39,826 nt of DNA from Flammeovirgaceae bacterium (GTDB taxonomy: Bacteria; Bacteroidota; Bacteroidia; Cytophagales; Cyclobacteriaceae): NCBI GenBank assembly GCA_002691385.1, contig NZHT01000028.1:1-39826 (forward strand), given 5' to 3'. Below the pieces are notes generated by a model. The model was not told where the DNA came from. It did not search any database and saw only the letters and a program-made list of their open reading frames with translations. This document shows positions 1 through 39,826 of this stretch, piece after piece. Within the stretch, counting starts at the first letter, position 1. Every line of letters begins with the position of its first letter. A program made the translations under genes and the position numbers.

Positions 1-1845
<1,845 letters not shown>

Positions 1846-1918
1846 TTAATGTTAACAGAAAGTAAGCTTAAGGCTTTAATTGATTTGAAAGTATTTATTT
1901 ACGTAAGTTTTAATCTTT

Positions 1919-1944
1919 TTAATGAAAAAATATTTTTTCATTAA
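1919..1944. promoter_or_regulatory. 26-bp perfect palindrome between katG and oxyR
   Basis: Arm TTAATGAAAAAA (1919-1930) and its exact reverse complement (1933-1944) flank a central TA. It lies in the divergent katG/oxyR intergenic region, about 92 bp upstream of the katG start. It could be a regulator site or an AT-rich hairpin in the katG leader. The function is inferred from position only; the symmetry is read directly. Confidence 0.45.
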
Positions 1945-1996
1945 TTTAATTACTTTTTTCTAGAAACTAACGACATAGAAGATTAAATCTTGTTTG

Positions 1997-2004
1997 CAAA
2001 TATA
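1997..2004 (-). promoter_or_regulatory. Possible -7 promoter element for katG
   Basis: The minus strand reads TATATTTG, a match to the Bacteroidota -7 consensus TAnnTTTG. It points toward katG, whose ATG lies about 170 nt downstream, so the leader would be long. No TTG was found at the expected -33 spacing. It is tentative. Confidence 0.3.
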
Positions 2005-2014
2005 GCTTTAAATA

Positions 2015-2065
2015 ATTATCTATAAAAACTATATTTTTGATATATACATCTATTTTATAGATAAT
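2015..2065. promoter_or_regulatory. Long inverted repeat, likely OxyR-type operator
   Basis: Two perfect 13-bp arms, ATTATCTATAAAA (2015-2027) and its reverse complement (2053-2065), are separated by 25 nt. Within and between them are CTAT at 2020, 2029 and 2050 and ATAG at 2057. OxyR of other bacteria contacts ATAG/CTAT elements spaced about one helical turn apart, as a tetramer. The site ends 18 bp before the oxyR start codon and so could serve autoregulation and katG activation. The binding claim is inference. Confidence 0.5.
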
Positions 2066-2070
2066 ATTAT

Positions 2071-2078
2071 TATTTTTG
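2071..2078 (+). promoter_or_regulatory. -7 promoter element of oxyR, near-leaderless
   Basis: TATTTTTG matches TAnnTTTG exactly and ends 5 nt before the oxyR ATG, so transcription should begin at or next to the start codon. No TTG lies at the usual -33 spacing. A second match (2032-2039) lies inside the inverted repeat and would give a leader of about 40 nt. Confidence 0.5.
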
Positions 2079-2083
2079 AATCT

Positions 2084-3022
2084 ATGAATATTCAACAATT
2101 CAAATATGTTTTGGCTGTGATGGAGTTAAAGCATTTTGAAACGGCAGCAGATGCTTGTTTTGTGGCTCAATCTACTCTGAGTACGATGATCAATAAGTTT
2201 GAAGATGAGATTGGTGTTAAAATATTCAACAGAAAAACCAAGCCTGTTTCCATTACTGCAGAAGGGTCTCAAATTATCAATCGCTTACGTATCATTCAAA
2301 AGGAAATAGATGCACTAAATAATGTCATACAGGAATTGAAAGGAGAATTGATAGGAGAGCTTCGCATTGGTATCATACCTACAATAGCGCCAGACTTATT
2401 GCCTTTATTCTTGTCAAAATTTGCCAATAATTTTCCTAAAATTAAAATGATTGTTCAAGAATTGACAACTCTTGAAATTCAAAAATCATTAAAAAATAGA
2501 ATGCTCGATGTAGGCATCCTGGCCATTCCATTGGATGATGATGAATTGGTAGAATTAAATTTATATTCAGAGCCTTTTTTATTTTATGATTGTAGTAATC
2601 AAAAGTTAAAAGCTAGTATGGCTATTCAAGAATTAAATTATTCAAAACTTTGGTTATTGGAAGAGGGTCATTGCTTACGCACTCAAGTACAAAATATATG
2701 TGAATTGTCAGATAAGAGTCAAAAAAAGGATGTTAATATTGAATTTAAGGCAGGTTCACTAGATAGTTTGTTGCGTTTTACTAAGGCAAGTAAGGGGGTA
2801 ACAATATTGCCTTATTTGGCCTCACTTGCATTGTCAAAATCAGAGCAAAAAAAACTGATACCTTTTAAGTTCCCAACACCTGTCCGTTCTATCGGATTAG
2901 TTACACACAAACATTTTGTCAAAAAGCAATTACTGAATCAATTGCAAGTTACGATTCAGAAAGTTATTTCATCTCTCATCTCACCTAGTCCTTGCAATAA
3001 GCATTTCAAGCCGTTATCATAA
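2084..3022 (+). CDS. oxyR: LysR-family peroxide sensor OxyR
   Basis: Transcription regulator of 312 residues that senses hydrogen peroxide. Residues 1-60 form the LysR winged helix-turn-helix (AADACFVAQSTLSTMINKFE), followed by a linker helix and a substrate-binding-like regulatory domain from about 90. Cys197 and Cys206 lie in GHCLRTQVQNIC with the same spacing of nine as Cys199/Cys208 of E. coli OxyR, and the flanking LLEEGHCLR is also OxyR-like. These are the residues that form the regulatory disulfide, so this is OxyR rather than a generic LysR protein. It is divergent from katG, the classic target. The ATG lies directly behind a -7 box. The C-terminal tail (about 295-312) has no clear counterpart. 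Confidence 0.93.
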   Translation: MNIQQFKYVLAVMELKHFETAADACFVAQSTLSTMINKFEDEIGVKIFNRKTKPVSITAEGSQIINRLRIIQKEIDALNNVIQELKGELIGELRIGIIPTIAPDLLPLFLSKFANNFPKIKMIVQELTTLEIQKSLKNRMLDVGILAIPLDDDELVELNLYSEPFLFYDCSNQKLKASMAIQELNYSKLWLLEEGHCLRTQVQNICELSDKSQKKDVNIEFKAGSLDSLLRFTKASKGVTILPYLASLALSKSEQKKLIPFKFPTPVRSIGLVTHKHFVKKQLLNQLQVTIQKVISSLISPSPCNKHFKPLS

Positions 3023-3078
3023 TATTTTGGAAATACTTAAATACTTTAAAAGACCTTATCTGATTATTTTCTTTATAA

Positions 3079-3318
3079 TTATAAGACGCAGGCACCAGTT
3101 GTCCAAGAGGGTACACCAGCTGCCCGGGCTGTACACTCATTGCCATAGGTTTCCAGATTACAACCGCAAACAGGTTGGTATTCTTTTGTGCAGGCGATAT
3201 CTTTCGGGGAAACAAGCAAGCAATCATCTTCTGGATCTGTCTTACCCTGATGGAGACAGGCACTCCATAGAATTGTTGAAGTAATTAATGAGTTGTAAAG
3301 ATGTTTTTTTAAATCCAT
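3079..3318 (-). CDS. Small Kazal-domain lipoprotein or secreted protein
   Basis: Exported protein of 79 residues. A short hydrophobic leader ends at Cys21 (ILWSAC), a plausible but not textbook lipobox because Trp occupies position -3. The rest is a single Kazal-type domain with Cys33, 43, 51, 53, 62 and 77 and the hallmark PVCGCNLETYGNEC and GVPSWTTGAC segments. Such domains inhibit serine proteases in animals; in Bacteroidota they are common on small envelope proteins whose targets are mostly unknown. It is the last gene of the HMA/barrel/Kazal cassette, starting 9 bp after the barrel gene's stop. It converges on oxyR. The domain call is firm; inhibitor activity is not shown. Confidence 0.85.
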   Translation of the reverse strand: MDLKKHLYNSLITSTILWSACLHQGKTDPEDDCLLVSPKDIACTKEYQPVCGCNLETYGNECTARAAGVPSWTTGACVL

Positions 3319-3327
3319 GAATTTATA

Positions 3328-4308
3328 TTATTTAAGTCTTTTTAGCGAATAAAAATAGCGCTGGATACTCACCATGACAATGGGATAAAAGCGAGCGTAA
3401 GAGGTATTTAAGATGTTCGTTCCTGCCGAAAGGTCAATTCTGAGATTAGAAGAGATCACTTTTTGTATTCCCGGGTGAATTTCTATATAATACCCGCTTG
3501 TAAGAGCATCGGTTTGAACTTCTAAGTTAGATCCGTCTTGAGAAACCACGGCAGTTTCGTATGATTTTCCATTGAACTCCAGATAGATATTCCAATTCGC
3601 TTGATCATAACTGCTATATTTTTTTGGATAAAGTAAATATCCAAAGGATAAATTATATTCAAGGGATCGACCATATTCAATAGTTGTATTTGTCATGGCC
3701 ACACTTCCGGTAAATAAGGGTATGTCTTCGCTGTACTTGCCGGGAATAGTAAAACCAGTGGTCAGTGAAACGGCGAATCTTTTTTTAAGATATGTGGCGA
3801 TAAGACCCCCTCCATAACCTTTCGTATCGTCAAGAAGATTAGGTTCAGCTTCATCATGGGCATTTGAAACATTGGACCATTGACCGAAGGTAGCCATTCT
3901 GAAATGTTCATTTGCGTCATCAAATGTTAAGAATCGATATTTGGCGTAAAAGTGAAATCCATTAAATCTCAGTGGATACATTACTCCTTTCTGCGATTGT
4001 TGAGGATAATAAATAGTTTGACTACCCGCATGTTTGTGAGTGATTAAATCACTGGGTAGATTTACTCCATGATGGTTGGAAAAAGAGGTAGTTAGGTAGA
4101 GTGAAAGTCTAGGTGTTACGCCGTACATCCATCTAAGGGCAAACATATTTCTTCGAATGTTTATTTCGTTAAATGAGTTGCCAAATAACCGTACTCCCAA
4201 AACCCTTTTGGGAGTACTGCTTGCAGATTCATTGTGAATAAATAATTCTTGAGCAGATGCAAGATGTAGACTAAAGAAAAAGAAAATGATCCTAAAGGTA
4301 ATTTTCAT
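3328..4308 (-). CDS. Predicted outer-membrane beta-barrel protein
   Basis: Protein of 326 residues with a clear signal peptide (MKITFRIIFFFFSLHLASAQ). The mature part alternates polar and aromatic or aliphatic residues in short segments separated by glycine and asparagine turns, as in outer-membrane barrels, and ends in IQRYFYSLKRLK. Segments such as NMFALRWMYGVTPRLSLYLT and GYGGGLIATYLKKRFAVSLT are typical transmembrane strands. No named family is certain; it resembles the broad transporter/phenol meta-pathway-like barrel group. Its ATG overlaps the HMA gene's TGA by 4 nt, so the two are translationally coupled, which suggests a role in metal handling at the outer membrane (inference). Confidence 0.75.
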   Translation of the reverse strand: MKITFRIIFFFFSLHLASAQELFIHNESASSTPKRVLGVRLFGNSFNEINIRRNMFALRWMYGVTPRLSLYLTTSFSNHHGVNLPSDLITHKHAGSQTIYYPQQSQKGVMYPLRFNGFHFYAKYRFLTFDDANEHFRMATFGQWSNVSNAHDEAEPNLLDDTKGYGGGLIATYLKKRFAVSLTTGFTIPGKYSEDIPLFTGSVAMTNTTIEYGRSLEYNLSFGYLLYPKKYSSYDQANWNIYLEFNGKSYETAVVSQDGSNLEVQTDALTSGYYIEIHPGIQKVISSNLRIDLSAGTNILNTSYARFYPIVMVSIQRYFYSLKRLK

Positions 4309-4826
4309 AAGGTCACAAAATAATGCTCATTTTGATTACATATCTTGTTTTTGGCTTCTGAAAGTTGAGTCTTCCATTTTTTCATTTCACTTCGAGATAG
4401 GAAATTTTTGCCGATAAACTTCAAGATCATTTCTCCTTTCAATTTAGGTTGTTTTACATCTATAAACTGATAAGCTTCATATTCATAATTCCAGCAATTA
4501 TCGGTATCGATTGGGTGTTCTTTAAAATCAAATGAGGCATTTAAATAAGCTACCGAAAATCCTGCATCTATTACTGCTTGTGCGACTTTATCGATAGACA
4601 CATATGCCCCTTCATTGAAGAATATTTCACTGCGATTGTTGTTTAAATCCATTACGACCCGGTTAATAAAATCTAATTTTACTAGACTCATTTCTACCGA
4701 TCTAGAACACATCGAACAAGTAAGTCCATCGATACCCATTTCTACTGACTTGAATTGGCATTGAACAATCCAAGGTAAAAAGATGACCGACCAAAAAATG
4801 ATATATCTAAGAATGCATTTTTTCAT
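4305..4826 (-). CDS. Exported heavy-metal-associated (HMA) domain protein
   Basis: Protein of 173 residues. The N-terminal hydrophobic segment (about 5-22) is a signal sequence ending WIVQCQF. It is followed by an HMA fold (about 27-97) with the metal-binding GLTCSMCSRSVE, Cys37 and Cys40. HMA domains of P-type ATPases and chaperones bind Cu(I), Hg(II), Zn(II) or similar soft metals, but those are mostly cytosolic; here the domain is exported. The C-terminal 75 residues, with Cys111 and Cys163, are unfamiliar. I chose ATG 4826 over an upstream TTG (4868), because the longer form would put 14 polar residues before the signal sequence. It is first in the cassette and coupled to the barrel gene by ATGA. 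Confidence 0.85.
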   Translation of the reverse strand: MKKCILRYIIFWSVIFLPWIVQCQFKSVEMGIDGLTCSMCSRSVEMSLVKLDFINRVVMDLNNNRSEIFFNEGAYVSIDKVAQAVIDAGFSVAYLNASFDFKEHPIDTDNCWNYEYEAYQFIDVKQPKLKGEMILKFIGKNFLSRSEMKKWKTQLSEAKNKICNQNEHYFVTL

Positions 4827-4841
4827 AATTCTTATTGTGAA

Positions 4842-4862
4842 ATTAATAGTGGATCTATTAAT
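4842..4862. promoter_or_regulatory. Inverted repeat upstream of the HMA gene
   Basis: ATTAATAG (4842-4849) and CTATTAAT (4855-4862) are perfect 8-bp arms around 5 nt, about 15 bp upstream of the HMA start. The position fits an operator or the 5' leader of the HMA cassette. The same CTATTAAT core recurs near 39614-39651. Confidence 0.45.
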
Positions 4863-4866
4863 ACTC

Positions 4867-4892
4867 AAGTAATCTTCGATTAATGATTACTT
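4867..4892. promoter_or_regulatory. Second inverted repeat in the HMA/sORF divergent region
   Basis: AAGTAATC (4867-4874) and GATTACTT (4885-4892) are perfect 8-bp arms with a 10-nt spacer, about one helical turn. This is the geometry of a dimeric repressor or activator site. It lies 41 bp upstream of the HMA start and 58 bp upstream of the divergent small gene at 4951. The regulator is unknown. Confidence 0.5.
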
Positions 4893-4950
4893 AAATTTTT
4901 TTTTACTAAACTTTTATTAATTTTAAATCAAGGAAAACTTAAATTCTAAC

Positions 4951-5124
4951 GTGACAAAAAAAATTGCTTATATCTCGGGTGCATTATTTAGTTCATTGAC
5001 TTTGTTGTCTGTTCTTTTCAAAACATTACACCTTCAAGGAGCTACTTTCTTACTAATAGCAGGACTCATGGGATTAGCCCTAGTTTTCATTCCTGCTTTT
5101 TCGCTTTATAAATATTTTCAGTGA
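4951..5124 (+). CDS. Small two-helix membrane protein (57 aa, GTG start)
   Basis: GTG at 4951 opens a 57-codon frame ending at TGA 5122-5124. The product begins MTKKIAYISGALFSSLTLL, has two hydrophobic segments (about 6-24 and 31-52), and has a middle section FKTLHLQGATFLLIAGLMG. The FKxLHxxGAxxLLxxG pattern recurs, as I remember it, in small Bacteroidota membrane proteins and resembles the N-terminal region of GldL-like proteins; this relation is from memory and not checked. An in-frame TAA at 4924 limits upstream extension and GTG is the only reasonable start. It is divergent from the HMA cassette and may share its control region. Function unknown. Confidence 0.6.
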   Translation: MTKKIAYISGALFSSLTLLSVLFKTLHLQGATFLLIAGLMGLALVFIPAFSLYKYFQ

Positions 5125-5199
5125 GTTGAACCTTAAGCACAATCATTTACTTTGTTTGGAATAGTATTTGTCCAAGGTGATAAGTCGTATTGATAAGGC

Positions 5200-5667
5200 T
5201 TAAGACAAGTGTTTTTCTTTAAGCTTCAAAATCAGGCCTTCAATGGAGCGATTTAAAATTCTATAGACGGTTTCGAATCCATCATTTTGCCCAAAGTAGG
5301 GATCGGGGACATCACTGTTTTTATCTACGGGGTCAAAATATCTCATTTTCATTAGCATTGCACTAATGGGCTTCATGTTTTGTAAGTGTACAAAGTTTTG
5401 ATGATCCATAGCAATCAGATAATTATAGTTGTTGATATCTGAATAATTTACTTGATGGGCTTGATGCTCAAATAAAATACCATGGCTTTTTAATGTAGAC
5501 AGTGTTCGAGGATCGGGCGGGGCTCCTATATGGTAATCTGTGGTTCCTGCTGAGAAAACCTCAAAATGGTTAGTGAGATGAGTTCCATTTATTTGATGTT
5601 CAAAAATGGCTTGGGCCATTGGGGAGCGACAAATGTTTCCCAAGCAAACGAATAGTACTTTAATCAT
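5200..5667 (-). CDS. Low-molecular-weight protein-tyrosine phosphatase
   Basis: Cytoplasmic phosphatase of 155 residues, the usual length for the family. The P-loop is VCLGNICRSPMA with nucleophile Cys8, backup Cys13 and phosphate-binding Arg14. The general acid is Asp122 in DVPDPYFG. In other bacteria such enzymes dephosphorylate tyrosine kinases of polysaccharide export or arginine-phosphorylated proteins; no partner kinase is visible nearby, so the substrate is open. It stands alone on the minus strand and converges on the small gene at 4951-5124. Confidence 0.95.
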   Translation of the reverse strand: MIKVLFVCLGNICRSPMAQAIFEHQINGTHLTNHFEVFSAGTTDYHIGAPPDPRTLSTLKSHGILFEHQAHQVNYSDINNYNYLIAMDHQNFVHLQNMKPISAMLMKMRYFDPVDKNSDVPDPYFGQNDGFETVYRILNRSIEGLILKLKEKHLS

Positions 5668-5785
5668 TACTACTTAAATATATATGAAACAACTAGATTG
5701 ATCGATTAAAATTTGAAAATAATTACAATTAAATAATATCAATATTGCTTCTTGAGTTGATTTTATTTGTGTTTTTTTGTTGGAG

Positions 5786-6262
5786 ATGACAGCAAAGGAA
5801 CGATTATTTTTTAATGCCGTAAGATCAGGTGATCTAGCCATTGTAAAAAAGCAGCTTTCCGAGCAACCGGAGTTGATATACGTCACAGACGACAGAGGTT
5901 CTAGTCCTTTGATATTGGCTTCTTATTACGATCACATAGATTTAACTGAGACCTTGATTCAAGCAGGAGCTCATGTTAATTTCAAAGATGCTTCGGGCAA
6001 TACCGCCTTAATGGGAGTTTGTTTTAAAAGTGTTGTTGAATTGGCCGAATTATTGATCAAAGAGGGAGCGGATGTAAATATTACCAATAGCACGGGCGCT
6101 TCTGCACTAATATTTGCAGCCATGTTCAACAGAAAAGATATGGTTAAGCTGTTATTAGAAAATAAAGCAGATAAAACAATTCAAGATAATAAAGGTATGA
6201 CTGCACTTAGTCATGCTGAAATGAAAAAAGCCTCGGAAATAGTCAAATTACTTCAGACTTGA
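5786..6262 (+). CDS. Ankyrin-repeat protein
   Basis: Protein of 158 residues made almost wholly of ankyrin repeats: about four units (4-33, 37-69, 70-101, 103-135) and a partial one at the end. The consensus is visible in DRGSSPLILASYYDHIDLTETLIQAG and NSTGASALIFAAMF. There is no signal peptide. Ankyrin stacks bind other proteins and the partner cannot be read from sequence. I used ATG 5786 rather than the in-frame TTG codons at 5777 and 5780. Some bacteria pair a small ankyrin protein with a catalase gene (Pseudomonas ankB/katB), but here katG is nearly 4 kb away, so the link is weak. Confidence 0.85.
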   Translation: MTAKERLFFNAVRSGDLAIVKKQLSEQPELIYVTDDRGSSPLILASYYDHIDLTETLIQAGAHVNFKDASGNTALMGVCFKSVVELAELLIKEGADVNITNSTGASALIFAAMFNRKDMVKLLLENKADKTIQDNKGMTALSHAEMKKASEIVKLLQT

Positions 6263-6368
6263 ATCTTAATATTAACGTGCGTATTTTTTCATTTTTGTTT
6301 TTATCAGCTAAAAAACTTCAAGTAGAGATTTTCTTCAACGTAATTTTTGTTCTAGCTTCGTTGCTGAA

Positions 6369-7613
6369 GTGAAATTATTATACGACTTAAGCGTACATAT
6401 TTATTTTGCCTTATTGAGGTGTATATCTCCTTTCAGTGATAAGGCCGCTGCATTTCTTTTGGGACGCAAGCATTCCTTTTGGCTTGAGATTCCTGAAAAA
6501 AAACCTGAAACTAATAGATATTGGTTTCATGTGGCATCCCTAGGAGAGTTTGAGCAATGCCGACCCGTTATAGAGGCTCTTAAAAAAGAGCAACTTTCCA
6601 GTGAAATTGTATTGACTTTTTTTTCACCTTCTGGGTATGAAGTTCAAAAAAATTATGTGGAAGCTGATTGGATCGGATATATCCCCAAAGATCAATACAG
6701 CCTGGCTTCCCATTTTGTCAAGCAAATAGATCCTGATCAGGCTATTTTTGTGAAATATGAATTCTGGCTAAATCACCTTCAGGCTTGCTTTGATCTTCAA
6801 GTACCGGTTGTTTTCTTTTCAGTTATTTTCAGGACTAATCATGTGTATTTTGGGATTGCTCGTAAGTTATATAAAAAGTATTTCAGATCGGTTTCTCAAT
6901 TCTTTGTTCAAGACCAGGAATCTGCAGAATTACTACATGGCTTGGGGGTAAGACAGGTTGTTATCGGTGGAGATACGCGTTTTGATCGGGTGATTACTAT
7001 CGCCGAACAAGCCCAGTCTCTTCCCTTAATCGAACGCTTTTTACAGCAAGATAAGGTATGGGTTATGGGCAGTATTTGGCCAGCTGATATGAATATTTTA
7101 TTGTCTTTTATCTTGAATGAAGCATCTAAGGGCACCCAATTTATCTTGGCACCTCACAATATCAGTGCTGAGAGTATTGATTATTTTCAAAATTGCTTTC
7201 CAAAATCGCTTCGCTATTCCCAGATTTCTGATAGGACTGATTTGAAGGAGGCTCGTATCTTGATATTAGATACCATAGGACTTTTGTCAAATACTTATAA
7301 GTATGCCAAGTATGCTTACATAGGAGGTGCATTTGGCGCAGGTTTACACAATACGATTGAAGCAACTGTGTGTGGGATTCCCGTTTTTTTTGGTCGCAGT
7401 TCGAAAAATTTTAAATTTAAAGAATGCCAAGAATTGATGGTAGCAGGGGCGGCTTTTGATTTTAATAATATTTCTGATTTTATGTCAAATCTTGAACTAC
7501 TTAATTCAGATGCTGCAAATTATCAAAAAGCTGCCGATGCTGCATTTGCTTATACGCGCTCCCGACAGGGAGCAGCCGCGCGTATTGTTGCCTATTTAAT
7601 AAAAAAAGTTTAA
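6369..7613 (+). CDS. waaA: 3-deoxy-D-manno-octulosonic acid (Kdo) transferase
   Basis: Glycosyltransferase of 414 residues that adds Kdo from CMP-Kdo to lipid A precursor at the inner face of the cytoplasmic membrane. The N-terminal segment (about 8-30) is the membrane anchor. Glu60 in HVASLGEFEQ is the conserved catalytic base position. The C-terminal GT-B half carries YIGGAFGAGLHNTIEATVCGIPVFFG, the nucleotide-sugar binding region. It starts with GTG; no better ATG exists upstream. Its TAA is followed at once by the GTG of rsgA with zero spacing, so the two are co-transcribed and probably coupled. A near-match to a -7 box (TAATTTTTG, 6341-6349) lies upstream. The gene shows the organism makes Kdo-containing lipopolysaccharide. 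Confidence 0.95.
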   Translation: MKLLYDLSVHIYFALLRCISPFSDKAAAFLLGRKHSFWLEIPEKKPETNRYWFHVASLGEFEQCRPVIEALKKEQLSSEIVLTFFSPSGYEVQKNYVEADWIGYIPKDQYSLASHFVKQIDPDQAIFVKYEFWLNHLQACFDLQVPVVFFSVIFRTNHVYFGIARKLYKKYFRSVSQFFVQDQESAELLHGLGVRQVVIGGDTRFDRVITIAEQAQSLPLIERFLQQDKVWVMGSIWPADMNILLSFILNEASKGTQFILAPHNISAESIDYFQNCFPKSLRYSQISDRTDLKEARILILDTIGLLSNTYKYAKYAYIGGAFGAGLHNTIEATVCGIPVFFGRSSKNFKFKECQELMVAGAAFDFNNISDFMSNLELLNSDAANYQKAADAAFAYTRSRQGAAARIVAYLIKKV

Positions 7614-8525
7614 GTGGACGGAGTCATTATTAAATCAACTGGTTCTTGGTATTCGGTGCGCTTGCGAGATGGAAAAGAAGTGAAGGCTCGACTACCAGGT
7701 AGATTCAAACTCGAGAATAAAAAGATTTCTAATCCGATTGCAGTGGGGGATAAAGTTGAATTGTCTGCTGAGGGTGAAAATTTCATCATTGAGATAATTG
7801 TACCTAGAAAAAACTATATCGTTCGAAAGTCACCCAAAAAGAAATATTTCTCACACATGATCGCAGCTAATATTGATCAAGCTATTTTGATCGCCTCTCA
7901 CAAAAGACCTAGAACTAGTTTGGGTTTCATTGACCGTTTTCTTGTGACGCTAGAAGCTTTTCGAATACCTGGTTACTTATTGATCAACAAGTCTGATCTG
8001 TATTCGAAAAATGAGCAAGCAGCATTGCAAGGTATTATGGATTTGTATGAATCCATCGGATATCAAACGATGATGACTTCATTTATAGAGGAAGTACCTC
8101 ATCGACTAGGAGATTGGCTTCGGGCTAAAACCACATTGCTATCGGGTCATTCTGGAGCAGGAAAATCTACTTTAATCAATCTATTACAACCTAATGCTAA
8201 CCAACAAATAGGAGAAATTTCAGATTTTGCGGACAAAGGTGTGCACACGACTACTTTTGCGGAAATGTTTTCACTCGATATTGATACACATGTTATTGAT
8301 ACTCCGGGAATAAAGGAATTGGGACTGGCAGAAATTAAAGGGGAAGAATTATCTCATTATTTCCCTGAAATTAGGGCGTTGATGGGTCAATGTAAATTCA
8401 ATGATTGTCTGCATATAGATGAGCCCTCATGTGCAGTTCAGGAAGCTGTAGAGTCAGATAAAATTGCTCTAAGTAGATTTGAAAGTTATTTGAGTATGAT
8501 GCAAGAAGGTGATAACAGGAGGTGA
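7614..8525 (+). CDS. rsgA: Ribosome small-subunit GTPase RsgA
   Basis: Circularly permuted GTPase of 303 residues that helps the 30S subunit mature. In order: OB-fold (about 1-65), permuted G domain with NKSD (125-128, G4), GHSGAGKST (178-186, G1/P-loop) and DTPG (229-232, G3), then a zinc knuckle with Cys260, Cys265, His267 and Cys273. The G4-G1-G3 order is diagnostic. Translation starts at a GTG immediately after the waaA stop; the product begins MDGVIIKSTGSWYSVRL, as the family does. It is the last gene of the waaA operon. Confidence 0.96.
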   Translation: MDGVIIKSTGSWYSVRLRDGKEVKARLPGRFKLENKKISNPIAVGDKVELSAEGENFIIEIIVPRKNYIVRKSPKKKYFSHMIAANIDQAILIASHKRPRTSLGFIDRFLVTLEAFRIPGYLLINKSDLYSKNEQAALQGIMDLYESIGYQTMMTSFIEEVPHRLGDWLRAKTTLLSGHSGAGKSTLINLLQPNANQQIGEISDFADKGVHTTTFAEMFSLDIDTHVIDTPGIKELGLAEIKGEELSHYFPEIRALMGQCKFNDCLHIDEPSCAVQEAVESDKIALSRFESYLSMMQEGDNRR

Positions 8526-8843
8526 TGGTTGGAATTAAACTTATGATCAACTTTGTTAATTTGGATGAAATGAATTGAATGAAATTGGATATTATGTTTT
8601 GGTGATTTTTTTTAATATTATGACTGTTTCCTTACCTTTTCATAGCTATCACCTTTCACTAATTCCAAATCGATAGTCAATTGATGTGCTTTCTAATTTT
8701 GAATAATAGTTTACTTCTTCTACCTCATTTCTGTAATTTTTCAATAATGGGTTTTTATTGCAAGAGATGCTTTTATAACATTTAATGTTGAATCTTTTTA
8801 TTTTTAATAATGCGTTGTTTATTTGTTTATTACTTTTTTCTTT
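8526..8843. other. Intergenic stretch without a supported gene
   Basis: These 318 bp between rsgA and the secreted TPR-like gene are very AT-rich. A minus-strand frame over 8649-8885 gives a lysine-rich product without family features and runs into the next gene, so I do not accept it. No clear terminator hairpin or -7 box was found. Confidence 0.5.
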
Positions 8844-9971
8844 ATGAATCTCTTTAAATTTTTTTTTCTTAACGTATTTTATCATTTAACATTTCAAGTC
8901 AATGCTCAGCATGGTCTATTTGATTATCCTCAAGCTATGGAGTTAGTGAGCAAAGGGACTGAAAAGATTTATAAACTCAAAGTAGATTCGGCTAAGTATT
9001 ACATTTTGGAGTTACAAAAATTAATACCTAATCATCCTGTAATCCCTTCAATGGAGGCTTTTTTAATTCAATGGGAACATATACCAATAATAGAGGGAAA
9101 AACATTTATGTTGTTCGAAGCAAAGCTTAGAGAAGCTATTGCAGCATCGGAACATCTTAATCCTTTAGACCCCTACGACGAAGAGGCTGTTTTTTTTGAA
9201 TTGGCGACAAGGGGTTTACTGGCGGAACATTATGCTGAAAAAAATAAGTATTTTGAAGCCATCAGTGAAGCCAATAAAATCTATAGTTTAATTAAAAAAG
9301 GGTTTGATTTGGTTGACGATAATCCAGAGTTTCTATTTACTACGGGATTATATAATTATTTTAGAATTATGTATCCTCAGAAACATCCAATTTTTGCTCC
9401 AGTAGCTATTTTTTTTAAAAAAGGAGATAAAGAGTTGGGACTGAAGCAGATGGTTAATTCAACTGAAAAAGCCATAATTTCTCAGATTGAAGCCTCTATT
9501 TATTTGTCCTATATCTATTTGCGTTATGAACAAACTCCAGAAAAGGCATTTTTTTTACTTCAAAATCTCATCAAAAAATATCCAACAAATTACTATCTTC
9601 TTTCCAAATTCTTGGAATCTGCTTATGCCACGGAGCAATATGACAAAATCATGCCTTGGATGGTCGATACACTGATGAATACAGGCCGAACATATTATAA
9701 GATGGTAGGTCATGTTTTCAGAGCGGCTCATTTTGAATTTGTAGAGAAAGAGGCAAAAGAGGCTTATCTTTATTATGGAATGGGGGTGGGGTTTGGCAAT
9801 GAAATACCAAACCATGGCGAACACTTTAAAAGTATAGCTTATTTGGGACTTGGACGGCTCAGTGAACAATTTGGCAATTTAACTTCAGCTAAATCCTACT
9901 ATAATTTATGTTTGAAGTATGCCGAAAACGAGGATATTGAAAAGGCAGCTTATTTGGGCTTAAACCCATGA
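8844..9971 (+). CDS. Secreted TPR-like protein of unknown function
   Basis: Protein of 375 residues. The first 22 residues are a signal peptide (MNLFKFFFLNVFYHLTFQVNAQ) with the AQ end common in this phylum. The remainder is all-helical in appearance, with repeated tetratricopeptide-like units, for example ASIYLSYIYLRYEQTPEKAFFLLQNLIKKYP and KSIAYLGLGRLSEQFGNLTSAKSYYNLCLKYA. It probably acts in the periplasm or at the surface as a protein-binding scaffold; no enzyme motif is visible. I chose ATG 8844 over an upstream TTG. Its TGA overlaps the ATG of the decayed yigZ gene (ATGA), so the two were once an operon. Confidence 0.75.
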   Translation: MNLFKFFFLNVFYHLTFQVNAQHGLFDYPQAMELVSKGTEKIYKLKVDSAKYYILELQKLIPNHPVIPSMEAFLIQWEHIPIIEGKTFMLFEAKLREAIAASEHLNPLDPYDEEAVFFELATRGLLAEHYAEKNKYFEAISEANKIYSLIKKGFDLVDDNPEFLFTTGLYNYFRIMYPQKHPIFAPVAIFFKKGDKELGLKQMVNSTEKAIISQIEASIYLSYIYLRYEQTPEKAFFLLQNLIKKYPTNYYLLSKFLESAYATEQYDKIMPWMVDTLMNTGRTYYKMVGHVFRAAHFEFVEKEAKEAYLYYGMGVGFGNEIPNHGEHFKSIAYLGLGRLSEQFGNLTSAKSYYNLCLKYAENEDIEKAAYLGLNP

Positions 9972-10555
9972 AATATTTGTTAATTTTTAATCAAGGTGAA
10001 GGGTTGTACAAAGAGAAGTAGGTTTTTGAGTTTTACTTTCCGATTACTTATGCTGACTAAGTTAAAGAACTTATATAAAGAATGAAGAAGCTTCGTTTTG
10101 GGCCCATCATTATTGTTAAGCTTACACTTATAGTTTAGATAAACCAATTTTTGGGATTCACGATGATGGTGAACCCAAGTATAACCCAGTAGATTCTATT
10201 TTGGGTCAGTAAAGTCTTTTAATGTATCTAATGCTTTAGTGCTTGTTGTGTGCTATTTTGAAGGAAATAAATTGGGTACAGGGACTTGTCAAATGCTTAT
10301 AGACAAGTAGCTATTGTAGTCCTAAGGGGGGCTATATTGATGCCTTATATTGAAAATAAACGATTTAAAGTTTTTTACGAATGCTATCAAACTAAATTAC
10401 TGTCGAGTTTATTTAGGGATTATGACACTCAGATTATAGAAGATAAGTATTCGCAAAAATGCTGGATGCTGCTAGATGTGAAAAAGGAACAAGTTGTAGC
10501 ATTTGGGGATCGCTTACGACGTAATGAATTTCTATTAAACAATGGCATCAAATAA
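9968..10555 (+). pseudogene. yigZ: Decayed YigZ/IMPACT-family (UPF0029) gene
   Basis: No frame is open across this stretch, yet joined pieces read as one YigZ/IMPACT protein. From ATG 9968: GEGLYKEK, stop TAG 10019, VFEFYFPITYAD, stop TAA 10058, VKELI, stop TAA 10076, RMKK. A frame change near 10085 gives EEASFWAHHYC, stop TAA 10117, then AYTYSLDKPIFGIHDDGEPKY. A shift near 10210 gives VKSFNVSNALVLVVCYFEGN, and a third near 10285 gives AYRQVAIVVLRGAILMPYIE and an open C-terminal part to 10555. HHCYAY, NDDGEP, TNVLVVVVRYFGGTKLG and the C-terminal DUF1949-like region are the family landmarks being matched. The total of 196 codons equals the normal family length. Four stops and three shifts rule out a single sequencing error. 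The family is linked to stress response and translation control. Confidence 0.8.
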
Positions 10556-10892
10556 GTGAGTCGCTGAGTTGTATGTAGTCTTCTCTTGCTGGGGTAAAGG
10601 TATCGATAACGAAACATGGTTTCAGTGCTTTCCCAGAGTGAAGCTCATTGGGATCAATGACCACGAGATCTCCAGAACTTAACACTCTTGTTACTCCCCC
10701 AATAGACAATTCTAGTTCACCAGAAACTACGTGCGTGGTTTGAGTATTTATATGTTTATGCAATGGTAATATGGAATCTTTATCTATTTCCCAATATGCG
10801 ATTGTTAAGTCAGGGGTATGTACCATCCGACCTTTGAATCCAGCTATAGGGGAGATTGCTTTTATTTTCTCAATATTGTAGATTTGTATCAC
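10548..10892 (-). CDS. Cupin-domain protein
   Basis: Small single-domain cupin of 114 residues. The two conserved cupin motifs are visible: LPLHKHINTQTTHVVSGELEL (His45 and His47 as metal ligands) and GDLVVIDPNELHSG (His85). The acidic ligand usually found between them is replaced by a TQTT stretch. Such one-domain cupins may be enzymes or small-molecule binding proteins; the substrate is unknown. The start lies 4 bp after the stop of the exonuclease gene, so it is third in the nhaC operon. Its 3' end overlaps the yigZ pseudogene by 8 bp on the opposite strand. Confidence 0.85.
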   Translation of the reverse strand: MIQIYNIEKIKAISPIAGFKGRMVHTPDLTIAYWEIDKDSILPLHKHINTQTTHVVSGELELSIGGVTRVLSSGDLVVIDPNELHSGKALKPCFVIDTFTPAREDYIQLSDSLI

Positions 10893-10896
10893 TTAG

Positions 10897-11481
10897 TTAA
10901 ATATATCCTTTTTTCAGTAATAAGACATACATTTCATAGCAAACCCAGGCATCAGTAGCAGCATAATCCTTTTGACCTTGAGTAAGCACTTCATTTTCCC
11001 AATTTGAAACTTGCTGATTTTTTGAAACGCGTTTCTCAAGAAGTATACCAACTAGGTTTCTCACACCAATTTTTTCAACTCCAAGGGTCGGCATCAAATT
11101 ATTTAAGTCTATACAGTTATTTTCTTTAAAAGTTCGAATTCGTTTAAGTTCAACAAAATCATCGCGCATACCTACTCCAATCTTCGCAATCCTATCAGAT
11201 TCAAGAAGATTTATAAGATCGTCATGAAGACCTATTTTATTGATTCGAAATAAAAAGACTTCTTTAGCTGTACTTAATTGAACCAAGGCAGTTGGATGGT
11301 ATTGTCCTTTTTTAAAAGTAGGTTTTTTTTCTGTATCAAAACCTATTATTTCTTGAACTCTTAATTTTTTGATCGCCTGAAACATTTCTTTATGGTTATC
11401 GATCAAGTGAATTTGGCCTTCAAACTTGATGATGGGAAGTTGTGTGATTGCCTCTTTGGTTATCGATCTCGGAAAGGTCAT
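10897..11481 (-). CDS. DEDDy-type 3'-5' exonuclease (RNase D-like)
   Basis: Protein of 194 residues with a single DnaQ/RNase D-type exonuclease domain. Motif I is IIGFDTEKKPTF (Asp49, Glu51), motif II is GVGMRDDFVELK (Asp107 or Asp108), and motif III is YAATDAW (Tyr173, Asp177), so the DEDDy set is complete. There is no HRDC domain, so it is shorter than RNase D; it resembles stand-alone 3'-5' exonuclease domain proteins acting on RNA or DNA. The substrate is not known. Its ATG overlaps the nhaC stop in an ATGA, showing coupling to an antiporter, which has no obvious functional reason. Confidence 0.9.
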   Translation of the reverse strand: MTFPRSITKEAITQLPIIKFEGQIHLIDNHKEMFQAIKKLRVQEIIGFDTEKKPTFKKGQYHPTALVQLSTAKEVFLFRINKIGLHDDLINLLESDRIAKIGVGMRDDFVELKRIRTFKENNCIDLNNLMPTLGVEKIGVRNLVGILLEKRVSKNQQVSNWENEVLTQGQKDYAATDAWVCYEMYVLLLKKGYI

Positions 11482-12923
11482 AGTGATAGATCTAATGTAG
11501 TTAATTTTCTAAGTTTAATATTTGCATAGGCAAAAAGGATACTCATAAAAGGGCTTATTATATTGAAAAAGCAAAAGGGTAGATAGGTCAATGTGGCTAC
11601 ACCCAAGACATTGGCATGGTAAGCACCACAGGTATTCCAAGGCACCAGTACGCTAGTAACGGTACCTGAATCTTCCAAGGTACGGCTTAAATTTTCTGGA
11701 GCCAATCCCTTCTTTTTATAAGTGTCCGCATACATGCGACCAGGAATTACAATGGCTAAATATTGATCAGATGCCGTTATATTGAAAAAAACACAAGTTC
11801 CGACGGTAGAGGCGACTAAAGATCCAATGGAACTGACCAAGGTTAGCAGTGTTTCTGCAATTTTTTTGAGAAAACCTGCCTTTTCCATTACACCACCAAA
11901 AACCATAGCGGAGAGAATGAGCCATATGGTACCAAGCATACCCGACATACCTTTTGAGGTCAAAAGTTCAGTGACCATTTTATTACTGGTCTCAATAGAC
12001 ATACTTCCATAAAGTGCTTTCATAATACCTATATACATAGCACGCACATCTGTGCCACCACCTATTTCTGCCACCATATTAGGTTGAAAGATTAAGGCAA
12101 AAATAGCCCCTAGTAATGCTCCAGAAAGTAATGCAGGCAATGCATTTACTTTTTTGACAATTAAAAAAATAACTGTTAACGGGACTAAAAAGAGCCAACT
12201 ATTGATTTCAAATTTTTCATTGATTGCATTAAGGATTAAGTCGGTTTGTGTAGTTTCAAGTCGACCTTCAAATCTTAATCCGATGGTCAGAAAGATAACA
12301 AGGGTAATTGTTATAGAAGGAACCGTAGTGTAAAACATGTACTTGATGTGTGTAAAAAGATCACTTCCCGCCATGGCTGGAGCCAAGTTGGTCGTATCTG
12401 ATAATGGAGACATCTTATCACCAAAATAAGCTCCCGATAATACGGATCCTGCAATCATTCCTTCTTGAATACCCATGGCTTTACCTATACCTATCAAAGC
12501 GATACCAACTGTAGCTGCGGTTGTCCAACTGCTGCCCGTCGCCATTGAAACGATGATGCATACAAAACAGGCTGCAAAAAGGAATATATTTGGATTTAAT
12601 ATTTGAAGGCCATAATAAATCATAGCAGGTACGACGCCACTGAGCAACCAGGTACCTGTGAGTGCACCAATCATTAGTAGTATGAGCATTGAGCTCATGG
12701 CTGAGCTAATACTTTTAACAATCCCGGAACGTAAATCAAGCCACTTATAACCATTTTTGCTAGCTACAATAGCCGTAACGGCTGCGGAAAGAATCAATAT
12801 AATTTGGTTAGATCCGTCTAATGCACTGTCTCCAAATATAAAGACATTTATAGAGATAAAAAGAACTAAAAATATAACAGGTATAAAAGCTTGGGTAATG
12901 GTTGGATTTCTAGGTTGAGACAT
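11478..12923 (-). CDS. nhaC: Na+/H+ antiporter NhaC
   Basis: Inner-membrane antiporter of 481 residues with about 11-12 hydrophobic helices. NhaC-type landmarks are visible: MATGSSWTTAATVGIALIGI, GAYFGDKMSPLSDTTNLAPA and LEDSGTVTSVLVPWNTCGAY, where charged or polar residues interrupt helices. Some members exchange malate/lactate rather than only ions, so the exact substrate is inferred. It is first of a three-gene minus-strand operon with the exonuclease and cupin genes. No TAnnTTTG box was found close upstream. Confidence 0.92.
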   Translation of the reverse strand: MSQPRNPTITQAFIPVIFLVLFISINVFIFGDSALDGSNQIILILSAAVTAIVASKNGYKWLDLRSGIVKSISSAMSSMLILLMIGALTGTWLLSGVVPAMIYYGLQILNPNIFLFAACFVCIIVSMATGSSWTTAATVGIALIGIGKAMGIQEGMIAGSVLSGAYFGDKMSPLSDTTNLAPAMAGSDLFTHIKYMFYTTVPSITITLVIFLTIGLRFEGRLETTQTDLILNAINEKFEINSWLFLVPLTVIFLIVKKVNALPALLSGALLGAIFALIFQPNMVAEIGGGTDVRAMYIGIMKALYGSMSIETSNKMVTELLTSKGMSGMLGTIWLILSAMVFGGVMEKAGFLKKIAETLLTLVSSIGSLVASTVGTCVFFNITASDQYLAIVIPGRMYADTYKKKGLAPENLSRTLEDSGTVTSVLVPWNTCGAYHANVLGVATLTYLPFCFFNIISPFMSILFAYANIKLRKLTTLDLSL

Positions 12924-12948
12924 ATGTCAGATTTGATTAGCTCACAAA

Positions 12949-13098
12949 TTAATGAAAATCCTTAAAATAATAGTCTAAATGGATCATTACTAGTATTATA
13001 AAAGCTCTATTGAGTTCTTTTTTAGGTTGAGGATTACTCTTGGTGAGCTGATAATATTTTTCAGGAAGAGTAATTGGTCGATTTTTTGATTTAGGCAT
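12949..13098 (-). CDS. Possible small protein, 49 aa
   Basis: In the 306-bp gap between pcrA and nhaC, an ATG at 13098 opens 49 codons to TAA at 12949. The product MPKSKNRPITLPEKYYQLTK continues with a basic, proline-containing part and then RAFIILVMIHLDYYFKDFH. Its amino-acid make-up is balanced rather than the Ile/Lys/Asn/Phe mix expected from random AT-rich sequence. I recognise no family. The rest of the gap (13099-13229) shows nothing. It is a candidate only. Confidence 0.35.
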   Translation of the reverse strand: MPKSKNRPITLPEKYYQLTKSNPQPKKELNRAFIILVMIHLDYYFKDFH

Positions 13099-13229
13099 GT
13101 ATGTCCATCATTCTTTAACTTGAATATGTTGATTTTTTTTCAAATAGGATATATTTCGCAAGTGAGATGCAGATACACAATTTTAAACCTTTGGAATACT
13201 TATTTATATCTTTTTTATCCTGCTAATTG

Positions 13230-15491
13230 CTAGACAATACGGAGTTTAGCGAAGGACAGCAACAATGTTTTTTGACCGTGCACATCAAAATCAATATTGG
13301 CTTTTTTGCTTGTTCCGTTTTTCTCAACGTCGATGACTTTTCCAAATCCAAATTTGGGATGTTCGACTTTCATACCCTCGGCAAGATCAGAGACATCACT
13401 CGGTTTGAAATCGGCAGACGGTTTGTGGGCGAGTATTTTTTTTTCTTTTCCGGGATATTTGTTTAAGTTTTGCTTGATAAAGTTGTGAGCATACTGTGGG
13501 TTCGAATTGGCAATGATTGTATCACTTACGAATTTTCTGTTGATATGGATGAGATTGGGATCAATTTCTTGAAGGAAACGACTTGGTTCACAACTTTTTA
13601 ACCTTCCATACCGGTACCGGTTTAAGGCATAGCTCAGGTGGAGTTTTTTTTCTGCTCTGGTTATGGCAACGTAAAAAAGGCGACGCTCTTCTTCAAGATC
13701 AGCCCGATTGTTCAACATCATTTGAGAGGGGAAAAGTTCTTCTTCTAGACCCAAGATATAGACATAAGGGAATTCTAGACCTTTTGCCATATGTATGGTC
13801 ATTAAAGTTACTGTATCCTCATTATTTTTGTTACGATCTTCATCAGTCAATAGGGCGACATCCTGAAGAAAAGAGGTAAGAGATTTGTCTTCTCGCTCTT
13901 GGTCATCTACGAATTCTTTGATAGCATTGAGTAATTCCTGGATATTTTCAAACCGACTTAGTCCTTCTACGGTCTTATCATCATAGAGTTCTTTAAGTAA
14001 CCCAGAATTTTTTGCGATAATGGAGGCAGCCTCATATCCATCTTTGTTTTTGATGGCTATTTTGAAATTTTTGATTAAATTCACAAATGTTTCAATTTGG
14101 TTGGCGGATCGGCCTCCCAATAATTCTTGAGCATGATTGAGAATATCCCAGATATCTGCTCCTTGCTCTTCTGCCGCCACAAATAGCTTCTCAACCGTTC
14201 CAGGTCCTATGCCACGTTTGGGTAGGTTAATGATTCTCCTCAATGCGGTTTCATCATTGTGATTGATTATGAAACGGATATAAGCTATCAAATCTTTTAT
14301 TTCTCTCCTTTGATAGAAAGAGACGCCTCCTACAACCCGGTATTTTATATTCATCTTTCTTAAAGCTTCTTCCATAGCTCTGGACTGGCTATTGGTTCGA
14401 TATAAAATAGCAAAATGTATATTTAATGCATGATTTTGCATCTTTGTTTCAAAAATAGAGGAAGCAACCAATTTACCTTCTTCATTGTCGGAGGCTGATT
14501 TAATGACTTCAATCAATTCACCTGATTCATTTTTAGTCCATACATCCTTTTTGAGTTGGGCTGTATTTTTATCAATCAATGAGTTGGCAGCTTGGACAAT
14601 ATTTTTTGTAGAACGGTAATTTTGTTCGAGCTTGATTAGCTTGAGGTCTGGAAAATCCCTTTCAAAGTTTAAAATGTTTTGAATATCTGCCCCACGAAAG
14701 GCATAAATACTTTGAGCGTCATCACCGACCACACATATATTTTGTCTTACAGCACCCAACTTTTTAGCAATCATGTATTGTGAAATATTGGTATCCTGAA
14801 ATTCATCAATCATTACATAGTGAAAGCGTTGTTGGTATTTATTGAGAACATCAAGATGTTCTTTAAATAAGACATTGGTATTGAACAATAAATCATCAAA
14901 ATCCATGGCATCGGCTTTGAAACATCTTAGGGCATAAATGCGATAAATACGACCCATTTCAGGCCGACCATTGAGTTCATCATCTGATTTATAAATGGGA
15001 TTTTCATTGTACTCCTTCCAGCTAATTAATCTGTTTTTAGCACTAGAAATTCTATTGTAAATCAAATTGGCTTTATAGAGTTTATCATCGAGATTTAGAC
15101 TCTTGACAATGGCTTTGATTAGTGATTTAGAATCTTCTGTGTCATAAATGGCGAAGTTGGTTGTGTAACCTAGGTGTGTAGCTTCTGTTCTTAAAATGCG
15201 AGCAAAAACAGCATGAAAAGTACCCATCCAGATATTTCGTGCCTCTAGACCGATCAATTTTTCAATACGATTTCGCATCTCTTTAGATGCTTTATTGGTA
15301 AAAGTTAAGGATAAAATATTGAAAGGATCTACATTAAAATGATCTATTAGGTAAGCGATTCGGGTAGTAAGTACCCTTGTTTTACCTGACCCAGCTCCGG
15401 CAATAATCATCGTAGGGCCTTTAACATTGATTACCCCTTCATGTTGTGAAGGATTAAGGTCATTTAAGTAGGAATATTCTCCAGGTGACAT
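13230..15491 (-). CDS. pcrA: UvrD/PcrA-type superfamily 1 DNA helicase
   Basis: ATP-dependent 3'-5' DNA helicase of 753 residues for repair and clearing of replication forks. Q-motif region LNPSQHEGV, Walker A AGAGSGKT (31-38), motif Ia TFTNKAS, motif II DEFQD (229-233), motif III GDDAQSIYAFRGA (256-268), motif IV QNYRS (290-294), motif V VTLMTIHMAKGLEFPYV and motif VI VAITRAEKKL are all present. The last 50 residues (HPKFGFGKVIDVEKNG onward) form the Tudor-like PcrA tail that binds RNA polymerase in other bacteria. The ATG is 4 nt from a -7 box. It is transcribed alone or with the small ORF downstream. Confidence 0.96.
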   Translation of the reverse strand: MSPGEYSYLNDLNPSQHEGVINVKGPTMIIAGAGSGKTRVLTTRIAYLIDHFNVDPFNILSLTFTNKASKEMRNRIEKLIGLEARNIWMGTFHAVFARILRTEATHLGYTTNFAIYDTEDSKSLIKAIVKSLNLDDKLYKANLIYNRISSAKNRLISWKEYNENPIYKSDDELNGRPEMGRIYRIYALRCFKADAMDFDDLLFNTNVLFKEHLDVLNKYQQRFHYVMIDEFQDTNISQYMIAKKLGAVRQNICVVGDDAQSIYAFRGADIQNILNFERDFPDLKLIKLEQNYRSTKNIVQAANSLIDKNTAQLKKDVWTKNESGELIEVIKSASDNEEGKLVASSIFETKMQNHALNIHFAILYRTNSQSRAMEEALRKMNIKYRVVGGVSFYQRREIKDLIAYIRFIINHNDETALRRIINLPKRGIGPGTVEKLFVAAEEQGADIWDILNHAQELLGGRSANQIETFVNLIKNFKIAIKNKDGYEAASIIAKNSGLLKELYDDKTVEGLSRFENIQELLNAIKEFVDDQEREDKSLTSFLQDVALLTDEDRNKNNEDTVTLMTIHMAKGLEFPYVYILGLEEELFPSQMMLNNRADLEEERRLFYVAITRAEKKLHLSYALNRYRYGRLKSCEPSRFLQEIDPNLIHINRKFVSDTIIANSNPQYAHNFIKQNLNKYPGKEKKILAHKPSADFKPSDVSDLAEGMKVEHPKFGFGKVIDVEKNGTSKKANIDFDVHGQKTLLLSFAKLRIV

Positions 15492-15495
15492 GATG

Positions 15496-15503
15496 CAAAA
15501 CTA
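15496..15503 (-). promoter_or_regulatory. -7 promoter element of pcrA, near-leaderless
   Basis: The minus strand reads TAGTTTTG, matching TAnnTTTG, and ends 4 nt before the pcrA ATG. No TTG was found at a 17-19 nt spacing upstream. Confidence 0.5.
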
Positions 15504-15649
15504 AGCTATACAATGTTTTCATCCTTGTTGATTACAATAAAAGATCACCATTTAAATATTCGAAAAGAAGAGATCGATTTCTATAAGATGAGGTTTAAAT
15601 TTTTCAAAAGGTTAATGGCTTGGTTAGATAATTTACTCAGTGAAATGAA

Positions 15650-15657
15650 TAAATTTG
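15650..15657 (+). promoter_or_regulatory. -7 promoter element of the sulfotransferase-like gene, near-leaderless
   Basis: TAAATTTG matches TAnnTTTG and ends 4 nt before the ATG at 15662. The nearest upstream TTG (15620-15622) is 27 nt away, longer than the usual spacing. Confidence 0.45.
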
Positions 15658-15661
15658 CATA

Positions 15662-16483
15662 ATGAGTGAACCAGAGATTTATTTTCATGTCGGATTGGGG
15701 AAAGTTGCTTCAACTTATCTGCAAAATAAGGTATTTAATAATCTTGAGGGGATTTATTATATTCCAAAAAATAAGTACCGAAAGAGTATAGATATTATCA
15801 AAAAAAATGGTCCTAAAAAGTACTTAGTGACTTGTGAAATGGACAGACAGTTTAATGATGAAGTAGCACGATTTACATCACATTTTTCTAATGTTAAAAT
15901 AATTATTTTATTTAGAGAACATGGGGAATGGATTGCTTCTCAGTATCGTAGATATGTTAAGAATGGTGGGTACCATGGCTTTGAAAAATTCTTTAGCTTA
16001 GATTCTCATCAGGAGGGTTTGTGGGACAAAAAGCATTTGAATTTTTATTCAAAACTAGAAATTATTGAAAAATACACCCAACAAAAACCATTAGTATTGT
16101 TTCATAATGAACTAAAAAAGGATCCTTGGGCATTTTTTGATAAAATTTCACAATTTACGGACACAGGTTATAATAAGGAAAAGATCTCCTTGGGTAAGGT
16201 GCATCCCTCTTATACAGAAAAGCAATTATTGGTGCTCAGATATTTTTGTCAAAATTACGTCGGATATATTCCTCGAGGAAGGAGAAATAGAGTATTGAAT
16301 TGGTTACTATTTAGACCTTGGTGGGTATTTTTTCATTTGGTCATGTATGCCGCCGTACTTTTCCCCAAGGCTTTGGTACCTAAAGGCCCACTAATAACAT
16401 CTGGCTATCTCAATCAAGTCAATGATTTATTTATTGATGATTGGGAAAAAATCAATGATTATGCTCAGAAAAATAATCCTTAA
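15662..16483 (+). CDS. Sulfotransferase-like protein
   Basis: Protein of 273 residues. The N-terminal HVGLGKVASTYLQNKVF (about 9-25) has the form of the PAPS 5'-phosphosulfate loop, and VKIIILFREHGEWIASQYRRYV (about 78-99) that of the 3'-phosphate site (Arg-x(7)-Ser). Such enzymes move sulfate from PAPS to sugars, lipids or other acceptors; the acceptor here is unknown. A hydrophobic stretch near 213-240 (FRPWWVFFHLVMYAAVLFPK) may touch or cross the membrane, which is unusual for the family. It stands alone and converges on the DAHP synthase gene with a 2-bp gap. No PAPS synthesis genes are in the window. Confidence 0.75.
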   Translation: MSEPEIYFHVGLGKVASTYLQNKVFNNLEGIYYIPKNKYRKSIDIIKKNGPKKYLVTCEMDRQFNDEVARFTSHFSNVKIIILFREHGEWIASQYRRYVKNGGYHGFEKFFSLDSHQEGLWDKKHLNFYSKLEIIEKYTQQKPLVLFHNELKKDPWAFFDKISQFTDTGYNKEKISLGKVHPSYTEKQLLVLRYFCQNYVGYIPRGRRNRVLNWLLFRPWWVFFHLVMYAAVLFPKALVPKGPLITSGYLNQVNDLFIDDWEKINDYAQKNNP

Positions 16484-16485
16484 TT

Positions 16486-17529
16486 CTAGGCAAATACGGT
16501 TCTATTTTTTATTTCCCATATAGCCTCAATGTCAGTAATTAGTTGTTTCAAAACGTGGGGTTTAATAGATTGCTTTGGATCATCTCCAATGCCTCTCTGT
16601 GGATCTAAATGACTCTCAATAATCACACCATCAGCTCCATATGCAATAGCTGCCAATGCTGCCGAAGGCACATACTTGGCCCTACCTACAGAGTGACAAG
16701 GATCTACGATCACAGGTGCCCAAGTTTTTTCCTTAAGCAAGGGTGTGATTGATTCATCTGGATAATTTCGATAACCATCCATGGTTGGATTGGTTCCCCT
16801 TGGGCAAAGCATAATATCTGGATTTCCAGCAGCTGCAATGTATTCTGCTGCTGCAATGAATTCGTTGACAGGACCCATACCCATAGATCTTTTCAATAAT
16901 ACCGCAATTTTCTTGCTTTGAGTCATCTGACCAATACTGTTAAGTAATGAATAATTCAAAGCATTTCTCGCCCCAACTTGTAAAATGTCAACTCCAGCCT
17001 CTACGGCGATCCTTAATTGATGTTCATTCATAACTTCAGTATCAACAGGTAGACCTGTTTGAGATCGAGCTTCCATAAGTATTTTTACTGATTTATCATC
17101 TCCCTGAAAAGAATAGGGCATAGTTCGAGGCTTCCAAACACCACCACGTATGGCCTTTGCACCTGCTTCTTTTGCCGCATGAGCAGATTCAATAAATAAA
17201 TTTGGATTTTTAGGATCAATGGTACAATGTCCTGCAATGACAAAAGGGCCTTCACCAACTACATGATTTCCAAGAACTATTTTGTGTTGTGCCAGTTCAG
17301 AACTGCTATCCATTAATTTAAATGGAGAATCTACGGCATCAAAACGATCTATAAAATCAAGTCCTAATATTCTATTTACCATTACAGTTTTCCTTTCTTC
17401 ACCTAAGACGGCGTAAACGCTTCTATGATGGCCTACAATTGCTTGCAGTTTACAATCATATTCCTCTACGATTGCGGTGACAGTTGAAAGTTGTTCAATA
17501 GTTAATTTGGGTTCTTTTGGAATGATCAT
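16486..17529 (-). CDS. aroF: 3-deoxy-7-phosphoheptulonate (DAHP) synthase
   Basis: First enzyme of the shikimate pathway: phosphoenolpyruvate plus erythrose 4-phosphate to DAHP, 347 residues. Residues about 1-75 look like the ferredoxin-like regulatory domain of Thermotoga-type (class I-beta) enzymes, which binds aromatic amino acids for feedback control. The TIM-barrel core has AGHCTID (Cys102, metal ligand), GGVWKPRTMPYSFQG, LLKRSMG, CPRGTNP, IVDPCHSVGRA and IESHLDP. No chorismate mutase domain is fused. Feedback regulation is inferred from the domain. It is a single gene behind its own -7 box. Confidence 0.95.
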   Translation of the reverse strand: MIIPKEPKLTIEQLSTVTAIVEEYDCKLQAIVGHHRSVYAVLGEERKTVMVNRILGLDFIDRFDAVDSPFKLMDSSSELAQHKIVLGNHVVGEGPFVIAGHCTIDPKNPNLFIESAHAAKEAGAKAIRGGVWKPRTMPYSFQGDDKSVKILMEARSQTGLPVDTEVMNEHQLRIAVEAGVDILQVGARNALNYSLLNSIGQMTQSKKIAVLLKRSMGMGPVNEFIAAAEYIAAAGNPDIMLCPRGTNPTMDGYRNYPDESITPLLKEKTWAPVIVDPCHSVGRAKYVPSAALAAIAYGADGVIIESHLDPQRGIGDDPKQSIKPHVLKQLITDIEAIWEIKNRTVFA

Positions 17530-17548
17530 ATCATCTACATAAAAAATG

Positions 17549-17556
17549 CAAACCTA
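17549..17556 (-). promoter_or_regulatory. -7 promoter element of aroF
   Basis: The minus strand reads TAGGTTTG, matching TAnnTTTG, 19 nt before the aroF ATG, so the leader would be about 15 nt. No -33 TTG was found. Confidence 0.4.
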
Positions 17557-17699
17557 ATATGATCTATTGATTTAGATTCTTTTTTTTTATTTTTTATTTG
17601 TTTCTTGAATGAAATTTTTTGATTAAACAAAATTTTGTGTTTGATGTTGTCACACAATAAAAAATCATTTTTTTTAACACTAAAAAACCACAATGAAGT

Positions 17700-17707
17700 T
17701 AAATTTG
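17700..17707 (+). promoter_or_regulatory. -7 promoter element of the OsmC-family gene, near-leaderless
   Basis: TAAATTTG matches TAnnTTTG and ends 4 nt before the ATG at 17712. It shares the intergenic region with the aroF promoter on the other strand. Confidence 0.5.
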
Positions 17708-17711
17708 AATT

Positions 17712-18125
17712 ATGGAAATGGAAGTAGCCTTAGGATTTAAGTCAGATGAAGAGTTTTTTACAATAAATAATACTCATAATCGTGTTGAGATTGATATGTA
17801 TGGGCCAGGAAAAAAACAAGCACAATCTCCTATGGAATTGTTATTGTCCGGTATCATTTCGTGTGCTGCGGTTGATATCGTCTCAATGATTAAAAAGAGG
17901 CGTAAGGTACTAAATGATTTGTCTGGGAAAGCAAGTGGTCAACGTAGGAAGCTGGCTCCAAGATCCTTCACTGAGATACACATTCATTATGAAATTAATT
18001 CACCTGACCTTACGGATCAAGAGGCCGAAAAAATAATATCATTGGCTGTAGACAAATATTGTTCCGTCGCCTCATCGATAAGCAAGGATATTCATTTATC
18101 ACATGGGTTTGAAATCAAGCGATAG
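17712..18125 (+). CDS. OsmC-family protein (thiol-dependent peroxidase fold)
   Basis: Protein of 137 residues, usual for the OsmC/Ohr/YhfA group. The two conserved cysteines are Cys51 in SGIISCAAVDIVSMIKKRR and Cys117 in DKYCSVASSIS; in studied members they reduce organic hydroperoxides. The spacing and KYCSVASS favour the YhfA/OsmC-like branch over Ohr, so real peroxidase activity is uncertain. Given KatG/OxyR in the same window it may be part of oxidant defence, but the gene is 14 kb away and has its own promoter. It converges on the cystathionine enzyme gene with a 7-bp gap. Confidence 0.9.
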   Translation: MEMEVALGFKSDEEFFTINNTHNRVEIDMYGPGKKQAQSPMELLLSGIISCAAVDIVSMIKKRRKVLNDLSGKASGQRRKLAPRSFTEIHIHYEINSPDLTDQEAEKIISLAVDKYCSVASSISKDIHLSHGFEIKR

Positions 18126-18132
18126 ACCTTAT

Positions 18133-19275
18133 CTAGAATTCGATTGCTTGTCTCAAGTCTTCGATCAAATCATCAACATCTTCAATGCCCACGCTCAATC
18201 GAATGAGTGAGTCGGTCAGTCCAGATTTCAATCTTTCTTCTTTTGGGATAGAGGCATGAGTCATGCTGGCAGGATGCCCAATCAGGGATTCCACGCCACC
18301 TAAAGATTCTGCAAGGCTGAATAATTTGAGCTTTCCCATTAATTTGAAAGCAAAATTAATGTGATCTTTTTTAAGGGTAAATGAGATCATTCCTCCAAAT
18401 TGAAGCATCTGTTTCGTGGCAAGTTGATGATTGGGATGCTCTTTAAATCCAGGCCAAAATACTTGGTTAACTGAGGGATGATCTTTTAGAAAAAGGGCTA
18501 TTTTTTTTCCATTTTCACAATGTCTATCCATTCTTATATGTAAAGTTTTGATCCCTCTCAGGACCAAGAAGCAATCATTTGGGCTTGGAATAGCACCGAC
18601 TGAATTTTGAATATATCCAATTTTATCATCTAAGGCGTCATCATCGGTGATGACCGCACCCATAACCACATCGGAATGGCCAGAGATATATTTAGTTACT
18701 GAGTGGACAACAATATCGGCACCTAAATTAATAGGATTTTGTAAATAAGGCGTGGCAAAAGTGTTGTCTACACAAACCCAGCTATGGTAGGTCTTAGCGA
18801 TGCTTACCATAGCGGTGATGTCAACAATACGCATCATTGGATTCGTTGGAGATTCGATCCAAATCATTTTGGTCTTTTGATTAAAGGCTTGCTTTACTGC
18901 TTTTAAGTCTTGCAGATCAACGAATTTAAAAATGATACCATAGTTTTGATATATAGACTTGAAAAGCCGATAGGTTCCTCCATAAAGATCATGCGTACAA
19001 ATGACTTCATCTCCAGGAGCCAATAATTTAATGACGGCATCTGTGGCACCCATACCTGATGAAAAACAACGTCCAAACTTTGCATTCTCTAAGGCAGCTA
19101 AATTTTTTTCTAATATTGCTCTTGTGGGATTCTGAGTACGTGCATATTCGAATCCTTTGTGTTTTCCTGGAGCCTCTTGAACGTAAGTAGAGGTTTGGAA
19201 AATGGGTGTCATAATGGCACCTGTTGTAGGATCTGGGACAATGCCCGCGTGCAAGACTTTGGTTCCAAATTTCAT
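18133..19275 (-). CDS. Cystathionine gamma-synthase / gamma-lyase (MetB/CTH family)
   Basis: PLP enzyme of 380 residues in the Cys/Met metabolism family. The cofactor lysine is Lys195 in HSVTKYISGHSD; the phosphate-binding loop is SSGMGATDAV (72-81), and FEYARTQNPTR (42-52) supplies the active-site Tyr and Arg. Sequence alone does not separate gamma-synthase (cystathionine formation) from gamma-lyase (cystathionine to cysteine). A cystathionine beta-synthase gene 3.7 kb away favours the lyase role in reverse transsulfuration. It is last in the M24/M20/LOG operon, 50 bp after the LOG gene. Confidence 0.92.
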   Translation of the reverse strand: MKFGTKVLHAGIVPDPTTGAIMTPIFQTSTYVQEAPGKHKGFEYARTQNPTRAILEKNLAALENAKFGRCFSSGMGATDAVIKLLAPGDEVICTHDLYGGTYRLFKSIYQNYGIIFKFVDLQDLKAVKQAFNQKTKMIWIESPTNPMMRIVDITAMVSIAKTYHSWVCVDNTFATPYLQNPINLGADIVVHSVTKYISGHSDVVMGAVITDDDALDDKIGYIQNSVGAIPSPNDCFLVLRGIKTLHIRMDRHCENGKKIALFLKDHPSVNQVFWPGFKEHPNHQLATKQMLQFGGMISFTLKKDHINFAFKLMGKLKLFSLAESLGGVESLIGHPASMTHASIPKEERLKSGLTDSLIRLSVGIEDVDDLIEDLRQAIEF

Positions 19276-19325
19276 TTTTTATTTTTCTGTTATATTATTA
19301 CAATGATAATACAACGATTAATGAA

Positions 19326-19871
19326 TCAATTATTTATTGACATTTTAGCCAATAAATAATTGATATTTGATTCAATAATGATCAAATTCCTACTTTTAGT
19401 ATCTAAAAATCCTTGAGTGACCATTTGGTCCAAGTAAGTGATGAAAGCATCGTAATAACCAGAAACATTCAAAATTCCGCATGGCTTTTGATGATAATCT
19501 AATTGCAGCAAAGTGATTATTTCTGTTATTTCTTCGAGTGTCCCAATGCCTCCAGGCAAGGCTATGAATGCATCCGATAATTGAGCCATCAAAGCTTTTC
19601 TTTCATGCATGGTCTTTACAATGTGCAGTTGTGTTAAGCCTTGGTGAGCAATCTCTAATGCATGTAGTTTTTCGGTTATGACCCCTGTTACTTGACCATT
19701 TAATGAAAGTACTTCATCCGCAATGACTCCCATTAGGCCTATGGATCCCCCACCATAAACGAGGTCAAATTTTTGGGTGACTAGTTTACGTCCAACTTCT
19801 TTAGCGGAGGCTTGAAAAATGGGATTAAAACCCATAGATGAACCACAAAAAACAGCAATCTGCTTATTCAT
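19326..19871 (-). CDS. LOG-family nucleoside 5'-monophosphate phosphoribohydrolase
   Basis: Protein of 181 residues of the LOG (TIGR00730) family, often misnamed lysine decarboxylase. The nucleotide-binding signature PGGIGTLEEITE (106-117), the active-site Arg-Lys in MHERKA (88-93) and the Rossmann motif VYGGGSIGLMG (38-48) are present. Members release the base from cytokinin riboside or other nucleoside monophosphates; the bacterial role is often purine salvage. Its start overlaps the end of the M20 peptidase gene by 8 nt, so they are co-translated. Confidence 0.92.
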   Translation of the reverse strand: MNKQIAVFCGSSMGFNPIFQASAKEVGRKLVTQKFDLVYGGGSIGLMGVIADEVLSLNGQVTGVITEKLHALEIAHQGLTQLHIVKTMHERKALMAQLSDAFIALPGGIGTLEEITEIITLLQLDYHQKPCGILNVSGYYDAFITYLDQMVTQGFLDTKSRNLIIIESNINYLLAKMSINN

Positions 19872-21153
19872 TGATTAGTCTGTAGATCAGCACAGCCGTA
19901 CGCTGGGTAAGTATCTCAAAGGTTAATAAGTTAATGGTTTCCTTGGGAGTGTGTGCCCAAGTACCCATAGCACCCAACCCATCTATACAGGCCACATATT
20001 GTGCAACAAAAGAGACATCTGCAGCGCCACGCTTAGAAGGATCCCAGGCTTCTACGGGTCCATGACCCATAGCTACACTGACATCGCTGAATTTTTTTAG
20101 AAGGTCTTTATTTTTTTGAGTAGGAGGCATGGCAGGATAGCTATCAAAGAATGTTATTTCTGCTGAAGTTTCCGGTAGATTATTTGATACAATTTCTATC
20201 ATTTTTTCACGTGTTTGTTCTTTTTGTTTCTCTGAAATGAATCTAAGGTCTCCGTCAATGATCACCGATTGTGCCACTACATTAGTTTTTCCAAAGGCAT
20301 TTCCAGTATTGCTAGGTTCATCATAATTAACTTCAGTCCCTCCAAGAATGATCCCGGGGTTAAATGTTAGATAAGTTTCACCTTTTAAGGTTTCATAGAA
20401 ATCATTTAATATTCTACCTGATTCAAAAACGGCACCCGCACCGACACCCTTCATAAATATACCAGCGGAATGGGTTCTTTTTCCTTTAATTTCAATTTTC
20501 CAACCTGAAGAACCTCTTCGTGCCAGGGTAACATTATTAAACCCTGTTGAGTTTTCAAATCCCAGCGCGATGTCACTTCGTTTGCCTGCTTCGATCAAAT
20601 CTTTTCTACTTATAGAAATGGGTTTACCTGTCAATTCTTCATCTCCGGTAAGGGCAACAATAATTTGAGCATCTGTCAATTCCCCTGCATCATGAAGTGC
20701 TTTCAAGGCGTAAAGTAGGATAACATTACCTCCTTTCATGTCGTTGGTACCTGGACCTTTAGCCATACTATCGGATAGACGTTCCATTTTTTGAAAAGGG
20801 CTATTTTTAGGAAATACGGTATCTAAATGACCAATTAATAATATTCTTTTTCCTTTGCTTCCTTTGGTTTCAGCAAACAAATGCCCTGCGCGATTTAGAT
20901 TGGACATATCAATCCACTTGGTATCCATCTCTATTTGATCAAATTGATCTTTAAAAAGCATTCCGACTTCTTTGACTCCTTCAAGATTCATAGTTCCACT
21001 ATTGATATTTACAGCTTTTTCAAGCAGCTGGATGGCCATATCATTATTTTTTTGAACAATTGAAATTATTTCTTTTTCTTTTTTTGACAGCTCTTGCGCT
21101 GGGGTTTCTAAAAATTGAAATATTAGAAAGCAAATGATAGTGATTCGAAGCAT
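19864..21153 (-). CDS. Exported M20-family metallopeptidase (carboxypeptidase G2-like)
   Basis: Protein of 429 residues with a signal peptide (about 1-20, ending ETPAQ), so it acts in the periplasm or outside. Di-zinc site: His109 and Asp111 in LIGHLDTVFP, Asp138 in GTNDMKGGN, Glu173 next to catalytic Glu172 in TGDEELTG, Glu200 in LGFEN, and His401 in WAHTPKE. The dimerisation domain lies between about 205 and 320. The pattern fits glutamate carboxypeptidase-type enzymes that trim C-terminal residues. It is second in a four-gene operon, 24 bp after the M24 peptidase gene, so the two together could digest exported peptides. Confidence 0.92.
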   Translation of the reverse strand: MLRITIICFLIFQFLETPAQELSKKEKEIISIVQKNNDMAIQLLEKAVNINSGTMNLEGVKEVGMLFKDQFDQIEMDTKWIDMSNLNRAGHLFAETKGSKGKRILLIGHLDTVFPKNSPFQKMERLSDSMAKGPGTNDMKGGNVILLYALKALHDAGELTDAQIIVALTGDEELTGKPISISRKDLIEAGKRSDIALGFENSTGFNNVTLARRGSSGWKIEIKGKRTHSAGIFMKGVGAGAVFESGRILNDFYETLKGETYLTFNPGIILGGTEVNYDEPSNTGNAFGKTNVVAQSVIIDGDLRFISEKQKEQTREKMIEIVSNNLPETSAEITFFDSYPAMPPTQKNKDLLKKFSDVSVAMGHGPVEAWDPSKRGAADVSFVAQYVACIDGLGAMGTWAHTPKETINLLTFEILTQRTAVLIYRLINE

Positions 21154-21177
21154 ACTTATTTAATTTTAGCTAGAAGA

Positions 21178-22530
21178 TTAGTTGTTAGGTGTAAGTGTTC
21201 TAGGAATGGTCATTAGTTCTGTTTGTCTACCGTCAATGTAATGCACACTATCTCCGTTAAAATAGGCATCTTCTTCCAGCATAATCCTTATTTCTTTGTT
21301 CCATTCTTTTATGAAGGTGGCATTGTTGAGTTCTATTGAGTAGGCTGTGTGTGGATAAAGCGGATAATCTCCTGCAATAGGTACTCCATCTTGCTGATCC
21401 CACATCCCTATTGTGGGGCCTGCGGCATGCCCATGATAACCTATGGGATGAGTGTAAATAGTAGGTTTCAATCCCATATCTATAGCTTGAGTGAGGGATT
21501 GATGTAAAATTTCATTTCCAGTTTTTCCAGTTTTAAAGTTATTTAAAAAAATATCTTGGACCTTATTTCCTTGAGAAAATGCGTTGATCAAGAATTCAGG
21601 AGGCTTTGTTTCCCCTGATTTAAGGACGTAGGCATGTTGCTGCGTATCTGTATTAAGTCTTAAATAAGTAATTCCAAAATCAACATGGAGCAAATCGCCC
21701 GGCAAAATGATTTCATCTTCAGGTCGAACAGAAAAAGATCTTAGGTGCTCGAATGAGTCCTCATCTTTTCTTTGAATAGAGACCGAGGGATGAAACCAAG
21801 TGGTAAAACCCGCGGATCTTATTTTGTCCCGGTACCACCAAACTAAATCATCTGTAGTAGTGATGCCTGGTTGAATTACTTTTTCCGAAAAACCTTCTGC
21901 AATAATTTGATGAGCCATCCTCACTATGCTAGGATATACAATCATTTCACTTTCCGTTCTTGTTTCAAGCCACCCAATGCCTAATGATTCAGCACTGGTC
22001 AATCTTTTAATAAATTTGTCTTCCAAGTTAGAGATTAGCATTTCATAATGGGAGGCACTTAAACCATCTACATGACCAAAGGTGACCGACTTATTGATCC
22101 CAATTTTTTTTGGATTTTTTTCTTTGATTAAAGCAGCCAGAGCCTTCCACTGGTTAGGCTGAGTTTCCTTGTCCCAAACTTTTTGAAAGAGGTCTCCAAC
22201 GGCATACCTGGACATGGCCATAGTTTCTAATGGCTTTTTGTCGCCAGGGTTATAGATAACTAAAATGGTTGTGCGCCTGGCAGATTGCCATGTAGACGGA
22301 AGCATAGTTCTCAAGATGGGATCTTCATTGTATTCACGTGCGATGATCAACCACATATCAATGTTCGTTCTTTCCATTAAACCCGGTAGTACTGTGGTCA
22401 TACGTTCTTGAAGCCAGCGATCCACAATTACTCCTCTTTCTTTCATATTCAGTGTTTTGGGCAAGTAACTGTTTTGGGCTTGTGATGAGAAAAAAAGTAC
22501 GATAATCAGGTTAAAAAATAATGCTCTCAT
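21178..22530 (-). CDS. Exported M24-family aminopeptidase (Xaa-Pro type)
   Basis: Protein of 450 residues. A signal peptide (MRALFFNLIIVLFFSSQAQ) indicates export. The N-terminal creatinase-like domain spans about 25-200 and the pita-bread domain about 205-450. Metal ligands: Asp284 in LLHVDFGI, Asp295 in NTDTQ, a His in GYHGHAAGP, Glu400 in YSIELN and Glu420 in MLEEDAYF. The family removes N-terminal residues before proline or acts on related amides; substrate choice is inferred. I chose ATG 22530 rather than TTG 22542, because the signal peptide then begins properly. First gene of the operon with M20, LOG and the cystathionine enzyme. Confidence 0.9.
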   Translation of the reverse strand: MRALFFNLIIVLFFSSQAQNSYLPKTLNMKERGVIVDRWLQERMTTVLPGLMERTNIDMWLIIAREYNEDPILRTMLPSTWQSARRTTILVIYNPGDKKPLETMAMSRYAVGDLFQKVWDKETQPNQWKALAALIKEKNPKKIGINKSVTFGHVDGLSASHYEMLISNLEDKFIKRLTSAESLGIGWLETRTESEMIVYPSIVRMAHQIIAEGFSEKVIQPGITTTDDLVWWYRDKIRSAGFTTWFHPSVSIQRKDEDSFEHLRSFSVRPEDEIILPGDLLHVDFGITYLRLNTDTQQHAYVLKSGETKPPEFLINAFSQGNKVQDIFLNNFKTGKTGNEILHQSLTQAIDMGLKPTIYTHPIGYHGHAAGPTIGMWDQQDGVPIAGDYPLYPHTAYSIELNNATFIKEWNKEIRIMLEEDAYFNGDSVHYIDGRQTELMTIPRTLTPNN

Positions 22531-22947
22531 ATTTTTAGACAAGTTTAAGACTTTGTTAAGATGGCTTATTTAATTTTATGACAAACAAATAATAATTCTA
22601 AAATAGAATTTGAGCTAAGATAAGGAATGAGCCTGATTTTTTTATTTTTTGAGCCATCTTTTCAAAAGCCAAAATATTTAATAGATTATTTTAATATTGC
22701 ATCTTTTTTGGATTTTGTCTTTAGAAATAAATATAGCCCAGTGTTCTTCAAAATTTGACCATATAAGTTCACTAATATGTTTTGGGTGATCAACTTCATG
22801 AATATATTTATTTTATGTTTGGGTAGAGATATTGGGGATTTTTTTTAACAAGAACATTAAAATAAGAGTTATTTGAAGAAGTAGATTTGATGTTGCTTTT
22901 TAGATAAATTAATTGGCTAATTTTACAGTTTTTGAATTAGATAAAAT
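22531..22947. other. Divergent intergenic region between the M24 operon and cbs
   Basis: These 417 bp must hold promoters for both directions. No perfect TAnnTTTG with good spacing was found for either gene. One plus-strand frame of 43 codons (22627-22758) starts with ATG but is phenylalanine-rich and family-less, as random AT-rich DNA would give. Nothing else stands out. Confidence 0.5.
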
Positions 22948-24321
22948 ATGAAATATTACAACAATATCGTGGATACCATTGGTAATACGCCACTGGTAAA
23001 GTTAAATCACCTGTCAAAAGGCATTAAAGGTACGATCCTTGTAAAAGTTGAGTATTTTAATCCAGGAAATTCAATAAAGGACAGGATTGCCATAAAAATG
23101 ATTGAAAATGCTGAACAAGAGGGTCTTTTGAGGCCAGGAGGCACTATTATTGAAGGAACTTCAGGTAATACGGGTATGGGTTTGGCGCTTGTGGCCCAAT
23201 CAAAAGGATATAAATGTATTTTTACTTTAGCAGATAAGCAATCACAAGAAAAAATAGATGTTTTGAGAGCCGTGGGAGCAGAGGTTATTGTTTGTCCCAC
23301 CAATGTTGAGCCTTCAGATCCCCGCTCTTACTATTCGATTGCTAAAAAATTAAATAAAGAGATTCCGAATTCGTTCTATCCAAATCAATATGATAACCCT
23401 GGAAACTGGATGGCTCATTATCAAACTACTGCTCCAGAAATTTGGTTGGATACTAAGGGTAAGGTTACGGTCTATGCTGCAGGTATGGGTACCGGTGGTA
23501 CTATTAGTGGAACCTCAAAGTATTTGAAAGAACAAAATCCATCTATAATCACCTTAGGTATCGATTCATATGGATCTGTATTTAAAAAATTTAAAGAAAC
23601 AGGAACGTTTGATGAAAGTGAGGTTTACCCATATTTAACTGAGGGTATAGGTGAAGACATCTTACCTGAGAATGTTGATTTTAGTAGTGTTGATCACATC
23701 GTTAAAGTCACCGATAAAGATGCAGCCATTATGACTAGAAGATTAGCAAGGGAAGAAGGATTGTTTGTGGGTTGGTCGTGTGGTTCTGCAGTATTCGGAG
23801 CTATTGAATGGGCGAAAAGTAATCTCAAAAAAAGTGATGTCATGGTAATCATTTTACCTGATCATGGTACACGGTATTTAGGTAAAATATACAATGATAA
23901 TTGGATGAAAGATCATGGATTCATTGAGTCCGGAAAGTTTGCCTCCGCCAAGGATATTATAAATAATAGGGAATATCCAGCAGTGCTATCTACGATTGAA
24001 AAAAATATCACCATTGGAGAAGCAATTGTATTGATGAATGAGAAAGGAATAGATCAAATTCCGGTGACCGAAAATGGTAGCTTTGTAGGTAGCTTGAGTG
24101 ACTCAAAAGTCCTGAAACAATTGATTGAAAATCCAGAAATTAAGAGCAAAGCAGTAGCAGAAGTGATGGATCCCTCTTTTCAGTTTGTATCTATGAATAA
24201 TACCTTGGATGTGTTATCATCATTAATCACAAAAGAAAATAAGGCATTACTGATCAGAGATGAATTACAAAAGGTTCATATCATTACTCAAAGTGATTTG
24301 TTAATGGCCATGAGCCATTAA
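22948..24321 (+). CDS. cbs: Cystathionine beta-synthase with C-terminal CBS-domain pair
   Basis: PLP enzyme of 457 residues that joins serine and homocysteine to cystathionine. The catalytic half (about 1-320) has NPGNSIKDRIA with cofactor Lys44, EGTSGNTGMGLALVA (substrate loop), and GMGTGGTISGTSKYL (phosphate loop). YSIAKKLNKEIPNSFYPNQY and NPGNWMAHY fit cystathionine beta-synthase better than O-acetylserine sulfhydrylase. Residues about 335-457 form two CBS motifs (for example GEAIVLMNEKGIDQIPVTEN), which bind adenosyl ligands in regulated members. Together with the MetB-family enzyme it would make reverse transsulfuration. The CotH-family gene follows 29 bp later on the same strand. Confidence 0.93.
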   Translation: MKYYNNIVDTIGNTPLVKLNHLSKGIKGTILVKVEYFNPGNSIKDRIAIKMIENAEQEGLLRPGGTIIEGTSGNTGMGLALVAQSKGYKCIFTLADKQSQEKIDVLRAVGAEVIVCPTNVEPSDPRSYYSIAKKLNKEIPNSFYPNQYDNPGNWMAHYQTTAPEIWLDTKGKVTVYAAGMGTGGTISGTSKYLKEQNPSIITLGIDSYGSVFKKFKETGTFDESEVYPYLTEGIGEDILPENVDFSSVDHIVKVTDKDAAIMTRRLAREEGLFVGWSCGSAVFGAIEWAKSNLKKSDVMVIILPDHGTRYLGKIYNDNWMKDHGFIESGKFASAKDIINNREYPAVLSTIEKNITIGEAIVLMNEKGIDQIPVTENGSFVGSLSDSKVLKQLIENPEIKSKAVAEVMDPSFQFVSMNNTLDVLSSLITKENKALLIRDELQKVHIITQSDLLMAMSH

Positions 24322-24350
24322 GCTTCTAAAAGTGCTTAAATAAAGTAATT

Positions 24351-27300
24351 ATGTTCAGGATTTTTTCATTTATTTTTTTATTTATGTCTCTGCCTTTTTT
24401 GTCTGCTTCACAATTGAGAATAAATGAATTTATGGCTTCTAACTTGAGTGGAATAGAAGATCCTGAGTTAGGCCAAACCAGTGATTGGATTGAGCTTTAC
24501 AATTCGGGTACAACCCCCCTTAATTTGTCTGGTTATTATCTCACAGATAATTTAAACCAACCGGATAAATGGCTATTACCGGTGGGAACTATGATTGAAG
24601 CAGAGGGCTATTTGTTATTTTGGGCAGATGGAGAAGCCGTGGCTGATCACACCAATTTCAAACTTTCTGCGGGTGGCGAATCGATAGGGATCTACACACC
24701 GGAACTAATTGTAATTGATTCTATTACCTACCCGAAACAGAGATCAGATATTTCCTATGGTAGGCATTACGAAGAATGGGTATTCTTTGAAAGTCCGACT
24801 CCTGGAGCCCAAAATGAAACGATCTTTTATTCAGATTATGTGATGAGCGTACCCTCTTTTTCAAAGCTAGGAGGTCTTATGCGGGGCCCCCAAATGATCG
24901 AACTAAGTACGGATTTTGGAGGTGATATTCGGTATACTCTGGATGGTTCATGGCCTGGTGAGAGTTCATTCCTTTATGAATCTCCGATTATTTTTCAAGA
25001 AAATACAATTATTAGGGCGGCTATTTTTAAGTCTAATCAGCTTCCAGGGCCTGTACAAACACATTCTTATTTCGTAGATCCTGAATTTTATAAAAATGAG
25101 TTGCCCATCATCTCAATAACAGGAGATCCAGATGACTTTTGGGATGAAGAAAAGGGAATTTATGTACAAGACTTTAAGCCTGAATGGGAAATCCCTATCA
25201 ATATTGAGTTTTTTGAAAATTTTGGAGAAGATCGTGCTTCTTTTAATGAATTGGCTGGAACTAAAATTAACGGATTGATGTCCTGGCAGCTGCCTCAAAG
25301 AATGTTGGGTATTTATTTTAAAAAGAAATATGGTAACAACAGTTTAGATTATCAACTCTTTGCTGACCGTTCACGTGATGTATTTGAAAATTTTGCATTA
25401 CGAGCGAGTGGGAGTGACTGGACCCAAGCATTTTTACGTGATCCTTTGAGCGCTCGCATATCTGAGGGCAATATGAAGCTTGCAAATAGTGGTTATCGTC
25501 CTGTTATCCTTACCATTAATGGAGAATATATGGGTATTCATAACATTAGATCTAAAATTAATAGTTCATTCATTTCACAAAAAATTGATCTTTCGAATGA
25601 TGAGTTTGATATGGTTGAGCATGGAGACTATGCTGAAGTGGGTGATTTAAATGCTTATAATCATTTGCTCGAGATTTTGAGTGAAGACCTTTCTGATGAA
25701 TCTAATTTTGATAAAGTCGAAGACCTTATCAATATTGAAAACTATACCGATTATGTCATTATGCAAATGTTCTTGGTAAACATATCTTTTAATCATAATG
25801 TGATGGCATGGAAACCTAAATTAAATGGGAAGTGGGAGTGGATTATGGCAGATTTTGATCGTGGTTTTCTAAATCAACATTATCGTATTGAATGGTTTAT
25901 TGGAGAAAATAATCTACTCATAGACCGCATGCTTACAAATGATGGATTTAAAGCTTTTTTTTTTAAAAGGTTTGCGGATCATTTGTATACCACATTCAAT
26001 CCTAATAGGGTGGATAAAATTGTGGCTGATTACAAGATGGCCATAGATGCAGAAATGCCCAGACATATCGAAAGGTGGAAGAATACGCGTTCTGATTATT
26101 ATGGGGAAGCCTTGTCTTCCTATGAGACATGGGTCAAAGAGGTTGAGGATTTGAACAAATTTGTAATTGAGAGAAGAGAAAACGTTTGGGAAGATTTTGA
26201 GAATTATGGATTTAATGCCCGTATTGAATTAGGTATTGGAGTGTATCCAGAAGATGCCGGACAAGTCACTCTAAACGGTATGCCTGTAGAAACTAATGAA
26301 GCCCTATCTAGATATCTCGAAAATGTTGTTTTTAATTTAGAGGCCACTCCTCAATTGGGGTTTGATTTTTTGGGATGGTCTAATACTCCGGGAGGAGCTA
26401 TCATTGATTCCAATCCTAATATTGAGGTCATTGCTGAAGAAAGCATCAATTATTATGCAGTGTTTGAGACCAATGATATTTGTTTGGTTCCTTCATTAAT
26501 AGAGGATATCCAAGTACTCAATAAAGAATGTAGTCCTTACTATATGAATAGGGACGTATGGGTGAAGGAGGATGCGGTCTTAGTAATTGAACCAGGTGTT
26601 GAGATACTCATCGCAGAAGGGACTAATCTCATCGTCAATGGAGCTATCATTGCCGAAGGTAATTTGGAGCAAGAGATTATCTTTAGGGGTTTAGAATATC
26701 AAGAGGCTTGGGGGGCCATTAATTTACTGAATACCTCGGACACCTCTATTTTTAATTTTGTGACAATTAAAGATGCTTCTGTAGGAGTGATCCCCACCCG
26801 AGATAAGGGCGCCTTGTCTTTGTTCAAAGCCAACGTTAAGCTGAATTACTTAAATATTACCGAGGTTCATAACAACCCTATTTTCGCGCAGTATTCATGG
26901 GTCTCGATGCACAATAGTATTTTACAATCTGAAATTACTGGTGATTTAATTAATGTTAAGTACGGAAATGCTTTTATTCAAAATACGACATTTGTAGGAA
27001 ATCGAAAACCTGATACGGATGGCATTGACTTCGATGAAATTTATGATGGAGTGATTAAGAATTGTGAGTTTTATGATTTTATGGGATTCAATAGTGACGG
27101 GATTGATATTGGAGAAGGCTGTGAAAACATAGAAATTGACAGCGTAATTATTTATAACATTACTGATAAAGGTATTTCTGTTGGTCAAACGTCTAGTGTG
27201 AACATAAATAATGCACTGATCTTTAATACGGGAATAGGAGTTGCGGTCAAGGATTCTAGTTGGGCGAGTGTTAAAAACAGTACCTTTTATAACAATCGTC

Positions 27301-28280
27301 AGGGTGTCGCGAGTTATGAGAAAAATCCAGGTATGGGAGGAGGAAATATAGTGGTCAATAAGAGCATTATTTCAAATGCAGCAAATACGCCTTTTTGGGT
27401 AGATGAATTTTCTACTTTAGTCATCAATAATAGTATTTCAGATACCGATGTAATTCCAGGGACTGATAATACCCTGACCAATCCCCAATTTAAAGCACCT
27501 GGAGATAATGATTTTAATTTAATGCCGAACTCCCCTGCGCTGCTATATAACCCTACGAATGATCGAATTGGGGCACCGGATTATTTGGTTGATGCTCCAA
27601 AGAATATTCTAATGGTACAAATCTATAACGATACTACAGGCACTGGCACACCAGAATTTATTGCTTTGTTTAATCCAAATCTCTTCCCAGTTGACTTGAA
27701 TGGCTATCAATTTACAGATGGCATAACACATAAGATAGAAGGGGCACCTTTAATTCAGTCTCAAGATACCATGTGGATTTCGGCCCTTGAATCAGCATTA
27801 TATTGGCCGAGTACAACTAATGTCCAAGCTTGGTCTTCAGGTAAGCTGGCAGATGAGGGGGAAAAAATCATTTTAGAAAACAGCTATGGTATCGTGATAG
27901 ATCATGTGGATTTAAGGTCTGATAATGGGTGGCCTACCTTTGAAAATGATCAGATATTATCTCTCAAAGACGCATCAATGGATAATCATATTGGATCTTA
28001 TTGGCATTATATAGAAAATAAAAAGGAGGTGATCGCTGGAGTTTCTACTATCGGAGTTTCTAAAATCTATCCAAATCCCGCCCGTGATTGGGTGGACATT
28101 CAGTTAGCGTCATCTGAATCCGTTGAGATCGTTATTTTTTCATTAGATGGATCAATAATAGATAGCAAATTTATTCAGAGGGCTGATAATCCTGAGATAC
28201 GTATTCCGTTAGTCGGATATCCAGAAGGACTCATTATATTCCAAATTGGGAATAAATACTATCGGGTCATTCATCGCTAA
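24351..28280 (+). CDS. Large T9SS-exported protein: lamin tail, CotH kinase-like, beta-helix
   Basis: Secreted protein of 1309 residues. Signal peptide 1-20; lamin-tail domain about 20-155 (RINEFMASN, DWIELYNSG, LNLSGYYLTD); chitobiase C-terminal-like segment about 182-242 (IRYTLDGSWP); CotH family region about 250-550 with IMADFDRGF (the Asp-x-Asp at 501-503 fits the CotH metal site) and LPIISITGDPDDFWD; InlB-type bacterial repeat about 626-706 (FDFLGWSNTPGGA); right-handed parallel beta-helix about 740-1060 with many short Asn/Ile turns; second lamin-tail-like domain about 1085-1190 (EFIALFNPN, VDLNGYQFTDG); T9SS type A sorting domain about 1236-1309 (KIYPNPARDWVDI). It should be surface-attached or released. 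CotH of Bacillus is a protein kinase of spore coat; the role here is unknown. A hairpin terminator follows. Confidence 0.92.
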   Translation: MFRIFSFIFLFMSLPFLSASQLRINEFMASNLSGIEDPELGQTSDWIELYNSGTTPLNLSGYYLTDNLNQPDKWLLPVGTMIEAEGYLLFWADGEAVADHTNFKLSAGGESIGIYTPELIVIDSITYPKQRSDISYGRHYEEWVFFESPTPGAQNETIFYSDYVMSVPSFSKLGGLMRGPQMIELSTDFGGDIRYTLDGSWPGESSFLYESPIIFQENTIIRAAIFKSNQLPGPVQTHSYFVDPEFYKNELPIISITGDPDDFWDEEKGIYVQDFKPEWEIPINIEFFENFGEDRASFNELAGTKINGLMSWQLPQRMLGIYFKKKYGNNSLDYQLFADRSRDVFENFALRASGSDWTQAFLRDPLSARISEGNMKLANSGYRPVILTINGEYMGIHNIRSKINSSFISQKIDLSNDEFDMVEHGDYAEVGDLNAYNHLLEILSEDLSDESNFDKVEDLINIENYTDYVIMQMFLVNISFNHNVMAWKPKLNGKWEWIMADFDRGFLNQHYRIEWFIGENNLLIDRMLTNDGFKAFFFKRFADHLYTTFNPNRVDKIVADYKMAIDAEMPRHIERWKNTRSDYYGEALSSYETWVKEVEDLNKFVIERRENVWEDFENYGFNARIELGIGVYPEDAGQVTLNGMPVETNEALSRYLENVVFNLEATPQLGFDFLGWSNTPGGAIIDSNPNIEVIAEESINYYAVFETNDICLVPSLIEDIQVLNKECSPYYMNRDVWVKEDAVLVIEPGVEILIAEGTNLIVNGAIIAEGNLEQEIIFRGLEYQEAWGAINLLNTSDTSIFNFVTIKDASVGVIPTRDKGALSLFKANVKLNYLNITEVHNNPIFAQYSWVSMHNSILQSEITGDLINVKYGNAFIQNTTFVGNRKPDTDGIDFDEIYDGVIKNCEFYDFMGFNSDGIDIGEGCENIEIDSVIIYNITDKGISVGQTSSVNINNALIFNTGIGVAVKDSSWASVKNSTFYNNRQGVASYEKNPGMGGGNIVVNKSIISNAANTPFWVDEFSTLVINNSISDTDVIPGTDNTLTNPQFKAPGDNDFNLMPNSPALLYNPTNDRIGAPDYLVDAPKNILMVQIYNDTTGTGTPEFIALFNPNLFPVDLNGYQFTDGITHKIEGAPLIQSQDTMWISALESALYWPSTTNVQAWSSGKLADEGEKIILENSYGIVIDHVDLRSDNGWPTFENDQILSLKDASMDNHIGSYWHYIENKKEVIAGVSTIGVSKIYPNPARDWVDIQLASSESVEIVIFSLDGSIIDSKFIQRADNPEIRIPLVGYPEGLIIFQIGNKYYRVIHR

Positions 28281-28378
28281 CTTTGCGGTTTTACCTTCTC
28301 ATTCATCAGTTAAACTTGTATCTAATGAGAATCATGTTTACATTTGATCCAGATAAATTTCTAACTCTTTGCTTGTAG

Positions 28379-28414
28379 AAGAGGCCATCTTACTGAATGG
28401 CCTCTTTCTTTTTA
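28379..28414 (+). terminator. Intrinsic terminator hairpin directly before murI
   Basis: AAGAGGCCAT (28379-28388) pairs perfectly with ATGGCCTCTT (28397-28406) around an 8-nt loop and is followed by a T-rich run (TTCTTTTT). It is the strongest hairpin noticed in the window. It would end the CotH-family transcript about 100 bp after its stop, but its T-run ends only 2 nt before the murI ATG, so it could also act on murI expression. Confidence 0.85.
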
Positions 28415-28416
28415 AA

Positions 28417-29250
28417 ATGAATGAAACGGGACCTATTGGTGTTTTTGACTCGGGATATGGAGGTTTGACTGTTCTCAAAGGGCTGGTCAAATACCTTCCC
28501 GAACACGATTTTCTGTATCTCGGGGATAATGCACGGGCCCCTTATGGACCTCGATCTTTTGAATGTATCTATGAGTTCACTCTCCAAGGAGTAAAACACC
28601 TATTTGGTCAAGGCTGTTCTCTAGTTGTTTTGGCTTGCAATACCGCCTCATCGGAGGCTTTAAGAACTATCCAGCAGAAAGACCTTCCTTATTTGGGGGC
28701 ATATAAGAGGGTATTGGGTGTGCTTAGGCCAACTACAGAAAGTGTTTTAGATTATACTCAAACGAAAGAAATTGGTATTTTAGGCACCTATGGAACGATT
28801 CGATCCAAGTCTTACCTTATTGAAATAAAAAAATTCTTTCCTCAAATTGAAGTACATCAACAGGCCTGTCCCATGTGGGTACCCTTGGTTGAAAATGTAG
28901 AATTATCAGGTTCTGGTGTAGTTTACTTTGTTGACAAATATCTTAAATCTTTGCTACAAAAAGGGCCAAATATAGATGCGATTTTTCTTGCATGTACTCA
29001 TTATCCATTATTGTATAATCTAATTCGAGGTAGGGTGCCAAAACATATAAATGTCTATAGTCAAGCTGAGATGGTAGGTCCGAAATTAGCAACTTATCTA
29101 TCTAGGCATCCTGAAATAGATATGAAATGTCTTAAAAACAGTAAAGTGAGTTTTATGACGACAGATGATTCTGAAAATTTTGAGTGTCAAGCGCAATTAT
29201 TTTATGGTCAAACTCTTCAGGCACAACAAGTAAATTTAGACGTCCAGTGA
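28417..29250 (+). CDS. murI: Glutamate racemase
   Basis: Cofactor-free enzyme of 277 residues converting L-glutamate to D-glutamate for peptidoglycan. The two catalytic cysteines are Cys74 (VLACNTASSEA) and Cys193 (FLACTHYPLL); the N-terminal GVFDSGYGGLTVL holds Asp11-Ser12, and DNARAPYG follows at about 37-44. ATG 28417 is the natural start: the upstream in-frame TTG would code through the terminator hairpin and add 16 residues not seen in the family. With the hairpin abutting, its ribosome access may depend on hairpin melting or on a transcript starting inside. nuoH follows 134 bp later. Confidence 0.95.
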   Translation: MNETGPIGVFDSGYGGLTVLKGLVKYLPEHDFLYLGDNARAPYGPRSFECIYEFTLQGVKHLFGQGCSLVVLACNTASSEALRTIQQKDLPYLGAYKRVLGVLRPTTESVLDYTQTKEIGILGTYGTIRSKSYLIEIKKFFPQIEVHQQACPMWVPLVENVELSGSGVVYFVDKYLKSLLQKGPNIDAIFLACTHYPLLYNLIRGRVPKHINVYSQAEMVGPKLATYLSRHPEIDMKCLKNSKVSFMTTDDSENFECQAQLFYGQTLQAQQVNLDVQ

Positions 29251-29354
29251 ACATGGATAAAATAAAGTATAGGAATTTTTTTAAAAAAAAAAATGGAGAT
29301 TGACCTATTCATAATAATAGCCTGATTTTGTATCAAATTTGACCTTCATAATGC

Positions 29355-29362
29355 TATCTTTG
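29355..29362 (+). promoter_or_regulatory. -7 promoter element of the nuoH-N operon
   Basis: TATCTTTG matches TAnnTTTG, 22 nt before the nuoH GTG. TTTG occurs at 29338-29341 and TTTTG ends at 29330, giving spacings of 13 and 24 nt, neither ideal. It probably drives the whole nuo run. Confidence 0.45.
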
Positions 29363-29384
29363 TATTAAATTTAAGGGGTCTCAA

Positions 29385-30446
29385 GTGCATACTTTTTTAT
29401 TTTATTTACCTTTTTTGCTCTTTTTTGTTTTGGCAGCGGTTTACGGTGAAAGAAAGATTTCGGCCTTTATTCAAAGTCGATTTGGTCCAATGGATGTAGG
29501 TCCGAAAGGAATATTTCAAACTTTAGCAGATCTACTTAAAATGATTCAAAAGGAAGATATTATCCCTAAATCAGCTGATAAGCCAATTTTTTTATTAGGA
29601 CCGATTCTTGTTTTTACAGCTATTTTTGCTGGTTTTTCGACGTTACCTTTAAATGCAAACTTAGCTGGTGCAGCAGTAGAATCAGGAGTTTTGTTACTCA
29701 TGGCAGTCGTCTCATTGGATGTTTTGGGTATTTTAATGGCAGGTTGGGGTTCCAACAATAAATTTTCCTTATATGGGGCAATTCGTGCGATCGCTCAAAT
29801 CGTTTCATTTGAAATTCCCTTGGGGTTGAGTGTACTCTGTGTCGTAATGATTTGTCAGTCGATGGACCTACAAGAAATCACGAGAGAGCAGGGGCTATAT
29901 GCGACGGATCCCATATTCCTTTTCGGTTTAAAGGTAATGAATGTTGAAGTGACCCAAATGGGAGGACTACTTTCATGGAACATAGTTAAAAATCCATTTT
30001 TATTATTTAGTTTTTTAATATTCTTTATTGCCGGATTGGCAGAGGCCAATCGGGCACCCTTTGATTTACCTGAGTCTGAATCAGAATTGGTAGGGGGATA
30101 TCATACAGAATATAGTGGATTCCGATGGGGAATATTTATGCTAGCAGAATATGGGGCCATGCTTTTAATTTCCTTTTTAGCTGTAATTTTATTTTTTGGT
30201 GGTTGGAATACACCCTTCATTAATATAGGGTCGTTTCAATTGGCAAATTGGACTATGGGAAGATATTGGGAAGTTTTTTGGTTGCTCTCCAAAACCTTGA
30301 TTTTAGTATTTGTCCAAATGTGGATTCGGTGGACCTATCCTAGGTTGAGGGTCGATCAATTAATGACACTTTCGTGGAAATATTTAACTCCTTTTGGTTT
30401 ACTATTGGTATTTTTATGCGGACTTTGGAAACTTACGATGCTTTGA
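29385..30446 (+). CDS. nuoH: NADH-quinone oxidoreductase subunit H
   Basis: Membrane subunit of complex I at the joint of the two arms, forming part of the quinone chamber, 353 residues with about 8-9 helices. YGERKISAFIQSRFGPMDVGPKG near the N-terminus and the acidic loop AEANRAPFDLPESESELVGGYHTEY (about 221-245) are highly conserved family signatures. It starts with GTG; no ATG lies nearby in frame. It is the first complex I gene here, with murI upstream instead of nuoA-G. Confidence 0.97.
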   Translation: MHTFLFYLPFLLFFVLAAVYGERKISAFIQSRFGPMDVGPKGIFQTLADLLKMIQKEDIIPKSADKPIFLLGPILVFTAIFAGFSTLPLNANLAGAAVESGVLLLMAVVSLDVLGILMAGWGSNNKFSLYGAIRAIAQIVSFEIPLGLSVLCVVMICQSMDLQEITREQGLYATDPIFLFGLKVMNVEVTQMGGLLSWNIVKNPFLLFSFLIFFIAGLAEANRAPFDLPESESELVGGYHTEYSGFRWGIFMLAEYGAMLLISFLAVILFFGGWNTPFINIGSFQLANWTMGRYWEVFWLLSKTLILVFVQMWIRWTYPRLRVDQLMTLSWKYLTPFGLLLVFLCGLWKLTML

Positions 30447-31090
30447 TAAAGTATTTCTCAAATATTATTCATTCTGTACAAACGCTTAGTATTGGTCTTA
30501 AGCTTACATTAAAGCATTTATGGGAGGCAAGGACAGCAAGAGATCCCTTGGGGATTGCAGATGAAGATTATTTTATAAAGGATAAAGGTATTGCTACTTT
30601 ACAATATCCAAAAGAATCACTGCCAATTCCTAACCATGGACGCTACAAATTACATAATGAGATAGAGGATTGTATTGTATGTGATTTGTGTGCCAAAGTA
30701 TGTCCAGTCAATTGTATTGAAATTGAGCCTATTCGGGCGACAGATATCATTGGTAAAACCTCTGATGGGACCAATAAAAGAATCCACGCAGCCAAATTTG
30801 ATATAGATATGTCAAAGTGCTGTTTTTGTGGATTATGCACCACAGTTTGCCCAACTGAATGCTTAACTATGACCAAGTCATATGATTTCAGCACTTTTGA
30901 TTGTGCAGATCATGTATACGAATTTGCTGAAATGACACCTCTTCAGATATTGGAAGCCAAACAAGCGTTTGAAGAAAAGCAAAGAACAAAATCCACTTCT
31001 TTAGTAAAGTCTATGAAACCTAGTGGAGATAAAGTGGTTTTCAAACCTAAAATGTTTAAACCTAAATTACCTAAGAAAAAGGATGACTGA
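30416..31090 (+). CDS. nuoI: NADH-quinone oxidoreductase subunit I (two 4Fe-4S)
   Basis: Iron-sulfur subunit of the peripheral arm of complex I, 224 residues. Two clusters are held by CIVCDLCAKVCP and CCFCGLCTTVCP, each with its remote cysteine, giving N6a and N6b on the electron path to quinone. ATG 30416 lies within the end of nuoH (31-bp overlap). A lysine- and proline-rich tail of about 20 residues (DKVVFKPKMFKPKLPKKKDD) follows the domain and is not needed for cluster binding. Its stop overlaps nuoJ by 8 bp. Confidence 0.95.
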   Translation: MRTLETYDALIKYFSNIIHSVQTLSIGLKLTLKHLWEARTARDPLGIADEDYFIKDKGIATLQYPKESLPIPNHGRYKLHNEIEDCIVCDLCAKVCPVNCIEIEPIRATDIIGKTSDGTNKRIHAAKFDIDMSKCCFCGLCTTVCPTECLTMTKSYDFSTFDCADHVYEFAEMTPLQILEAKQAFEEKQRTKSTSLVKSMKPSGDKVVFKPKMFKPKLPKKKDD

Positions 31091-31577
31091 GGGATGGATG
31101 TATTTCTTTGGCTTGCTGATTTTTGTATCAGGTTTGACTTTAATTTTCACAAAAAATCTTATATATGCCGTTTTTTTGTTGGCCTCATGTTTGCTGAGTA
31201 TTTCAGGTTTTTATGCCATTTATAATGCAAGTTTTCTAGCAGTCATTCAAATATTGATTTATGCTGGAGGTAATTTAATATTACTTGCTTTTGGTATTAT
31301 GCTCACTAATAGATCCCCTGAGGGCAAAGTTATCGTTGGGCATCATTTACTCTTTTTTGGGGTATCTATAATCTTGAGTATGGCCCTAGTCGTTTATGCA
31401 TTATTGGATAGTCCTACTATTCTAGCTCAAGAGTTTTACCAAACTACAGGTCAAGTAAGGGAGATCGGTAAACGTTTTTTGACTCAGTATATTTTGGCAT
31501 TTGAGCTTGTTGCTTTTCTACTGTTGGTGGTACTGGTAGGGGCTTCATATTTAGGTAAAAAATCGCAGCATGCTTGA
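31083..31577 (+). CDS. nuoJ: NADH-quinone oxidoreductase subunit J
   Basis: Small membrane subunit of complex I, 164 residues with five hydrophobic helices. The third, AVIQILIYAGGNLILLAFGIM, carries the pi-bulge region that is the family hallmark. ATG 31083 is chosen because it overlaps the nuoI stop by 8 bp and begins at the first helix; the upstream extension would only be nuoI sequence in another frame. It overlaps nuoK by 8 bp. Confidence 0.95.
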   Translation: MTEGWMYFFGLLIFVSGLTLIFTKNLIYAVFLLASCLLSISGFYAIYNASFLAVIQILIYAGGNLILLAFGIMLTNRSPEGKVIVGHHLLFFGVSIILSMALVVYALLDSPTILAQEFYQTTGQVREIGKRFLTQYILAFELVAFLLLVVLVGASYLGKKSQHA

Positions 31578-31875
31578 TCCTATTACTTTCGGGTTGATGA
31601 TAGGGGCTTTTTTGTTTTGCACGGGATTATTGATTGTCATAATAAAGAAGAATGCTATTTTTGTTATGATAGGTATTGAACTTATGCTGAATGGAGCCAA
31701 TGTGAATCTCGTTGTATTTTCGGCATCTGATCCTAATATTCAGGGAGAATTGATGGGAATTTTTGTGGTTGTTTTGGCAGCTGCAGAATCCGTAGTTGCT
31801 TTGGCCATTATGCTTAACATATATAGGCATTTCCAAACTTTAGATCTCAATTCATTAAATAAACTCAAGCATTGA
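31570..31875 (+). CDS. nuoK: NADH-quinone oxidoreductase subunit K
   Basis: Complex I membrane subunit, 101 residues and three helices, the standard size. Glutamates in helices 2 and 3 (MIGIELMLNGANVNLV and AAAESVVALAIML) are the conserved proton-path residues. It overlaps nuoJ by 8 bp and ends 2 bp before nuoL. Confidence 0.96.
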   Translation: MLDPITFGLMIGAFLFCTGLLIVIIKKNAIFVMIGIELMLNGANVNLVVFSASDPNIQGELMGIFVVVLAAAESVVALAIMLNIYRHFQTLDLNSLNKLKH

Positions 31876-31877
31876 TC

Positions 31878-33803
31878 ATGGAGGATTACCTATTGGCTTT
31901 TATATTGTTTTTGCCTTTAATTGGTGGCCTAATAGCCTATAATATTCCTTTAAAATCTGGAATTATTGCTAGTAGTTTTTTATCAATAACTACTATTTTA
32001 GCCTTTTACTATCTCAGTTTCATTCAAGAGACGCTTTGGGTTTTTCAGTTTGAATGGTTTCCGGGATTTGTAATGGGTTTTGCCGTTGATAGACCGTCTG
32101 CGATGCTTATTTTGTTGGTAAGCTTAATTTCTTTTTTAGTACATATCTTTTCAATATTTTATCTGTTAGGTGATAGGCATAAGGATCGTTATTATTTAAA
32201 ATTGGGGTTTTTTACCTTTTCTATGTTGGGTCTTCTGATGTCGGATCATTTAATATTACTTTTTATCTTTTGGGAATTGGTTGGCTTTTCATCTTATCTT
32301 TTGATTATTTTTTGGTTCGAAGATATCAAAAATGCGAAGGCTGGAAGGATTGCTTTTATGACCAATAGGATCACAGATTTAATATTATTCATGGGTTTAT
32401 TGATGCTTTTGGGATCTAGAAATGATGGTTTTATCTCCAATCTTGGTCCGCTATCCGCGGATGCCAGCGGTAAAACGATAGGGATTTGTATATTGATTGG
32501 CATCATAGGTAAATCGGCACAGTTCCCATTTTTCACTTGGCTACCTCGTGCGATGGCAGGTCCCACACCTGTATCGGCCTTGATCCATGCGGCCACCATG
32601 GTAGCGGCAGGAGTATATCTGTTGTTTCGCCTATTTGCCATATTTGATCCTTATTTATTGAACTGGATTGCTTCTTTAGGAATCATTACGGCCTTTTTAG
32701 CAGCATTAATTGCCGCGTATCAAACGGATATTAAATGGGTATTGGCTTACTCTACTATCTCCCAGTTAGGTTATATGGTTATGGGCATTGGAGTAGGTGC
32801 TTATCATATGGCTTTGTTTCACCTTTGGACTCATGCTTTTTTTAAGGCGGGTCTTTTTTTATGTGCTGGATCTGTAATACGTTATTTAAGCATCCAAGAT
32901 CCTGTAGCTGTTGTTCAAGATATGCGTACGATGGGTGGACTGAAAAGCTATTTACCGATCACATTTTGTTCTTATTTTATTTGTATGATGGCCTTGGTGG
33001 GATTGCCTTTTTTTTCAGGGTTTATCTCGAAGGAAGGCATTTTAGTAGGTGCATTTTCTTGGGCGAATCAAAGTCAAAATGGGCTGGCTTTCTCTCTTCC
33101 CATCATAGCTTTAGGCATATCTTTTTTAACAGCTTATTACATGGGGAAACAGTTATTATTGGTCTTTTTTGGTTCTTACCGAGGAGAAAAATATCTCAAA
33201 AGGCCTCAAAAATCATGGACTGAAAGGGCACCTATATTAGTTTTAGCAATTCTTTCACTTGGTGTTTTTTATCGTATTCATTTTTTGGGAGGGGATTTGA
33301 GTTTTCTAGAATATTGGTTGGGGATCCAGCCCCAGGTAGAAGGAGCTGGGATGACCCCAATGATTGCATCTTCGATCCTATTGGTATTATTAGGTTTGGG
33401 TTTTAGCTATTGGAATTATGGTAGGCAAGGCATGCACAAAATGAAATCATTTAATTCCTCAAGGTTATCTGTTTTTGTTCAAAACGGATTTTATTTGGAT
33501 AAGTTCTACATGGGGATTCTGGTGCCTTCTTTCGATTGGCTGGCATTCAAGACTTCCAAGATAGACACGGTTTTAATCAATCCTTTTGTTAATAAAATGT
33601 CGGTTTCTATTGTGGTATTGAGTAAAATAACGGATTTATTTGACAAACTCATAGTCGATGGGTTGATTTCCTTAATGAAAAGAATAATGCAAATACTAGG
33701 GTTAATGTTTACAAAATTTCATACCGAGCGAATTCAAATGCATTTTGTATCTGCAATCATTGGATTAGTAATAATACTGGTTTGGTTAAAATTTGCTTTA
33801 TAA
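31878..33803 (+). CDS. nuoL: NADH-quinone oxidoreductase subunit L
   Basis: Largest antiporter-like subunit of complex I, 641 residues with about 15-16 helices and the long lateral helix near the C-terminus. Proton-path landmarks: Glu in FWELVGFSSYLLI, Lys in GKSAQFPFFTWLPRAM, and PTPVSALIHAATMVAAGVYL with the conserved His. I used ATG 31878; an in-frame TTG two codons earlier overlaps the nuoK stop and is also possible. nuoM follows 1 bp after the stop. Confidence 0.96.
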   Translation: MEDYLLAFILFLPLIGGLIAYNIPLKSGIIASSFLSITTILAFYYLSFIQETLWVFQFEWFPGFVMGFAVDRPSAMLILLVSLISFLVHIFSIFYLLGDRHKDRYYLKLGFFTFSMLGLLMSDHLILLFIFWELVGFSSYLLIIFWFEDIKNAKAGRIAFMTNRITDLILFMGLLMLLGSRNDGFISNLGPLSADASGKTIGICILIGIIGKSAQFPFFTWLPRAMAGPTPVSALIHAATMVAAGVYLLFRLFAIFDPYLLNWIASLGIITAFLAALIAAYQTDIKWVLAYSTISQLGYMVMGIGVGAYHMALFHLWTHAFFKAGLFLCAGSVIRYLSIQDPVAVVQDMRTMGGLKSYLPITFCSYFICMMALVGLPFFSGFISKEGILVGAFSWANQSQNGLAFSLPIIALGISFLTAYYMGKQLLLVFFGSYRGEKYLKRPQKSWTERAPILVLAILSLGVFYRIHFLGGDLSFLEYWLGIQPQVEGAGMTPMIASSILLVLLGLGFSYWNYGRQGMHKMKSFNSSRLSVFVQNGFYLDKFYMGILVPSFDWLAFKTSKIDTVLINPFVNKMSVSIVVLSKITDLFDKLIVDGLISLMKRIMQILGLMFTKFHTERIQMHFVSAIIGLVIILVWLKFAL

Positions 33804-33804
33804 A

Positions 33805-35427
33805 ATGAGTAGCTATATACTTTCTTTGATAATTTGGATGCCCCTTTTGGGTGCTTTTACACTGTTTTTTTTTAGTGAGTTTCAGACTACTGGTATCAAA
33901 ATAGTGGCTTTGGCATCTTCTTTGATTCAGTTTTTGCTATCGATTTGGTTAGTATTGGGATTTGATCCTAACTATGGAGATCATCTTTTAACCTCATTTC
34001 AATTTGTTGAAAAGTTTTCATGGATTTCAATGAGTCTTGGCTCATTTGGGCGCTTCAATATTGATTATCACTTAGGAGTTGATGGTTTGAGTCTTTGGTT
34101 AGTAGTGCTTTCGGCTTTAATTACGGTTCTTGGGGTGATTGCTTCTTGGAATTTAAAGCAACAGGTGAGAAGCTATTTCATGTTGTACTTATTGCTCAGT
34201 ACCAGTATCGTCGGCTGCTTTTTAGCCCTTGATTTTTTCTTATTTTATTTGTTTTTCGAGTTGGTGCTTTTACCTATTTTTTTCCTTATAGGGCTTTGGG
34301 GTGGTCCACGAAGATCTTATGCTTCAATCAAATTTTTTATTTATACCCTAGTAGGCTCTTTACTTATTTTGATAGTTATGATTGCCCTTTATTTAAGTGT
34401 TGGGGTAGAAGACCCTTCTAGTCAAACGATAGTTCACAGTTTTAATCTTCTACACATGATGGATACTAATTATTTCATACAAGGTAGTAGTTTGGCAAAA
34501 GATTCATTGTTGAGGTTTATGGGGATGCCTTTGAGAGCTGTGGCTTTTTTCACTTTATTTTTAGGATTTGCGATCAAGTTACCTATCGTACCTTTTCACA
34601 CATGGCTGCCAGATGCCCATGTCGAGGCTTCCACCCCCATATCTGTAATTTTAGCAGCCTTACTTTTGAAGTTAGGAGGTTATGGTCTCTATCGTATTGC
34701 TTTTTCTATTTTTCCCGATGTAGCGTTTAATTTTGGTTATTTCATTGCTGCAGGTGGAGTTTTGGCTATCATTTATGGGGGATTGAATGCGATGGCACAA
34801 AATGATCTAAAAAGAATGATTGCCTACAGTTCCATATCACATATGGGATTTGTTTTGGTTGGCTTAGGTTCTTTTACGGTTGAAGGTGCCACAGGAGGGG
34901 TTTTTCAAATGATTGCCCATGGATTTATTTCAGCAGCGTTGTTTCTCATTGTGGGTGTACTCTATGATAGAATTCAGAATAGGAGAATTGAAAATTTCAG
35001 TGGATTGGCCTCAAAATTACCTGGCTATAGTTTTGTGGTAATGATTGTATTTTTTGCGTCACTTGGTTTACCCGGTTTAGCGGGTTTTGTGGGAGAACTA
35101 TTGGTATTAATGGGTGCTTTTAATGTGAGTGCAATTGATGGAATGTTGCCGAGTTGGATAGGAATTGGTGCAGTAATGGGTATGCTGATTACAGCTGCTT
35201 ATTACCTTTGGACTATACAGCGTATGTTTTTAGGTAAATACTGGGTACGCCAGCAAAGTTGGCAGTCGAAGATGAAAGATTTAGAAATGAGAGAATGGTT
35301 GATTTTCACGCCATTAATATTGGGAATTTTTGTTTTGGGTATCTATCCAAAAGTTATTTTGGATACGATGAATCACAGTATTGAACTATTCATAGCTCAT
35401 GTGGGAAATTTAAAAATCAAACCATAA
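33805..35427 (+). CDS. nuoM: NADH-quinone oxidoreductase subunit M
   Basis: Antiporter-like proton-pumping subunit, 540 residues, about 14 helices. Glu152 in FFELVLLPIFFLIGLWG and the lysine in AIKLPIVPFHTWLPDAHVEA are the conserved channel residues; ILAALLLKLGGYGLYRI follows. It lies between nuoL and nuoN in the normal order. ATG 33805 is preferred over an in-frame TTG at 33793 inside nuoL. Confidence 0.96.
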   Translation: MSSYILSLIIWMPLLGAFTLFFFSEFQTTGIKIVALASSLIQFLLSIWLVLGFDPNYGDHLLTSFQFVEKFSWISMSLGSFGRFNIDYHLGVDGLSLWLVVLSALITVLGVIASWNLKQQVRSYFMLYLLLSTSIVGCFLALDFFLFYLFFELVLLPIFFLIGLWGGPRRSYASIKFFIYTLVGSLLILIVMIALYLSVGVEDPSSQTIVHSFNLLHMMDTNYFIQGSSLAKDSLLRFMGMPLRAVAFFTLFLGFAIKLPIVPFHTWLPDAHVEASTPISVILAALLLKLGGYGLYRIAFSIFPDVAFNFGYFIAAGGVLAIIYGGLNAMAQNDLKRMIAYSSISHMGFVLVGLGSFTVEGATGGVFQMIAHGFISAALFLIVGVLYDRIQNRRIENFSGLASKLPGYSFVVMIVFFASLGLPGLAGFVGELLVLMGAFNVSAIDGMLPSWIGIGAVMGMLITAAYYLWTIQRMFLGKYWVRQQSWQSKMKDLEMREWLIFTPLILGIFVLGIYPKVILDTMNHSIELFIAHVGNLKIKP

Positions 35428-35435
35428 ATGTAGTT

Positions 35436-36839
35436 TTGAATATTAGCGAGCAACTTATAGAAATCCAAGAACATTTTGAAGTGATTTCTTCTGAAATGAT
35501 TTTGATTATAGGTTCGATCATATTGTTGATTTTGGGCATATTAAAAATACACTTATTTTGGATTAAAAGATTTGCTGCTGTTGTATTACTAGGTTCTTTT
35601 CTTTTTGCACAGGAGGTGCAAGATCTATTTTTTACGGAAACCATTATCAGAGATGATTTAAGCTACCTAATGACCCAATTATTGCCATTGGTTACCTTGG
35701 GAATATTTTGCTTTAAAGAACAAAGACACCAGTCCTATGAGTTCTATTTTTTGTTGATGAGTGTACTGTTAGGGTCTCTATTTATGGTAGGCTCCAACAA
35801 TTTATTGTTATTGTATTTAGCTATTGAATTAACTTCATATGCTAGCTATTTGTTGACTGGTTTTGATTTCAAAGAAAAAGGCAGTGAAGCAGCCATGAAG
35901 TACTTATTATTCGGAGGCGTGAGTTCTGCGGTGATGTTATTTGGAATTTCACTTTTGTATGGGGCATATAATTCGTTCTATTTTAATACCATGGAATTTT
36001 CAGTGCTGGGCGCAACTGGATTGCTCTTTTTTTTATCTGGCTTGTTTTTCAAAACTGCCATTGCCCCTTTTCATATATGGTTACCAGCAACTTATCAGGG
36101 TGCGCCAACAGATGTGGCTTCATTTTTTTCTATTGTACCTAAAACTGCTGGTTTTGCTGCACTTTATCATATATTTAAGTGGACCAATGAATTATTTAAT
36201 CCCTTTTTAGAGCATCTCATTTTACTCTTGGCTATCTTGACTATTCTATGGGGTACTTTGTCTGCTTTGAGACAAACAAATGTTAAAAGAATGCTTTCTT
36301 ATGGAGTGATGGCACACTCTGGATTCATACTTCCATTTTGCTTACACATGGAGACTTATTCTCTATTTAAGTATTATGTCATTATTTATGCAGTCATGAA
36401 TATTCTAGCCTTTCTGTTTGTACAGCTTCATGAAAATGATGGAGATGACTTATCCTTAAGTGCATTCTCTGGTTTAGGTATAAAATTCCCATTTTTAGGA
36501 GGGATCAGTGTGGTCTGGGCTATTGCGTTGGTAGGACTTCCTCCAACAGGGGGATTCATGGCTAAATTATTTCTCTTCTCTACTGCATGGCATTACTATG
36601 AATCCATGGACTCTTTATTTTGGTTAACCTTTATTGTTGTGGGTATTTTGAGTTCAGCAGCTTCTCTTTATTTTTATTTAAGAGTCCCTTATTTTTATTT
36701 TTTTAAAAAAGATCAAGGTAAAAAAGTGCATATAAACAAGATGCATTTTGCCATTATGATTTTGTTGGCATTTACTTTAATTTTTTTATTTATTCAACCC
36801 AATATTTTAGATAGATTTGCACCAATAATAAATCCATGA
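35436..36839 (+). CDS. nuoN: NADH-quinone oxidoreductase subunit N
   Basis: Antiporter-like subunit of complex I, 467 residues. Landmarks are AIELTSYASYLLTGF, KTAIAPFHIWLPATYQGAPT and VPKTAGFAALYHI. No ATG fits the start: TTG 35436 gives MNISEQLIEIQEHFEVISSE, a soluble N-terminal segment like that of related NuoN proteins as I remember them; the first internal ATG (35496) would remove it. The stop overlaps the PurF-like gene in ATGA. Confidence 0.93.
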   Translation: MNISEQLIEIQEHFEVISSEMILIIGSIILLILGILKIHLFWIKRFAAVVLLGSFLFAQEVQDLFFTETIIRDDLSYLMTQLLPLVTLGIFCFKEQRHQSYEFYFLLMSVLLGSLFMVGSNNLLLLYLAIELTSYASYLLTGFDFKEKGSEAAMKYLLFGGVSSAVMLFGISLLYGAYNSFYFNTMEFSVLGATGLLFFLSGLFFKTAIAPFHIWLPATYQGAPTDVASFFSIVPKTAGFAALYHIFKWTNELFNPFLEHLILLLAILTILWGTLSALRQTNVKRMLSYGVMAHSGFILPFCLHMETYSLFKYYVIIYAVMNILAFLFVQLHENDGDDLSLSAFSGLGIKFPFLGGISVVWAIALVGLPPTGGFMAKLFLFSTAWHYYESMDSLFWLTFIVVGILSSAASLYFYLRVPYFYFFKKDQGKKVHINKMHFAIMILLAFTLIFLFIQPNILDRFAPIINP

Positions 36840-38722
36840 GTGATGCCATCAAACATGAATGCGGTATAGTGCTTCTCAGATTGAGGAAGCCGCTACAGTA
36901 CTATATAGATAAGTACAAAACACCAAGTTATGCTGTGAATAAGATGTTTTTACTTATGCAAAAACAGCTCAATCGCGGCCAAGATGGGGTAGGAGTTGCC
37001 AACATTAAAATAGATATGGAACCGGGTTATCGCTACATCAGCAGATACAGAACCATTGATTCTCAACCTATCAAAACCATTTTTCAAAAGATTGGGAGAA
37101 AATATCAAAAGGCGCTTAAGGAAGGTGAAGAAAAATATATGGATGGGGCTTGGCTCAAACAAAATGTAGCTTTTTCAGGAGAAGTTTGGATGGGACATTT
37201 GCGCTATGGAACCCATGGGAAAAACAATATAGAGAACTGTCATCCATTCCTAAGACAAAATAACTGGAGGAGTCGTAATTTGGTTGTGGCAGGTAATTTT
37301 AATATGACGAATGTTGATCAACTTTTTGATAAACTTATCGAATTGGGCCAGCACCCTAAGGAAAAAGTAGATACCGTGACTGCCATGGAGAAAATAGGGC
37401 ATTTTCTTGATGAGGAAAATGAATTTATTTTTCATAAACATAAAAAATCACACAGTAAATCAGAGCTTACACACCTAATAGAGGAGCAGATAGACTTACG
37501 AAGGGTTTTAAATAAATCTTGCAGAGATTTTGATGGAGGATATGCCATCACCGGAATGGTAGGTTATGGAGCTGCTTTCGTGGCTAGAGATCCCGTTGGG
37601 ATTAGGCCAGCCTATTATTATGCCGATGATGAGGTCATCGTGGTGGCTTCAGAAAAGCCAGCAATCAAAACTGCTTTTGAGTGCAATTATGAGGATATCA
37701 AGGAGGTCAGTCCAGGTCATGCTTTAATTATAGATAAGCATGGAAATTATGAGCACAAACAGTTCCTTGAGCCGCAAAAGAAAAAGGCCTGTAGTTTTGA
37801 GCGTATTTATTTCTCAAGGGGAACAGACCCAGATATTTATCGTGAGCGCAAAGAATTGGGCAAGTTGATGGTTCCTCAAGTTTTGAAATCAATCAATTTT
37901 GATTTAAAAAACACTGTCTTTTCTTATATACCCAATACAGCTGAAATTTCATTTTTAGGGATGATGTCAGGGGTTGAAAATTACTTAATAAGTAAGCGTA
38001 AGGAGATTATTGTGGATCATAAACCCAGTGCGGATTCATTGGAAGATTTATTGACCTTTAAACCTAGGATAGAAAAATTAGTATTGAAAGATGCTAAATT
38101 ACGTACTTTCATAGCGGATGCTTCACACAGAGATGAATTGGTAGCGCATGTCTATGACACTACTTTCGAAGTCATCCAAAAGGACAGAGATTCATTGGTT
38201 ATTATTGATGACAGTATTGTGAGGGGTACTACTCTAGAGAAAAGTATCTTGACTTTATTGGACAATCTGAATCCTAAAAAAATTGTGATCATATCATCTG
38301 CTCCACAAATTAGATTTCCCGATTGTTATGGTATTGACATGAGTAAAATGAAGGATTTTGTTGCCTTCAGGGCCGTATTGGCCTTGCTCATTGATGAGGG
38401 GAAAGAATATCTATTGGAAGATGTATTAGAAAAATGCTTAGCTGACCAAAACAAGGTAAATGAGGTTAATTATGTTAAGCAACTTTATGCACCTTTTTCT
38501 TATGATCAAGTGTCTCAAAAAATTGCAGAGATTGTAAAACCTAAAAGGATGAAAGCCGTTCTTGAGGTCGTTTTTCAAACAGTTGAGGGCCTACACAAGG
38601 CATGTCCTGATCATCTTGGGGATTGGTATTTTACAGGGGATTATCCAACCAAAGGAGGAAATAGCGTTGTAAATACTGCATTTATTAATTTCATGAAGGG
38701 TGTGGAGGTTAGGGCTTACTAA
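36836..38722 (+). CDS. Long PurF-like amidophosphoribosyltransferase paralog
   Basis: Protein of 628 residues, while standard PurF is about 470-510. The N-terminal glutamine amidotransferase (Ntn) domain would be freed by cleavage before Cys9 (KHECGIVLL), leaving Cys as nucleophile; LNRGQDGVG, GHLRYGTHG, NCHPF and GNFN are amidotransferase motifs. The phosphoribosyltransferase half has LVIIDDSIVRGTT (454-466, PRPP loop), IYFSRGTDPDIYRERKELG, and IRFPDCYGIDM. Extra residues lie at about 60-110 and 170-225 and after 520. It may replace or accompany normal PurF (phosphoribosylamine synthesis from PRPP and glutamine). Its ATG overlaps the nuoN stop by 4 bp, so it is translated from the nuo mRNA. 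Family certain; exact role inferred. Confidence 0.88.
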   Translation: MSDAIKHECGIVLLRLRKPLQYYIDKYKTPSYAVNKMFLLMQKQLNRGQDGVGVANIKIDMEPGYRYISRYRTIDSQPIKTIFQKIGRKYQKALKEGEEKYMDGAWLKQNVAFSGEVWMGHLRYGTHGKNNIENCHPFLRQNNWRSRNLVVAGNFNMTNVDQLFDKLIELGQHPKEKVDTVTAMEKIGHFLDEENEFIFHKHKKSHSKSELTHLIEEQIDLRRVLNKSCRDFDGGYAITGMVGYGAAFVARDPVGIRPAYYYADDEVIVVASEKPAIKTAFECNYEDIKEVSPGHALIIDKHGNYEHKQFLEPQKKKACSFERIYFSRGTDPDIYRERKELGKLMVPQVLKSINFDLKNTVFSYIPNTAEISFLGMMSGVENYLISKRKEIIVDHKPSADSLEDLLTFKPRIEKLVLKDAKLRTFIADASHRDELVAHVYDTTFEVIQKDRDSLVIIDDSIVRGTTLEKSILTLLDNLNPKKIVIISSAPQIRFPDCYGIDMSKMKDFVAFRAVLALLIDEGKEYLLEDVLEKCLADQNKVNEVNYVKQLYAPFSYDQVSQKIAEIVKPKRMKAVLEVVFQTVEGLHKACPDHLGDWYFTGDYPTKGGNSVVNTAFINFMKGVEVRAY

Positions 38723-38754
38723 AAGTCCTTAATGTTTTGGTGATCTTTTTGATT

Positions 38755-39081
38755 TTAGATTGAAAAGCTTTCTCCACATCCGCAGGTGCGACTTGCATTG
38801 GGATTTACAAATTGAAAACCTTTACCATTTAATCCGTCCGAAAATTCAAGTGTTGTTCCTAATAGGTATAACAAACTTTTTCTATCTACGACGACTTTAA
38901 CTCCTTGATCTTCAAAAATATCATCTTGGTCTGTCACGGTATCATCAAAAGCAATGTCATACATCAGGCCAGAACAACCGCCCCCTTTTACTGAAACCCG
39001 CAAGTTATACGCTTCACTGTAACCTTCAGCAGTTCGTAGCACACTTATTTGATCTTTGGCTTTCTTGCTAATATTTATCAT
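38755..39081 (-). CDS. A-type iron-sulfur carrier (HesB/IscA/SufA/ErpA family)
   Basis: Protein of 108 residues that passes Fe-S clusters to apo-proteins. The three ligand cysteines are Cys36 (VKGGGCSGLMY), Cys100 and Cys102 (SRTCGCGESFSI), in the standard spacing and length. Whether it acts as SufA, IscA or ErpA cannot be told; no suf or isc genes are in the window. It has the best promoter seen here (39087-39114). It is divergent from the epimerase gene and converges on the PurF-like gene. Complex I upstream needs many clusters, but that link is only positional. Confidence 0.95.
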   Translation of the reverse strand: MINISKKAKDQISVLRTAEGYSEAYNLRVSVKGGGCSGLMYDIAFDDTVTDQDDIFEDQGVKVVVDRKSLLYLLGTTLEFSDGLNGKGFQFVNPNASRTCGCGESFSI

Positions 39082-39086
39082 TAATA

Positions 39087-39114
39087 CAAAAATAGTGTAT
39101 TATCTGTCATTCAA
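39087..39114 (-). promoter_or_regulatory. Complete -33/-7 promoter of the A-type carrier, near-leaderless
   Basis: On the minus strand, TTG (39114-39112) is followed after 17 nt by TATTTTTG (39094-39087), the full Bacteroidota pattern TTG-N17-TAnnTTTG. The -7 box ends 5 nt before the ATG at 39081, so the mRNA should start at or next to the start codon. Confidence 0.7.
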
Positions 39115-39171
39115 AATTATAAAACTCAGAAAAGTTCTTGTTTCTTTGTTAGAGTAAATACTCAGATTGAG

Positions 39172-39582
39172 ATGATAAAAGTAGAACATATAGGTATTGC
39201 GATAAAAAATATTGAGGAGGTGAATGCACTCTATACCAAGATATTTAATCAAAAGCCATATAAGCAAGAGCACGTTGATAGTGAGTCTGTGGATACCACT
39301 TTTTTTCAGGTGGGACAAACGAAAATAGAATTTTTAGCATCTGAAAATCCTGAAAGTACAATCGGTAAGTATGTAAAAAAAAATGGGTCTGGTATTCATC
39401 ATATTGCTTTTGAAGTTGATGATATTCAATCAGAAATCAATCGGTTAGAGGCAGAAGGATTTAATATGATATATAATCCAGCACGAATAGGTGCTGATAA
39501 TAAACTAGTAACCTTTATACACCCGAAGGGCACTGATGGCATACTTATTGAACTTTGCCAAGAAACCCATGATTTCAAATAA
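39172..39582 (+). CDS. mce: Methylmalonyl-CoA epimerase
   Basis: Vicinal-oxygen-chelate enzyme of 136 residues that interconverts (2R)- and (2S)-methylmalonyl-CoA. His6 (KVEHIGIAI), the His pair at 76-77 (GIHHIAFEVDD) and Glu127 (GILIELCQ) supply the metal site in the usual places. It belongs to propionyl-CoA use or the succinate-propionate route; methylmalonyl-CoA mutase is not in the window. A short inverted repeat, GAGTA-AA-TACTC (39152-39163), lies 8 bp before the ATG. Confidence 0.93.
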   Translation: MIKVEHIGIAIKNIEEVNALYTKIFNQKPYKQEHVDSESVDTTFFQVGQTKIEFLASENPESTIGKYVKKNGSGIHHIAFEVDDIQSEINRLEAEGFNMIYNPARIGADNKLVTFIHPKGTDGILIELCQETHDFK

Positions 39583-39613
39583 TCTGCTTTATATAGTTGC
39601 CATTATCATCACT

Positions 39614-39651
39614 CACTATTAATAGGGGTTATTTATACACTATTAATAGTG
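39614..39651. repeat. Tandem palindromic sites upstream of the lipoprotein gene
   Basis: CACTATTAATAGTG (39638-39651) is a perfect 14-bp palindrome. CACTATTAATAGGG (39614-39627) repeats 12 of its bases exactly, 24 bp upstream. Two like sites about two helical turns apart suggest cooperative binding by a regulator, or stems in the mce 3' region. The site is 90 bp from the downstream ATG. Confidence 0.5.
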
Positions 39652-39697
39652 AATATTTTGGCCAGAAATAGTCATTTCGGATAGCGCGTATCAATTT

Positions 39698-39705
39698 TAA
39701 ATTTG
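39698..39705 (+). promoter_or_regulatory. -7 promoter element of the terminal lipoprotein gene
   Basis: TAAATTTG matches TAnnTTTG, 36 nt before the ATG at 39742. No TTG is at the proper -33 distance. The palindromic sites lie just upstream, where a regulator could act on it. Confidence 0.45.
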
Positions 39706-39741
39706 TATTTTAAAAAAACAAGATATAAAACAAAATATAAA

Positions 39742-39826
39742 ATGAGTTTACTAAAACATACAACATTTTATGGTTTAGCCGTAGGAATTATTTTTCTTCT
39801 GAGTTGTGAGGAAGAAACTATCGAAG
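39742..39826 (+). CDS. N-terminus of a lipoprotein, cut by the window edge
   Basis: ATG 39742 opens a frame that runs to the window edge (28 codons). MSLLKHTTFYGLAVGIIFLL is a signal sequence and LLSC is a good lipobox, with Cys22 followed by acidic residues (EEETIE). In Bacteroidota an acidic stretch after the lipidated Cys is typical of surface-exposed lipoproteins. Nothing more can be said about function. Confidence 0.75.
   Translation, partial: MSLLKHTTFYGLAVGIIFLLSCEEETIE

Follow-up and report, generated by a model that had tools for sequence, protein, structure and literature searches.

An exported HMA protein and a predicted outer-membrane barrel form a putative Bacteroidia-wide module that probably handles copper-like metals in the cell envelope

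The window, that is, the whole stretch of 39,826 nucleotides analyzed here, corresponds to contig C93 of a source genome of 2.96 Mb assembled in 129 contigs. Three consecutive genes on its reverse strand encode an exported HMA protein, a predicted outer-membrane barrel and a Kazal lipoprotein, in the following setting:

1-1827, reverse strand: katG-like gene, named by eye, open for 609 residues and cut at the window edge
2084-3022, left of the trio: LysR gene (family match)
3079..3318, reverse strand: Kazal lipoprotein, 79 aa, with six cysteines beyond the lipobox cysteine
3328..4308, reverse strand: predicted outer-membrane barrel, 326 aa, 12 long strands
4305..4308, reverse strand: ATGA overlap of the HMA stop and the barrel start, read from the sequence
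4305..4826, reverse strand: exported HMA protein, 173 aa, with signal peptide, HMA domain and C-terminal domain
4951-5124, forward strand: 57-aa frame that resembles a small membrane protein, starts with GTG and is divergent from the HMA gene
right of the trio: LMW phosphatase and ankyrin protein (family matches)

The ATGA through which the HMA gene was originally predicted to be coupled to the barrel gene is present, the barrel frame (4308-3328) overlapping the HMA stop. The 9-bp gap described between the barrel and Kazal genes is found in the window but not in the three congeners measured, where the spacing amounts to 59, 70 and 70 bp. Across the katG-like frame, 609 residues of the protein of a relative align in a single frame (92%), and the adjacency of this gene and the LysR gene is retained in all 7 loci of the genus. 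Counterparts of the small divergent frame are present in congeners (loci L006, L089 and L091).

The two inverted repeats noted previously upstream of the HMA gene proved to be weak (80% over 15 nt and 78% over 18 nt), and one arm of the first, at 4885-4899, lies inside a stretch (~4879-4912) that is absent from 4 of the 6 aligned congeners; being imperfect, A/T-rich and unconserved, they were ruled out as a regulator site. Promoter-like and terminator-like sites in this region numbered 10 and 2, respectively, compared with 9.1 and 1.1 expected from shuffles. Inside the barrel gene, a perfect hairpin (12-bp stem, 3-nt loop) occurs at 4191-4217; it is kept whole in none of the five congeners compared and is thus probably due to chance.

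The best start of the HMA protein is the ATG at 4826, given that the TTG at 4868 merely adds 14 residues ahead of the signal peptide and that the relatives begin at or near ATG 4826. The HMA domain (residues ~25-99) contains the metal-site motif CSMC and is followed by a C-terminal domain (~111-172). In the window protein, the Pfam HMA model (PF00403) scores 26.4 bits, barely over the cut-off of 24.8; in an alignment of the window protein with those from 29 of the 30 loci that have an HMA match (L014 was left out), all 30 proteins match PF00403 at E <= 0.001, and the two CxxC cysteines, C37 and C40, are invariant (30/30). The HMA fold is visible in the AlphaFold2 model (pLDDT 87.4), and the closest folds retrieved with this model are those of CopZ, HMA7, Atx1 and MerP; the C-terminal domain is spanned by none of the fold matches listed. 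Under the Q-rule of Bacteroidetes, glutamine is expected right after the signal peptide, as set out in PMC5837995. In the window, Q comes next after the signal peptides of both the HMA protein and the barrel, and at the corresponding position of the HMA alignment Q is found in 23 of the 30 proteins, G in 5, N in 1 and R in 1 (L028, with a truncated N-terminus). The signal peptide and the fit to the Q-rule point to the periplasm as the most likely location of the HMA protein, so that the export of an HMA domain with CSMC, as initially proposed, is borne out at the level of prediction. A lipobox was considered and rejected, since the cysteine that the window protein has ahead of Q is not conserved.

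In possessing the HMA fold and CxxC, the HMA protein resembles the metallochaperones of the MerP and CopZ type (PF00403), with which its model aligns over spans of 67-74 residues (CopZ 6ff2, Z 8.8, rmsd 1.3 over 67; MerP 1osd, Z 8.2), and MerP is termed periplasmic in its NCBIfam model, as predicted for the HMA protein. Unlike MerP and CopZ, it carries an extra C-terminal domain of ~60 residues and has a near-constant partner in the barrel gene, and the CopZ and MerP models match it below their cut-offs.

The outer-membrane barrel claimed in the original prediction is supported by an AlphaFold2 model with a mean pLDDT of 87.2 and a pTM of 0.81, in which we count 12 long strands plus several short ones. 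The top fold match is FapF (5o65, Z 22.1, rmsd 2.6 over 244 residues), followed by the COG4313 channel 4rl8 (Pput2725, Z 20.4, rmsd 2.7 over 233 residues), to which the barrel is 9% identical. Among the 30 aligned barrels (the window and 29 of 32 loci, omitting L017 and L034, which are split or cut off, and L014, which is near L013), none matches any Pfam family at E <= 0.01, the PF13557 (Phenol_MetA_deg) model included, and none matches NCBIfam; a comparison of the barrel profile with the sequences of solved structures yielded nothing meaningful, the best match (E 0.052) being a designed protein. TonB-dependent receptors combine a plug domain with a 22-strand barrel, and assignment of the barrel to this class was rejected given its 326 aa, 12 long strands and lack of a Pfam match.

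Conservation in the barrel alignment points to three regions. The N-terminal segment ahead of strand 1 (QELF...PK), with Q20 invariant in 30/30, ranks with the most conserved parts (mean 0.80); loop 146-163 has a conservation of 0.79 and includes the invariant residues H151, D152, E153, E155, P156, L158 and D161; and N78-H79-H80 (NHH) is invariant in another long loop. Both long loops would be extracellular if the usual topology of such barrels applies to the model, and their conserved residues could serve as metal ligands. Like the COG4313 channels, the window protein is predicted to form a 12-strand barrel and has a conserved N-terminal segment ahead of the first strand. In those channels, according to PMC4493636, the N-terminus fills the lumen, and the substrate of the structurally characterized member is thought to be amphipathic rather than ionic; relatives are described as uptake channels. 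The barrel differs from these channels in its conserved NHH and HDExEP loops, its HMA partner and the absence of a Pfam match (0/30). FapF, an amyloid secretion channel, likewise shares the fold, whereas the partner in the Bacteroidia pair is an HMA protein.

The third product matches Pfam Kazal_1 (PF00050) at 29.4 bits, compared with the cut-off of 21, over profile positions 7-29 of 49, and with its six cysteines past the lipobox cysteine it is the Kazal domain protein originally recognized. One cysteine, at CGC, departs from the usual Kazal cysteine spacing. The reactive loop CTKEYxPVCG is shared with the ovomucoid third domain, the string ACTKEY being identical to that of the ovomucoid variant 1hja_I, and Lys44 (CTKEY) is therefore the predicted P1 residue; with Lys44 in this position, the targets would presumably be trypsin-like proteases. 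Unlike ovomucoid, the product is a bacterial lipoprotein, a type of Kazal protein on which nothing was found in the portion of the literature that was searched.

To what extent the three families travel together was examined with sets of loci (L010-L041) and of genomes (G numbers) that overlap in genomes, so the counts are given separately and are not summed. Among 395 Bacteroidia genomes, the barrel profile matches 45 and the HMA profile 46, with both in 42, leaving 3 genomes with the barrel alone and 4 with the HMA protein alone (barrel matches weaker than E 1e-10 and HMA matches weaker than 1e-15 excluded). The two genes lie within 1.3 kb of each other in 41 of the 42 genomes, the exception being G427 (4 kb), although some of these distances are based on partial barrel matches; in 38 of the 42, they are on one strand with the HMA gene upstream. 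A scan of the genomes with six aligned barrels produced 32 loci, 30 of which have an HMA protein near the barrel, immediately ahead of it in 29; at L032, the two genes are divergent with one gene between them, and at L015 and L035, the barrel has no adjacent HMA gene. With starts chosen by script, an overlap of precisely 4 bases is found at 18 of these 30 loci, and the pair is under purifying selection (dN/dS 0.10-0.33). At L015 and L016, peroxiredoxin-like and siroheme-synthase-like genes (named by eye) precede the module, and at L015, no HMA gene lies between these genes and the barrel.

The distribution of the Kazal lipoprotein is different. Its frame is directly downstream of the barrel in 7 of the 8 barrel-bearing genomes of the genus, that of the window included; at L010 (a contig of G150), the frame is without an evident ATG, and at L012 (a contig of G152), the Kazal gene is a remnant next to intact HMA and barrel genes. 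The trio was found inside this one genus only: a profile of the Kazal proteins of the genus detected no Kazal gene beside the pair outside the genus (0/25 and 0/29 loci, overlapping sets), while it was positive at all 26 Kazal loci from other genera; the HMA-barrel pair is absent within ~1.5 kb on either side of these loci (0/26). The neighbors of these 26 loci include prfA-, DNA-3-methyladenine glycosylase- and NDP kinase-like genes (named by eye). Family-wide, Kazal homologues occur in 66 of 148 genomes vs 7 of 148 for the barrel, and the dN/dS of the Kazal gene, 0.32-0.47 from three pairs only, indicates looser constraint than that on the pair. The neighborhood search thus upheld the expected co-occurrence for HMA and barrel (41/42 within 1.3 kb) and not for the Kazal protein. 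As judged from these sequence comparisons, the functional unit appears to be the HMA-barrel pair, a Bacteroidia-wide module, rather than the trio, and the Kazal lipoprotein a separate, common inhibitor candidate that is a neighbor of the pair in this genus.

Genes around the pair were then compared for links to metals, with 7 loci of the genus (L010-L014, L017 and L031) omitted by design. Six clusters were counted, namely, heavy-metal ATPase, MbnP, MbnH-like di-haem protein, RND pump, RND adaptor and AraC-type regulator, and at least one of these is present at 13 of the 25 loci outside the genus and none at 12. A heavy-metal ATPase lies within 7 genes of the pair at 8 of the 25 loci, compared with 0.18 expected (34 copies over the NCBIfam cut-off in 88.6 Mb), and MbnP at 5, compared with 0.16 expected (38 copies); this excess is overstated, because the Poisson test treats the loci as independent, although several are from close relatives and two genomes give two loci each. 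Genome sizes were rounded for this test, and its P values serve as a rough indication. The cluster names rest on one representative each: those of the P-type ATPase and MbnP (Pfam) are over their cut-offs, that of the RND adaptor is over the RND_mfp and below the CzcB-model cut-off, that of the MbnH-like protein is below its own cut-off, and the RND pump was named by eye. Exporter genes (ATPase or RND) occur at 9 of the 25 loci, and the MbnP or TonB-receptor cluster at 8 (5 and 4, respectively), with L039 also among the exporter loci. An RND-pump cluster, named by eye, and the adaptor are close to the pair at 4 of the 25 loci, a metal context shared with CusCBA and CzcCBA, from which the pair differs in having no inner-membrane pump and in a barrel that is not of the TolC type (a 12-strand single barrel). 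In the window itself, none of the neighbors (katG-like, LysR, LMW phosphatase and ankyrin) is a metal gene.

Within the genus, the barrel is encoded in 8 of the 10 genomes, counting that of the window. A search for heavy-metal P-type ATPases was positive in all 14 control genomes and negative in all 10 genomes of the genus, and the pair is therefore no accessory to an ATPase there. CusA-like pumps over the cut-off are found in 7 of the 10 genomes. In the genome of the window, L123 (2940-10623, reverse strand) carries genes for a CusA-like RND pump, an outer-membrane factor, an adaptor and a thioredoxin-like lipoprotein, all named by eye, and the adaptor contains a CSMHP...CPLCGM motif, also recognized by eye. 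G149 lacks the barrel and possesses an extra full-length CusA-type pump (1123 bits), possibly as a replacement. In G153, the barrel gene at L017 (G153:C7:9167-10140) is in two frames, owing to a real frameshift or an assembly error.

Taken together, these observations suggest that the pair probably handles copper-like metals in the cell envelope, and we propose, with a probability of about 0.58, that it consists of a periplasmic copper-class metallochaperone and its own outer-membrane channel. The proposal is built on features derived from sequence, namely, the pairing, the conservation, the export signals, the predicted folds and the metal neighborhoods at about half of the loci. The HMA protein would be secreted by Sec/SPI to the periplasm, where its CxxC would hold a soft metal, most likely Cu(I); the N-terminal segment of the barrel would probably plug the lumen of the 12-strand channel; and metal could be handed between the HMA protein, docked on the channel, and the channel itself, either way. 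The pair would thereby transport or buffer a copper-class metal at the outer membrane and would, in many lineages, operate alongside other metal machinery (RND efflux, P-type ATPase and MbnP/MbnH-like proteins). The numbers of exporter loci (9) and MbnP or TonB loci (8) are such that gene context does not decide the direction of transport, and we lean only slightly toward efflux or periplasmic detoxification.

The closeness of these two numbers is also an argument for metal acquisition, in which the channel would let in copper, free or as a complex, to be trapped by the periplasmic HMA protein for cuproenzyme assembly. This alternative, which we regard as somewhat unlikely, gains from the retention of the pair in a genus where no heavy-metal P-type ATPase was detected (0/10) and from the description of COG4313 relatives as uptake channels in PMC4493636, but exporter genes are no rarer around the pair, the TonB cluster was named after a single representative that stays below the NCBIfam cut-off even in its best matches, and the genome of the window has genes for a CusA-like pump, an outer-membrane factor and an adaptor. 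That paper (PMC4493636) also bears on another possibility, that the substrate of the barrel is hydrophobic or a peptide, with the HMA fold as a binding or docking module and metal as a side issue: amphipathic molecules or amyloid subunits are the cargo of the solved structures closest in fold, and 12 of the 25 loci are without counted metal genes. The invariance of CxxC in all 30 proteins and the excess of metal genes, present at the other 13 loci, make this quite unlikely.

That all three genes form one system, with metal capture under a protease guard, as the original prediction held, is very improbable. A canonical-looking inhibitory loop and the position of the Kazal frame downstream of the barrel in 7/8 genomes of the genus would agree with such an arrangement; the wider occurrence of Kazal homologues than of the barrel in the family (66/148 vs 7/148), the separation of the two in both directions outside the genus (0/25 and 0/29 pair loci; 0/26 Kazal loci), the remnant beside an intact pair in G152 and the looser constraint (three pairs) argue against it. 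The three-gene cassette was accordingly discarded as a single system, given the distribution of the Kazal gene and its remnant in G152, and no support was found for a guard component at the pair loci outside the genus; envelope metal handling survives as a reading of the pair, through the gene context (13/25 loci).

For the proposed metallochaperone and channel, a further extension can be put forward tentatively: a TonB-independent outer-membrane metal system, in which the HMA chaperone would dock on the plugged channel and gate copper-class ions, the conserved His, Asp and Glu residues of the channel would form the metal path, and lineages without heavy-metal P-type ATPases would be served. 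Little is known of how metal ions pass the outer membrane other than through TonB receptors or tripartite pumps. The pair appears to be undescribed so far, no account of it having been found in the surveyed part of the open-licence literature, and the barrel represents a family absent from Pfam and NCBIfam. With both genes in 42 of the 395 Bacteroidia genomes, it is a two-gene system open to direct deletion and assay. Barrels of ~270 aa constitute a separate, shorter group, and at some of their loci, regulators that begin with an HMA-like motif and other genes of metal-binding type, named by eye, adjoin the pair.
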